A DNA stretch of 64,000 nt from Onchidella celtica (lineage: Eukaryota; Mollusca; Gastropoda; Systellommatophora; Onchidiidae): contig OZ007569.1 of assembly GCA_963931925.1 (NCBI GenBank), positions 30,199,612 to 30,263,611 of the forward strand, in the 5' to 3' direction. Position numbers and translations under genes: made by a program. Shown in pieces: positions 1 to 64,000 of the stretch. The notes under the pieces were generated by a model that saw only the letters and a program-made list of their open reading frames with translations, made no database searches and had not been told where the DNA came from. Each line of letters starts with the position of its first letter. The first letter of the stretch is position 1.

Positions 1-413
1 CGGGACCCGGCACTGCAGCGAGACCGGACCAAAGTCTGTTTCACTGGTTCCGGGGCATCAAAACGATCTTGAGTCAGCCGGCGGAAAGAGAGAAGAAGAA
101 GTAGAAAACAGAGGCAACTCACACTTGGCACAGTGTATCATCGTCAGCCGAATGGTTGATGTGTTTCACGTTTTCACTTTCGACTTGCTAGGAATGTGAC
201 AAAAAAGATTCAGAGCCTGTTCATTTCCCCAAAATTACATGTATATCATTTCTGATCTCTTTATATTTTCCATGGCATCGGGCCATATTTTTTTTTCTTC
301 TCGAAGTCTCTCCTGATCACTCTTTACAAGTTGTGGAACCAACAACGACAACAAAAACAACACAAACAACAACAGCAACAACAACAACAATTGACTGTTC
401 TTCCTTTCTACAG
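1..413. other. Upstream nidogen intron, no exon seen
   Basis: Bases 1-413 contain CAA/ACA-rich low-complexity DNA (about 335-392) and end with a good acceptor. No open frame with nidogen G2 features could be supported here. Confidence 0.5.
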
Positions 414-545
414 CTGAGGTGCGACTCTGTGGCGAAGATGTCTGTGACAGGAACGCCCGCTGTGTCTTTACTGAAGACACGCGCCAGCCTCGGTGTGAAT
501 GTAACGTCGGATACAGGGGTGACGGTGTCCGGTGCCAGGTTATTG
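414..545 (+). CDS. Nid: Nidogen exon with EGF-like module 1 of the window
   Basis: The acceptor is TTCTACAG before 414 and the donor is GTCAGT at 546. The exon enters and leaves in phase 1. It encodes a six-cysteine EGF module with the nidogen-type segments DRNARC and GYRGDG. It is the first exon that can be recognised in the window; no exon can be supported in bases 1-413. Confidence 0.88.
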
Positions 546-3500
546 GTCAGTGTCTTGAATACAATAAAAATCAATACTATAGTTTGATCAGCAACAATGT
601 TTTTTATTCAAAACAGTGTTATGGCTGCTTAAAGGCTTGAAATCTGTGGTTTGGATATGTAACTTTAACGTGGGATTTAGGAGGAGACATTTTCCTGGTA
701 AACTTGCCACCGGATTTAAAGTATGCAGACCTATAGTTGGATTTATAAAGTGACTGGTAATTTTGTTATTGTGAAGCATGATAGCGTCCGCCACCCCTTT
801 CTCCACAAATGGAAGAAGAAAAAATGTTGGAGTAAAACAAAACAACAACAACAAAAAACTACAAAAACAACTCTTGAGTGGTTTTGGAGATTTCTGACAT
901 GAAATTCATGAAAATGCTGTACAGTATGTGGATGTATTGTATCCTGTCGTGTCTGTAGCTTTCTGGTCAATGGCCATACCATAGTGAATAAGACAAAACA
1001 AAGGCATTGCCAAAAAACCCCCAAAAACTCGATGGCTTGGCAGCAAACACGTCTATTTACACAAACCAGGCTTTTCTGAAAAAATCTGAAATCCTATATT
1101 TTGATCGTGGTTTTCTTTCCTTTATGGCTGATGTACATTCCGGCAGTTAAGGTTCAGATAAAATTTTGAGTTATTTTTAAAATTCTTTTAAATTCCTTCT
1201 TTTTAAAGGTCAGATCAGAAGTAATGATTAATGTCTTTTGTTTGTTCTCCCAGAGGCAAGCTGCAACGAAGCGGATATCTGCGGTGAGAATGCTCAATGC
1301 GTGTATGATGAAGATCTGAGGGATTACTTCTGTGAGTGTATGGACGAGTTCAGTGGTGACGGATTCTCTTGCGAGCCAGTGGGTGAGTTATCATCATTGA
1401 CATATTTCTCATACTCATGGATGTCATATAATTACAAGTCTCACTAGTGCCGAAGACTCTCCAGTTTAAATAAAAAACCAACTGAGATAGGATGGATGTA
1501 AGGGTGGCTGAATGGATGGATAGGTGGGTGGGTGGTAGGACGGACGGACGGACGGACAGACACACGCCATTTCAGATTATTAAAATTGCACATAAAGGCC
1601 AGAATGGGCGGTTAGGTAGATAAATTTGTGTTAATTGTCAGCATTATATTGTTGGTGCCATTCATAATCTGATTGCCCCATCATGTGGCGTAAATGCCTT
1701 TGGCATGACACCTTCCTTCAGAAATATCTTAAAATACAGATTGTGTAAGTTTTCTTATGCCAGTGAATGTTCACTTTTCTCAACAGTCAATGGCTGTGGA
1801 GACTGTGATAGATACGCCCAGTGTGTATTTGATATTACAAGAAACACCTATGCATGTCAATGTGGTGCTGGCTACACCGGGGATGGCAGACGCTGTACAT
1901 TGATTGGTGAGCCTGGGAGCTTTTTGAAATATGTCTTGGCAATTTAGAAACAGAGCAAATTATGGAATAAATTTTACCAATTATCTTTAAGTGGTCTTGG
2001 ATAAATAGCATAGCATTTTATATTAAATACAAGAGCCTTGTTCAATTTGATCAACTTTGCCCTCTAGTAAACCGTTCATTTTGGAGCTCCAGTGTCCAAA
2101 TCATAGTAGGACATTTTACCATAATTTCATGTTAAGTTTGACATCACAGAGCTTTGAAAAGGAAGATCACAGAAAATCCCCGAATTTCCCATATCTGTCT
2201 TGTTGTAGGATCATTTCTCTTTGAACTGTACTTAACTGGACTCTGATTCAGTCGTGATTCTTCACCTTCACTCCTCCCTCGCTTGGCATCATGCTCTAAG
2301 ATGGTATTTCCTAGACTTCTGAAAAACGAAAATAATGTAGGCCATACTCTGGCACTGTATTACAGTTTCCACTCCACTGTGACACGTTCTAGATTGTGAA
2401 CTTTTCAATGGTCGAAATATGGGTTTTGTTATTATGGGTTTTTGTCTCTGGAATTTTGTTTTATCTTACGTTTCGTGGACATGGACTTATGGAACTCCGT
2501 ACTTGGCAAACAATGAAGTTTTGAATTCCGTAAGTTGACATGTTGATATTTAACCCTCCAGATACCTGCGCGGATTGTAACCGGTATGCCAGATGCCTCT
2601 TCAATGATGATACCAGTGACTACGAGTGTGTTTGTGTACGTGGTTACCAAGGAGACGGTAAAACTTGCGAACTGCGTGACTGCAGGGAAGATCCGGACAT
2701 GTGTGACCCCGAGGGTGGCCTTTGCTGGTTTGACAGTCAGAGGAACACCAGCATTTGTAGGTGTAACTACGGATACAGAGGTAGGTGGGCAAATAGTATG
2801 AAGGTAATACATGCAACAGCAGCACAAATAATTATTGTGTTGTTTGTTTGTTTTTTTTACATAAAATTGAACATTTCTGTATCGCAGATGCCATATTACT
2901 GGGGACAATTCCTTACTATGTGCAAGGTTTTGAAATATGGCCATTTCTAGCGATTTTGAGTCCCAAATTCGTTAGAAAATGGCACATTTTACCCATTTGA
3001 TCCGGAACGGACCCGTTCAATCCAGCCATTGTTTAAAATTGAATCTAATGGAGAGCGATAGTGCTGGAGATTTTCGGAGGAAGAGAACCTCCACCAAATA
3101 AGTATTTCGGGGCTTGTCCTTTGTACAAACTCAATGGTGACCGGACAATAGCTAGGTCATGCGCCTGGTGTTGTCTTGCAGTCTTTGAGCAGGAGTTGCA
3201 GTCCGATCTCTAAATCTTAGAACCCGAAGTGGATGGTTCCCATGTTGCTCATCGTTGCCTGTCATTGTTTCATTCAATGTTGTTTTCATTCTGCTCATTA
3301 TGCGTTTGCGCTTTTATTATTATGATATCGATAAAGAGTTATAATAAATCGGAACTGTGAAACAGCTTGACAAGTGCCACAACTCATTTTAAACAAGTGT
3401 GAAAATGTGCATTTGTTATGCCTCTTCTACGTACTAAAAGATCGCCAGTTTTTGTTGTTGTTTTTTTTTGTGCAGAAAATAGAACAAACAAGAACTAAGG

Positions 3501-4789
3501 TCATGTTATGGATATAAGAACTCAGACACTTGTTGTCTACATGTTTTAAAGACATTACTGGAAGATATGCTTACATGAGAAGGGAAAAAAACAACGAATG
3601 GCAGTGGGAAGATTTAGGGATGCTTGAAATGAATTTTGTGTTTCCGAACTTTCGCTTTAGATATTGGTCTCAGATCTCCACAAATACTTTCCCAAAATGG
3701 GAAGAAAGGTGACTAGAAGGTCATTACAAATTATTATATGTAAAGCATGTATTTATTAATTTGCAATGCAGCAGAGAGCACTTTTTGGGTTGTGAATCTT
3801 TCACATGCCCTACATTCAATGTGAGGACGCAATCTATTTGCTCACATATACCTCGGAATTTGTGCTCAAATGTTCCTAAACCGTTAATACCCTAATCTTA
3901 TTAAAGCCCCTTTTAAAGTCCGTATTTTTTTTCTTCCACGTTTTACATACGTATTACCGACCGAGAGTGGCGGTGTGGAAGATATGTGCAGTTTTAAAAA
4001 ACTCGTCCTACGATATCATTGTGGGCATGGGGCATGGAACGTACCATAGAAATGAAAAGTACGCATGACTTCTGCGAGACGGATGCGTAAAAGAAAATAC
4101 GTCCGCAAAAAGTACACTTCGTGGAAAACGGCTTGTAGGCCTAATAGCAATCTCTGAACTGATTGGCTCTGACAGAATTTAATCCATGTACTTTTCACTA
4201 CAGGAGACGGCTTTAACTGCCGGGCCATCGGCTGTGACGAGTTTGATGACTGTGACAAAAACGCCCAGTGTGTATCAGATGGCACCATCCACTCTTGCAG
4301 GTGTAACCAGGGTTATGTTGGTGACGGGAAGCGTTGTCGGCCAGAATGTAAGTAACTCCAACGTTTTTGTTGTTGAACTTGAATAATCATTAACATTCAC
4401 ATCTCTTGTAATCGACATTTTGTCAGTAATGAAAAAAGTTGTGTTTATGATCATTATTTTTTTTTTCGTTTCCTAGCCGCTGGCTGTGAAGTAGTGAATG
4501 ACTGTGACTCCAACGCCCGATGTGTGCCCGATCCCGCCAATCCCAGAAGATATGCATGCAGATGTAACCCGGGTTATGAGGGAGATGGCAAAGTGTGCTT
4601 GAGAAGAGGTGAGTATCGCTGTGGAAGTTCTAGTTCTGGACTACAGTTCATACCAGGTGGCCCCTGACAAACCAATCAACTCGTTGCCTTATCTATAAAG
4701 ATATGCTAATATATAGTAAAGGAGTTGTTATTTGAACTGTTTGGCTAAAAATCCAAAAACATATCCACAGAAAAGTTTTTTTTCTCTTT

Positions 4790-4869
<80 letters not shown>

Positions 4870-4881
4870 GTGTGCGCGTGT

Positions 4882-4962
<81 letters not shown>

Positions 4963-7900
4963 TGTGTGTGTGTGTGTGTGAGAGTGTGTGAGAGTGTGTG
5001 TGAGAGTGTGTGAGAGTGTGTGTGAGAGTGTGTGAGAGTGTGTGTGTGTGAGAGAGAGTGTGTGTGTGTGAGAGTGTGTGTGAGAGTGTGTGAGAGAGTG
5101 TGTGTGAGAGTGTGTGAGAGTGTGTGTGAGAGTGTGTGTGAGAGTGTGTGTGAGAGTGTGTGAGAGTGTGTGTGAGAGTGTGTGTGAGAGTGTGTGAGAG
5201 TGTGTGTGACAGTGTGTGAGAATGTGAGAGTGTGATTTCCTTGTTTTTGTACCAACGTGTAGCCAATTCTGACAACACCATTATGCCATTTCACCAACAA
5301 ACAAGTTATTGTGACGAACCAACCAAATGAATCCTAACACTAACGGTGGTGTGAATCCTAAAACTCACCGAAAGTTCATGGTGCAAACAAAAGACAAGTC
5401 TAAGCAAGAGATTAAAATAGTACGCATTATAGTTATATGGTATGAAACAAGGGTATGTCAATTGCACGCCAATCATCATTTGCAGTGGTGCCATGTAATC
5501 AAGTAAACAACTGTGACCGTCATGCTGAGTGTGTCTACGACCCGGACCTTCTGTCCTACACTTGCAGGTGTGCTAGAGGGTATGAAGGAGATGGTTTAGT
5601 TTGTAGAAGGAAAGGTAAGTGGGCAATGCTTTGTCGAAGTTTTGTGTTGTGAGAGTTTTTCGTCCTCGAATCTCGAAGTTGTCGCATCTGGACAAATGTT
5701 CTTACCATGGACTATTGCTCCCGTGCCGAAGAGTTGAACTAAAGATTCTCGCCGTGGGCGATATCCCCGGCGGGAGGGGGGGGGGCGCAGAAAATGGCGA
5801 CAAGGGGCGAAAACTTTGAAAGGGCGGGGGGGGGGGGGCGAAATAGGGCGAATTCATGAATGGAGAACGATTCGAGGGCAAATACAGCGCAGTCATTGAT
5901 TTGTTCAGCCGCACACGCAGATCGGTTTCATGAACAGAAAATGGCCCATTTTTTAAAGTGATAAAAAATGCCTTCTGTTTTGTAATGAATAGACAACACA
6001 TCTGTTGTCTGTAATAATATGGCTTTCAAAAAGGCAACACCATCATTTGTGTGTAGTGTGTCTTCTTATGAAATGTATCTGTTGAGTTTGAGTCGGGATT
6101 CTGGGGATGGGGACGATGAAAAGAAAATTTGGAGCCTACGGGAGCAATTGCCAGACAAAGGTTGATAACCACTGATTTAATTCTTGACCGAAAATCAAAC
6201 ATAATCAGGCCTATGTTTTTCTCCGAGAGCGTGGCCACGCACAGTATTTGTAGAAACACGGGTTGGGCAAGAGATTACATATTTATATTTTTCCGGCTTG
6301 TGTTGTCCGAAGCATCATTAATTCACTGCCCAAGAAAGCACACCTTCTTAATCTGAAGTTGTTTTTTATTATTTGTAAACTACATGTATAATCACAGTCT
6401 GGAGTCACTGTGAAACACCAAGAAGATTCAATGAATCAGATCAATTTGCTGTTCAAGATTATTTTTCACAGCGCATAATTACTTCTGTGGTCCAAACTTA
6501 AGACTAACCCCGCCAGCAGGCCTACGGAAATCAGAAGCATTTGAGTTTGAGTTTTGAGTTTGCACATAGGAACGACATCGTTCCTAACTTGAATCCCCTG
6601 GTTACGACTTACGTCGGTTTAATGTAGAGGATCCACCCCTACGGTAACCTTACTAACCCTAGGGAAATCCTATACCAATCTACGTCAGATTCAAGTAGGG
6701 ATGCTGGTTTGGAAACTTCTAAATTTTAACAGAGTCACCAAAGGTGACGTCGTGAGTCTCTTACAGGGAACCTCTTTGGAGATTGGGGGATGGTCAGCAA
6801 TTGTACAATTACAAACGTCATCTGTCATCATATTTTCCTTCCAGAAATTAATGACTGCCGCCGTCAGCCCCAGATGTGTTCAAGAGATGCCGAGTGTGTG
6901 CAGGGAACAGAGGAAGCTTTTGTGTGTGTGTGCAGACCAGGGTTCCGAGGGGACGGCTCGTCTTGTAGCAGTAAGTTGTTGTGTATTGTCATTGATGTTC
7001 TAATCTTCCACAGCGTGCTTCAAAGGTGATGGCGAATTCAAGGCCGGATCAAGCTAGATGTGGGGCCTGTAGCATGTCAGAAAGGGGGAGGAGGGGGGGG
7101 GGGGAATCCAAATTTAAAAGAGATGCAAACATATAAATATATGGCCTTTAGCGTCTTTACAGACGGTCTTAGCAGCTAGAATATTCACTTTCACTTTGAC
7201 TGACAGCTTCTCTCGTGGCTTATTCTACCAATGTTTGACCCGAGAGTGCGATGGCAGTGATTGCAGGTCAGTCTTTTGGGTTCACTTTGGCGAGTGTTTT
7301 CATTCCGCCTCTGTCGTTTTGTCAGGTATGTTTCTTTTGCCTTGAAGTCTATTGCGAGCGTGCCACTGCGCAATTTTTGTCTCCATCTGCTTCGATCATT
7401 TGCAAGGTTCTCCCATTCATTGGGGTCGATGTTGAATGCTTTCATCGTGACCTTGCAAGTGTCTTTGAATCGCAGATGTGGCCTACCTCTGGGTCGGTTG
7501 CCAGTAGCAAGTTCCCCGTAGAGAATTTGTCTGGGGATGCGATCATTTTCCATACGGTGGAGATGCCCAAGCCACCGCAGTCTTTTTTTGCCTAGGAGAG
7601 CCTGAGTTGATGGAATGTTGGCTCGGCTCAGAACTTCGATATTTGAGATCCTGTCTTGCCACTTGATCTTGAGAATTTTGCGTAGGCAGCGCAGGTGGAA
7701 GGAGTTGAGGGATCTTTCATGTTTGGAGTAGGTGGTCCATGTCTCTGAGCCATACAGCAGGGTGCTTAGGACGCAAGTTTGGTACACGAGTACCTTTGTT
7801 TTGATGGTCAGCTTGCTATTGTTCCACACCCTTTTTGAGAGTTTGCCAAAAGCTGTGGCCGCCTTTCCTATTCTGGCATTTATTTCAGTTATGTCTGTGC

Positions 7901-10900
7901 TACCATTGATGGTTGAGCCTAGGTAGCAGAATTTTCCCACTTGCTCCAGAGGAGAGCCATTCAGCATGATTGGGTTGGGGTTTCTCAAGCCTTGTGTCAA
8001 AACTACAGTTTTTGAGACACTGATCTTTAGCATGAATTTGTCACAGGCTTTGGCAAGGCTATTGATGAGAGCCTGGAGCGTGGTTTCATCGTGGGCCACG
8101 ATTGCAGCATCATCTGCGAAGAGGAGCTCTTGTAACATAATATGCTCTGTACGAGATTTTGCTTTTAGTCTGGCAACATTAAAAATGGAGCCGTCCACTC
8201 TGGTGTTAATAAGTACTCCACCTGAACATTGACCAAAGGCATTCTTGAGTAGGGCTGCAAAATATATACCAAATAAGGTAGGAGCAAGAACACATCCCTG
8301 CTTCACACCGCTGTTTACAGCAAATGAATTGGATGTGCAGCCCTCAAAGTTGACACATGCCCTCATGTCAGTGTGGAAGGATGCAATAAGTTTTAGCAAT
8401 GTTGGTGGACAGCCTATGGATTTAAGGACTGCATACAGGCCAGATCGGCTTACGGTGTCGAAAGCCTTTGTTAGGTCCACAAAGCATGTTATAAGCGGCC
8501 TGTTTTGTTCTTTACATTTTTCTTGGATTTGCCGAAGTGCAAATATCATGTCAATAGTTGATCGTTTGCTTCGAAAGCCACATTGTGTTTCTGGTAAGAC
8601 TTTTTCCGCCAGTTGTTGAAGGCGGCAGAGGATGACGCGAGCAAAAGCCTTTCCAGTAATGCTGAGGAGTGATATGCCTCGATAGTTGTTGCAGTCGCCT
8701 TTGTCTCCTTTGTTCTTGTAAAGTGTGACAATTTTGGCGTCTCTCATATCATGTGGTATGACGCCTTCTTTCCAACACTGCAGTAACAGATTATACCTGT
8801 GTGGTAATAGTGGGCCTTTTAGGTCTTTTAATACCTCTGCAGGAATGTTGTCACTTCCTGTGGCTTTTCCAGCAGACAGGTGGTCGATTGCATTGGAAAG
8901 CTCGACTAAGGAAGGTTCAGCGTCAAGTTCGGCCGTTATTGGCAGCTTTTGGAGGTGTTCCTCAAAATCTGGTGGAATATTTTTCTCAGTTGAATACAAC
9001 AGAGAGTAATGCTCTACCCACCTATTCAGTTGTTCATTTTTATCTGTGATGGGTTCACCATTTACAGACTTAAGTGGGGCGCTTTTGGTGATGATTGGCC
9101 CAAGAGCTACTTTCATCTGACTAAAGGCGGTTTTCATATCTCCCTTTTCATTTGCCTCTTGTATGCTGTTACACAAGTCTGTCCAGTATTTGTTGACGTT
9201 GCGTCTTACCTCCAGCTGAAGTTTAGCTTTTGCATTTTTCAAACAAGATTTTGTACTCTGATTGCAATTTTTGTTATACTCATTGAAAGCAGATTTCTTT
9301 TGCTCAATGAGAGGTAGGAGAATTTCGCTGTTCTGGGCTACCCAGTCGTTGTTTGAAACTTTATGCTGTCCAAAAGACTTGATGGCACAGTCATGAATTT
9401 TTGAACTGAGAGTGTTCCATGTTTCATCTACCGAGTCACATTGGGTGACATTATCCATGCTTTCAGCAAATAACTTTTCAAATGACTTTCTATTTGATTC
9501 ATCTTTGATTGCTGTTACATTGATCTTAGGGATTGAAGGGGCTTTTGATCTGTATATTTTCTTGGCCGAAATTTTGATTTTGCTGACTACCAGTGCATGG
9601 TCGGTGTCACAGTCAGCACTGTGGAGGGAACGAGTTATTTTTATACAGCCCAAACTCTTCCTCCTTGAGAGAATAAGATCTAACTGATGCCAATGGCCAG
9701 ACCTGGGATGGCGCCATGATGTTCTTTGGCATCTCTTAAGGTCAAAGTACGTGTTTGTAACACATAATGAGTTTACGGAGCATAGCTCCAGAAGGCGCTG
9801 CCCGTTTTCGTTGATGTTGCCAATGCCGAAGTGCCCAATGCACTTTGGCCATGCGGAGTGATCTGCTCCCACTCGAGCGTTAAAGTCACCCAGAATTAGC
9901 AGGCCTTCGGTGAGAGGGATGTTGTGGAGAGTCCTCTGCAATGCCTCGTAGAAAATGTCTTTGGTTTCGTCAGAGGAGGTAAGTGTTGGGGCATAGACAC
10001 AGATAATGTTGGTAAAACCAGACCGGGTGTTCAGTCTGAGTGTCATGATGCGTTCTGACACTCCAATTGGAGTTGCGATCGAATTGATAAGGGAGTTTTT
10101 TACGGCGAAGCCCACGCCGTGGATTCTCGGCTGTTCGCTGCTAAGGCCCTGCCAGAAGAAGGTGTAGTTTTCTTCTTTGACTGACCCGGAGTCGGGAAGT
10201 CGAGTTTCTTGAAGGGCAGCGATGTCGATGTTTAGTAGCTGAAGTTCTCGATCAATAATTTGGGATTTCCTGATGGAGTCAATATCAGTGAGATCTTGCT
10301 GTTGCAAGCCTGGGCGCATTGTTCTGACGTTCCAGGTACCAAGTTTTAGTATTTTTCTGTTTTTGCCAGGTGCACACTTTACGTCAGCTTTTTGACTTTT
10401 GGTCTAGCTCCAACCACCTTATGAAGCAGGCTGACGTGGCGGAACAACACCCAACTGCCTGGGGGCTGCCCAGGTTACGGCGGGCGGTAGTTGATCAATG
10501 CAGCTGAAAAGCCGCTCCCACCGACAGAGGGGACCCCTGGCGCTCATCCGTACGCCAAATGGATTGAGCTTATCACCGGTAACTGCCACCTCCCGTGTTG
10601 TGCCCATCTGTAACGGATGGCTGGAGTGTCCTCTCCAAATCGGAAATGGGTGGGCTTATAGAGGAGAGACAGACGCTTGCCAAGCCCGAGCAAACGCCTC
10701 CTCGTTTTGCTGCCTTGCCTGGGCTATTTTTAAGAGATGGTGCTTTGCCCAGAGGCACCACCCCTCTCTCTGCCATTCTAGTTAAACCCAAAGGAGAGAC
10801 CAGGTCAATACATTTGGAACTAGTCCGGCTGCAGGAGATGCTGGAAGCCAGTTTGATGCAGTTCTCCCTGACAACCACCTTCGGGTCTCCACTCCTGATT

Positions 10901-13900
10901 TTCTGTCTGGGTTTACTCCCATAGCCTTTGCTATCATAGCAACACACAAGGCAGTGTGGTATTTGTATTCAGGGTTACCTTCCCCTAGTCTTCCTCTCTC
11001 CCGAGATGACCCACAAGACAGTGGGGGTGACAGTAGCAGGCTGTATTGTGTACTGTCATACAATAGCAGAAAACTCTGGCCTGACATATAAATATTTAAA
11101 GACATAACTGTTTTACTTTCATACCACAGCCCCAGTTATTACTGTTTTAAAGTAATGACCCCAATTAAAGTTGACGGCTGTATAAAATCGTTAACCTGAT
11201 ACATGCAGAAGGCAGTTTAGCACTAATGTGACTATAGTAAAAGAGCAAGAAGGACAGAATCACTGAATAGGAATTGATAGACTGCAAGCATTTAGTGCGG
11301 AGCTCTTGAAAATACGGAGCATTCGCTACTTTTGCTGTTGTGTTAATCCGACACTGGGCGTATTTACAGTCTGGACTTTGAAATATTTAAATCAGTAAGG
11401 TTGGCTGTAGCCACGTAGATTGATAGATGACATTGCATGACCCTCGACTTATTGAAAATTCAGTACATAGGACAGGACAATACTCTTTAAGTTACAAGAA
11501 CCTACAGTTTTTCAGTTTCAAATTATATTTTCATTTCAACACCACAATTCAAAGCGACAGTTGAACAATAGGACAGAATATAATCATCAATTTTATTGTG
11601 TTGCTTTAATTGTTTTGCACGCCTGACTTCCACAGTGAACATCATTGGAGCACTGTTTGTTCCTATTCTTTTTAAATTAAGTCAGCTTGACTTAAGTTAT
11701 CGCCACCTTAGTTCATGTTTGTTCTGTCTCCATTTTCTGAAAAAACTGGAGTTCTTTTAGTATGTAGAAGAAAAAATATTTAAATGCACACTTTTGACAC
11801 TTGCTTAAAATGCGTTGTTTTACAGTTTCGATTTATTATAACTCTTTATCATAATACTAAAGCCGCAAAACTTTAACGTTGAATTTCTCAGTTGCGCAAA
11901 TAGTGGAGTTGGAACAAACAAAAACTAGGGTCGCGTTATCTTTGTCATAAAGCCCTTTGTGTTTAAATCTGTATTATCTTTGATACTTTCATTCTTTGGC
12001 AGCTGTTGTCCGTGAAGGCAATTACCTCATCTATGCCCAGGGCAACAAAGTGATGCGTATTTCATCAGATCAAAGAGATGGGGACTATGGACAACAACTG
12101 ATCTATATCCCTGGTATGAGAGACTTCGTGTTGATCCCTTTTGTCCCTATTCAAAATCAGATCGGTTCCATACATAGATATACACTACTAAACGGTTCCA
12201 TGACATTGAATACATCAGAATCCCAGGTGTTCGTGTTACAGGAATTAATAACATCTCAATAATAATATTATTTCTTGTTCATTGAAGTGTATAGACGGGC
12301 AAGCAGATACGTAAATAAATCAAGGATTCAAGCTGGCAGACAGTAATTAAAAAGCAGACACATAGATTTCTGTGCTTAGAAAAAGGATGATTTGACAGAT
12401 AAACAAACAGACAAGATTCAAACAAATACATGGCAGTTCAGGTCATACTTGTACCTTGGGAAGAGCTGCAGCAGGTGGTAAAAGGAAGGATAATACCAAA
12501 GAGGTCCATGGCAACACTTTGGAAATATCAATACATATACCTAAGCTTATGAAACTCCCAAAGGAATTGAAATGGAAGGCCAACAATGTTATAGACCTAA
12601 AAAGCCGTAGGAAATAATCTCATCACATATTTCGCTTGGTATCAACAAATTACAATTTCAGAAACCATCGGTTATTTCTTGCAAATGTCTGTTATAACTG
12701 ATTCCACTCTGACATCCAGGTATGTTGGCTGTGGGAGTGGACACTGACTGTCAGGATGGAGAACTGTACTGGACAGATGCAGCTAAGGGCATCATCAGGA
12801 AGTCCATGCTTAATGGCACTGGCGTGCAAACTCTTGTTTCAGGTACGGTGAGACTTGTAAAGTTCTTAATCTTTCAGTTGCCTGAGCTCCGTCTCAGAGA
12901 GCTAAATTAGCTTCATGGATATTGAAACTGATAAAAATGAGTATGGTGAGACTTGACTAATTTAATTATTCTTAATCTTTAAGTTACTTGAACGTCATCT
13001 TAGTAGGCTGACTTTATCTATTGGATATTCAGAGTGATTAAAACGAATTTAATGAGACTTGGCTAATTTAATTTGTGTTTAATCTTTAATTTACCTGAAC
13101 TAAGTCTTAGAAGGCTAGATTTGTCTCATGGACACTCAGGGTGATAAAAATTAATATGGTGAGAACTGACTAATTTAATTCGTTATTAATCTTTAATTTA
13201 CCCGAACTTCATCCTAGACGGTTAAATTTGTCTCATGGGTATTTGGAACAATAAAATTGAATGATATTTTCAGCTCGTCCGTGGCTGTACTCAAACTTTG
13301 CCATAAACTGATGTGATCATTTATGAAAACTAATTGCATTGTTCGAATTTATTATTCTAATAAGTAAACATGTCAAACCAAACAAGAATACATTGTTTAC
13401 TTGGGTGTCATTATCAAGAAATCCCCTCTGCCTTTAGAACATATTCCCAATGCACAATTTAATTTATAATGGGGAGAGAATCTTAGTTTTTCATAAACTA
13501 AGGGGGGGGGGGGGGTGGAGCAAAGACAAAAAAACAACAAGTGACCAAGGTGGGTATCGAACCTGAGACCTCTGCTACAACACCAACCGCCTTGCCAGGA
13601 AGAAGAAAACCAATTTACTCAGTCATTCAGCCACTCTTGTCTTTCTTACAGACTTGACTCTTGACTTCGTAGTCTTCGTTCCCATCATGGATTTCCCACA
13701 GAGAAAAAAAAAAGCTAATCCTGAAGGAGTGAAAATGCATCTTATTTCAGATGTCCCCACTGCGTTTAGAAAAATGTAGAGAAAGATACAGAAGGTCGTT
13801 TTTGCCCTTTGCATTTTGCTTCAGCAGGACACTTTAGCTAGATGTGTGCCGTATTTCACTAAGGTTCCTTGCCATGTCACTTCGTGTATGCCTTTTTTAT

Positions 13901-16900
13901 GGAGTTTATTGATTCATGATATAATTATGTTTATGTAATGATGCATAAGATATGTGTACCATGTATGTGCTCTTAAAAACTCTGTGCAAGTACATAAAGT
14001 GGTTCTTATCTTATCTTTGTCATCCACATTACCAGAACTCCATCTTTCTGGTGTGAAAGAAAAACCACAGTTTAAATATTTCATTCAAATTCAATATAAA
14101 TGAATCTTCTTATTGACTAACCATCGCGGGTCCCTAATCAGAACATTGCTTCGATGGCCTGGAAAAGATCATTATTGTTGGTCTCTTACTGTTTTTGTTC
14201 AGATTTGAAGTCTCCTGAAGGAATCGCCATCGACTTTGTAGCCAGGAACATGTTCTTCACTGATTCTGAGATGGACAGTTTACAAGTAGCCAGGCTTGAT
14301 GGTTCATCAGTCAAAACTTTGGTCAACACAGATATGGTCAACCCAAGAGCCATTGTGTTAGATATCAACAGAGGGTATGGACATTTTTTAATTTTAAATT
14401 AAAATTACCATCATCCTTGGGCTGCTTTTTTTTTTTCTCCAACTGGTATGTTTTACTGAAATGGAATGGCCTGTTTACAAGCCTGCCCACAGATAAAATA
14501 TGACAGACTGCTGAACTATCTCAAAAGAAAGTATTTTTTTTAGATTGTTGCAACAAAACAAGTGTCTGTGGCTACTTAACAAACAAAAGTTTTACTATTT
14601 ACTGAAAAAAATATTTCTCTTAATGGCTATGTGTGAAAGATATGTTCCACTGTTCCACTACGATACAGAATGATAGTTCATGGTGTGCTTGAAATATACA
14701 CTTTTACATAGTTATCCTCAAGCATGTTTTAAGTGATTATGAAATTTGAATCTGTTTCACTTTCTTTTTGTCTGACAGAGTCGTTTACTGGACTGATTGG
14801 AACAGAAATCGTCCCCAGATAGAACGTATGAACATGGATGGAACAGAGAGACAAGTTCTGGTGACAGATGGTCTGAGGTTGCCTAATGGGTTATCATTTG
14901 ACACGTTCTCGCAGACATTGTGTTGGGGCGATGCTGGTGAGTAAATATCAGTGTATATTTACTATATCTATATTTATGAAATCAAAATGGTTTAGTGGGC
15001 CTTATGTTTAACACTTTTTCTCAGACTGTATAGGAGAAACTCCTGAGTGAGATTCAAGACAGTGTATGGCCGCCCTAGTTCTTGTTTGTTGTATCTCCAT
15101 TTTCTGAAAAAAAAAAAAAACCCAGAGATCTTTTAGTATATATAATGCACACCTTGACATTTGTTCAAAATGCGCCTTTGCACTTATCAAGCTGTTTCAC
15201 AGTTCCAATTTATTCTAACTCCTTATCATAAAGCTAAGGCCACAAACATTTATTTAACGTCGATTTTCTCTGTTGTGCAAAATGTGGAAGTGGAACAAAC
15301 GAGAGCTCTAGGGTCGGGATATATGTGTATCAATCTGTCACACTTGTCATAAACTGGCTGTAGTCATAATTTTTTTGTTCATGTATGCCCATGACACAAT
15401 CCTGGAGCAGAAAAAGCAAAACCAGAGAGATAGGGGAGAGGGGGCAGAGAGAATGAAAGAGAGAACAAGAGAGAGAGAAGGGAGAGAACGCGAGATGGGG
15501 GAGAGAGAGGGCGGGAGGGAGAGGAAAGAGAGAGAGAGAGAGGAAAATTAGTTAATATTAAAAAAACGAATCATTAATAATGGCAAATCAGGCAGTTTGA
15601 TTTACACGTATTATGCAAGAGAACAAGGATATCATTTTTTTTTTAATAGCATAGTTATACAAAATCAAAATTATTTTAATATTCTTCCTGTTTACCTTAT
15701 AATGCGAGGATTTTATTCATTACTTTACATGTTGTATTAAAACATTATATCATGAAGATGGTGAATTTTTTCAGGAACCAACAGTATTGAGTGCATCCGC
15801 TCTGATGGTGCAGGGCGACGTGTGGTGTTTGACCAAGCAACTTACCCCTTTGATATTGCTATGCTCAATAACAACATCTACTGGTCAGACTGGATGAAGT
15901 GAGTACACATTGTGTCATACTGTTAGTGTGCTGTGAGCTTTCATCTCAGCTAGGCATTGGAAGTAGAAGACACAGTGTACAATGTACTGTGATCAGTCGG
16001 TCTGATTATCACCTAGAGCACAACTTTGTGTGCGCTTTAGTTGGTCTCTGTTTCCATCCACCAATCTACTCATCCATCAATCCACCCACCCATCCATCCA
16101 TTCATCCACACAACCACCCACCTACCCATCCATCCTTCCATGCATCCATTCATGCATGCATCCATCCATCCACCCACCCATCCACCCACCCATTCATCCA
16201 TCCATCCACCCATCCATCCACCCATTCATCCATCCATCCATCCACCCATCCATTCATCCATCCATCCATCCATCCATCCATCCATCCATCCATCCATCCA
16301 TCCATCCACTCACCTAATCATCCTAGAGCACAACGGTGTGTGCGTTTTAGTTGATCTCAGTTTCCATCCACCAATCCATTCATCCATCCATCCACCCATC
16401 CATCCACCCATCCATCCATCCATCCATTCATCCATCCATCCATCCACCCATCCATTCATTCATTCATCCATCAATCCACCCACCCATCCATCCACCCATC
16501 CATCCGTCCATTCATCCATCCACCCATGCATCCATTCATCCATTCATCCATCCATCCAACCATGCATCCATCCACTCACCCGTACACCCACCCATCCATC
16601 CATCCACTCATTCATCCATTCGGCCATCCACCTACACATTCATCATCCATCCATCCACCTATGCACCCACCCATCCATCCATCCATTCACCATGCCTCCA
16701 TCCATCCATCCATCCATCCATCCATCCATTCACTCACCTAATCATCCACCAATCCGTCCATCCATCCACCCATCCACCCAACCACTCATCCATCCATCCA
16801 TCCACTCATCCATCCACACCTGGCCATTATTATGTTTTGATCAGTCGGCATGTTCTTTCAGAATCCTTTTAGTGTTCACTGAAAAGCCGACTTTATTCAC

Positions 16901-17666
16901 AAATTTATTCTAAAATAAATGCTTTTATTACAGACGTGACATCCCCAATGTGAGCCAAAGCGGTGGAGCAGCAAACACAGCACTCAGACAAGCCATCGGA
17001 GGCCATGGAAGGGTCTACGGTATTACAGCTGTGAGAGACCAGTGTCCTAGAGGTAAGGACTATCGAAAGTTTCTGTCACGCTTGACATAGTGAGCACCAA
17101 ATTTTGTTGAATTGCAAATGAAATTGGAGTAATATAGGAGTAATATACACACACTGCTTAATTAGACATAAACTGCTTTTTCAAGAAACAAAAATTCTGC
17201 AAATTCCAAAAGTGATCTGAAATATACATGTATTATGAAATTTATGCAAAAATAGAGGAAATGTTTATCATGAACAGTTGTTTCTTGATATATTAGATAG
17301 TGTTTAAAAAACAACAACAGAGCACTGGGCACCAGGTGACATTTTTTTCAGATATGGAACACTGGGCACTGGAAGATTAAAATATATTGTTTGTCAACAA
17401 CATTATATAAATAGAAATGCTGAGGCTGTATCAAATCATGTGGCGCAGCATTATAAAACCAATAAGTGCCAGTTGTTTACTTTCACATTTCGCTTTTTAT
17501 TCTTTTTAATTACCCTTATTTACTTTGGTCTGGTGTATTTCTATCAGTGAGAAACTCTTGCGGACTGAACAATGGTGGCTGTGACTACCTGTGTCTGGCT
17601 ACAGCTAATGGAGGTCGTTCATGCGCATGTCCAGATGGCGTCGATCCCAGAATATGTAGCCAGTAA
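414..17666 (+). CDS. Nid: Nidogen (entactin), 3' part of gene, 15 exons, 5' end outside window
   Basis: Secreted basement-membrane linker glycoprotein; vertebrate nidogens bridge the laminin network (gamma-1 chain) and collagen IV. The coding exons join as 414-545, 1254-1382, 1787-1906, 2562-2780, 4204-4347, 4477-4608, 5486-5614, 6845-6970, 12003-12113, 12720-12842, 14203-14374, 14779-14936, 15775-15898, 16934-17052 and 17548-17666. All borders are GT..AG and the reading frame stays open: 684 full codons plus TAA. The order is nine EGF-like modules with the nidogen-type signature (CxxNAxC ... GYxGDGxxC), then YWTD propeller strips (LYWTD, MFFTD, VYWTD, LCWGD, IYWSD), then a last EGF starting [12 protein letters not shown]. 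The stretches [30 protein letters not shown] and [11 protein letters not shown] match nidogen G3 as I know it. The NIDO and G2 domains must lie upstream. No thyroglobulin type-1 module is seen between the EGFs and the propeller. N-glycosylation sequons occur in exons 4, 10 and 14. The family is sure; the paralogue is not. Confidence 0.93.
1254..1382 (+). CDS. Nid: Nidogen exon with EGF-like module 2
   Basis: The acceptor is TCTCCCAG and the donor GTGAGT at 1383, phase 1 on both sides, so the exon is a symmetric, shuffle-competent EGF cassette. Key segments are CGENAQC and FSGDGFSC. Confidence 0.9.
1491..1562. repeat. GGAT/GGAC-type tetranucleotide repeat in nidogen intron 2
   Basis: Degenerate GGAT/GGGT repeats end in a clean GGAC run; it lies in an intron. 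Confidence 0.8.
1787..1906 (+). CDS. Nid: Nidogen exon with EGF-like module 3
   Basis: The acceptor is CTCAACAG and the donor GTGAGC at 1907, phase 1-1. The module carries CDRYAQC and GYTGDGRRC. Confidence 0.9.
2562..2780 (+). CDS. Nid: Nidogen exon with EGF-like module 4 and the first part of module 5
   Basis: The acceptor is CCCTCCAG and the donor GTAGGT at 2781, phase 1-1. This is the longest EGF exon: one full module (CNRYARC ... GYQGDGKTC) followed by most of a second one starting CREDPDMC. The second module is cut by the intron right after GYRG. It carries an NTS glycosylation sequon. Confidence 0.9.
3300..3505 (+). mobile_element. MITE family 1, partial copy D
   Basis: It shares with the complete copy at 39667-39913 the stretch from the TTATGATA-like centre through GTGAAACAGCTTGACAAGTG to the terminus GAACAAACAAGAACTAAGGTC. 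The left terminus is not recognisable. It sits in nidogen intron 4. Confidence 0.6.
4204..4347 (+). CDS. Nid: Nidogen exon completing EGF module 5 and carrying module 6
   Basis: The acceptor is CACTACAG and the donor GTAAGT at 4348, phase 1-1. The first residues, DGFNC, complete the GYRG-DG turn begun in the previous exon. Module 6 follows (CDKNAQC ... GYVGDGKRC). This is the only EGF in the window split by an intron inside its conserved turn. Confidence 0.9.
4477..4608 (+). CDS. Nid: Nidogen exon with EGF-like module 7
   Basis: The acceptor is GTTTCCTAG and the donor GTGAGT at 4609, phase 1-1. The module carries CDSNARC and GYEGDGKVC. Only 129 bp of intron separate it from the previous exon. 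Confidence 0.9.
4791..5235. repeat. Long GT microsatellite grading into GTGTGAGA repeats
   Basis: There is a nearly pure GT array at 4791-4863, then GT with CG and GA interruptions, then a higher-order GTGTGTGAGA pattern to about 5235. The long His-Thr and Cys-Val reading frames across it are artefacts. It lies in nidogen intron 6. Confidence 0.95.
5486..5614 (+). CDS. Nid: Nidogen exon with EGF-like module 8
   Basis: The acceptor is ATTTGCAG and the donor GTAAGT at 5615, phase 1-1. The module carries CDRHAEC and GYEGDGLVC. The preceding intron holds a long GT-rich microsatellite. Confidence 0.9.
5615..6510. other. Nidogen intron 7, first part
   Basis: No gene is seen. It holds two poly-G tracts near 5774-5784 and 5825-5838 and otherwise unique-looking DNA. 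Confidence 0.4.
6511..6713. mobile_element. MITE family 3 copy (CCAGC...GCTGG ends), intron 7
   Basis: It begins near GCCAGCAGGCCTACG and ends GGGATGCTGGTTTGG. The interior has the family words CACATAGGAACGACATCGTTCC and CTACGTCAGATT, also seen in altered form at 21122, 29088, 43945 and 61746. It is decayed, so the edges are approximate. Confidence 0.5.
6845..6970 (+). CDS. Nid: Nidogen exon with EGF-like module 9
   Basis: The acceptor is CCTTCCAG and the donor GTAAGT at 6971, phase 1-1. The module starts EINDC, which resembles the N-terminal part of a calcium-binding EGF consensus, and continues CSRDAEC and GFRGDGSSC. It is the last EGF before the propeller. Confidence 0.9.
7129..7140. repeat. 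Target-site duplication, 3' side of antisense LINE
   Basis: ACATATAAATAT occurs here and at 11084-11095, exactly bounding the element between them. Confidence 0.75.
7191..10403 (-). CDS. Endonuclease-reverse transcriptase of RTE-like LINE (intact frame, no proper ATG)
   Basis: An APE-type endonuclease plus reverse transcriptase that nicks the target and copies the element RNA. Numbering from the first ATG (10319, 1042 aa), the endonuclease has LQETR near residue 38, GDFNARVG near 144-151 and DTDHALVV near 238-245. RT motifs are YRGISLLS near 546, the palm FVDLTKAFD near 613, [10 protein letters not shown] at 671-680 and the catalytic LLFADD at 732-737. The C terminus has a Cys-x2-Cys-x12-His-x3-Cys zinc-finger-like motif near 1021-1041. 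The conserved entry strand GTWNVRTM lies just before that ATG, so translation must start earlier, but the upstream frame to 10403 has no ATG and is closed by TAG at 10404-10406 and TAA at 10419-10421. Such frames are often misnamed craniofacial development protein 2. Confidence 0.9.
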   Translation of the reverse strand, partial: TKSQKADVKCAPGKNRKILKLGTWNVRTMRPGLQQQDLTDIDSIRKSQIIDRELQLLNIDIAALQETRLPDSGSVKEENYTFFWQGLSSEQPRIHGVGFAVKNSLINSIATPIGVSERIMTLRLNTRSGFTNIICVYAPTLTSSDETKDIFYEALQRTLHNIPLTEGLLILGDFNARVGADHSAWPKCIGHFGIGNINENGQRLLELCSVNSLCVTNTYFDLKRCQRTSWRHPRSGHWHQLDLILSRRKSLGCIKITRSLHSADCDTDHALVVSKIKISAKKIYRSKAPSIPKINVTAIKDESNRKSFEKLFAESMDNVTQCDSVDETWNTLSSKIHDCAIKSFGQHKVSNNDWVAQNSEILLPLIEQKKSAFNEYNKNCNQSTKSCLKNAKAKLQLEVRRNVNKYWTDLCNSIQEANEKGDMKTAFSQMKVALGPIITKSAPLKSVNGEPITDKNEQLNRWVEHYSLLYSTEKNIPPDFEEHLQKLPITAELDAEPSLVELSNAIDHLSAGKATGSDNIPAEVLKDLKGPLLPHRYNLLLQCWKEGVIPHDMRDAKIVTLYKNKGDKGDCNNYRGISLLSITGKAFARVILCRLQQLAEKVLPETQCGFRSKRSTIDMIFALRQIQEKCKEQNRPLITCFVDLTKAFDTVSRSGLYAVLKSIGCPPTLLKLIASFHTDMRACVNFEGCTSNSFAVNSGVKQGCVLAPTLFGIYFAALLKNAFGQCSGGVLINTRVDGSIFNVARLKAKSRTEHIMLQELLFADDAAIVAHDETTLQALINSLAKACDKFMLKISVSKTVVLTQGLRNPNPIMLNGSPLEQVGKFCYLGSTINGSTDITEINARIGKAATAFGKLSKRVWNNSKLTIKTKVLVYQTCVLSTLLYGSETWTTYSKHERSLNSFHLRCLRKILKIKWQDRISNIEVLSRANIPSTQALLGKKRLRWLGHLHRMENDRIPRQILYGELATGNRPRGRPHLRFKDTCKVTMKAFNIDPNEWENLANDRSRWRQKLRSGTLAIDFKAKETYLTKRQRRNENTRQSEPKRLTCNHCHRTLGSNIGRISHERSCQSK
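10404..11083 (-). other. 5' region of the antisense LINE
   Basis: This lies between the 5' target duplication and the EN-RT frame. It has two short minus-strand frames (10573-10947 and 10419-10607, the latter in the same frame as EN-RT). No known ORF1 domain is seen; it probably acts as promoter and 5' UTR. Confidence 0.55.
11084..11095. repeat. Target-site duplication, 5' side of antisense LINE
   Basis: A perfect copy of the 12-mer at 7129-7140. Confidence 0.75.
11701..11935 (-). mobile_element. MITE family 1, copy B
   Basis: The ends are inverted: CGCCACCTTAGTTCATG at the left and ACAAAAACTAGGGTCGCG at the right. It is flanked by perfect 4-bp repeats TTAT (11697-11700 and 11936-11939). 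It lies only 67 bp before nidogen exon 9, in the reverse orientation to the copy at 39667. No coding capacity. Confidence 0.75.
12003..12113 (+). CDS. Nid: Nidogen exon, first strand of YWTD propeller (G3)
   Basis: The acceptor is TTTGGCAG and the donor GTATGA at 12114, phase 1-1. It encodes [15 protein letters not shown], which aligns in style with the LLFAQTGKIERL entry strand of vertebrate nidogen G3. No thyroglobulin-type CWCV module precedes it; exon 8 splices in frame straight to it. Confidence 0.85.
12114..12719. other. Nidogen intron 9
   Basis: No gene, RNA or clear repeat is seen in this 606-bp intron. Confidence 0.5.
12720..12842 (+). CDS. Nid: Nidogen exon, YWTD propeller blade
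   Basis: The acceptor is GACATCCAG and the donor GTACGG at 12843, phase 1-1. It carries [10 protein letters not shown] and an NGT glycosylation sequon. A second GTGAGA donor-like site begins 5 nt downstream; using it would shift the frame. Confidence 0.92.
12847..13270. repeat. Four-copy tandem repeat of about 105 bp starting at the exon 10 donor
   Basis: Diverged units begin near 12847, 12945, 13050 and 13156. Each opens with a (G)GTGAGACTTG-like word and contains TTAATCTTTAATTTACCTGAAC-like text and a TCTCATGG-like word. Three of the four openings read as GTGAGA donor-like sites. Confidence 0.75.
13860..14012 (+). mobile_element. Possible LINE/SINE 3' end with TTATCTTATC tail
   Basis: It ends CATAAAGTGGTTCTTATCTTATC. 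This tail matches the reverse complement of the starts of the repeats at 24526 and 26533, so it looks like a 3'-end fragment of that family. Confidence 0.4.
14203..14374 (+). CDS. Nid: Nidogen exon, YWTD propeller blades
   Basis: The acceptor is TTGTTCAG. The donor is GTATGG at 14375, chosen because the next exon needs phase 2. It encodes [22 protein letters not shown] and VNPRAIVLD. Confidence 0.93.
14779..14936 (+). CDS. Nid: Nidogen exon, YWTD propeller blades
   Basis: The acceptor is GTCTGACAG, entering in phase 2; the donor is GTGAGT at 14937, phase 1. It carries [17 protein letters not shown] and LCWGD. Confidence 0.93.
14937..15070. other. Nidogen intron 12, first part
   Basis: Short intron sequence before the family 1 element; no other signal is seen. 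Confidence 0.4.
15071..15318 (-). mobile_element. MITE family 1, copy C
   Basis: The interior is collinear with copy B (TCTCCATTTTCTG, AGATCTTTTAGTATAT, AAGCTGTTTCACAGTTCCAA) and it ends GCTCTAGGGTCGG. Flanking direct repeats are not clear. It lies in nidogen intron 12. Confidence 0.65.
15411..15545. repeat. GA-rich low-complexity tract
   Basis: Purine-rich GAGA/GGGA sequence in nidogen intron 12. Confidence 0.85.
15775..15898 (+). CDS. Nid: Nidogen exon, YWTD propeller blade
   Basis: The acceptor is TTTTTTCAG and the donor GTGAGT at 15899, entering in phase 1 and leaving in phase 2. It carries YPFDIAML and IYWSDWM, which match the YPFAVTS ... YFTDWKM region of vertebrate nidogen. Confidence 0.92.
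16012..16822. repeat. CATC tetranucleotide array with a duplicated unique segment
   Basis: CATC/CACC/CATT repeats run for about 760 bp in nidogen intron 13. A roughly 60-bp non-repetitive segment starting CCTAGAGCACAAC occurs at 16012 and again at 16322, so a 310-bp block was tandemly duplicated. The Ser-Ile-His-Pro frames are artefacts. Confidence 0.95.
16934..17052 (+). CDS. Nid: Nidogen exon, end of propeller
   Basis: The acceptor is TATTACAG and the donor GTAAGG at 17053. It has an NVS sequon, then [13 protein letters not shown], the closing segment of the propeller (vertebrate RLYGITTALSQCP). Confidence 0.9.
17053..17547. other. Nidogen intron 14
   Basis: AT-rich intron of 495 bp; no feature is seen beyond splice sites. 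Confidence 0.5.
17548..17666 (+). CDS. Nid: Nidogen terminal exon, last EGF module and stop
   Basis: The acceptor is TCTATCAG, entering in phase 1. It encodes [19 protein letters not shown] and CACPDG, the C-terminal EGF typical of nidogen, and ends with TAA at 17664-17666. Confidence 0.93.
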
Positions 17667-19925
17667 ATCAAGTTGGAGTGCTAGAGAAGTGTTTGTCATT
17701 GGTGAAAGCTGGTTGAAGTGGAAAAGAAATTAATCACTGCCTTATATATAATATTACATGATATAACTATAAATGAGCATTATTATGCAGAATTGCTAAG
17801 GTACAGTACTAGTCTCAGTCAGTTTTACTTTTCGGTGCTCAGCTGTGGTTAGCAAAATACCCTTGTCCACAGCTGGCATCAAAGCAATAACTTTCCTCAC
17901 ACATCTGAGGGATGTCAAACAGTATTTTATTGTGTAACTAAATTTTATTTGTATGGTTTTGTGTTGTCTTTATTTTTTTATTTTTTTTATGCTTAACTGG
18001 AACACCATAATTATGTAGTACATACGTGTGTAGTCGTTTGAAATAGAATGCTTTATTTTGGTATGCTGCTAGCTGAAAGTAAAGGTCTTTGGCGACAAGT
18101 GTAGATGTTAACAATTTGAAGTGTATTTATACTATGACATTGTTATGATGTTTCAAATGATGGTTTATAGTTTAAGTATGGACAAGCTGCAGTTACATTA
18201 TATCTAGTATATCGACCGTAGAAATTAGTTCAGAAATATATGTGTATCTAGCCTTGTGATCAGGAATAATTTACGAAATACTAGGGTTAGTAATACTGGT
18301 GAGAATATAGAGGGGACTCTGACAACCTGTTGTTTCACATGCCAGCTAAACATAGTAGATTAAATTTTAAACTATTTCATTTCAGCATCTCAGGGTTCAG
18401 CAAAGTTTATGTTTACAGCACGGTTTTCAAAGTTTTAGTCCAGCTTTGTCTGATGGAAACCAACCGGACCCCCTGTGTTCAACATGTTTAATATAGTCTT
18501 ATCAGTGTTCCAATTGAAGCAAACGTTTAATTATTATTTCTTATATCAATCTTTTTCCCCTGAACTTTAATTATAAAAACTGTCATTAAACAAGTAAAAC
18601 AGCCCAGCCTTCACCTGAGCTTACAAAAGTACATACTTTCCCTGGCGTCCTGATAATTATGCATTATCCTAATATTCCATTTATAATTTATTGCCACATC
18701 AGAAAGTGCAGCTTAACTACAAAAAGATGACACTGTGAGAAGTTACTTTATTTTTTTTTTTACACACACGCCGACAGGAAGAGCTGGTGATGTTAAATTA
18801 TAAAACACAACGGGGAGAAGAGGTGTTCAGTTTTGAAAATTGTCCTTATTAATCATATTACTACAAATGTGTACCCAATAGTTCATTCGCCCATTGCAAA
18901 AACCATTCTTTGATGAATTTAGGAGAAAATTGTGTTTCTAGGATTCATGGTTGTCTTTGAGTTCTTGGCGTAAATTTTACAACTCGTTTTTTTTTTCTCT
19001 TATTATATAATATAGATAACACGCTGCAAAAGATTGTTATTAAATTGTGTAGGGTTGAGAATTGCAGAGACTAACATCGTTATGTTACAGTATGACTCGT
19101 GCGTATGTCTGTGTGTAATATGTGCGCCCTTTGCTTAACAGTTTGTTTTTTTATCGTCTTGTGAATATTTATGCCAATTAATGCCGATGTATCACACTGC
19201 ATCATTTTAATCACAGTTAATCACTTCTGTTCATTTCATGTGCTTACGTTTTGTTTTTTTCAAGGATTGTTGAACTGCAAGCATAATAAGTCAATAGACT
19301 TCGCGCTCACAGCAGAAAATCTGTCTTGTTGTTACACAGATGGTGATTTATGTTGACATCCGAATTAAGAAATCTATTTTAGTGTTTGGAAGTTAAGCGG
19401 TTTTCCTCTGTGTCACCAGATACACTCCAAATGGAGGTTATTGTTTGGTTATCTGCCACTTTTAAGTTCACTCATGAAATCCTCATAATATATGGTTGTT
19501 TATGAAATGTTCATACACTTTTATACTGTGTTTATCCTGTTACATGTTTTGTTGTTGTGCCAGTAAGGTTATGTCTCAAGCATCGTCATTTAATCTGCTC
19601 GTGCCGAGTTGCCCAAATTGTTTCCCTTTCCCCGCCCTTTTTGTTAAAATTATAGATGAAGAAGTTCAGTGAATCAGTAACCTGTCCTCTTCGTGCCTTA
19701 ATCTTAGCAGTCTACACTCTTCCAGTCTTGCTTGTGGAAGGAGGAAAGCACTCTGACTCATGCTTTGGATGTGACCAAGTCTCATTGAGTGAAAGAAAGT
19801 CAGTGGCTGAAACATTCTGTTCGATTGGGGATTTTCTTCTTTACTCTCGCACGCCCAAGAGTTCAGTTCATTTTGCCTTTTTAATGTGAGATACCGTAAA
19901 ATAAAATGGTAGAGTTCAAATATTT
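17667..19925 (+). other. Probable 3' UTR / downstream flank of nidogen
   Basis: AT-rich DNA after the stop without coding signal. By eye the first canonical AATAAA after the stop is at 19900-19905, and another is at 21054-21059. The real 3' end cannot be fixed from sequence alone. Confidence 0.35.
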
Positions 19926-21121
19926 TGCTTGCTGGCATAAGCTTGCAGTATAAATTGCATTTGAATGTGAATTAACGGGTTCCTCTAATGCTCATGTGTA
20001 GATTGAATCAAGCAGAGTTACATTGCTTACATTTCAGAGTTGTTACCCTTCTCAATGTAAATCAGGAGGCGGAAATATTCTAATCTTAGTTGTTTTGATT
20101 TTATTTTCTCGCTCATTCCTTTGTGAACACTTGTTGAAAAAAGTATTTGGTATATTTTGCTGAAAGTGACGGAGTCAGGAAATAGATTTAGTTTGTAATG
20201 GAAATATCAGAAATTAATTCAGTTACAGCTGGATTTCAAAGACAGTCATTTTATGACAAAGGCCATCATCATTTGTGAAGGCCCTTCGACTGCATCTTTG
20301 ATATGTAATCACTTCATGTTGTCATTCAACTAAAGTCGTGTGAATATGAAGTGTTCAGTGAAACAAATCGATCCTTTGAAAACAAGGTTTTAAAATAAGA
20401 AACGGAACGAGCAATTCTTTGTTTACCACTTGAGGTCAAATGAAATCTGTACTCTTGATTGACGTAGAACTGAACTGTTTATATTATGTACATGTACTTG
20501 TAAAGTAAACCATTTTGTAACTCCAAATCACTGTATTTGTCGTGACGTTATTTGCATTTCATGTCCAAGTCAATGATTATATCGCCTCTACAATGATTTT
20601 CATGAGTGAAAACAACCAAATTTTATTTCTGAAAATACAGTGGGGCATTGCAAGTTTTGAACCCAAAATTTTAAGATATGAAAAAGTTAATTTCACTCAT
20701 TTTAATAACGACCAAAAAAAAAAAAAAATGTTCAAGGAGAACCTCTTGACAAAATTCTCTTGAAGATCTTTCTTGTGAATTTGAAACATAAGATCAGTGC
20801 AGTGACACCGCCCACTTTCTTGGGTCTACCACAACTATAATTTTAACGGCCACTCTTTACCAGCTTTTCAATACCGCATGTATTTTCAGACTTCAGGCTT
20901 ATTACTTGGTTATAATATCTCCGAGCTTAGCATCTGTCACAACAGTCCACATCACCACTCATACTGTAACAATAACCAATATTCACTATGAAAATTCTAC
21001 TACGGCTGCTTCAACTGCTGCAGTCCTACAGTCTGTTGTACAGACAAAACGTAAATAAATATAAATTGCATAAATATAACTGCATCTATTATCAGTATCA
21101 TTCACTCCATAATAAAATAGT
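19926..21121. other. AT-rich intergenic DNA
   Basis: No gene or clear repeat was found, apart from an A tract near 20714-20728 and an AATAAA at 21054-21059. Confidence 0.4.
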
Positions 21122-21336
21122 CCAGCCAACAACATTACGTTGATCCGATCATGTAGGATGGACCCTAAATTTGTTCACATGAATGACGTCGTTCAGACAA
21201 AGTCAGCTCGTCCTGACATCGAGTCGCCGGCCGGTTTGATGTGCAAAATCCGAACCGACGCTTATCCTACCAAACCTATAGAAGTTCTAATAATCAATAC
21301 AAAACTACATTGAATTGACATAAGGATGCTGGCTGG
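21122..21336. mobile_element. MITE family 3 copy, best-preserved ends
   Basis: It is a 215-bp unit starting CCAGCCAACAACATTACG and ending AAGGATGCTGGCTGG, so the ends are inverted repeats of about 10 bp. It has no coding potential. The same ends occur at 61746-61948 and decayed versions at 6511, 29088 and 43945. Confidence 0.6.
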
Positions 21337-22044
21337 AATTTTATTGAAGACCACATCTACTCTAATACCGCTATAATTTTTCAACCTAACAACATTCTAA
21401 TGGCACAGCTGCGTTTGCAGACTTTACTAGTGGCAAATATTGCCTCTAACCTGTGTACACGTAAAGGTTATTCATTATTCAGAAGTTACGGAACTTTTTT
21501 CGGTTGAAGAGACATTGTGCAGCTTACAATGTCAAACAATCTACACATTTGTAAAGAAAAACAATAGTTATCAATGAACGAAGTGATTATATTAGGCCAC
21601 TTCAGCGTCAGTTTCTATATGATTTATACATGTAAGGCTACATGTATTACCTTTTAAATGTAAAGGTTGAAGTCAGCCAATGCCAGTGCCTTTGCATTTG
21701 AAATACACGAACATTAAACTAAAGACAGCTTTTAAATGTATTAGCGCACCGGTAGATTATCTGGCGGTGAAGCGTTTTTATAGCGAATAAATTAAATATA
21801 TTTATTTATATGCACATATTGGTCTATAAAGTCGTTGGCAAGTAAATGAACACGCCCTTGTCTACATGTAGGACAGTTCAGCGAGTTTTGTCCATAACAT
21901 GTACAAAAAAGCCGGAAATGACATGAAATACTGGTGAGAGAAGATAGTAGCGAAGTCAAGAAGGACCTCAGTTGATGCAATAGTAATAAACTGGAGACAC
22001 TCTGTCCAGGCTGTAAGACTCAGTGAAAGAACGGGGTAATTAGT
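21337..22044. other. Intergenic DNA
   Basis: No feature could be supported here. Confidence 0.4.
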
Positions 22045-22115
22045 GCATGAATGAATGAATGGATGAATGAATGAATGAATGAATGAATGAATGAACGAAT
22101 GAAAAGAATAATTGA
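22045..22115. repeat. AATG microsatellite
   Basis: About 14 near-perfect GAAT/AATG units. Confidence 0.9.
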
Positions 22116-22259
22116 ATGAATAAACAGACAAATAATGAAAGGAGTGTAAAAAGAAAACAAACAAAAAAACAAAAATAATTTTTCAGGACAGTGAAGCTTA
22201 TTAATTCCCTGCACTCTGCAAAACCAACTTTTTGGAAACTACATGTAAATTTATAACGA

Positions 22260-24525
22260 ACCAAAACAATAAAGGTAGTTAATTAAAAAGTTTACTTTTG
22301 TATACCGTCTTCGGCCAGGCGTACGAAAAGCGTAAAAGGGAAGGAAAGGGGGTGAGGGTGGGGGGGGGGGGAGGTATGGCCAAAAACCAAGCGGACTTAC
22401 TTTAGCCCCCATGAACGTGACAATATTCCATGGATTGGCAGACGTGCTGGTGCTCCGAGAATCCAAGTTTGGGACTTGCAGACGTTAACACAATGCCAGA
22501 AAAAAAAAGGGGGGGGGGGGAAATTGGCATGGGTCGTCGATTCTGACGGGGTTTTTACTCCACCTGCTAGAGGAGAAAAGCAACAAGGAAGGGTTGGGGG
22601 GGGGGGGGGCTTTTGGGTAAAGAATATTGATATTGTAGAGAGTCAAAAGGGGTCTTTCGGTTTAAACATGTATAAAACATTAGTATAGATTATATGTAGA
22701 TAAATAAATGTACATTAGCACCAATCACAAAAGTACTTAATGACCGCTTTGAAATGGGGGCTGGCATTTCCCATCTGGCTTGGCCTTAGCAGCTTTGATC
22801 GGGTTAGACTTCCCCTTTTGGTTAAAGTGAAATTCACTACATGGCGTATAAATAACCAACGGGTTAGATCTAACAGTGGGGGAATAGCTCCCATTTTTGT
22901 GCTGTACCGTTCCCGCAGTACTTTGAAGGGCTTATTGGCGTTTTTAGAGCCAAATATTTTATTTGTTTTCAAACAAGACCATGTTTGCTTGGGCACACAG
23001 ATTAACGAAATTGGCTCGCTACAGCGCACACAGCAGTGATGGCTCGCGCCCCTACTTCCACACAGTGACAAGTGAGAGTGAAACCGATTCATCTCATGAC
23101 AGTGTCTGAACCAATCTTCCAGTTGATTTAAGTTTAATCTGATCATAGAGTTAGTTTATTTCGCACAAACATACCTAGCAACTGTCCGATTGTTGCTTTA
23201 TTTAGTTTTGCGGGGGGCGAAGTGCATTAATTCAACACATAACGTAACAATACATAACACTGTTGTTGTTTTTTTCGAGGAGAGAGCCAAAATGAAAGAA
23301 ATGCTAACACGTTTTTCTTCTTGTTGTTGTTTCATGACAAGCACAGTTGTCACGTGTTTGTAAATTCGTTTCCCAAAGTCAAGTGTCTGTAGGAGGAAAT
23401 TGGATAAAAAGAAAAAATTGCCTATAAACATTTTTCAGGTGCATCAAGATGACTGTAAAACAGACAGCCATCAATGCGACTGAGAAAAATGCTATCAATA
23501 TATTAAAATTTATGACTCTCCTAAATTAGAGGCAGTTTCGAGCTGTGAAAATGTGAACTTAAAAACACAGTAATACTACCGGTATGTAATATGATAAAAT
23601 AATGTGTAACTGAGTCTGTGCACCAATATAAAGTTCGTTGTTGTTGTTGTTGTTGTTGTTTTAATAACTTACCAACTGCTTTTTACATACTCATTGCAAA
23701 TTCTGTCAAAAAAACTAATACATGTACAAAAATGCATTCAGCTCTTCATCAATATGAACGTAATGCTAGACTGTTCACCTTATTTCAGTTGCAGACGACG
23801 GCCACACAATCAGTATCATGATACGAAGTGGTCGATATTTGATGAAAATATTGTGTTGTAGGTGATCTACTTTTTAACATTTATAAAACAATGTACGCTA
23901 TATAGACGACGAGTATGGAAATTAAGTAATTATATTACAATGACAAAGTGTATTTTACCAGAATTGGCATTTTTGAAGGCAGATGTTGACATAAGTATTA
24001 CTGTGGACATTTCAACACCCACGACATTTTCACCTGACATAATATCGAGGGCGGCATGGTAAAATAATCTCGACTTTTTTTCCCCCCAAAATTGAGATAT
24101 TTGGCATGTTTTTAGGTGTTGACAGCCCGCAGACTGTTTATAAGTTGAGGGTTAAATCGGGAAAACTAACGATTAGATAACGTTTTTTCTAAAATATCGT
24201 AACTGTTAGGCCTCATAAACAAAGTCGGCTACTTCAGGTTTTTGGCCTTTCCTGAAAATGTAAAAAAGTGTAATTACACTAGATTACCTTGCGCAGCCCT
24301 CGATGCATGCTTCATACACTATGATGTTAATACAATAAGTTTTCATCGCTTGTCAGAATTCTCTCTCAGTTAACTTAAAACCAATTTCAGATAATCCATC
24401 CTGGCAAAAAAAAAAAAAAATGTATTATTACTTTGAACCATTTTGGTCGTTTCCAAAAAGAAGTCTACTGTCGCCAACTACCACCCAAGCCTTATAAAGT
24501 TAGATTCTAATACTCCTAAAAATAC
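22260..24525. other. Intergenic DNA with several poly-G tracts
   Basis: No gene is supported. There are homopolymer G runs near 22361-22371, 22510-22520 and 22597-22609, a GTT repeat at 23636-23660 and an A run at 24405-24420. Confidence 0.4.
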
Positions 24526-24866
24526 CATAAGATAAGAATCATTTTGTTATCCCATGAGAGAAATTCACTTCCACAGCACAAACATGCTACACACATCTAA
24601 CGCATCATCTCATAAACATACCACAACTCAATAAAACAGGCTTATTACATGAAATAATATGACATGAAACTGTCGTACAATATTGTGGTACACACCTGGC
24701 GAAAGATCTTGTTGAGGCGAATTGCGTAGGGCAAAAATGATCTTCTGCACCTTTCTCTCTTTGCATTGATGTGTAGTATCCTGTTGCTATAGGATGAAAA
24801 TACCATTGTACAAATCAAATACCATTTGAAGATCTGATCTACGCTGCTAAAAATTAATTTCAACCC
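24526..24866 (-). mobile_element. Dispersed retroelement 3' end, copy 1
   Basis: It reads ATAAGATAAGAATCA, then TTATCCCATGAG, AAATTCACTT, TACACACATC, AGGCGAATTG and CTGTTGCT in the same order as 26533-26845. On the minus strand the unit ends with a TTATCTTAT tail, as in non-LTR elements. No domain is recognisable. Confidence 0.55.
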
Positions 24867-25084
24867 TCCTCATTTTGTCTCCGTCTCTTTCTCTTGCCTC
24901 TTTTTGCCCTCTTTGTGTTCTCCCTTTAGAACTTGGTATTTGTCAGTTAACGAGTGAGTTTGCTCATAAGACAATGCCTGTGTCCGTACTTAAAGGAGGC
25001 CAAATATTTGACAGAACTGTTAGCCACGTTGAAAGAGAGAGCTGTATTTCCAGCTGACCTTAATTCTTGGTATTGACACAGTCT

Positions 25085-25930
25085 TAGTAAGCGTGTGCGA
25101 ACTTTCATTGGACGAATAAATGAACGAATGACTGATGAGGATGGACAAATGAATGAACGAATAAACGAGAGAGAGGGAGACAGAGACATAGAGAGAGAAA
25201 GAAAGAGAAAGAGACAGAGACAGAGAGAAAGAGAGAGAATAAGATAAAGGTAGAGAGAGAGAAAGAGGGTAGGGTGAAGGAACGAAGAGATGAATAAAAT
25301 TAATGAATGTGCGTACGAAGAAGCGAATGACTGAATGAATGAATGAGGATTGAGGGAAAAATGAATGGACGAATAAATGAGAGAGAGTGAAGGAACGAGG
25401 AAGTTAATAAATGTGGATAACTAAATAAATATACGTACGAGAAAAATTAATGAATAAATGATTGATGGAACAAATAAATGAGAGACTGAAGGAACGAAGA
25501 GATGAATAAACATGGAAAAATAAATAGATGTGCATAAGAAGAAATGAAAAACTAATGAATGAATGAATACCAGGTTACGTCAATGCAATACTAATGTGTC
25601 AGTCTACTGTTAGGGTATGAGATAATTATTGTCAAATCAAAACACGAATAATTGCTGTTGAATGAAGGAATAATAATGTTATGAGGGTTTTAGGGACGCT
25701 AAAGCTGTTAAAAGAAAGTCAAACACGGAGTGAATAAATAAATGACTAAATGAATCATTGTGACAAACAGGACATGAATATTACATTAATTGAACAGACG
25801 AATGATGAATCATTAGTAAACGAAATGACAAAACGAGGGAAAACATGCATGACGGAGAAAATGAATGAACATGAAATGCACATAAAGAAATAAGCGAATG
25901 AATCATTTCATGAACAGAAGAACAGATAGA
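25085..25930. repeat. Degenerate GAAT/GAGA low-complexity region
   Basis: Old, interrupted AATGAATG, GAGAGA and AATAAATG repeats; no reading frame of note. Confidence 0.75.
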
Positions 25931-26532
25931 AGGTAATTTCGAAGTCTTATGTTTTTAACTAGAAGGGATGACTGGCAGGATCATAACAGATAACAGAATT
26001 ATAGTCCATTCATAAACTAAAATGTACAAGAGCTTGCAGAATGCTGAGTTCCAAAAATAGGCTATTTTCCTTTCTGTATTGCCCGCAAGTCCCTGACGAT
26101 GTAGATCCGGGAATTGCGACCCGTTTAAAAAAACCGCTTATAAAACGTTTGAGAAATACCTGTACTGGAATCCTGAAAAAGTCATAATGTAAACGTAAAT
26201 ATAGTATTACAGTCTAACGTTTTTCCTAGAAATGCCCAAGGCATGTTCAAAAATGTTTTCATTTCATTAGCTGGAATGACCCATTACATTCCTTTCCTGG
26301 AAATACTGTAGTAAACAGGGTCTTGATAGTTCTAGCAGTCAGTTGCATTGCCCTTCGCGGTTTGCTGGGATCAGCCAAACCATGCAGTTATGTAATACTT
26401 CTTACTAGTAACCTGACCCAAACTGATATAAACGCTGGAAATCCTCCGTTAACAAAGTTCGTTTGGTAGGTGATTGGTATAGCTATGAATGAATGAAAAC
26501 AAAAAATATATAAGAAAATCATTTATATATAT

Positions 26533-26845
26533 ATATAAGATATCATGAGATCAGAATCACTTTATCACCCTATGAGGGCAATTCACTTTCAAAGCGCGTT
26601 TATGAACACAAACATGGTACACACATCTTACACATCATTGTATAAACATAATCATTACGGTAACTTAATATCAGGCATATTACATGAGGAAAGGTGGCAT
26701 GGAACCTTAGCAAAATATAACACGACATCTAGCTATATCGTATTTGTGAGGCGAATTGAGGAAGGTGAAAACAATTCTTTGTATCTTCCTCTGTTCGCTT
26801 TGATGGGTATTATTCTGTTGCTCTTGGATGATCTAGAAATTTGAT
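26533..26845 (-). mobile_element. Dispersed retroelement 3' end, copy 2
   Basis: Collinear with 24526-24866 (ATCAGAATCACTTTATCACC, CAATTCACTTTC, TACACACATC, AGGCGAATTGAGGAAG, TTCTGTTGCTCTTGGATGA). The short open frame across it is not a known protein. Confidence 0.55.
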
Positions 26846-26954
26846 GAACGGGGGATGGTGACTGTCATTTATGATGGGTATAAATTTCTGTACACAAGCG
26901 TTTAAGTATGGATGGTAAAAATTGAAACATGTCGCGACTGTCATACTATCTGAT

Positions 26955-27084
<130 letters not shown>

Positions 27085-29087
27085 GTGTTGCACCTTTTAT
27101 GTGACATTCCCTTCATCTATTTTAAGAGAAAAAGGAGTAGACTAACTAAAGGTAATGTATACATACAGTACCAATTACATAAGCCCTCAGGTATGAATTG
27201 ATAAACAGATAAATTGGGACAGAAAGAAAAGAAACAGAAAAACAGCGTCTAGCAACAGCCAGGGCGTTGAACGCGGGAGGACAGGAGTGACAGTCACACC
27301 ACCATCTCTACCCTGCTGACACATAGACCTGGGAGGCGGTTGTCCTGGTCGCGCGGGGTTGACAGTACAGGTAAAGCCCCTGCTGTTGACTCAGGTAGAA
27401 CGTCAACACGTGAAGCCAGCAGCTCTTTCTACGGTACTCCGGGGGCACACGGCTGAGTTACGATTCTCCTGTAGTGCATAGAAGAAAAAAAAAGAGAAGG
27501 AAGAAAAAAAAAAAAAAGCAAAAGGTAACACCAGCCGCTCTCACTGTCATATTGAATTTCATTGATGCCAGTGGTGTTTGTAGGTTGATGATAGTGTGCA
27601 CAGGATATCTCGTTTCTGTGCCCTTCGGGGGGTTTGTGTTGTGAAAAATTCATTATTTCAGACGTGTTTCACTGGGGACAGCGTGTTGTTAGTGGCAGTT
27701 TCAATATTGTACTATTTTTCTGAGAAAGGCGAGACATTTTATGAGCGAGAGGATTCACGGCTGAAGGAATCTGGATTTATAGAACTATCGCTGTGTAACT
27801 AGAATGTGTGCACTTTACAGTTTGGGTGTGGCTGAAAGTAGGCGTGCTCATCGACCAGAATGCAGGTATGAAGATAGATATAGATTTAGAGCCCCATCCT
27901 AATGCTCGTGAATCAACGTCAAATTCCTGATGCTATGGGTTTTAATGCTGTATGTGAACACGTTGGTGTTCTTTGAAATTATACACTGATCTGGATCCAA
28001 ATATTAAACATACTGATGTGTTAAGGGTATAGGTTGGGAGTGAGGGAGGGAGAAAATATGGGCGTGGCCAGGTTGGACAAAAATGTTCATCACTGTTGAT
28101 AAGACATAAGGCAAAATTTAGTGATTTTAAAAATCAGCTATTGCAACTGAGAAAGACAGACGAATTTTCTTCTGTCAGTTTGTACGGTATGCCTCCCTAG
28201 ATGCGTGTCTGTTTATTTATCCTTTTGCACATTCAGCCATTATCTACATAATTATATACATCTTCCGTCAGATGTCTTTCTTTCCATTCCTCTATGATTT
28301 CATATTCCCCTATTGCGTCAGTGGAGGCGAGTTCCACATTTCAACGTGAGAAAATAAACATACTTCACAATTTGCATTTTTGGTTAGGTATCCTTCCATC
28401 TATAGCAATCTCAGCTAGTTTGTGTACAACAGCCCACAAAACTTTAGTCTTTTCACAATCTTTACACTTGTGTACCGTACCCTCCACATTAGCCGCATAA
28501 AAAGTATTCATAAAGCCATCTGGCTGATCTCTCCAGTCTGTGTGGTATGTTTACATTCCTCAGCGTGGCGCTAAAGTAATTCATGAACACACCCCTAGAC
28601 ACGGACCTTTAACTTTATCCGATGTTCTGCGCTATCTCACACGTTGAAGGATTTTTATCCATATAATCAATTGTGAATGAGGGCGCCTACTGGACTTTTC
28701 ATAACTCGAGGTGGGGGGAGAGGGGTGAGGGAGATAGAAAGGAGATGGGGTGAGAGATTTCTGATGGTTGATCTAGCATCTTCGAAACATAACTGTCCAT
28801 GTTGAATGTTATATGAATTCGTATCTGGTACAGCAAGATGGGGTTATCTTGAGAGCAAAACAATGTAATATATTATGCAACCACACATTCAGAAGCTATG
28901 TTGGTGGTGTTATTTTGTATGTGGTAGAAATGTGATTTGATTAAAAAGAAAGGTTTTTAAGAAAGATATAAAAACCACCCAATTGAGAAGTACTAGATCT
29001 AGTTTAATATTTTCCTCCTCAACTCTCTATTGTTCAGTGTTACAAATGTGGAACAAATCACGAAGTGTCCAGTGTTCTATATTTGTC
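27085..29087. other. Intergenic DNA
   Basis: No gene or clear repeat is seen in this 2-kb stretch; A-rich tracts occur near 27487-27516. Confidence 0.4.
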
Positions 29088-29266
29088 CCAGCTAGCAACC
29101 TTGAGTCAATCGAATGCAGATTTTCGTAGGATGATAGGATTACCATAGGGTCTGTTTCCCTACATCAAACTGACTTCGGGACGATCTACGTAGGACCGAC
29201 GTCATTCTTATGTGCAAACTTGACATCCATCCTACTCATGGGATTTCTGTACCTTTGCTGCCTGGG
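29088..29266. mobile_element. MITE family 3 copy, decayed
   Basis: It starts CCAGCTAGCAACCTTGAG, has CTACGTAGGACCGACGTCATTC and ATGTGCAAACTTGACATC inside, and ends TTTGCTGCCTGGG. Confidence 0.5.
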
Positions 29267-30701
29267 ATACCACTTATCAAGAAGTAGTTTTTTCTTGAGA
29301 GAAAAGTAGTTCTAATTTTGCATGCATTAGATTATTTTAGAATAAATATTGCGTAAGTTACAGAAATATTGGACTATGCAACCTCTGTCTGGGTTAAAAC
29401 CAAGCCATCTATCAATCTGCCCTTCTTCCATACACTTAGCCAGTCTCATCCAAATTTATCGGTGTGTAAGGCGGCCCTCGTGTCGATCAGCTTACAGACC
29501 AAGCAACCCCTTGACCTAAATTTTAAAGTTTTGCCAATGGCCATTCCATGTCAATGGAATCAGCTGATATCACGTCTTTGACTGTCTGCCTCTCAGTCAG
29601 TGGAATCTGTCTGAGGACATTATTTTCTGACATTCTCGTCTCTACAAATTTAACACAAGCCATGAGACAAAGGTTTAACCCTTAAGAAGCGAAAGCCAAA
29701 CAGCTACGATTTTCATAGTCTTTTGTAATGTTTGGATTTGATTATTTAGGTCAACCCTAAGAGATTATAAGAATCTTTACAGCTAAACTTATAAATCAAA
29801 TGTCTGCATATCCCTGATTGTAGTAAAGAAATATACAAATGACAGGTGACATACAAAAGGTTGTTTTGGTCAAAACGCTGTTGGTATTCAATGGGTTAAA
29901 AGTAAAAATACAACCCCAAAGGCTTTTGCCGAGAGTGTATCCAGTTTCTAAAGTTTATTTTAAGCAGATTGACCTGTGTTGTTTGGAGTGCGATTCCTGT
30001 ATAATCTCTACATCCTCAGACAGCCGACGGCGTTTCATTTAAATGCAAATCTCCCAGATAATGTCTTCGCCAACACGGAGACAATACAAATCGTAATGTA
30101 AAGTTGTGCTGGGAAAAAAAATGTTAAGCTTGTATCATTGTATCACTTAATGGCTCTCGACCAGTGCGAACACATTCATATCAGACTCAATGTTCCTACT
30201 TATCAGCAAAATAACTAATGCCCCACTGGGACATGTACGGTGATATTCTTCTGGACGTTTCTCGCATGACCCGGCAACCGGTATGACAAGTAGGAGGGTC
30301 AGGGAGCTAATGACTTCAGGCCAGGGGAGAAACAAAGGTCCAATGATGAATGAGAAGCTTATTTTACAACCTTGCCCGAAGCTGTGTAGGGCCTTGCTGT
30401 AGTGTGAGCTGAAACCTTGCAGAGCAAGTTTGTTTTGCGCTGATGGACTGGGTTAAATCTTACCGAGTTTAAACAAACAAACGTGCTTTATACCGAAATT
30501 TTGCAGTTTTAAATAGTAATATACACCGAAATTTTTACAGAATTAAAATAGTGACGGCAAAATTTAACAGAGTTCACCAGTGCTGTATACCGAAATCTTA
30601 CAAAGTTACATAGTTCTGTATACCGAAATCTTAGAGTTAGACAGTACTGTATATCGCCAACATGCATAAAAAAATCCTAGCAGATTCGTGGAATCATCCC
30701 T
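29267..30701. other. Intergenic DNA
   Basis: No gene is seen. A loose internal tandem pattern (TATACCGAAAT... repeated at about 30490, 30527, 30587 and 30620) is visible at 30480-30660. Confidence 0.4.
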
Positions 30702-30820
30702 GCGGCTGTTACTGGAGGACCGTGTATTTTACATTACAAGCCATTATATAGACGAATAGTGAACACACCTTTGTATTTTCTCTATTGGCTTTGTAATTAA
30801 ACCACGGTTCTCTAACACCA
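30702..30820. mobile_element. MITE family 2 copy
   Basis: It has the family order GCTGTTA...TGTATTTTACATTACAAGCC, AGTGAACAC, TATTTTCTCTATTGGCTTTG, TAATTAAACCACG, TCTCTAACA. The ends are decayed. Confidence 0.5.
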
Positions 30821-31399
30821 AACCATGACTATATTTGTGGTTTCCTCTGATTAAAATAAACGTGTTTTTCTTTATTTTGCTTGCTTTATTAGCAAAGATG
30901 GGTGAAACGTGCAAAATTCATCGAGTAAATCTGAAAATGAAAAAAAAAAATCATGAACAATAGAACAGAGGGCACAACGCTCAAGGGAGTTTCTTTGACG
31001 CTTTGACTGGATGAAAAGAGGAAATCTTGAGCAAATCTTCCCGAACACTGAAGTAGTATTGAAGGAACAAAGAACAATGTCAGCAAAAATTGTTAAATAG
31101 AGACGAAATAAAGGTTAGAGAAGAAAATGCACACAATTCAAGTCAGCGTTTCGTGGACCCAGTATTGTGGGAGATAGAATTGTGTCAGTCATAAAAAAAA
31201 CAACAAAAACAACTGAACTTGAGATTGTACCGGAAAGTGTTTTTCATGCTTAATTTAACTCTGAAAACGTCAGTGCTTTAGAGATGCCTCACTCTAATAT
31301 GAACAATCCTGGCTTAATGTGCTTTCCATTCAAGACAGTGTGTTCCCTGATCTCTATGTACAACTTTGTTTTGGAGTCTTTGTATTATAGAGGGGGAGA

Positions 31400-31486
31400 T
31401 GGTGATGATAACGATAATGAGAGAGAGACAAAGAGAGAGAGAGTGTGAGAGACACAGAGAGAGGGATGGAAACAGGGAGGGAGTGA

Positions 31487-31541
<55 letters not shown>

Positions 31542-31542
31542 C

Positions 31543-31586
<44 letters not shown>
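31400..31586. repeat. GA microsatellite
   Basis: GAGA repeats with few interruptions, longest from 31493 to 31584. Confidence 0.95.
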
Positions 31587-31587
<1 letters not shown>

Positions 31588-32253
31588 TATTCAATTTACT
31601 GACGGCAAGAGCCTAATCACAGCTATTAAACCCTTCACGACAGAAGTGGCTGGAAAGCCTTTGCCCTGTCAGTATTGCTAATGTCTCATTTGTTGTCAGC
31701 TCAGTTCTAAACTTTTCAGTATCAACTCTTACACAACATTGCTAGGGACCTAATCATTACACATTAGTGAAACATCTCATTCAGGGCTTTCAGTTTTGTT
31801 TTTCTGTTCTTCAGAAACAGTTTTATCGATCGAAAGAACCTGGAAGTTTACATTTCAATATGATGCAATCCGGCTATTCAGTACTTTCTTCATAATCACA
31901 AAGCGGCCAAAGCGGCTGTATTTCAGGACTGAAAGCTTGTGTTTAGTCTTCGTGTTTGTTTTCAGTTCTTTGATTTGTTGTAACATTTTATCTTCCTGCC
32001 CGTCGGATTTCCTTAAGGTTGCTTGTTGTGTGAATACTTCAGAAAATTAGACATATCCATTGGATCTGCTCTGGCTCTGGCTCTGGCTTGTAACACCTGT
32101 GAGTTATTTTGAAGTAGGCGACAAGCACGAATCATCGCCCACCCTTAAAGACAGTTCTTGGGCCTACATAATTATATACTTTGCTGTAGCCACACAGACA
32201 GTAAATGTCCCGAAAAAGCTTTGCAATTAGATACACTGTTTACATAATTTACA

Positions 32254-33026
32254 CAGTGGATCTCAAAAGTTCCAGGCAGCGACCCCCCCCCCCCCCACTT
32301 GTGATCCCAGGCTTTCTCAGTTCCTCACTAATTTTTAATAGTCATCTAAATATACGCTCGTACTAGGCTGCATAAGTCCTGCAAGAAACTTTTAATTGGC
32401 GTTAGCGTCTGAACCGATAATTGAATGAAATAAAAACCTTGTCATCTTTAATTCAAGTTCTATTGATGCTATATATGAACTAGATCTAAATGAGCAGTTC
32501 AGGCAAGTTAGAAACGGTCAAAACACTTGACACCACAGGCTTAAACCCCGTATAGTTCTGAACCTTGTTGTTTGGTTGTCCAAGACTGAACAGCAAGTCA
32601 TTACAACGATGAAAGATTTTTATTTAACCGGAACAATCTTTGTTTATTTAGTTTTTAAAAACATTTTTGAATTAACCTAATTCGTTCAAAAGTTACAGCC
32701 CTTTAAAGTTTGTTGCAAGACTTCTGCAGCGTAGTAGTATTTTTTTTGTTGTTGTTGAATAGTCTGAAAAGGGATTCAGTCTGAATTCAGTCTGAAGCAG
32801 CAGTTTTGTTTATTCAACTCTTGATATGTGTATACTGATATTTCATTTGATATATATGTATACAGTGTATAGAGTTTCCTCCTCTGATGGAAAAACCTTT
32901 CCAGTTCCTCACGTGGTTAAATTTCTTCCCCCTTCAATTTGAAATTCCTCTCCTGGCTAAAATTCTTCCCCTTCGATTTGAAATTCCTCTCCTGGATGTC
33001 AAGTGCTCCCCGTTTGAGAGTCACTG
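32254..33026. mobile_element. Probable non-autonomous hAT-like element
   Basis: It starts CAGTGGATCTCAAAAG and ends TTTGAGAGTCACTG; read inward the ends agree at 12 of 14 positions and fit the CAGTG...CTCAAA hAT-type terminus. The 8-bp flanks agree at 5 of 8 bases. No transposase is seen. It includes a C run (32282-32296) and a short internal duplication (TTTGAAATTCCTCTCCTGG twice near 32940-32998). Confidence 0.5.
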
Positions 33027-34160
33027 GATGTACGAAAATAAATATTGAAGTACATGGAAAGAGTGTAGGTACGGTGTGTTACCTTTGAGAAATAATTATA
33101 GTACATAAACATGGGTCTCATCCATGGAAATTGTCATATAAATGCGTTGTTTGCATTCGTGTCTTCTACGCCTAGATGTTGGACCCTATTGAAACGGGTT
33201 CAAAAGACAGTGTCTCCTCCACTGACAGTAGGACTAATCATAATTGCAACCACTCAATCCCAATACCCCCCCCCCCGGGCCTTCCGCCCCCCCAAAAAAC
33301 CGTTAGTCTCATCTTAACTTTGTTTTTCTTTCTACACAGTGTCTTAGACACCTGACTCCTGAGACAGGAACAGTAGCCAAGAGAGGAATTGAGGGGGAAC
33401 TCGAAAGTGGGAAAGGCTGTACTCTGTACATAGGGTATATCGAGGATCGGCAACCAGAACGTTTTATGTCCAAAATCGTCAACTTGAGAGAGACGACTTT
33501 GAAAGTTGTAATTTTAAAGAAAATTCAATTAATTGCAACAACTTCAACACTGTAACATGAACAGTTTTATTGTGTTATGAAATAAAGTCACACACAAGTT
33601 GTGTCTTGGATATCTACAGACATTTAAGAGCAATGAATAAAATAGGACATAACATATTGATAAGACTCGATGTATTGGAATACCATACAACTATAAGAGC
33701 GAGCATGAATTAATTGTTCACAAAAACAACAACAACGACAAAAACTGTTGCTTCGCTCTGCATCCCATTTGGGATTATTCAATCACTAAGGTTAATGGTT
33801 ACCAAAGGAAAAGTAACATGATGAAATAAAAAATTATCAGATGACAATTCAAAATGGGAGAGGAATTGAGGAAACCTGGGATGGCAAGAAGGGGCATGTG
33901 GCCTGGAACTCTGAGAACCGCTGTTATTTAGCCTGACATTGTAGCACTCGGCGGTATGTTACGGTGGGAAGTTATAATGTATTAGCCTGGAGTTATCACG
34001 AATAGGTGCCTTTGAACTTTCTCTCTCGTTACCACTTGGAGTTCAGCTGACATTCAAGACGGTACAATTTATAGCTGGGGTTTCAATTCAGGTGACCACG
34101 TTGTGCACAGCTTATATTGGCTGTCTGAAATGTTTGGCTGTAGGCATTTAATGTTTTGTA
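33027..34160. other. Intergenic DNA before the duplicated block
   Basis: No gene is supported. Poly-C runs occur at 33267-33278 and 33289-33295. Confidence 0.4.
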
Positions 34161-34760
34161 TAAAGATAATTACTGACTGAGAGAGAGAAAAAACGAAAAG
34201 GATAAGACTGGCTGATGAGGAAGGTACATGTCCAATTTCTTGTACAAACTTCACTACTTTTTTATTTTTAGTTTTATCGTGTCAGTTTTGGCTGTAAATT
34301 TTGTGTGCTACCCTCCCTTTCTCTATTTTTCTTCCTCTTCCTCCTTTGGACTCTTGTTATAAGTTAAAAGTTATTCCAAGACGATACAAAACCTTGTGCG
34401 TTAACAATTGAAGGGACCAGTTCTATACCATGGCCAAGTTCACTTGGATTCCAAAACAGATTATGCATTAAGATCGGTGAAAGTACCGCCTTGTGTTAAA
34501 AGCAAAAATTAACACAAGATTGGTCTTATACAGTGAGGGTTGAGTTCGAGTTCGACTTTGGAGAAAGCACTAGACGACGCGATAGCGGTCACGTTGTGCT
34601 AGGAAGAAGCAAGGCGATAGGTATAGACAGAATGTAGCAGAATGATAGGACAGAAAGAATTCCTATTCTTGAGTGAGGCGCCGTGAAATAACTGACCTTT
34701 TCAAACAGGACCGAAGAGCACTTTCTGCTCAACATTTCAGTTTCAAAAGCTTTGTTAAGA
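34161..34760. repeat. Left copy of a 600-bp perfect direct repeat flanking the young LINE
   Basis: 34161-34760 and 38440-39039 are identical over 600 bp by base-by-base reading, with no indel. The next bases of the left copy (TTCAGGCA) and the right copy (CTCAGGCA) still differ by only one. The left copy ends where the LINE 5' region begins and the right copy starts exactly at the LINE ATG-repeat tail, as a target-site duplication would. Confidence 0.9.
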
Positions 34761-35439
34761 TTCAGGCAGAATCGTGCCGACGCCTGGACAGATTGGAATT
34801 TTCTGTATGGAGTAATGGACATGGGTATGGCTACGCTTTTATACTGTGCAGCCACCTGCAAATTACCGTCCAAATCCCTAGATTTGATTGGTGCATCCAT
34901 GCGAGGTCATCTCGCAGTATTAATATATTCTACGTGGGAGTTGGTCACGGCCTTGTACTAAAAACAGACAAGGTCAATTTAAAATGTCAAAACAATTACT
35001 GAAATCTTTAAACCCTCGTGCTTTCTACATTTTATGTACGAATTTCTGAACGCGACTAAGCGTCTTAAACTATCTATCCTTATTCACCCCTTCTCTTCCC
35101 TTCTAAGTGTTCATCAAAATCACGGGGTCGAGAATTGCACTGTCACTCCTAACTTATCCATTTATTCTATCTCGCCCCACTTTCTTTCCATCTCTATTCG
35201 CCCGTGCAGATGCGGGGCTCTCTTGTAGAAGAGGGACAGCAGAGAATACATCTGACGTGATACTGCGTGTCGTAAGAGGCGACTAAAGGTGCAAAGGTCC
35301 TGGTCTCCCGAGAAGAGCCAGTTGGCGGTGGGCCAACTACCCACCCTGTAAAAATAAACCAGTTACAGAAACACAAGCAAATACTTCAAATCAGTCTTTT
35401 ATCTTGGGAGAAGGGGGAGCATCTGCACCTGTAGATTCA

Positions 35440-38304
35440 ATGAAGGACAATGGACAAAGCCGAAAGGACGCCACTGGCCCGACTGCTCCTTCATCAAGCA
35501 AGTCACTCCGGATTGCGTCGTGGAATGTCCGCTCCATGTATGAAGCAGGAAAGAGTGCCCAGGTTACAATGGAGATGAGGCGATACAGACTGCACATACT
35601 TGGAGTTAGCGAGACCCGCTGGATACAGTCCGGACTGAAACAACTTAATACTGGGGAAAAGATTTTGTATTCTGGAAGGGAGGACAAAAAGCATACAGAA
35701 GGAGTAGCGATCATCTTGAGCAAGCACGCCCAGAGGTCACTGAGGGGATGGGAACCCTATGGAAGGAGAATTATATTGGCATCATTTACTACTAAGAACA
35801 AGAACATCAACATGAACATTGTGCAGATATACGCCCCAACAAATGAAGCAACCGATGAGGACAAGGACGACTTCTACAACCAGCTTCAGGAAATAGTTGA
35901 CACATTGCCAAGAAAAGATGTGAACATTATAATGGGAGACGCCAATGCCAAGATAGGACAGGACAATACAGGGTATGAGGACATTATGGGGTGCAATGGT
36001 TTAGGACAAATGAATGAGAATGGAGAGCGGTTTGCAAGTTTCTGCGCATTTAACAGCTATGTGATTGGAGGTTCAGTATTCCCACACAAGAGGATCCATA
36101 AGGCCACTTGGATTTCACCGGATGGAGTAACTGAAAATCAGATTGACCACTTTTGCATCACCCGACGATTCAGACGCTCACTAGAGGATGTCATAGTACA
36201 GAGAGGAGCAGATGTTGGATCTGACCATCACATGCTGCTGGCAAGACTCAAACTCCGCCTCAAGAAACAAGGTACCAGAGCAGGAACAAAGAGGAGAAAG
36301 TTTCAAGTGAGCCTTCTGGATGGAGACAAGAAGGAAGAGTTCCAGCTGACACTGAGGAATAGATTCAAACCCCTTGTTGACCCCGAAGAGACAGTAGATT
36401 TGGAGACTCACTGGGCTAAGGTAAAAGGAGTATTTACATCGACATGTCAGGATGTTATTGGGGAAAAGAAAGTGGAACACAAGGAATGGATCAGTCAAAA
36501 ATCACTGGACTTGATAAGGATAAGAAGAGACCTAAAAGAACGGGTAAATGCAAGTCGTACAAGAAGCTCAAGAGTTGGTAACCAGGAAGAGTACCGAGCA
36601 TCAGCTAAAGAGGTCAAAAAATCAATTAAAAAAGACAAAGAGGAGTTCATAGGAATGTTAGCAGAGAAAGCAGAGAAGGCAGCAACAGGAGGACACATGA
36701 GGATCCTCTACCAGACTACAAAGACTCTTGCTGGAAAATATGGAAAACCTGAAGTTCCTGTCAAGGATTACAACAGGAAGGCTATTTTTGGAAAGGAAGC
36801 TCAGGCAAAAAGATGGATAGAACATTTTAACAGCCTCTTGAACAGACCTCCACCAAGCAACCCACCCGACATTCTACCCGCAAGAAATGATTTACCGATC
36901 AGTTGCGACCCTCCGACTAAAGCAGAGATTAATGATGCCATAAAGCAGTTAAATCGAGGCAAGGCAGCTGGACCAGACCAGATCCCACCAGAGGCGCTGA
37001 AGGCAGATGCTGCTGGGGCTGCAGAGGGTCTGCACTCACTATTCTCGAGGATTTGGATCGGAGGCAAGTTTCCAAAGGACTGGAAGGAAGGACACCTCGT
37101 GAAGCTCCCAAAAAAAGGGGACCTCAGCAATTGTAGTAACTACAGAGGAATCACACTTCTCTCCATCCCAGGAAAGGTTTTCAATCGGATTATTCTCAAG
37201 CGAATACAGAATGCAACAGACCAAAAACTTCGCGAGGAGCAAGCTGGTTTCAGGAGTAATCGATCAACCACCGACCAGATCGCCACGCTGAGAATCATAG
37301 TAGAGCAGTCGCTAGAGTGGAACTCCCAACTGATAGTGAACTTCCTTGACTACGAGAAGGCCTTTGATAGCATCGATAGAGAAACACTGTGGAGAATATT
37401 GAGACATTATGGAATCCCAGAGAAGATGGTGAATCTTATCAAGAGCATGTACGAGGGGACAAGTTGCAGAGTCGTACATGATGGTGAGCTTACTGACAGC
37501 TTTGATATCAAGACTGGTGTTAGGCAGGGTTGTTTGCTGTCCCCATTTCTGTTTATCCTGGTGATTGATTGGCTTATGAAAGAAACCACCAGTGGAGGAA
37601 GAAATGGCATACAATGGACCCCATGGACACAGCTGGACGATCTAGATTTTGCAGATGACTTGGCACTATTGTCGCACACACACGACCAGATGCAAGCAAA
37701 GACTACAGCTCTAAACAAAATTTCAGAATCTATTGGATTGAGGATACATCCCGCGAAGTCGAAGGTCCTAAAAATTGTTGCACCCCTAAGCGAACAAGTC
37801 ACAGTAGGAGATCAACCACTGGAAGATGTAGAGTCCTTCTGCTATCTTGGTAGTATCATTGACAATAAGGGAGGAACAGAGGCAGAAGTCAAAGCACGAA
37901 TTGGAAAGGCACAGGCAGCTTTCACATCCTTAAGCAAGATTTGGAGAACCAAGGATATATCTCTAAAAACAAAGCTGAGGATATCCAACTCGAACGTGAA
38001 GTCAGTCCTGTTGTATGGATGTGAGACTTGGAATGCGTCCCAGGCCTGCATAAAGAGAATCCAAGTTTTCATCAACAGATGTTTGAGGAAGCTACTTAAG
38101 ATCAGATGGACAGACAAGGTCAGCAATGAAATTGTATGGAAAAGAACAAGACAGAACCCAGTCAGAGAGGAAATTGGTAGGAGGCGATGGAGATGGATCG
38201 GCCACACTCTCAGGAGGCCAGGAAACAGCATCACGAAGAAGGTATTGGACTGGAATCCCCAGGGCAAGAGATCAAGAGGAAGGCCGCGCGGAACGTGGAG
38301 ATGA
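35440..38304 (+). CDS. Endonuclease-reverse transcriptase of RTE-like LINE, premature TGA near C terminus
   Basis: An APE-type endonuclease joined to a reverse transcriptase. The first ATG is at 35440; the open frame without ATG reaches 35404. Numbered from 35404, the endonuclease has ASWNVRSM near 38-45, GVSETRW near 67-73, MGDANAKIG near 177-185 and GSDHHML near 272-278. The RT has YRGITLLS, palm FLDYEKAFD near 646, GVRQGCLLSP and catalytic LDFADDLALL near 747-756. The C-terminal part has CLRKLLKIRW, RRWRWIGH and GRPRGTWR. The frame then stops at TGA 38302-38304, but the same frame downstream still reads like the usual RTE tail (GKTWNNVK, LAHDREGW, GGLYPDPG) up to a second TGA at 38419-38421. 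The shorter end is therefore probably a recent nonsense change, shared with the copy at 55038. Confidence 0.9.
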   Translation: MKDNGQSRKDATGPTAPSSSKSLRIASWNVRSMYEAGKSAQVTMEMRRYRLHILGVSETRWIQSGLKQLNTGEKILYSGREDKKHTEGVAIILSKHAQRSLRGWEPYGRRIILASFTTKNKNINMNIVQIYAPTNEATDEDKDDFYNQLQEIVDTLPRKDVNIIMGDANAKIGQDNTGYEDIMGCNGLGQMNENGERFASFCAFNSYVIGGSVFPHKRIHKATWISPDGVTENQIDHFCITRRFRRSLEDVIVQRGADVGSDHHMLLARLKLRLKKQGTRAGTKRRKFQVSLLDGDKKEEFQLTLRNRFKPLVDPEETVDLETHWAKVKGVFTSTCQDVIGEKKVEHKEWISQKSLDLIRIRRDLKERVNASRTRSSRVGNQEEYRASAKEVKKSIKKDKEEFIGMLAEKAEKAATGGHMRILYQTTKTLAGKYGKPEVPVKDYNRKAIFGKEAQAKRWIEHFNSLLNRPPPSNPPDILPARNDLPISCDPPTKAEINDAIKQLNRGKAAGPDQIPPEALKADAAGAAEGLHSLFSRIWIGGKFPKDWKEGHLVKLPKKGDLSNCSNYRGITLLSIPGKVFNRIILKRIQNATDQKLREEQAGFRSNRSTTDQIATLRIIVEQSLEWNSQLIVNFLDYEKAFDSIDRETLWRILRHYGIPEKMVNLIKSMYEGTSCRVVHDGELTDSFDIKTGVRQGCLLSPFLFILVIDWLMKETTSGGRNGIQWTPWTQLDDLDFADDLALLSHTHDQMQAKTTALNKISESIGLRIHPAKSKVLKIVAPLSEQVTVGDQPLEDVESFCYLGSIIDNKGGTEAEVKARIGKAQAAFTSLSKIWRTKDISLKTKLRISNSNVKSVLLYGCETWNASQACIKRIQVFINRCLRKLLKIRWTDKVSNEIVWKRTRQNPVREEIGRRRWRWIGHTLRRPGNSITKKVLDWNPQGKRSRGRPRGTWR

Positions 38305-38421
38305 GCCAGAGAAAATGATGTGCAACGAAGCGGAAAGACTTGGAATAATGTAAAGAGGCTGGCCCATGATAGAGAGGGATGGAAGGTGTTTGTTGGTGGC
38401 CTATACCCTGATCCAGGGTGA
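38302..38421 (+). pseudogene. C-terminal LINE coding remnant after the shared TGA
   Basis: Thirty-nine in-frame codons follow the TGA, keep the tryptophan and GGLYP landmarks of this protein end, and finish at a natural-looking TGA just before the ATG-repeat tail. Confidence 0.7.
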
Positions 38422-38439
38422 GAAAGGCAATGATGATGA

Positions 38440-39039
38440 TAAAGATAATTACTGACTGAGAGAGAGAAAAAACGAAAAGGATAAGACTGGCTGATGAGGA
38501 AGGTACATGTCCAATTTCTTGTACAAACTTCACTACTTTTTTATTTTTAGTTTTATCGTGTCAGTTTTGGCTGTAAATTTTGTGTGCTACCCTCCCTTTC
38601 TCTATTTTTCTTCCTCTTCCTCCTTTGGACTCTTGTTATAAGTTAAAAGTTATTCCAAGACGATACAAAACCTTGTGCGTTAACAATTGAAGGGACCAGT
38701 TCTATACCATGGCCAAGTTCACTTGGATTCCAAAACAGATTATGCATTAAGATCGGTGAAAGTACCGCCTTGTGTTAAAAGCAAAAATTAACACAAGATT
38801 GGTCTTATACAGTGAGGGTTGAGTTCGAGTTCGACTTTGGAGAAAGCACTAGACGACGCGATAGCGGTCACGTTGTGCTAGGAAGAAGCAAGGCGATAGG
38901 TATAGACAGAATGTAGCAGAATGATAGGACAGAAAGAATTCCTATTCTTGAGTGAGGCGCCGTGAAATAACTGACCTTTTCAAACAGGACCGAAGAGCAC
39001 TTTCTGCTCAACATTTCAGTTTCAAAAGCTTTGTTAAGA
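38440..39039. repeat. Right copy of the 600-bp perfect direct repeat
   Basis: Identical to 34161-34760. It does not begin TG or end CA and contains no primer-binding or polypurine features, so it is not an LTR. Confidence 0.9.
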
Positions 39040-39666
39040 CTCAGGCATGATAAAATTTAGAATAAAACTAAGCCCTTCATTTTTTTTTTATACATTCACG
39101 TGGGAGTTCCTCCAGCAGTCTTTCGTGAGTGGAAAGCATTACTGGTAGGACCTTTCTGAGTCCTGACCACTTATTCAGCATCTGCCATATCTGTATTTTT
39201 CTTTGTAGGCCTACTTATGTAATGAATGCCCCTCTAACTGTTGTTTTCTCAAGCATGTTTCTCGAGCTCGAATTACTTACATTTTGCAGTCAAAATGTCA
39301 ACATTCAACAAATGTTTAAACTTCCTCCTGGTTAACTTTTGGTTTAAAATCTAAGTTTATCATTCTGGTTTTGGACACTGTTATCGTTGTTGTTGGTTTG
39401 TACGAAATGACCCACACAATTATATAGACGTGTTATTATATTAAACATTTTAATATCTTTACCACGTCACACTCCGCCGTTCATTTTCAACTTAGTCCCA
39501 GCCCTTGTTTCTTCTGAATTTCTTTGCCCTGAATATCCTTTATAAATTGTAAATTGCGGAAACACACTGAGTACATAATGATCAAGCCCGCCTTTCTTGA
39601 AACCGTTAAAAATGTATCTAATTGTAGCCGGTGCCTGGAAACGTTTTAAAATGTTATTTGACAACT
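39040..39666. other. Intergenic DNA
   Basis: It begins CTCAGGCATGAT, the presumed pre-insertion continuation of the target. No other feature is seen. Confidence 0.4.
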
Positions 39667-39913
39667 CGCGACCTTAGTTCTTGTTTGTTCCAACTCCACT
39701 TCTTGCACAACTGAAAACTTCTGTTCATATAAACGTTTGAGGCTTTAGATATTATGATAAGGAGTTGGAATAAATCGGTACTGTGAAACAGCTTGACAAG
39801 TGCCATAACGCATTTTCAGCAAGCGTCAAACTATGCATTTGATAATGTATACCTCTTGTACATGCTAAAAGATCTCCAGTTTTTCAGGAAATGGAGATAG
39901 AATAAAGGTCGCG
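39667..39913 (+). mobile_element. MITE family 1, complete copy A
   Basis: It is 247 bp, starts CGCGACCTTAGTTCTTG and ends ATAGAATAAAGGTCGCG, so it has terminal inverted repeats of about 20-25 bp. Perfect 4-bp direct repeats AACT flank it (39663-39666 and 39914-39917). The interior has GGAGTTGGAATAAATCGG and GTGAAACAGCTTGACAAGTG. No coding capacity. Confidence 0.8.
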
Positions 39914-40109
39914 AACTGTACTGTGTCAAGGTTTCATGAACTGTCAGGAGCATAGAAAGCTCGTTTAACCTTTGCCCTTTGATCATCTTGAGTTATGCTA
40001 CATTCCATTTTTGGAGTAACTCGTACTTCATTCGTGCATGGCAACTTGACACTGCTTCACAGTGAACGCAATGAAACACGGATGTTACAATTGTTTCTCA
40101 TTCTCTCCT

Positions 40110-40330
40110 TCCCTCGCGCCTCTCTCACTCCCTCTTGTCCGTCTGTGATTATTTTTTAATTTCGTTCTGTCTCTCTTTCCCTCTTTCTCTATGTCTCTGT
40201 CTGTCTGTCTCTCTCTGGGGTTCTCTGTCTGTCTGTCTTTGTCGGTTTGTTTGTTTGTCTGTCTGTCTTTTTTCTCTTTCTCCCCCCCCCCTCCCCGCTC
40301 CTCCCACCCCACCCCCCTCTCTCTCTTTCT
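40110..40330. repeat. Pyrimidine-rich CT/GTCT tract
   Basis: Mixed CTCT, GTCT and poly-C sequence; reading frames across it are artefacts. Confidence 0.85.
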
Positions 40331-41250
40331 CACTACAACAGTCATGAGATGAGTACAACAAACCTTGGCACCACTATAACTATACTCTCGCCCTACCCCC
40401 ATTCCCACCCTCGTTATGGGAACATTCACCGTACTGTCTTATTCCCATCCCATTTCATTAGCTATTCTCACACATGCAGCACACGACACACAGCGTACGA
40501 GTGCATCATAATATTCAGTAGGGTATTTGTTTTATTGTTATTTCAATATTTTGTCGATTTTGAAGTTTTGTCATGAAAGTGATTTTCTCACTCCTATTAT
40601 GTGTAAATGTCATTCCAATCTTTTGAAACCTTTTCGAGATTTGTGTTACATAATTAATGTTGCATGCGTTTTGGCCCTGATTTTACACAACTCTTCAAAC
40701 TTTCAATCTTCATTTTCTTGAAAAGGCAAAAATGAGCATACAACAAAATGGAAAATACCCGACATTATTATATTCCAGTTCCAGGACAAGGTTCATCAAT
40801 AAACAAACAAAAAAAAAGAGTAAACCTACCCCCCCCCCCCCCCGCCTCCACCCCCTTTCCATCCTTTGTTTTCTTCTGAACTAATAAAACCATCGACTTG
40901 GAACACACATCGTGATACAAATAACTGTTTTATTCAGCTATAACTCACCAACTACAGGATAAAAAATGTGCTCATAATGTGAAAACGAATGGATCGATTG
41001 CGACATCTTGTTCCAAATTTGGCATGAAAGCACTGGAACTGTTGTGGGGGAGAAAAAAATCGTTACGCAGTGAAGTGAGTTCACGATGTGTCACACTCAG
41101 ATACTTGTTAACAGCGCGTTTCTATTTGTTGTGTCATAAAGACAAACCTTCCTTTGCCGTTATATGTGAAAAGGTAGATGAGAAATTAGTTTTTGAAAAA
41201 ATGAAATAGGAAGCTAGCTGTCGAGGAAATGGGGGGGGGGGGGTTGTAGA
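40331..41250. other. Intergenic DNA
   Basis: No gene is supported. A C run lies at 40829-40844 and a G run at 41231-41243. Confidence 0.4.
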
Positions 41251-41660
41251 TTGTGCTGGTGGCACATGGACGGATTGGTAGGTAGAAGAATGAAAGGTGG
41301 ATGGAAGAATAATTTGGTGGACAAATGGATGAATATTGTGAGGTCATGGATACCTGCATGGATAGAAGGATTGACAAGCGGCATGTTGGTGGATGGATGG
41401 TGGGTGATGGATGGATGGATGGATGGATGGAAGATGGATGGATGGATGGATGGCTGGAAGATGGATGGATGGATGGCTGGGTGGATGGACAAATTGATGG
41501 GTGGATGGATGGATGGATGAATGGATGGATGGATGGGTGGATGGATGGATGGATGGAGAAATGGATGGATGGATGGATAGGTGGATGGACGGATGGATGA
41601 ATGGATGGGTGAGTGGGTGGGTGGGTGGGTGGATGGATGTTTGGATGGATGGATGAAATG
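41251..41660. repeat. GGAT tetranucleotide array
   Basis: Interrupted GGAT/GGGT repeats of about 400 bp, the complement of the CATC array in the nidogen intron but independent of it. Confidence 0.93.
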
Positions 41661-43270
41661 GCAGGTAGATAGAAGAATGCACAGAGAAAGAACAGGTTGA
41701 TGAAAAGCAGGCGAGATGGACGGCGTAATGAATCTAGGAAAGCCGAACTTAATTAATTGCATGCAAATCTAAAAATTCCCTTAGGGCAGACCATCTGATA
41801 AAATTGCTATTGATCTGTTATTTTTACTTTGATCTGGTCACGGCCCACTTTATCGGAACAATCTTCCACCCTTTTTTCATTGGCGTCATAACATTCATAG
41901 TCCTCCATGGGCCATCAATCTTACAGAGCATCTAGTACGATTTCCACAGCTGGTTGAAAAAGGAAGTTCAGATTATTTTCTGCATATTAACTTCACTGCC
42001 ACTGGGCAGTAATGCAGTATAGGAGGAGGATTGGGGGTGGGGGGGGGGGACAGCATTTTGTGGCGGGTTCCAGTAGCTGCTTATTTAGAGAAATATGATG
42101 AAATTTTAAATTACTCTGTCTATTGTCATTGCAGCAATTACCTTCAGATTTTGTCAGTAATATTGCTTTATAGGGACTCAGAAAAGTGGCCTTTTCAAAG
42201 ACCTGGAGATTTTCCAAGCTACATGAGTCTGGGGTACACATTTTGGTCCGGAAATGTGCCTGGCTAGGTAGTGAAGGGGTGAATTTTATCTCTAAGGGCA
42301 GTAAAGTGTTCCATTTCCAAAGCAAGAGTGCACTGAAACTTTCCTGTGGACGTTTTCAAGGAGAAGTATGCTGTTGGATCTTTAAAAAAAAATCACCGGG
42401 TGCAAGTAGAAACAAGCATCGAGGAATGCATGTTGTTACAAATCTGATACTGGGTGGTAGTGCCCTCTAGCTGTTATGAAGAGGGTCTTCTCAATGATGG
42501 AATTATGACTGCATTTTAAATCGAGAGGTATTTACTACTTACTCTTTCGTACCATGCCACACACTAAGAACAATCTGAATAAGTTTCATAAACAGACCTG
42601 CAGGGCCACAAATTTAATTACATTAAATTTCCTAACAATTTTGTCTAGATCTATTACATACTAAAAGACAACATCAGCAGCATCAAATGAAAATTCAATA
42701 ATATGTCACTAGAAGTCTTCTCTAGATTCCTATAAGGTTATGATCATTCTGACTCACTAACAATTTAAGTACTAGTTATATATCTCTCAGATATAGGCTG
42801 CCTACTATCTATCAAGCAATATACTAATGTCTCTGGCGACGATGTCATCTCAGCTATTTGTGCCTACCGCTTATAATGGAGCAAGCTCGTCAATATAAAC
42901 TGACGTAGTTAAGTCTATTGGATCTACTCTAGGATGGGCTGGCAATCCCCAGCCTCATCCAGACAAATCAATCCCAATTCACAGATGTGTATGCCAAACA
43001 TTCATACTAGTGGCAAGTCAATATAAATCTTTGCCTTGCATTCTTGGGTAGCACTCCTAGCATATGCGGCAATCCTGTCCTACTGGATAAATTATGTTCA
43101 GTTCCTCGTTCATTGTTGAATCATCAAAGGACAAACACTTACACTTGGTCCCTGGTGTTAGAAAAACCAGGGAACAGTAGACAATAGCAGTGGGCATATC
43201 TCATTCAAGCATATGGCTTCATCTCAATGTCTATAGTGGACTAGACATGAATCAACAGTCTTATGATTCT
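41661..43270. other. Intergenic DNA
   Basis: Nothing recognisable apart from a G run at 42037-42050. Confidence 0.4.
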
Positions 43271-43705
43271 TCAGGCAGAATCGTGCCGACGCCTGCACAG
43301 ATTGGAATTTTCTGTATGGAGTAATGGACATGGGTATGGCTACGCTTTTATACTGTGCAGCCACCTGCAAATTACCGTCCAAATCCCTAGATTTGATTGG
43401 TGCATCCATGCGAGGTCATCTCGCAGTATTAATATATTCTACGTGGGAGTTGGTCACGGCCTTGTACTAAAAACAGACAAGGTCAATTTAAAATGTCAAA
43501 ACAATTACTGAAATCTTTAAACCCTCGTGCTTTCTACATTTTATGTACGAATTTCTGAACGCGACTAAGCGTCTTAAACTATCTATCCTTATTCACCCCT
43601 TCTCTTCCCTTCTAAGTGTTCATCAAAATCACGGGGTCGAGAATTGCACTGTCACTCCTAACTTATCCATTTATTCTATCTCGCCCCACTTTCTTTCCAT
43701 CTCTA
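43271..43705 (+). mobile_element. Detached copy of the young LINE 5' segment (435 bp)
   Basis: It is collinear with 34762-35196 over 435 bp without indels; the one mismatch I see is C at 43295 against G at 34786. Similarity starts at TCAGGCAGAATCG and stops after CTCTA on both copies, and no later LINE sequence follows. A LINE copy that keeps its 5' end and loses its 3' end is unusual. Confidence 0.85.
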
Positions 43706-43944
43706 AGAAAAAGTGTTTCAAAAACAAACTGTTCACGAGGACAGTTCAAGGACAAATTACGCTGGTTATAATCAACGAGACCGTGAAAAATCAACTCCTT
43801 GCACGTCGTGACCCAGCACGGCATTTATATTACTTAAACCCTGACACATGTAACATGAACAACAATAGAAAATAGATATGTCGCTCTAGTACTGCTTTAT
43901 CTCCACGTTTTACAAAAAAATTGAAATAAGGCCGCAATATCGTA

Positions 43945-44115
43945 ATCAGCAACCCTACGCCAATCCGAAGTAGATTTTCCCAAGGAATGGTAGGATTACA
44001 AAAGGGGGCGGGTGCCCTACATGAAATCGACGTTGGCGCGATGCTGTAACCAGCGGATATACGTAGGAATGATGTCAAACCTGTGCGTCGGACTTCCATA
44101 GGGTCGGTGGCTGGG
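43945..44115. mobile_element. MITE family 3 copy, decayed
   Basis: It starts ATCAGCAACCCTACG, contains CTACATGAAATCGACGTTGG and TACGTAGGAATGATGTC, and ends GGTCGGTGGCTGG. Confidence 0.45.
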
Positions 44116-44403
44116 GTGGCGTAACAAAGTGTTGTAACATTCCTGTAAAAATGGTGAAGGTATCTCATCTCTCCGGGTTGATTTTAAAGTATTATAAAGT
44201 TAATCATACGTCCTGTGAAGTTCAACTACAAAACTTTGCAAGCCATTTTTACAAAGCCTGCTGATGTGGAGGTGGACCAATGCGGTGCTGAGGCGTTGAA
44301 TAGTAAGAACTGGATTGAAACAAGACAGTGTCACTGGAATTAGCGCTTGGTGTGTGCGTAACCCTATGTTACGTTCGGTTCGGGGAATGTTATGAGAAAG
44401 AAC

Positions 44404-44516
44404 CTGTTGTTAGGGGAACTTGGTATTTTACATTATAAGCCATTGCTCAACAGTGAGCACAACTCAGTATTTTCTGTATGTGGCTTTGTAATTTGACTAC
44501 GCGTCCCTAACAGCGG
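44404..44516. mobile_element. MITE family 2, best copy
   Basis: It is 113 bp with inverted ends CTGTTGTTAGGGG and GTCCCTAACAGCGG. The interior has TATTTTACATTATAAGCC, CAGTGAGCACAACTCAG and GGCTTTGTAATTTGACTACG. The same order, in either orientation, is seen at 30702, 45131, 53061 and 59082. Confidence 0.65.
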
Positions 44517-44754
44517 ATGAAGAGAGTGAGTGTCTTGGGTCTGTCAGACTCCCCAGTGTAAAATAGGGTTTAAGGGTGCTCAGGAGGCAGTCGAGAATAC
44601 CTCATGATTCCAGCATGTTTTGAAAAGTTTGGGACAAATGGAGATGCCGTTTTTTTTTCATTTCAACCTATCAAGGCAAAGTGTACGACATAAGGGGGCC
44701 TTGCTCTATTTGTGGGAGGTGCAGAAATGGTTGGGCCTCCAGGGCATAGATCAC

Positions 44755-44935
44755 CTATCCGTTTATCTCTGTCTCTGTATCTGTCTACTGTCTGTCTTTC
44801 TCTCTGTCTGTCTGTCTATCTGTCCATCTATGTCTTTCTGTCTGTCTATCTGTCTGTCTGTCTGTCTTTCTTTCTTTCTGGGTCTGTCTACCTGTCTGTA
44901 TGTCTGTGTATATATGTATGTCTGTCTGTCTCTCT
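44755..44935. repeat. GTCT microsatellite
   Basis: Interrupted GTCT/ATCT repeats. Confidence 0.9.
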
Positions 44936-45130
44936 TACCTAATACAATTCTACAGGCAAGGAAACGCCCAAAAAATAAAGAGAAGTTCAAAGAATCTGGT
45001 AAACATCGTGGAACTAATAAATCGATTATATGAATTTGAGGAGACGTGTCCTTCGTTTTCTTTGCTCCCACAGTTGCTTCTGACATCACTGAATTGTTCA
45101 ATATCAAGAGAATGTCATTAATTAGTCGCA

Positions 45131-45246
45131 AAACACGAGGTCCTGTGCGTGGTCTAATTACAAAGCCGGATAGATGAAATACTCACTAGTGCTCGCTCTT
45201 CAGCCATAACTTATTGTATAAAATGCGTTTATCCCCTAACAGCGGT
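45131..45246 (-). mobile_element. MITE family 2 copy
   Basis: Opposite orientation to 44404: GTGGTCTAATTACAAAGCC, GATGAAATACTCACTAG, GCCATAACTTATTGTATAAAATG and the end CCCCTAACAGCGG. Confidence 0.55.
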
Positions 45247-47234
45247 TTCTTATATACCTGAGGACTCGTAAGAAAATCAACGCGTTATCTCAGTAGCTGC
45301 TAAGCATACAGCTTTCAAAACTGGCGTGAGAATTTCAAACTACTTGAATTTCGGCACGACTCCCTTGAAATTTAGCTTAATGAAAGCGTTGATGTGTTAG
45401 AAAATGTATTGTTTCGAATATTTCCCACTACCGGTTAGGCCTGGAATCATAGTTTTTAATCATGATGAGTTGCGCAACCGAACAGGAAAAGAAGAGCAAG
45501 ACCAGAGAGGATGCATTCTGTCATACTTATACCAGTACATACTCTCTGGCAAGACATGTTTTATTATTGAGATGTGTCCTTATTTGGAAGTCTATTTTGA
45601 TTTTCGGCCTTTTTTGTATGCGTTTTTTGCTTTTGTGTGTGCAAATGTGAGCATAACGTACATTTAATGTTGAATTGTTGTATGTTTTTTTATTATTATA
45701 AAACAGCGTGAATCAATTTGGCGGCGCAAAAATACATTTGTATGTTTTTGTGTGCTGTTCATTTTTCAAAACGTCTTTTCTCCCGTTCTAAACACCTTGA
45801 CGGACAGGCTATTTCCAAATCTGAAACGGATACAAGTTAAGTGTCCGGGTTTTTGAGAATTTTACAGTTTCTTCATTTGTTTAATTTTCTTTTCATACCG
45901 TCCTGTTTCAATCTTTTGGTTTCCCGAAGAAGGTCATTTGACCGAAAGCTAGGTTTGTCTTTCCTTTTCCTTTATTGTGTCGTTTGTGTATAATTTCGTG
46001 TCTGAAATTCTGCAACATACAACGTTTTCTCTTTCCCTCATTTTGACTAGTGTATTTTTGTAAGCCCATGCGAGACTGGTCTGTTCTGCCTGCAGTGGTA
46101 CGAATTGCCTGTTCCCATGACCTTTTCTCCCCTGGGTTTTAGCTTTAGAAAATGTGTATCACTAATGGTTCGGTGAGCAAAGCACTGATTTTTTACCTTC
46201 TGCTCGAGAACATCAAAATAATATCATGCGCCACTGATCGGCTTTATTGAAATAACATCAGTAAGGTTAACGCCAGCAAACCTTCGGATTGTGTTGTCAG
46301 TCTAGTCGGTGTATATAGGCTACATTTCCGATCAGGAAATCATCATTGTTCGTCGTCTGTAACTTTAACTACGGAACAGTCAGCCTTTGAAACTCAAAAA
46401 TGTTACGGGCTATTTGGACCATAAATAGTATACTCACATATTAGTCCATCGGGTCCCCTTTCAAAAATTACAATGCCTTGAGGCAAAACGTTTTTCAGAC
46501 TGGCGTATGGGCCAAATGTAATCGTAACCTTACTATGTATATCACCCATATGGCCCAATTTTGGGGTTTTGACCCAATCACATAGCCCTAAGTAAATCAG
46601 TTTTCAAAAAAGCTTTCTCACGGACAGAGCCACATTTGAGCTCATCTCTATTGTCCCCACCCTCCAATTCTCCCCTTTCACTACGTTGCTAATATGTTCT
46701 ACCCATAAATTTACACAGGTTAAATTGTGTTGGGCTTCTCTTATCATACAGGGCGAGACCATTCATTAGTAGCACTAACAGATTCGTGTAACCCCAATGC
46801 GACTGCTTTTCATTATAATGGGAGAGTGTTATATGAAAAAAAAAAAGTCCACGAAAGAAGTACTTAATGTTGTTTGCCAGTTTGTTTTTTGTACTGCGTT
46901 GTCACCAGTTTGTGGCTCAGACAGACCATCAATTTGAACACATGCGATAACTCAAATAATTACATTTTTGTCTTCTTTAATCAACGTTATAAACCTTGGG
47001 TGTATCGTAACTAGCCTGGTATTACTAAATGTTTAAAGTGTTTGTATATTTTCAGACACATTGTGTAATTCTATGTGGACGTCGTGACGTATGATATTTA
47101 AAAATACATATGCTGTGTGATTTTGCAGGGTTTGTTTTTGTGTTTCTCTCTTAGTCCTTCGGTCACGTGTCATAATGTTCATTCTTACTGTTCATTCTTA
47201 CATAGAAGTTCATTCTTACTGCTACGTCCTAACT
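45247..47234. other. Intergenic DNA
   Basis: No gene is supported. A hairpin GGTCATTTGACC flanked by GAAGAA and GAAA lies at 45928-45950 and is discussed as a possible ribozyme-like relic. Confidence 0.4.
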
Positions 47235-47583
47235 CAGTGTTTCTCAAAGTGGGGCGTGGCCATATTTTGGTGGGGCTTGGGACTTCATAAATGGGCGTAG
47301 GTTTTTTTCATAGGTGTCTGAATTTCAAAGTGTATTTTAATTTAACTGTATAAATTGTTGTTTATTTATGTCGTGTTGGTGGTTTCTTTGTTTACCTCGG
47401 ATTAAAACATCCAACTTGACAACTTCTTTGGAATGTATGCATATCGCTGAATGTGTACATTATCTTTTAAACCGTTTAGAATACTACATACTAACTTTGT
47501 CCGATCGTGGTGGAACGCTCAGTGGAAATTGAAGTGAGGCGTGGGACAGAAAAGGTCCTAGCTGAAAGAAAGTTGTCCAGCAC
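47235..47583. mobile_element. hAT-like non-autonomous element, copy 1
   Basis: It begins CAGTGTTTCTCAA and is collinear with 49265-49652 (GGGGCGTGGC, GGGACTT, TTTTTCATAG, GTTGTTT, GATTAAAACATC, TTTGTCCG, TGGTGGA). Its 3' terminus is decayed. Confidence 0.6.
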
Positions 47584-47989
47584 AATTCACATCACCATAT
47601 TTCGTTCCCGTTATATTATTACGACAGCTATTCTTGTGTTGTATACTTCATGAAGTTAGATTTATTATTGTATAGCAATATCAGCAGTTTGCAAACTTAA
47701 CAGGTCAAAGAAAACTGGTTCGGTCGGTGGCTATACTGTATACAGGCTTATTTTTACACTTTCAAAATAACATCTTCATGCAGAGCTGGTTATGAATACA
47801 AGATCTTCTTAAAGCCATGATGTGTAAAAAGCAAATCTGTTATTTAAGTTTTTATTATGCAGTAGGAAATCGCAGCGATTAAAGCACGGATCTGCGCCAG
47901 GCATTTAGAGAGACGTACATAAATGACACATGAATATGTCTACAGTAACATGAAGCATAATGCTGAAGCAGTAGCGTGGGAATTTAGAC
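47584..47989. other. Intergenic DNA
   Basis: No feature is seen. Confidence 0.4.

Positions 47990-48082
<93 letters not shown>
47990..48082. repeat. CT microsatellite
   Basis: CTCT repeats with few interruptions. Confidence 0.95.
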
Positions 48083-48083
<1 letters not shown>

Positions 48084-48293
48084 CTATTTCTGCTTACCGC
48101 TCTTTCCTCCATGCTCAAGTAAACAAACACTCTAACAGACAGGCTACAGAAGAACAGACAGACAGATTTCCCCACTCTCTGTCTCTCTCCTCTCTGTCTT
48201 TTTCTGTTTACCCTTATCTCTTCCATGTACAGGTAAACTCTAACAGACACACACGCACAACACAGACGCACACACAGACTTTTAGATGATGGA

Positions 48294-48362
48294 TTAGGTG
48301 GGTGGATGGATTGATAGGTGGATAGGTGGAGGGACGGAGGGAGGGATGGATGGATGGATGAA
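48294..48362. repeat. Short GGAT array
   Basis: Interrupted GGAT/GGTG repeats. Confidence 0.8.
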
Positions 48363-48544
48363 GCTTGTGACAACACCCCCTGGCCCCATTATTTCTCCTA
48401 ACCAGAGATGTAGCGTGTACGTAGATATGACAGATTTTTACACAAGAAAAAGTAAAAGTTTACCTGGAGGTGTTGGGTTTATCTGCATTTGCATCGTTGA
48501 GCATTCACCATGCAGTTCTGCCGTGTGTCGGGAACACACCGTAT

Positions 48545-48930
48545 ATTTGTATTGTATACTTCTTTAATCCCATTTTGGGAAATTTGCCTTAGTGTCATTG
48601 TACCCCTGTTAGAGCTGGAGCAGACACATCGTCGCCACCCTGCAGCGGCAGTCGGAGGGTTTTTTCCTTGGCAGGGAGGGGGGGGGGGTGGGAGTGGCAG
48701 GGATTAGGTGTTGTGTTGTTTTTTTCCCTGTTCAGCCTGCTCATCTCGATTTCCAACTGCCAAGTTATCTTTAACGTGCCCGACGTGCCCTCCGAATTGT
48801 TCCTCCTTATCCGAGCAGACCAGGTGATCGATCAGGGACAGGAAAATATGGGAAAAATCCCAAAATTCCAACATACCTGCACCGACCGGGATCTTCGGCA
48901 TGAGAGGCGAGCACCTTGCCTCTAAACCGC
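48545..48930 (-). mobile_element. tRNA-derived SINE, copy 1
   Basis: On the minus strand it reads from a tRNA-like head (GCTCGCCTCTCATGCCGAAG, decayed B box) through CGGATAAGGAGG, CACGTTAAAGATAAC and TTGGCAGTTGGAAATCGAG to a tail GGGATTAAAGAAGTATACAA. It matches the plus-strand SINE at 59681-60150. Confidence 0.75.
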
Positions 48931-49264
48931 CGTAAATATGCCAGTCTAGGTCAAATAACACTTTTTAGAACACATGTACAAAGAAATGTGCTCCATCCTT
49001 CCATTGGGATAATAATAATGTTGTATGTCTAACAGGTTTCCTCAGGTCATCACAAATTAATGAAAATTGAACACAGTATAGCGCACAGTGCAACGCGGCC
49101 TATTATTTTGCGCCTCTTTCTAATTCCTGTTTTTTCTTTTTTTGATTAAACGGTGTTTTGTCGTAGCACTGCAACAGTTTCAAGCCTACGCCCCATGTTA
49201 CGGAACGGAGACTCTTGATGCATTCACATCAAAGACCATAATTATGTATGGTATATCTCTAGTG

Positions 49265-49652
49265 CAGTGTTTCTCAAGATGGGGCGTGGCAATATTTGAT
49301 TGGACGTGGGACTTTGGAACGAGGCATAGGGATTTTTCATAGAAATCTCAATTTCATGGTGTGTTAAAGTAACTTAATTGTATAGACAAACTGTTGTTTG
49401 TTTATGCTGTGTTGGCCGTGTCCTTGTTTAGCTGGGATTAAAACATCAAACTAAATTATTATTTTTTTTAATTAAAACATCTTTTGGATAAATACGTCAT
49501 ATTGAATGATATAAATAATTTAAATATTTTTTTGTTTGGTATATACAATATGTAAGCTTACTACTTTTGTCCGGTCATGGTGGAGTGCACGTTTATGGTT
49601 TAGAAAGATTTGAAGTGCTGCATGGGCCAAAGAAGGTTGAGGAACATTGCTG
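49265..49652. mobile_element. hAT-like non-autonomous element, copy 2
   Basis: It starts CAGTGTTTCTCAAGATGG and ends GGTTGAGGAACATTGCTG, ends that are inverted repeats of the CAGTG...CTCAA type. No 8-bp flanking duplication could be confirmed. Confidence 0.6.
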
Positions 49653-49984
49653 TAAATATTATCATGATGTTTAGGTTTCACAGAGCCTGGATTGAATTGG
49701 CAACATTTTCAATAGTTAACCTTAATGGTTCTGGTTTTTGCATAATAGGATTTCTAATAGAATTCTTATTTTTTTGCAAAAACGAAAGAAAAGCTAAAAC
49801 ATTTAGTTTTAAGTATTGTAATTTTGGAGATGTTCATTAATTTGTGAAAGAAACGAAAAAGACAGTAATGTTTTGGTCTTTATTTTAGGAGGTTCCCTGC
49901 TCTTGATCTTTACACTTCACTGTTCTTATTTTTATTTTTCTTGTTAATATTTTTGTGTGTTTTTTTGGTAGGTTGTTTTTTTTT

Positions 49985-50228
49985 TTTAATTTGCCCGGGC
50001 AGCGGCCTTGTTCGATCTGCTCTTCTCGATTTCCAACTGCCAAGGTATCTTTAACGTGCTCAGCGTGCACATGGGTCCTCCAAATTTTTCGTCCTTATCC
50101 GAGAAGGCTAGGTGCTAGATCCTACCTACCATAGGATCAGGGACAGGAATTTTACCCCGCACTGACCGGGAATCGAACCCGGTACCTTCGGCATGAGAGG
50201 CGAGCATCTTGACTCCAGACCAATGCGT
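49985..50228 (-). mobile_element. tRNA-derived SINE, copy 2 (best tRNA-like head)
   Basis: On the minus strand: ATTGGTCTGGAGTCAAGATG (A-box area), GCTCGCCTCTCATGCCGAAG, then the B box GGTTCGATTCC in a tRNA T-arm context, CTTCTCGGATAAGGACG, AGCACGTTAAAGATACC, TTGGCAGTTGGAAATCGAG. The 3' body after the pyrimidine tract is missing. Confidence 0.8.
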
Positions 50229-50655
50229 CCGCAAATAATTGTAATGTCTTTCGTGCCTGGATATTTAAGTCAAGTACGTTATAAATTTGTTAGAAAATTG
50301 CATGAAAATTACCGTCTTTCTGTTTTATACATGAATATAGTAAGCTTGTCAGGCTTATACAGGTCGAGAGGTAGTGCATCCGTAAATGATGGGGCTGGTC
50401 AGATAGGCCTATATAATCAGGGGGAAGTTATTGAGTTATATCGACATGTATAGTGTGTATTCACTGCGGAACACTGGCTGTATTCGTGTCTATTGACTGT
50501 GTGACACGGTGTATATTTAGACAGCGTGGTCTTAAAACTGAAAGCCAATATATATTTAGCACGAAGTTAGATCTATCCAAATGTCAGAGTTCGCCTTCTC
50601 TTCCTTGTTTCTCTTTACATGAGATACGCTCAAAATAAAGTACATGCAATACTGC

Positions 50656-50656
<1 letters not shown>

Positions 50657-50702
<46 letters not shown>
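50657..50702. repeat. GA microsatellite
   Basis: About 22 GA units. Confidence 0.95.
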
Positions 50703-50703
<1 letters not shown>

Positions 50704-50865
50704 GTTATAAAATGTTGATGACTTATTCCAGCTACTAACTAGGCTCTATTATGTTTCTTTTTTCCCACAATATTACATGGGAATTTATAATTTTAGTGAT
50801 CGCATCAGATTCCGTGGGAAGGTGGGGATGTAGAATTTCATGTAGAATTAGTATGAGAAAAAGAT

Positions 50866-51375
50866 ATTGGGGGGATGTTTTCAGTGGCCCTAACCGTGGA
50901 AGGGTAGGACTGATTTCAGAATAGAAGATGAATAGATAGTTTAGAATGATGATTTCAGCGGCAGCAGCTGTGAGAAGTTAGGGTTGTTTTCACAGTAGGA
51001 TATGAAAAAAGTGGCAGCAAGTGTAGAATGGCAGAGCTGATTTCAGGATAATAGAAAAGGAAAAAGATACAGAATGATTTCAGTGGTCGCAGATAGGAGA
51101 CCGTGTGGCTGATCCAGATCTCAATGTAAAAGTTTAAAAGGATTTTTTTTTTTTCAGAAGCAGCAACAACTGTAGGAAGACACTGGTTTCAGGATAACAG
51201 AAAGTGAAAGTATATTTTAGAATGATGATTTCAGTGGCAGAGACTGTGGGATGGTAGGACTGATTTCAGAATAATAGAAAATAAACATTAGTTTAGAAGG
51301 ATGATTTTCGTGACAGCAAATATGGGAAAGTAGAGCTGATTTCAGAACAAAATATATGCAAAGAGTTAGAGGGAT
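50866..51375. repeat. Minisatellite of about 75 bp, six to seven diverged copies
   Basis: Each unit contains GATGATTTCAGTGGCAGC-like text, then GGACTGATTTCAGAATA and AGAAAATGAAAA. Units start near 50877, 50952, 51011, 51079, 51153, 51229 and 51305; lengths vary from about 58 to 76 bp. Confidence 0.7.
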
Positions 51376-53060
51376 GGAAATTTGTATAGAAATATGTTCA
51401 GTTTTTATAGCTGTTAAACCATTATGTGCTAAAAAAATAACGGACATTCACGGCTATTAGAGCGCAACCTAAAGGCATGACGAGACTTTGTTTGGAGTGT
51501 ACGTGCGTCATCTCGTGTCTGTAATTAGTCATGATCAAACTGGAATAATCCAAATCGAAAGATACACATCCGCTTTGCTGTAATTGGACACTTCAAACAG
51601 AATAAATTAATGTGGGTCCGAACTAGGGGTTTAGCCATTATCACAACAGCAATGGGCCAATATGAAAAACGTCAACATTAATAGTGATACACGTGGTGAT
51701 AAGGTCTACTAAAGAAATATGAGAAATTTTGTTTTTGGACGATTGAAGTATAACATTAATACGGTATACTGTGGAAGACACTATGGTAAATCATGACAGG
51801 CAAAAGATAGTAATCAGGATAGTTAATTATAGGGTGTTTATTATTACTGTAATACTAGCTCTGAGGCACACATTCATTAATTATTATAACCTCTGGCCTT
51901 CCACCTTTACAGCATAGGGTCAGTAGCATGGTTTGTCTTGGTCAGTGGATCTCAGCCTGGAACACATGCAACCCCCCCCCCCAACCATCTTCCCTCAGGT
52001 TCACTTTTATAGACTTTGCTTCACACCCGCTCATGACCATTACAATTTATTGTGACTGACCATGATATGGACATGATCTTTTAAAGCTTGGAGTGCTGTT
52101 TTGCGTAGACACTGACAATATTTGACTGTATCACTGGCTACATAGCCTGTATATCCGAGTTCTAATGTATAAATAATTCTGCACCTGTTTTGTGTTGTTA
52201 ATAATAAAACCGCCACCAAACTTTTAAAATTTATTCCCATACTTGAAAACTTTATGTATGGTCCCCCTCCCCCTAACCCTCCCACCGTCGTTCCCAAACC
52301 TCCTCTCACCCTATGTGCGCTTTTCATATTTATGGAAGGGTTAATCTCCTCCCCCCCCCCCCCTCCAACTTTCTCCGAGTGTACAAACTGCTCGGATGGC
52401 CCCCTCGGTTGTGGTACAAAACGTGACTGATTTATACTGGAAAGAATAATTATCAAAATAGTGTAAATTATGCACAGATCCCCAAGAAGGAGAAGAAGCC
52501 AGGGATACAGTTTGCGAATAGAAGAACACAGGCTGCTAGCTAGCTGCCAATTTATCTGGACCAAGGATCCGCTGGTGGGCCTATAGATTGTATAACCATA
52601 ATAGACCTTAAATCACTATTGTCTCTCTACGTTTGCCCCGGGGCGTGCAGTGAAGGACACAGTGACAGAGGTCAACTGAGAGATACGCATTTGCCCTGGC
52701 GACACTTTTCTGACTGGATGATTTCTAACCTTTTAGCATAGCAGATCTTATGTTGAGTTTTAATAGTACGTACTTTTAAACAATATGTTTACATGACTTG
52801 CATAACAATTCGTGTGGATAAATTAACGAAGATAGATGTAGACACATTGTTGTTTTTTTTAAAATAATAACTGTAGTGATAGTGGAGCACAAATAATGTT
52901 GTTTTAGCGAAATCATTATTATATTAAATAATGTTATTCTCTGAAATATTTCTGTGTCCCCATACATTAACTCCTGCTCTGCCTTAAGAGATTATGTAAA
53001 AATCGGAATCTACAATGAAATTGGGTAGCACTTTGTGGCTTTCGAAATAAAAACATCATA
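51376..53060. other. Intergenic DNA
   Basis: No gene is supported. An isolated hAT-like terminus CAGTGGATCTCAGCCTGG lies at 51942; C runs occur at 51972-51981 and 52352-52364. Confidence 0.4.
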
Positions 53061-53165
53061 GCTATTGTTACGGAACAGTAGTATTTTACATTGAAAGCTA
53101 TGGTTCGCGGCGAACATAGGTCAGTATTTTCTCTATCTTGCTTTGACGATTCCGTCAAAACTGCC
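53061..53165. mobile_element. MITE family 2 copy, decayed
   Basis: GCTATTGTTACGGAACAG, GTATTTTACATTGAAAGC, GCGAACATAGGTCAGTATTT and TCTATCTTGCTTTGACGA follow the family order. Confidence 0.45.
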
Positions 53166-53580
53166 AAACAAGGCATACATTAATGACCGCTTCCATAATA
53201 AGTAAGCTTATTACGTACTGACATTTCGGTGTCACTTTCATATATTTGTTTACAACTCCCATTTAGTTCTGCATAAATCCGTACATAAGACATGTGTTTA
53301 TCATTATGTGAAGAATGTTGTCACAAGTACGTATTATACAGTCCCCAAGATTTTTTTTTTTTTCGGTAGGGGCACGTATTTTAGAGCCTTTTGTGATTCC
53401 AGAGCTAGAGAGCTTGTGCTGAAATACTCCTAACAACAGCCTTCAGTAATTATTCTTTCAAATTTTCTTTTTGTTTTCCTCTTTTTTTTTTTTTTAGGTT
53501 CAAAGGGTAGGGGGCAGGTTAGGGATTCGATAAGATTTAGGATTGAGGCTAAGGACGGTGTTAGGGATAGGTACGTATTC

Positions 53581-53617
53581 GTACGCGCCCCGAGCGCAAA
53601 ACGCTTGGGGCGCGTAC
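53581..53617. repeat. GC-rich perfect-type hairpin, 16-bp arms
   Basis: GTACGCGCCCCGAGCG pairs with CGCTTGGGGCGCGTAC around a 5-base loop (CAAAA), with one mismatch. Confidence 0.9.
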
Positions 53618-53739
53618 CTACTTATAACAACAACTATTTTTGCTCTTAAAGCTATGGTCACATGAAACTTCAATCCTCAATTTCTCAAAATTTAGAGGAA
53701 GGGAGACAGAACCTTGTCACTCTAAGGGAACGAAGCCTT

Positions 53740-53828
53740 AAAGTGTGCATTTGTTATACCTGTTCTAAGAGATCTCCAGTTTTTTTTTAGAAAATGGAGA
53801 TAGAACAAATAAGAACTAAAGTCGCGAA
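53740..53828 (+). mobile_element. MITE family 1, 3' fragment E
   Basis: GTGTGCATTTGTTATACC, AGAGATCTCCAGTTTTT and AAATGGAGATAGAACAAAT lead to the terminus AAGAACTAAAGTCGCG. Confidence 0.65.
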
Positions 53829-53929
53829 ATTCCCCCCCCCCCCCCCCCTGTTTTTTTAAAAAATTTATTTTGGCTGATTCATACCTTTGCCGAAATCTGG
53901 ACAAAATAATTGATCCCGGTGTAGCAGGC

Positions 53930-54090
53930 CAGATTATACCCCCGCCAGACTATACCCGGAGTTAAACTGGCCTAGCCCAGAATATCCCCCGGGGTATATT
54001 CTGGGCTAGGCCAGTTTATACCCCGGGGTTTACTTTGGGCTAGGCCAGACTATACCCCCCCCCCCCCCAGTCCAGATTATACCCCCTACT
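53930..54090. repeat. Short tandem/inverted array of CCAGACTATACCCC-like words with a 54-bp palindrome
   Basis: CCAGATTATACCCC, CCAGACTATACCC, CCAGTTTATACCCC and CCAGACTATACCCC alternate in both orientations. At 53964-54017 a palindrome with arms AAACTGGCCTAGCCCAGAAT and its complement has one mismatch. Confidence 0.85.
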
Positions 54091-55025
54091 TTTTTTAAAA
54101 AACAAGTCAAGACCGCAGTCTATTTCAACTTTAGTTTGAATTGTCCATTATCACTGTCATCAGATATCATAGTGAAGCATACATTTTTGACTTTTGTAAA
54201 TTATGATACATTTAAATGGAAATAAACATGCTTAAAAAGCATTGATATACAAAAGGATTGAAAATCCATTCAAACTGATATGATTAAACTTTAACACTAA
54301 TTTTACTTGTGTCCGTTGGTATTATTATTATTTTTGTTTTGGCACCACTGACATATACTTAGTGGCAAGGTATGAACTAATTATAAGACTCATAAGTGTA
54401 AAGTTATCTGAATCTTATTTTAATTTTTGAAAATCAGAAATGTGCTTGATATGTCAGAACAATTAGATCTACATACAAAGTTACACTGATGCAGAGCGGG
54501 AAAGAACACATAGAGAAAAAAACGGCAACAACATTTTAACAACCGAACTGGCAGATGGTGCAATTCCATCATCCAGCAGAGATTAAATACGTCACACAAA
54601 ACTAAATACATACTAAAATTGTTTCACATAATGAATTTAACCTGTCCAGATCCACTTGAAACGTTACAGAAAGCTAACCAGTAATACATGTATACAATAA
54701 TAACAATAAGAACACCAAATAATCTTATTTACTCTTGAAAATAAAGAGAATATCATCAATATCAGAATCATCATCATCTTGGAATAATACAAAGATGAGA
54801 GGGAATTATAAAAATGACCTACACATCATTCTAGAATCTATAAGCAGTAATAATATATGTGTGTATGTACCAAGTACATGTAAAAAAAAAATGTGTTAAA
54901 TCTTTTCAACTATTCAAGTAGAACTGGACTGAAAGCTTTAGTGAAGTAGCTTTGATAGTCATGTAGACTGACAGATTAAATCCACTGAGACAACAGTGCA
55001 TTGTAGAAAGTAATTACAGTATGTT

Positions 55026-55037
55026 ATGGCAAAAATT
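55026..55037. repeat. Target-site duplication of truncated LINE, left
   Basis: ATGGCAAAAATT here and at 56151-56162. Confidence 0.9.
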
Positions 55038-56013
55038 ACTGATAGTGAACTTCCTTGACTACGAGAAGGCCTTTGATAGCATCGATAGAGAAGGACTGTG
55101 GAGAATATTGAGACATTATGGAATCCCAGAGAAGATGGTGAATCTTATCAAGAGCATGTACGAGGGGACAAGTTGCAGAGTCGTACATGATGGTGAGCTT
55201 ACTGACAGCTTTGATATCAAGACTGGTGTTAGGCAGGGTTGTTTGCTGTCCCCATTTCTGTTTATCCTGGTGATTGATTGGCTTATGAAAGAAACCACCA
55301 ATGGAGGAAGAAATGGCATACAATGGACCCCATGGACACAGCTGGACGATCTAGATTTTGCAGATGACTTGGCACTATTGTCGCACACACACGACCAGAT
55401 GCAAGCAAAGACTACAGCTCTAAACAAAATTTCAGAATCTATTGGATTGAGGATACATCCCGCGAAGTCGAAGGTCCTAAAAATTGTTGCACCCCTAAGC
55501 GAACAAGTCACAGTAGGAGATCAACCACTGGAAGATGTAGAGTCCTTCTGCTATCTTGGTAGTATCATTGACAATAAGGGAGGAACAGAGGCAGAAGTCA
55601 AAGCACGAATTGGAAAGGCACAGGCAGCTTTCACATCCTTAAGCAAGATTTGGAGAACCAAGGATATATCTCTAAAAACAAAGCTGAGGATATTCAACTC
55701 GAACGTGAAGTCAGTCCTGTTGTATGGATGTGAGACTTGGAATGCGTCCCAGGCCTGCATAAAGAGAATCCAAGTTTTCATCAACAGATGTTTGAGGAAG
55801 CTACTTAAGATCAGATGGACAGACAAGGTCAGCAATGAAATTGTATGGAAAAGAACAAGACAGAACCCAGTCAGAGAGGAAATTGGTAGGAGGCGATGGA
55901 GATGGATCGGCCACACGCTCAGGAGGCCAGGAAACAGCATCACGAAGAAGGTATTGGACTGGAATCCCCAGGGCAAGAGATCAAGAGGAAGGCCGCGCGG
56001 AACGTGGAGATGA
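55038..56013 (+). pseudogene. Truncated LINE reverse transcriptase fragment
   Basis: The open frame covers the RT from just before FLDYEKAFD through LDFADDLALL to GRPRGTWR and ends at the same TGA (56011-56013) as the longer copy. It lacks the endonuclease and the first RT blocks, so it is not a functional protein. The in-frame tail after the TGA is also kept, to 56130. Confidence 0.9.
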
Positions 56014-56150
56014 GCCAGAGAAAATGATGTGCAACGAAGCGGAAAGACTTGGAATAATGTAAAGAGGCTGGCCCATGATAGAGAGGGATGGAAGGTGTTT
56101 GTTGGTGGCCTATACCCTGATCCAGGGTGAGAAAGGCAATGATGATGATG
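55038..56150 (+). mobile_element. 5'-truncated copy of the young RTE-like LINE
   Basis: It is collinear with 37329-38441 without indels, with about five mismatches in 1100 bp, and ends in ATGATGATGATG. A perfect 12-bp target duplication flanks it. It begins in the middle of the RT domain, so it was dead on arrival. Confidence 0.95.
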
Positions 56151-56162
56151 ATGGCAAAAATT
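56151..56162. repeat. Target-site duplication of truncated LINE, right
   Basis: Perfect copy of 55026-55037. Confidence 0.9.
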
Positions 56163-57549
56163 CGATGGATCATGTTGCGTGAACATTTCTTGTTAGTAAA
56201 TTCTTTGGCAGCGTATTTGTAGAAATGGATACATTTTATGTAGTTCATGGTTTAAGGCACTGGATTAGTTTCACTCATGTTGTAGTTGTTTTTGTAGTTG
56301 GTTGCCCATGAGTAAAATTTGCACTGTATTGTTTGTTTGGCACTGACATACACTTAGTCGCAATGGATGAAAAAATTTAACGGACTCATAAAAATGAAGT
56401 CATTTTAAAGATTTTTTTGTGTACAAATACACAGTTGTTAAATCCCTTGGCGAGGGACGTGTCAAGCTTAGGAAGGTAAAGACGGACAAGGTCTTTTTTT
56501 TAAAATTATTATTATTTCACTCGCGAGTGACATACCCTTAATCATTAAAATACATAAGTTCAATCTTTCAAAAGCCTTGCAAACTAATCCAGTGTCTTAA
56601 ACCGTAATGTACATGAAATGTATATATTTCTACAAATAACCTATCAAAGAATGATACTCACTAACAAGAAATACTGTTAATGTAACATGATCCATTGAAT
56701 TTTGCCTCAACATGCTATAGATCTAATTACCTTTTACAATGCACTACTTTTGTTTCAGTGGACTTACTCTGTCGGCCTACACAGCTGTCAAGGCCATTTC
56801 AATAAAGCTTTCTGTCCAGTTTTACTTAAATTTGAAAGATTTAACACGTTTTTTATATATAGATACATATATATTGCTGCTTATAAATTCTAGAATGATT
56901 TGTAGGCCTACGCTGCCATTTTTACACTCCCTCTCATATCTTTGCAATTTCCAAGATGATGATGATGATTCTGATATTGATATTTCTCTATATTTTCAAG
57001 AGTAAATAAGATGATTTCGTGTTCTTATTGTTATTATTACTGGTTAGCATTCTGTAACTTTTCAAGAGGATCTGGACAGATGGAGTTCATCAGTCGAAAA
57101 CATTTAGTGCCTATTTAGTTTTATGGCTGCTGGATAATGGAATTGCACCATCTGTCAGTTGGCTTATTATTATGTTTTTATTTATTTTTTTCTGTGAGTG
57201 TTCTTTTCTGGCCGGGGGAAGTAGGGGCGGTTGGGGGGGGGGGGGAGCAAAGGGAGAGTGGACGTTTGCTATGAAGGAAAGGATGGAAAGATCAGTATGT
57301 CGGCAAAACAACTTATATTATGGTCGACAGTTCTGTCTGTGATTTCTTTTCCTTTTCTTTTTCGCTTTCATTATCCTTTTTTCACTACTACTTTTCTTTG
57401 TCACTAGTAGATGTGACCTCATTAGGTCCATTCTTCTATGTGTGAACCTATCACCTACCTGATACATGGAATATTATCGATCTGACATGAACATTCTTCG
57501 CTCTTTTTCCCTCATCGATGTCTTTACTTTATTTTTTCTCTTTTCCTTC

Positions 57550-58567
57550 TGTAACAAATCCCAGACGGGGAGATGTAATAATTATGACAGGACAACAATC
57601 ACGAACGAACAAGTATAACACTTAACAGAACAACCAAACAGACTCACACATTTATTATATATAAAAATAAGATATCTATGCAATTACATACAATACATTA
57701 ACTCAATTCAAATACCATTCAATGGTCAGTATTCCCAACATTCATTCTTCTCCGGGTCCACAACCCGATAGTTACTTCTAACTATGCTCTGGCCTCAGCC
57801 TCACATCCCTTTATATATTACGTGCTGGCCTCTCTTATTGGCTCCTGCTCAACCTAATCTCCGTATCTCAATAGCACATTAACATCTTAATAACAACAAG
57901 GACAATAACAACGTCCCTGTCTGTGGCCAGACTGCCACGACTCATGTGCTCCCGCTGTCCTACGCGACAGCTTCACTCAGGCAGGCCTGTGGGTAGCCTC
58001 CGGCCCAACCCCGGCACAAGTCCGCTCACCGCGGGTGGCCTCTCTGCCCGACCCCGGCACCTATAAGAATAACATTACATTTCTATAACACCATACAATT
58101 ACTATCCACTTCACCACTCATTACGAACTATCAAGCGTACACACAATAGTCCACCTTTCACTCACCACACCTCTTACGGTAACACACCTCTACCGTACCA
58201 CACAGCACTCAGACTCGCTACGAATCCATGATCCGACTTTACATCTATCGCTCATTGCGCACATCTCTATACACAGTAATCAATGACTTTCACAGTCCTC
58301 ACATATAACTTATTTACATCATGGTCATAGGAGAATATAGTACATCAATCATCATCATTATAAATCATAGTTCAACCTACCAGTCATCACTGGAAAACAC
58401 AATCTCCCGAGTGCTCTCTGATCTCACGTCTGTCCCCTTGGACTTCTTAACTTGCAGTGATCTGACTATTCAGATTTTGCCTCTACTACGCCTCAACTTC
58501 ACTCACAACATGCACGCTTCAATTCCCTTCCCCGCACTCACTGACCCCCGCTCACTCGCTCGTGACA
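57550..58567 (-). mobile_element. Probable solo LTR of an LTR retrotransposon
   Basis: Read on the minus strand it starts TGTCACGAGCGAGTGAG and ends GGGATTTGTTACA (TG..CA rule). It contains CCAAT (57837-57841), then a TATATAA box (57811-57817) about 20 bp on, then AATAAA (57651-57656) about 155 bp later, a believable U3-R-U5 order. The 5-bp flanks are CCTTC and CCCTC, a target duplication with one change. No internal genes adjoin it, so it would be a solo LTR; the class is not determined. Confidence 0.55.
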
Positions 58568-58594
58568 CCCTCCCTGTCTACTACCTCTCTCTGT

Positions 58595-58975
<381 letters not shown>

Positions 58976-59081
58976 GTATGTGTCTTTGTTTCTGTCCGTC
59001 CGTCGCTGTACACTTATTCACCTCTTAACCAAGTCTAGTTCTCAACTTGTATTTCTGTGTCCTGGAACTAAACTATGATTT

Positions 59082-59198
59082 GTCAAAGTTGTTAGGGGCG
59101 CGTAGTCAAATTACAAAGCCAAATAGAGAAAATACTGAGTTGTGTTCACTGTTCAGCAATGGCCTATAATGTAAAATACTGCGCGTCCCTAACAACAG
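59082..59198 (-). mobile_element. MITE family 2 copy with 9-bp flanking repeats
   Basis: It contains GTTGTTAGGGGCGCGTAGTC at one end and GCGCGTCCCTAACAACAG at the other, with ATTACAAAGCCAAATAGAG and GTGTTCACTGTTCAGCAATGG between. CTATGATTT occurs on both sides (59073-59081 and 59199-59207), consistent with the 8-9 bp duplications of hAT or Mutator-type elements. Confidence 0.65.
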
Positions 59199-59439
59199 CT
59201 ATGATTTATAATTGTCATTGGCTTTGTCACGTGTACATACTGGGCCCTGTTGAAGGACCCCGGTGGATCGAACAGCACTGAAATTACCGACATTTAACCC
59301 AGTTTTCAGGTGTTGTTTGCACTGTTAAACACGGGTTGAATGAGGCCCTAAATTGCGGAGATACGTTACAACTTCACAGGTCTTCAGAATCTGAATCTAG
59401 CGGCACACTGAGCCATGCCTGTTTTGCATAAGTTTAGAC

Positions 59440-60290
59440 TCAGATTGAAAATTCTTTGAATCAGCCAGCGAGATGGACTCCTAAATATTTCATGGAAGGA
59501 AAGGAAATCGAATGAAATGGTGATGAAAGACGCCAACACGGAGCGATCACTAATAAACACACTTAGGAGAAGACAATTGCAGTTCATGGGACGCCTGAAT
59601 CGACACAAAAGTCTTGAACATCTTGCTCTAACTGGAAAAATAGAGCGCAAAAAAAAAAAAAAGCAGAGGTAGACAAGAGGACAAGGTGATCTAGAGGCAG
59701 GGTGCTCGCCTCTCATGTCAAGGGTCCCGGGTTCAAAACTCGGGCTGTGCAGGCATGTTGGAAGTTTGGGATTTTTCTCATATTTTCGTGTCCCTGATCC
59801 TATGGGGGGGGGGGGGGGAGGGGGGGGGGTGTAGGATCGAGTACCTAGACTTCTCGGATAAGGACGAAAAAATTTGGAGGGCCCGTGTGCACGTTGCGCA
59901 CGTTAAAGACACCTTGGCAGTTGAAAATCGTAAAGAGCAGGCCGGATAAAATTAAAATAAAAATTCATCCCTACCATTCCCTCCCCTCCTCCCTCATCCC
60001 CCCCCCCCCCAAAAAAAAAACCAACAACAACCGCCGACCGGCGCTGCACTGTGGTGACGACGTGCCTGCTTTAGTTGTCACTGGATGCAATGGCACAAAG
60101 GCAAATTTCCCAAATGGGATTAAAGAAGTATACAAATACAAATACAAAAATATGTAGAGAGTTTGAACAGCTGGGTGACAGGCAAAAACCAGGACAATAT
60201 GGGCTTTTTGAGAGCATCAGAGCGGAGGAATGAGTGGCGAACCATGATCGTCTATATCTGTTCCAGATCCGGAACTTGAAGAAGAAGAAG
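59440..60290 (+). pseudogene. Decayed LINE reverse transcriptase 3' end, split by a SINE
   Basis: Before the SINE, 59455-59665 reads ISWKERKSNEMVMKDAN, LRRRQLQFMGRLNRHK and LEHLALTGKIERK, the conserved post-RT region of LINE proteins. After the SINE, 60160-60279 reads CREFEQLGD, then after a frameshift EWRTMIVYICSRSGT and a stop, followed by a GAAGAAGAAG tail. Interruption and frameshift make it a relic. It is a different LINE family from the two described above. Confidence 0.75.
59681..60150 (+). mobile_element. tRNA-derived SINE, near full length
   Basis: The tRNA-like head is GGTGATCTAGAGGCAGGGTG, GCTCGCCTCTCATG and a B box GGTTCAAAACTCG. The body has TTCTCGGATAAGGACG, GCACGTTAAAGACACC and TTGGCAGTTGAAAATCG, and the 3' part ends AATGGGATTAAAGAAGTATA followed by ACAAAT repeats. 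It lies inside the LINE relic 59440-60290. Confidence 0.8.
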
Positions 60291-60400
60291 TGGGTCCTGT
60301 TCAGCGCCGCAGTCCACAAAACCGAAGAAAGACAAACATGACTAAGTGGGCTATGGGCCGTACAGTATTTGTCATTAAACGTAAGAATTAACCTTTTCCA

Positions 60401-60733
60401 GTCATCCATCCAGCTAATCTGTCAGTCATAAAGTCATTTGTTCAACTGATCTATCAGTCATAAAGTCATTTGTCCAACTAATCTGTCCGTCATAGAGCCA
60501 TCTGTCCAATTAATCTGTCCGTCATAGAGCCATCTGTCCAACTAGTCTGTCAGTCATAGAGCAATCTGTCCAATTACTCTGTCAGTCATAGGGCCATCTG
60601 TCCAATTAATCTGTCAGTCACAGAACCATCTCTCCAGTTAATCTGTCAGTCATACAGTCATCTGTCCAGTTAATCTTTCCGTCACACAGCCATCTGCCCA
60701 GCTAATCTGTCAGTCATACAATCATCTGTCCGC
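60401..60733. repeat. 32-bp minisatellite, about ten copies
   Basis: The unit resembles TCTGTCCAATTAATCTGTCA followed by GTCATAGAGCCA. Units are 32 bp long and 80-95% alike by eye. Confidence 0.9.
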
Positions 60734-61745
60734 CATCATCACACTGTGTGTTTGCCTGCTTTTCCATCTGTCCAAATGTTTTGTTTTACCTGCTTGCTTG
60801 CTGTTAGACGGTCTGTGTAGTTCACTTCGTTTCATTTCGCTTTATTGTCGCTAATTACAAAGATTTTCAGGGAATAATTATTATTTTGTCAGTTTTATCT
60901 TCTGGGTGAATATCAACCATCTGCTCTGTACAAATACTTATATTGAGCCGTTGTGCTGAGTTTGAGTTTGAATTGGGTTTAAGGAGGCGTCGGCCCGATT
61001 ATGACCACTTTGCGCAGTTCATTTTTTTCCCTGGGGGAGGTGGGGGGGGGGGTGGGGAGGTTACTTTATTGATGCTTGATACTCACAGCTTCATCAATTA
61101 GAATTTCACAAATAAAACTTAAAAGCTCCGTATAAAATTGCTTTACCAGTAAAGCTGTCAAAATGTGGTTTGTATACATCTAGAAGGAAAAGCAATGTTC
61201 AGCTTTGTAACTCGTCACATATGGTACTTTTATTTTGCTGTTATATAACACATGATATCGTCACTGCTCTACGATACGATGGCACATGTCAGACTTACAC
61301 CAAAAGGCAACTGGCAGCTCATTGCATTCCTGAGCATAAGGGATATCAGATAATATTACAGAAAAAGAAATGTGCCTCAGTAAGGAAAATGTAATAATCC
61401 AATACAGTCGTGATGGCATAAGTCACCAAATGACAGGAAAAGAAACAGATTTTTTCTGAATATCTCAAAAGTGTCAAAAATAACGTATGCCATTAGCGTA
61501 GAGCAGTGACGCTATGTGTGTATGAATCATGTATGTGTATTGTTGTTAAGTTTTTTAAACTGCGACCTTCCTTATCAGTGGTTACGTTGGCTTAAGGGAG
61601 ACACAATATAGTGCAATTTTTAAGTGTCGGAGTGACAGATAAAAGGACACAAAGGAATCATAATATAGCCTATTATTATACACTTGCATACCTTTCGTCT
61701 TAAACGAAATGAGAAGGGGACCCAGAATGCATGGAATGAATGAAA
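60734..61745. other. Intergenic DNA
   Basis: No gene is supported; a G-rich run lies at 61035-61058. Confidence 0.4.
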
Positions 61746-61948
61746 CCAGCCAACAACCTTAAGGAAATATGACGCCTAGTATTGATGTCAAGTGTGCACA
61801 TTGGAATGATATCGTTCCTACAAAGATCTGCTGGTTACAACATCGCGTCGACGTCGATTTGACGTTGGAAACCAGCGCTTACAGTAATCACACTAAGACT
61901 ACGGAATTCCTGTACAAAATCTACGTCGGACTGGCGTCGAGATGCTGG
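61746..61948. mobile_element. MITE family 3 copy
   Basis: It starts CCAGCCAACAACCTTA and ends GGCGTCGAGATGCTGG. It contains CACATTGGAATGATATCGTT and CTACGTCGGACTGGCG. Confidence 0.55.
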
Positions 61949-62274
61949 TAAGGAAGGAAAAGAACGTAAAGGGGGCTACGAATAACGTGATGATGTGTGT
62001 GTCATATTTTAATTATGTACAGACCGTCAGAATGACCTCTATACAGATGTTGATATCTTGTCATCCAACATCACACTGCCCTCCCTTTGTCCTCACATAC
62101 CGCTTTGATGTGGGCCTGAGGGTTCCTACTTACTCCTTGGCCTCGCACAACTTGTTTGTTTAGTAGACTAACTACAGCCGTTGGGGGACAGGACACACAT
62201 CTACACACTGAATGTCATTAGTGTTTGAGTCAGGAAACGACAACCCTAGGGACAAGTAGAGGTTGGATGACACC

Positions 62275-62702
62275 CTCCCCCCTCTGTCTTCTCTGTCTGT
62301 CTGTCTGTCTGTTTCTGTATCTGTCTGCCTCGATCTATGTCTTTCTCTTTGTCTCTCTGTTCTTTTCTATGAGTCTATGTCAGTCTGCCTGACTGTCTTT
62401 CTTTCTTTTTCTCTGGGTCTGTCTTTCTCTTTACCTGTCTGCCTGTCTGTCTCTATGTCTCTCTGTTCTTCTTTATGTCAGTCAGTCTGTCTGTCTGTTT
62501 TCTCTGTGTCTGTCACTCTGCCTGACTGTCTGCTCTCTCTCTTTCTGTCTCTCTCTCTCTGTGCCTCTCTCTCTCTGTCTGTCTGTCTGTCTCTCTCTCT
62601 GTATCTCTCTGTCTGTCTCTCTTTTTGTATCTCTCTCTGTCTCTCTCTCTCCCCCCCCCCCCTCTCTTCTCTGTCTCCGTCACTCTCTCTCTCTCTCTCT
62701 CG
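62275..62702. repeat. GTCT/CTCT microsatellite
   Basis: Interrupted CTGTCTGTCT and CTCTCTCT with a C run at 62651-62662. Confidence 0.93.
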
Positions 62703-63179
62703 TCATTTATTGTGGCAAATCTTTTATCATTACTATTGTTCAGTTTCACCCTGGTATTGGACAATAACAGGGCCATTTACAGCCACTGTAAAAGAGTGTA
62801 AGGATTGGTGCGTACCTCTGTATAAACATGAACACACTGTTTGAATAGTGTGAGTAAAAAAGATTGCAGATTCCAGAACCCTCTGTTGTTCCAGTCAGCG
62901 ATAGATTTTTTCACCTAGCACACGCGGCCTCTGATAAGTAGGACTTTGTTACGCGATACTCTCAAGCTCATTACATCAAATCATTGATTCACATGCCTAC
63001 AGTTGCGTATCATCACTTACTCACGATTTCTACCAAGCTTACAATCGGCGTCGAAACTTCTATTACCCTTCTGTATTTTTTTTTTACTCAGAGCATCGTA
63101 GTACATACCAGATTCTCCACTTTATTCGGAGCACGAATTACACACCGGTACAACTGAAGATTAAATTTACCTGAAGCCT
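62703..63179. other. Intergenic DNA
   Basis: No feature is seen. Confidence 0.4.
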
Positions 63180-63252
63180 TGCACGCACCCACACACATAC
63201 ATACATATTCACTCTCTCACACACTCAAGCACGCACGCACGCACGCACACTG
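63180..63252. repeat. CA/CACG microsatellite
   Basis: CACACATACATA followed by about five GCAC units. Confidence 0.85.
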
Positions 63253-63620
63253 AGAGCCAAAATTCATAAAAGATTTGTAAATGTGCACACGTCTCGATAA
63301 TTGGTCTTGCTCTTCTCCCTCCGTTCCGTTACATGTGTCATGGCGATTGAAAACTATGGTCCGACGCCTTCCTGATCGGCTGGACGTAATGGAAAAAAAT
63401 ACGTTTTCTAAAAAGCAAAACTTTTTAGTATAGCCCCTTCAAATGTAAAACGCAACACTCTCGGGAAGTCGTAAAATGCCATCATTATAGGATATTATAG
63501 CTCTAGCGACAAATGATTGAGGATTAGACTGTTTTTAATTTTTAAACAAAAAGCGGTAAGGAAGTTTGCAACTTATGAAAAAATAATTTAAAATAGTTGT
63601 TTGTACTTTCTCCTTGCAGA
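63253..63620. other. Upstream intron or flank of the next gene
   Basis: It ends with a pyrimidine-rich acceptor (TTTCTCCTTGCAG), so a 5' non-coding exon probably lies further upstream. Confidence 0.45.
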
Positions 63621-63916
63621 TGTTGTTAGAGTAAACTATCGATGTCTGGACCCACGAGGAAAATAAAGAGAGCTCCCGTCTTCAATTTGTGTACGTCAGT
63701 GCTGCAACAGATCTAGATCTAGCTCATGAAGAAATTTTAAATACCCTCAGTTCACTGACTGCCGACGTACTGAGGACTGGCTGAGGCTGATCTGAAGGGG
63801 ACACCATGAAGCCTGTCATGGAACTGTTAAAAGACTTTTTCATACAGAGGATAATCCTTTACTGTGTCGTCACTTTCTTCGGCTTCTTTGTCCTCGTACC
63901 AATGGGAGATTTAAGG
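63621..63916 (+). CDS. First coding exon of an unrecognised membrane protein gene (coding 63806-63916)
   Basis: The acceptor TCCTTGCAG ends at 63620 and the donor GTGAGT starts at 63917, so this is an internal exon with 185 bp of 5' UTR. Coding starts at ATG 63806 and covers exactly 37 codons (phase 0 exit). The peptide starts MKPVMELLKDFFIQR, then a hydrophobic segment of about 18 residues (IILYCVVTFFGFFVLVP), then MGDLR. A short basic N-terminal part followed by one hydrophobic stretch suggests a type II signal-anchor, as in many Golgi enzymes, or an uncleaved first membrane helix. I do not recognise the family. Two short upstream ORFs precede the start. Confidence 0.65.
63624..63717 (+). 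promoter_or_regulatory. Two upstream ORFs in the 5' UTR
   Basis: An ATG at 63624 with four codons before TAA, and an ATG at 63643 with 24 codons (MSGPTRKIKR...) before TAG, both precede the main ATG at 63806. They could dampen translation of the main frame if this exon is used as inferred. Confidence 0.4.
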
Positions 63917-64000
63917 GTGAGTAAAGGAATTAATCGTATTTTTTAAAAACTAAATTAAATAATTGCTATTTCCTTTTTTTTCTTTTGGTAATTGTTTTTC

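Follow-up and report, generated by a model that had tools for sequence, protein, structure and literature searches.

The window analysed here, a stretch of 64,000 nucleotides from Onchidella celtica (GenBank assembly GCA_963931925.1, contig OZ007569.1), carries a LINE that lies between two long, identical direct repeats, with a fragment of an LTR between the left repeat and the LINE. The features on which the account draws, numbered from the first base of the window, are given below.

34160 to 34760, forward strand: left copy of a 601-bp target duplication, 601/601 bases identical to 38439–39039
34761 to 34768, forward strand: LTR-target microhomology, TTCAGGCA here against CTCAGGCA at 39040–39047, 7/8 bases shared
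34761 to 35196, forward strand: LTR fragment, the filler between target copy and LINE; LTR positions 837–1272, marker base G34906
35197 to 38438, forward strand: RTE-like LINE, full length, 3,242 bp, with an (ATG)n tail; its start matches that of other genomic copies
35287 to 38304, forward strand: open frame of 1,005 codons from stop to stop, endonuclease plus reverse transcriptase (Pfam Exo_endo_phos, RVT_1, DUF6451)
38439 to 39039, forward strand: right copy of the 601-bp target duplication, 601/601 bases identical to the left copy
42434 to 43846, forward strand: solo LTR, 1,413 bp, with CATGT on both sides; donor of the 436-bp piece (43270–43705; marker G at 43415)
55038 to 56149, forward strand: 5'-truncated copy of the same LINE, 99.55% identity over 1,112 bp, with the 12-bp duplication ATGGCAAAAATT

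The extent of the LINE was determined by searching the assembly of the window itself (1,140,862,475 bp in 43 contigs) with 140 bp across 35196|35197. The best 40 of 851 candidates comprised one full match to the LTR|LINE joint, which is the insertion locus, 37 rows on the LINE side and two on the LTR side only. As 27 of the 37 other LINE rows among these best 40 begin at query positions 68–71, corresponding to 35194–35197, the LINE starts at 35197 and is complete. The start motif TTCGCCCGTGC stood at the expected place in 23 of 28 first-batch copies, and the (ATG)n tail was present in all 28. A sequence-only reading of this DNA had let the left repeat end where the LINE begins; what starts there is instead the 436-bp LTR fragment.

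Both Exo_endo_phos and RVT_1 scored above cut-off, giving a single frame with an apurinic-type endonuclease and a reverse transcriptase, and a PDB sequence search confirmed the LINE-type reverse transcriptase. No RNase H family appeared among the four Pfam matches at E up to 0.001. The domain set, the size of about 3.2 kb, the short tandem-repeat tail and the duplication length (7–12 bp in 27 of 28 first-batch copies, median 10, with RTE duplications known to peak at 10–12 bp; PMC4245944) fit the RTE clade, the name being given by structure. The frame stops at the TGA at 38302–38304; read by eye, LINE-like coding sequence continues in-frame nearly to the tail. Rfam and tRNA scans of the window returned no matches. 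Elsewhere in the window the insert matched only 55038–56149 and 43270–43705. Of the two further LINE insertions with 12-bp duplications that had been noted, one can be placed at 55038–56149, the truncated copy, whose last 141 bp are identical to those of the full-length LINE; the match at 43270–43705 is part of the solo LTR, with a 5-bp duplication.

The identity of the filler was established with a genome search using 34761–35060, for which the best 40 of 1,485 candidates, all at 99–100%, were listed together with 30 loci: the insertion locus and 29 others (L010–L038, with L010 being the solo LTR of the window). At all 29 other loci the match to 34761–38438 is confined to the first 436 bp; one of them has a second match, at 76%, to the same 436 bp. 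A LINE 5' end at 34761 is ruled out, the sequence being internal to the LTR in all 29 other loci listed. Compared with the window around 43270, the common unit ends at 43846–43853 in 28/28 other loci and starts at 42429–42434 in 19/28. Its ends read TGTTACA...CCTGACA, and among 16 other LTR loci printed, one common sequence follows the LTR in five and another precedes it in three. The unit is thus an LTR by its TG...CA ends, its short target duplication and the adjacent internal sequence in other copies; the copy in the window is uninterrupted. Elsewhere, LTR copies lie about 3,976–3,983 bp apart in the same orientation (L014/L015 and L031/L032, on contigs C7 and C5), and on C1 three follow one another at a spacing of 3,973 bp, an arrangement suggestive of tandem elements with a period of about 4 kb that share LTRs.

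Between the piece and the solo LTR of the window there is a single difference, at 34787, where all 29 compared LTR copies have C or T. The two share a G, at 34906 in the piece and 43415 in the solo LTR, that is C in 28/28 other fetched LTR copies. Genome-wide counts of the 32-mer gave 1,013 occurrences with C and two with G, the latter being the piece and this solo LTR. Since the G variant is confined to these two places, the neighbouring LTR is taken as the donor of the 436-bp piece; conversion of that LTR by the piece is much less likely. The solo LTR is now 8.5 kb distant and stood about 5 kb from the nick before insertion. Proximity therefore mattered, since a donor picked at random out of roughly a thousand copies would very rarely be the adjacent one.

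Pairwise comparison within the window confirmed that 34161–34760 and 38440–39039 agree at 600/600 bases, as the sequence-only reading had it, and one extra base at the left extends the exact repeat to 601 bp (34160–34760 and 38439–39039), an identity far beyond chance. Exact identity breaks at T34761/C39040; with the TCAGGCA that follows, the repeat measures 609 bp with one mismatch. The right copy directly adjoins the (ATG)n tail, likewise as proposed, and the duplication starts at the LINE tail, with the LTR piece intervening on the 5' side. Direct repeats of more than 20 bp, one at each end of an insert, mark a long target-site duplication, and those found here are exact over 601 bp. A genome search with the 601-bp repeat (41 matches listed, 40 scored candidates of 1,673) gave two full-length matches, the left and right copies, and no third full copy among the matches listed. 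The other 39 were pieces of roughly 90–130 bp at 78–83% identity inside query positions 370–505. They mark an old dispersed repeat, about 115 bp long and present in many genome copies at about 80% identity, which lies within the 601-bp copies at 34530–34665 and 38809–38944.

Where the LINE tail meets the target, the first base of the repeat is A and the base before it T, so that the left edge is a T|A step. A Tn-TA nick signature is described for RTE elements (PMC13295347). Over 28 family sites (27 fetched copies and the truncated copy in the window, with the insertion locus left out), the first base was A in 24, the step T|A occurred in 14, and TTT was found in 7 against a background of 11%. 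The nick profile built from these sites scores 3.63 at the left edge, a value reached by 1.3% of window positions, and is weak, left-out sites ranging from -6.8 to 8.4. On the other side of the LINE, its 5' end and the LTR share zero bases beyond their junction. The 7-base microhomology that had been proposed for the 5' join does exist as TCAGGCA, which occurs eight times in 63,992 window positions, both joints counted; it links the target to the LTR, however, and the LINE takes no part in it. Such matches are common, 99 shared 7-mers lying no more than 1 kb from the nick, so a switch had homologies available.

The sequence-only reading had suggested measuring the duplications of other copies of this LINE. 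All 37 other LINE rows among the best 40 of 851 were fetched, which makes the survey one of best-scoring copies and not a random sample. Duplications of 7–13 bp were found in 34 of the 37; two copies were unreadable and one had 3.8 kb. Among the 34 are the 27 copies with 7–12 bp already mentioned, of which 22 show a two- or three-base overlap to the LINE 5' end, as well as L101, L105, L107 and L111 with 9–13 bp, L099 and L113 with about 12 and 11 bp (read by eye), and L071, with an outer duplication of 10–12 bp round a nested opposite-sense pair (read by eye). Taken over these best-scoring copies, the counts rule out habitually long duplications in the LINE family. Together with the LINE 3' tail on the right copy and the T|A left edge, they support the earlier view that the repeats at the insertion locus are an oversized target-site duplication. 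The unreadable copies, L097 and L109, lie inside TCTA microsatellites elsewhere in the genome; the window has a perfect (TCTA)32.5 array of its own at 26955–27084. At L071, L072 and L095 (C2, LINE start 62833502, minus strand), head-to-head copies, with a one-sense piece and a long opposite-sense piece followed by a full-length copy, have the appearance of a nested insertion that recombination between the inverted copies turned round.

The copy with 3.8 kb, L103 (contig C4, LINE start 55504895), has 3,811-bp direct repeats at 99.66% identity with 13 differing columns, and these repeats (with L104, L116, L117, L120 and L121) reach exactly to both LINE ends. It is without filler and has an ordinary TT overlap at the 5' joint; the nick profile 9 bp left of that joint is in the top 2.8%, better than the left edge at 4.9%. 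L103 could have arisen via two ordinary insertions and unequal crossing over, with the 13 differences possibly allelic. Long duplications were therefore seen in 2/38 copies, the insertion locus included and two copies being unreadable, and LTR filler at the insertion locus only.

Taken together, we favour, with a confidence somewhat above even, one aberrant LINE insertion that was finished with two locally copied stretches, the LTR piece and the 601-bp target. The process would have begun with a bottom-strand nick by the LINE endonuclease at 34159|34160; judging from the family-typical ends, reverse transcription would then have run from the (ATG)n tail through to the 5' end of the LINE RNA. 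An ordinary join would have met the target about 11 bp away; here the cDNA 3' end would have moved over to the neighbouring solo LTR, where 436 nt would have been copied from 43705 back to 43270; the marker variant identifies the donor, and the template was presumably chromosomal DNA as opposed to a local transcript. At a point 0.6 kb past the nick, TCAGGCA would next have let the new 3' end pair with the target; extension back over the 601 bp to the nick and sealing there would have followed. This sequence of steps would yield the order found, namely target copy, LTR piece, full-length LINE and target copy, with the left 601-bp copy taken as the newly copied one. Among the origins offered in the sequence-only reading, the second, copying of the target, comes closest.

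Two lines of evidence favour a single event: i) the LTR joint coincides with the first base of the LINE, a position that a later rearrangement could have struck only by chance, and ii) the parts look equally young, with 0/601 and 1/436 differences. The direction of synthesis is read from one base. T34761 in the product is a base of the LTR and not of the target; LTR-to-target synthesis predicts T at this position, and priming by the target top strand predicts C unless repaired, so T34761 favours the cDNA end as primer. Because the LINE|LTR joint is without a shared base, an enzyme jump to a free end fits it better than annealing to DNA, and this first, homology-free switch resembles the end-to-end jumps of LINE reverse transcriptases. 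The second switch, with 7 nt, resembles annealing. Against the favoured reading, besides the joint without homology and the reliance on one base for the direction, stand the weak nick profile, with T|A in only half of the family sites and TTT in a quarter, the well-scoring nick positions close to the LTR joint, which would also suit an ordinary insertion there, and the second long duplication, L103, which has an ordinary joint and no filler. More tentatively, at a confidence below even, the LINE cDNA end, once reverse transcription is complete, may act like a broken replication end and twice invade chromosomal DNA close to the nick, first gaining a 436-bp copy of LTR and then a 601-bp copy of target. 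If true, kilobase-scale duplications in this LINE family would reflect local template switching, not a distant second-strand cut.

Unlikely, yet the most serious competitor, is an RNA template switch to a local LTR transcript, after which the cDNA would have been caught by a top-strand nick about 609 bp downstream to give a classical long target-site duplication. The LTR piece is in sense orientation and starts at TTCAG, which we take to resemble a transcription initiator. The LINE|LTR joint without microhomology also suits this explanation, and RNA-switch chimeras and long duplications have both been described (PMC2104539, PMC13174262, PMC5223499, PMC2666801). It is disfavoured by the choice of donor, in that a free RNA would rarely derive from one neighbour among about a thousand copies unless it were nascent, and by the absence of AATAAA from the LTR and of poly(A) from the LTR|LINE joint. 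The missing AATAAA likewise bears on the narrower idea that the filler may be exactly an R-region transcript of the LTR.

The same final structure would result from two insertions on different chromosomes, one of a LINE at 34160 and the other of a chimeric LTR-LINE at 39047, followed by a crossover inside the LINEs. The nick profile does show ordinary-looking positions at 4 bp (top 4.4%) and 8 bp (top 2.2%) to the left of the LTR joint, which is the right-hand joint in this scheme. The scheme nevertheless requires that two insertions of one family fell within 0.6 kb, that a crossover followed, and that a local LTR chimera formed all the same, and the two repeat copies show 0/601 differences; we regard it as improbable. 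About as improbable is a normal LINE insertion whose 5' edge later broke and was repaired by copying in the 601 bp and the LTR piece. Such repair could have drawn on the same local templates, with homology from the right-hand duplication copy, but a joint at the LINE's first base would be a coincidence for a later break, and the target-primed order predicts C at 34761, where T is found. An assembly artefact at a heterozygous insertion, suggested by the 100% identity of the repeats, is also very unlikely: the LINE has family ends on both sides, and the filler, placed exactly at the LINE's first base, has a unique downstream donor, an arrangement that would not be expected from a mis-join. Least credible of all is 5' transduction, in which a source LINE would once have occupied position 43705 inside this solo LTR on another chromosome and its LTR-driven transcript would have been inserted a short way off: it would supply LTR-LINE RNA in one piece with the correct marker, but the LTR|LINE joint has its one full genome match (among the best 40 of 851) at the insertion locus, the solo LTR is uninterrupted, and landing a few kb away would be luck.

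Of all steps in retrotransposition, the attachment of the LINE 5' end to the chromosome is the least understood, and the insertion locus is a rare, readable record of how LINE insertions get completed. Here the donor can be told from a marker base, and a mismatch gives a hint of which way synthesis ran; competing models consequently make different predictions. The locus also illustrates that a LINE insertion can duplicate adjacent DNA and bring in a fragment of a nearby LTR, filler that can pass wrongly for the LINE's own 5' end. The closest analogy in DNA repair is microhomology-mediated break-induced replication, or FoSTeS, in which nearby templates are copied serially via short homologies with local duplication; the difference is that the invading end here would be retrotransposon cDNA.

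Among RTE elements, Rte-1 of C. elegans reportedly made a 200-bp duplication. A 20-bp duplication is described for a butterfly RTE (PMC2887409). For human L1 in HeLa cells, duplications of more than 100 bp never exceeded 10%, whereas in three NER-deficient lines they made up 47/58 readable inserts (4/7, 21/23 and 22/28, or 57–91%; PMC5223499), and zebrafish ZfL2-2 in wild-type DT40 cells gave one 1,228-bp duplication among 25 inserts (PMC2666801). As in those inserts, the LINE described here lies between direct repeats of hundreds to thousands of bp; unlike them, it has LTR filler from a neighbour, of which the consulted parts of those reports make no mention (PMC5223499, PMC2666801). Chimeras formed via RNA template switch are known from a fungus and from mammals, and share with this locus a sense foreign sequence on the LINE 5' side within one insertion (PMC2104539, PMC13174262). 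Those chimeric retrogenes, as described there, have an RNA partner and duplications of about 10–20 bp, in contrast to the neighbouring-locus donor and the 601 bp found here (PMC2104539, PMC13174262). The locus accordingly falls outside the class defined by a cellular RNA acting in trans and repeats of about 10–20 bp, although a nascent local transcript is conceivable. Extra nucleotides at the 5' joints of zebrafish LINEs are templated by flanking DNA (PMC4245944, PMC4760211), and the likeness to the present case lies in the use of flanking genomic or LINE DNA as template after annealing; at this locus, by contrast, the copied DNA amounts to 436 bp from a repeat about 5 kb off and a 601-bp target copy. 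None of the literature searched by title and abstract start described a long duplication together with a locally copied LTR piece at one LINE insertion; long duplications and LINE chimeras are each known, and their combination with a traceable donor is new.
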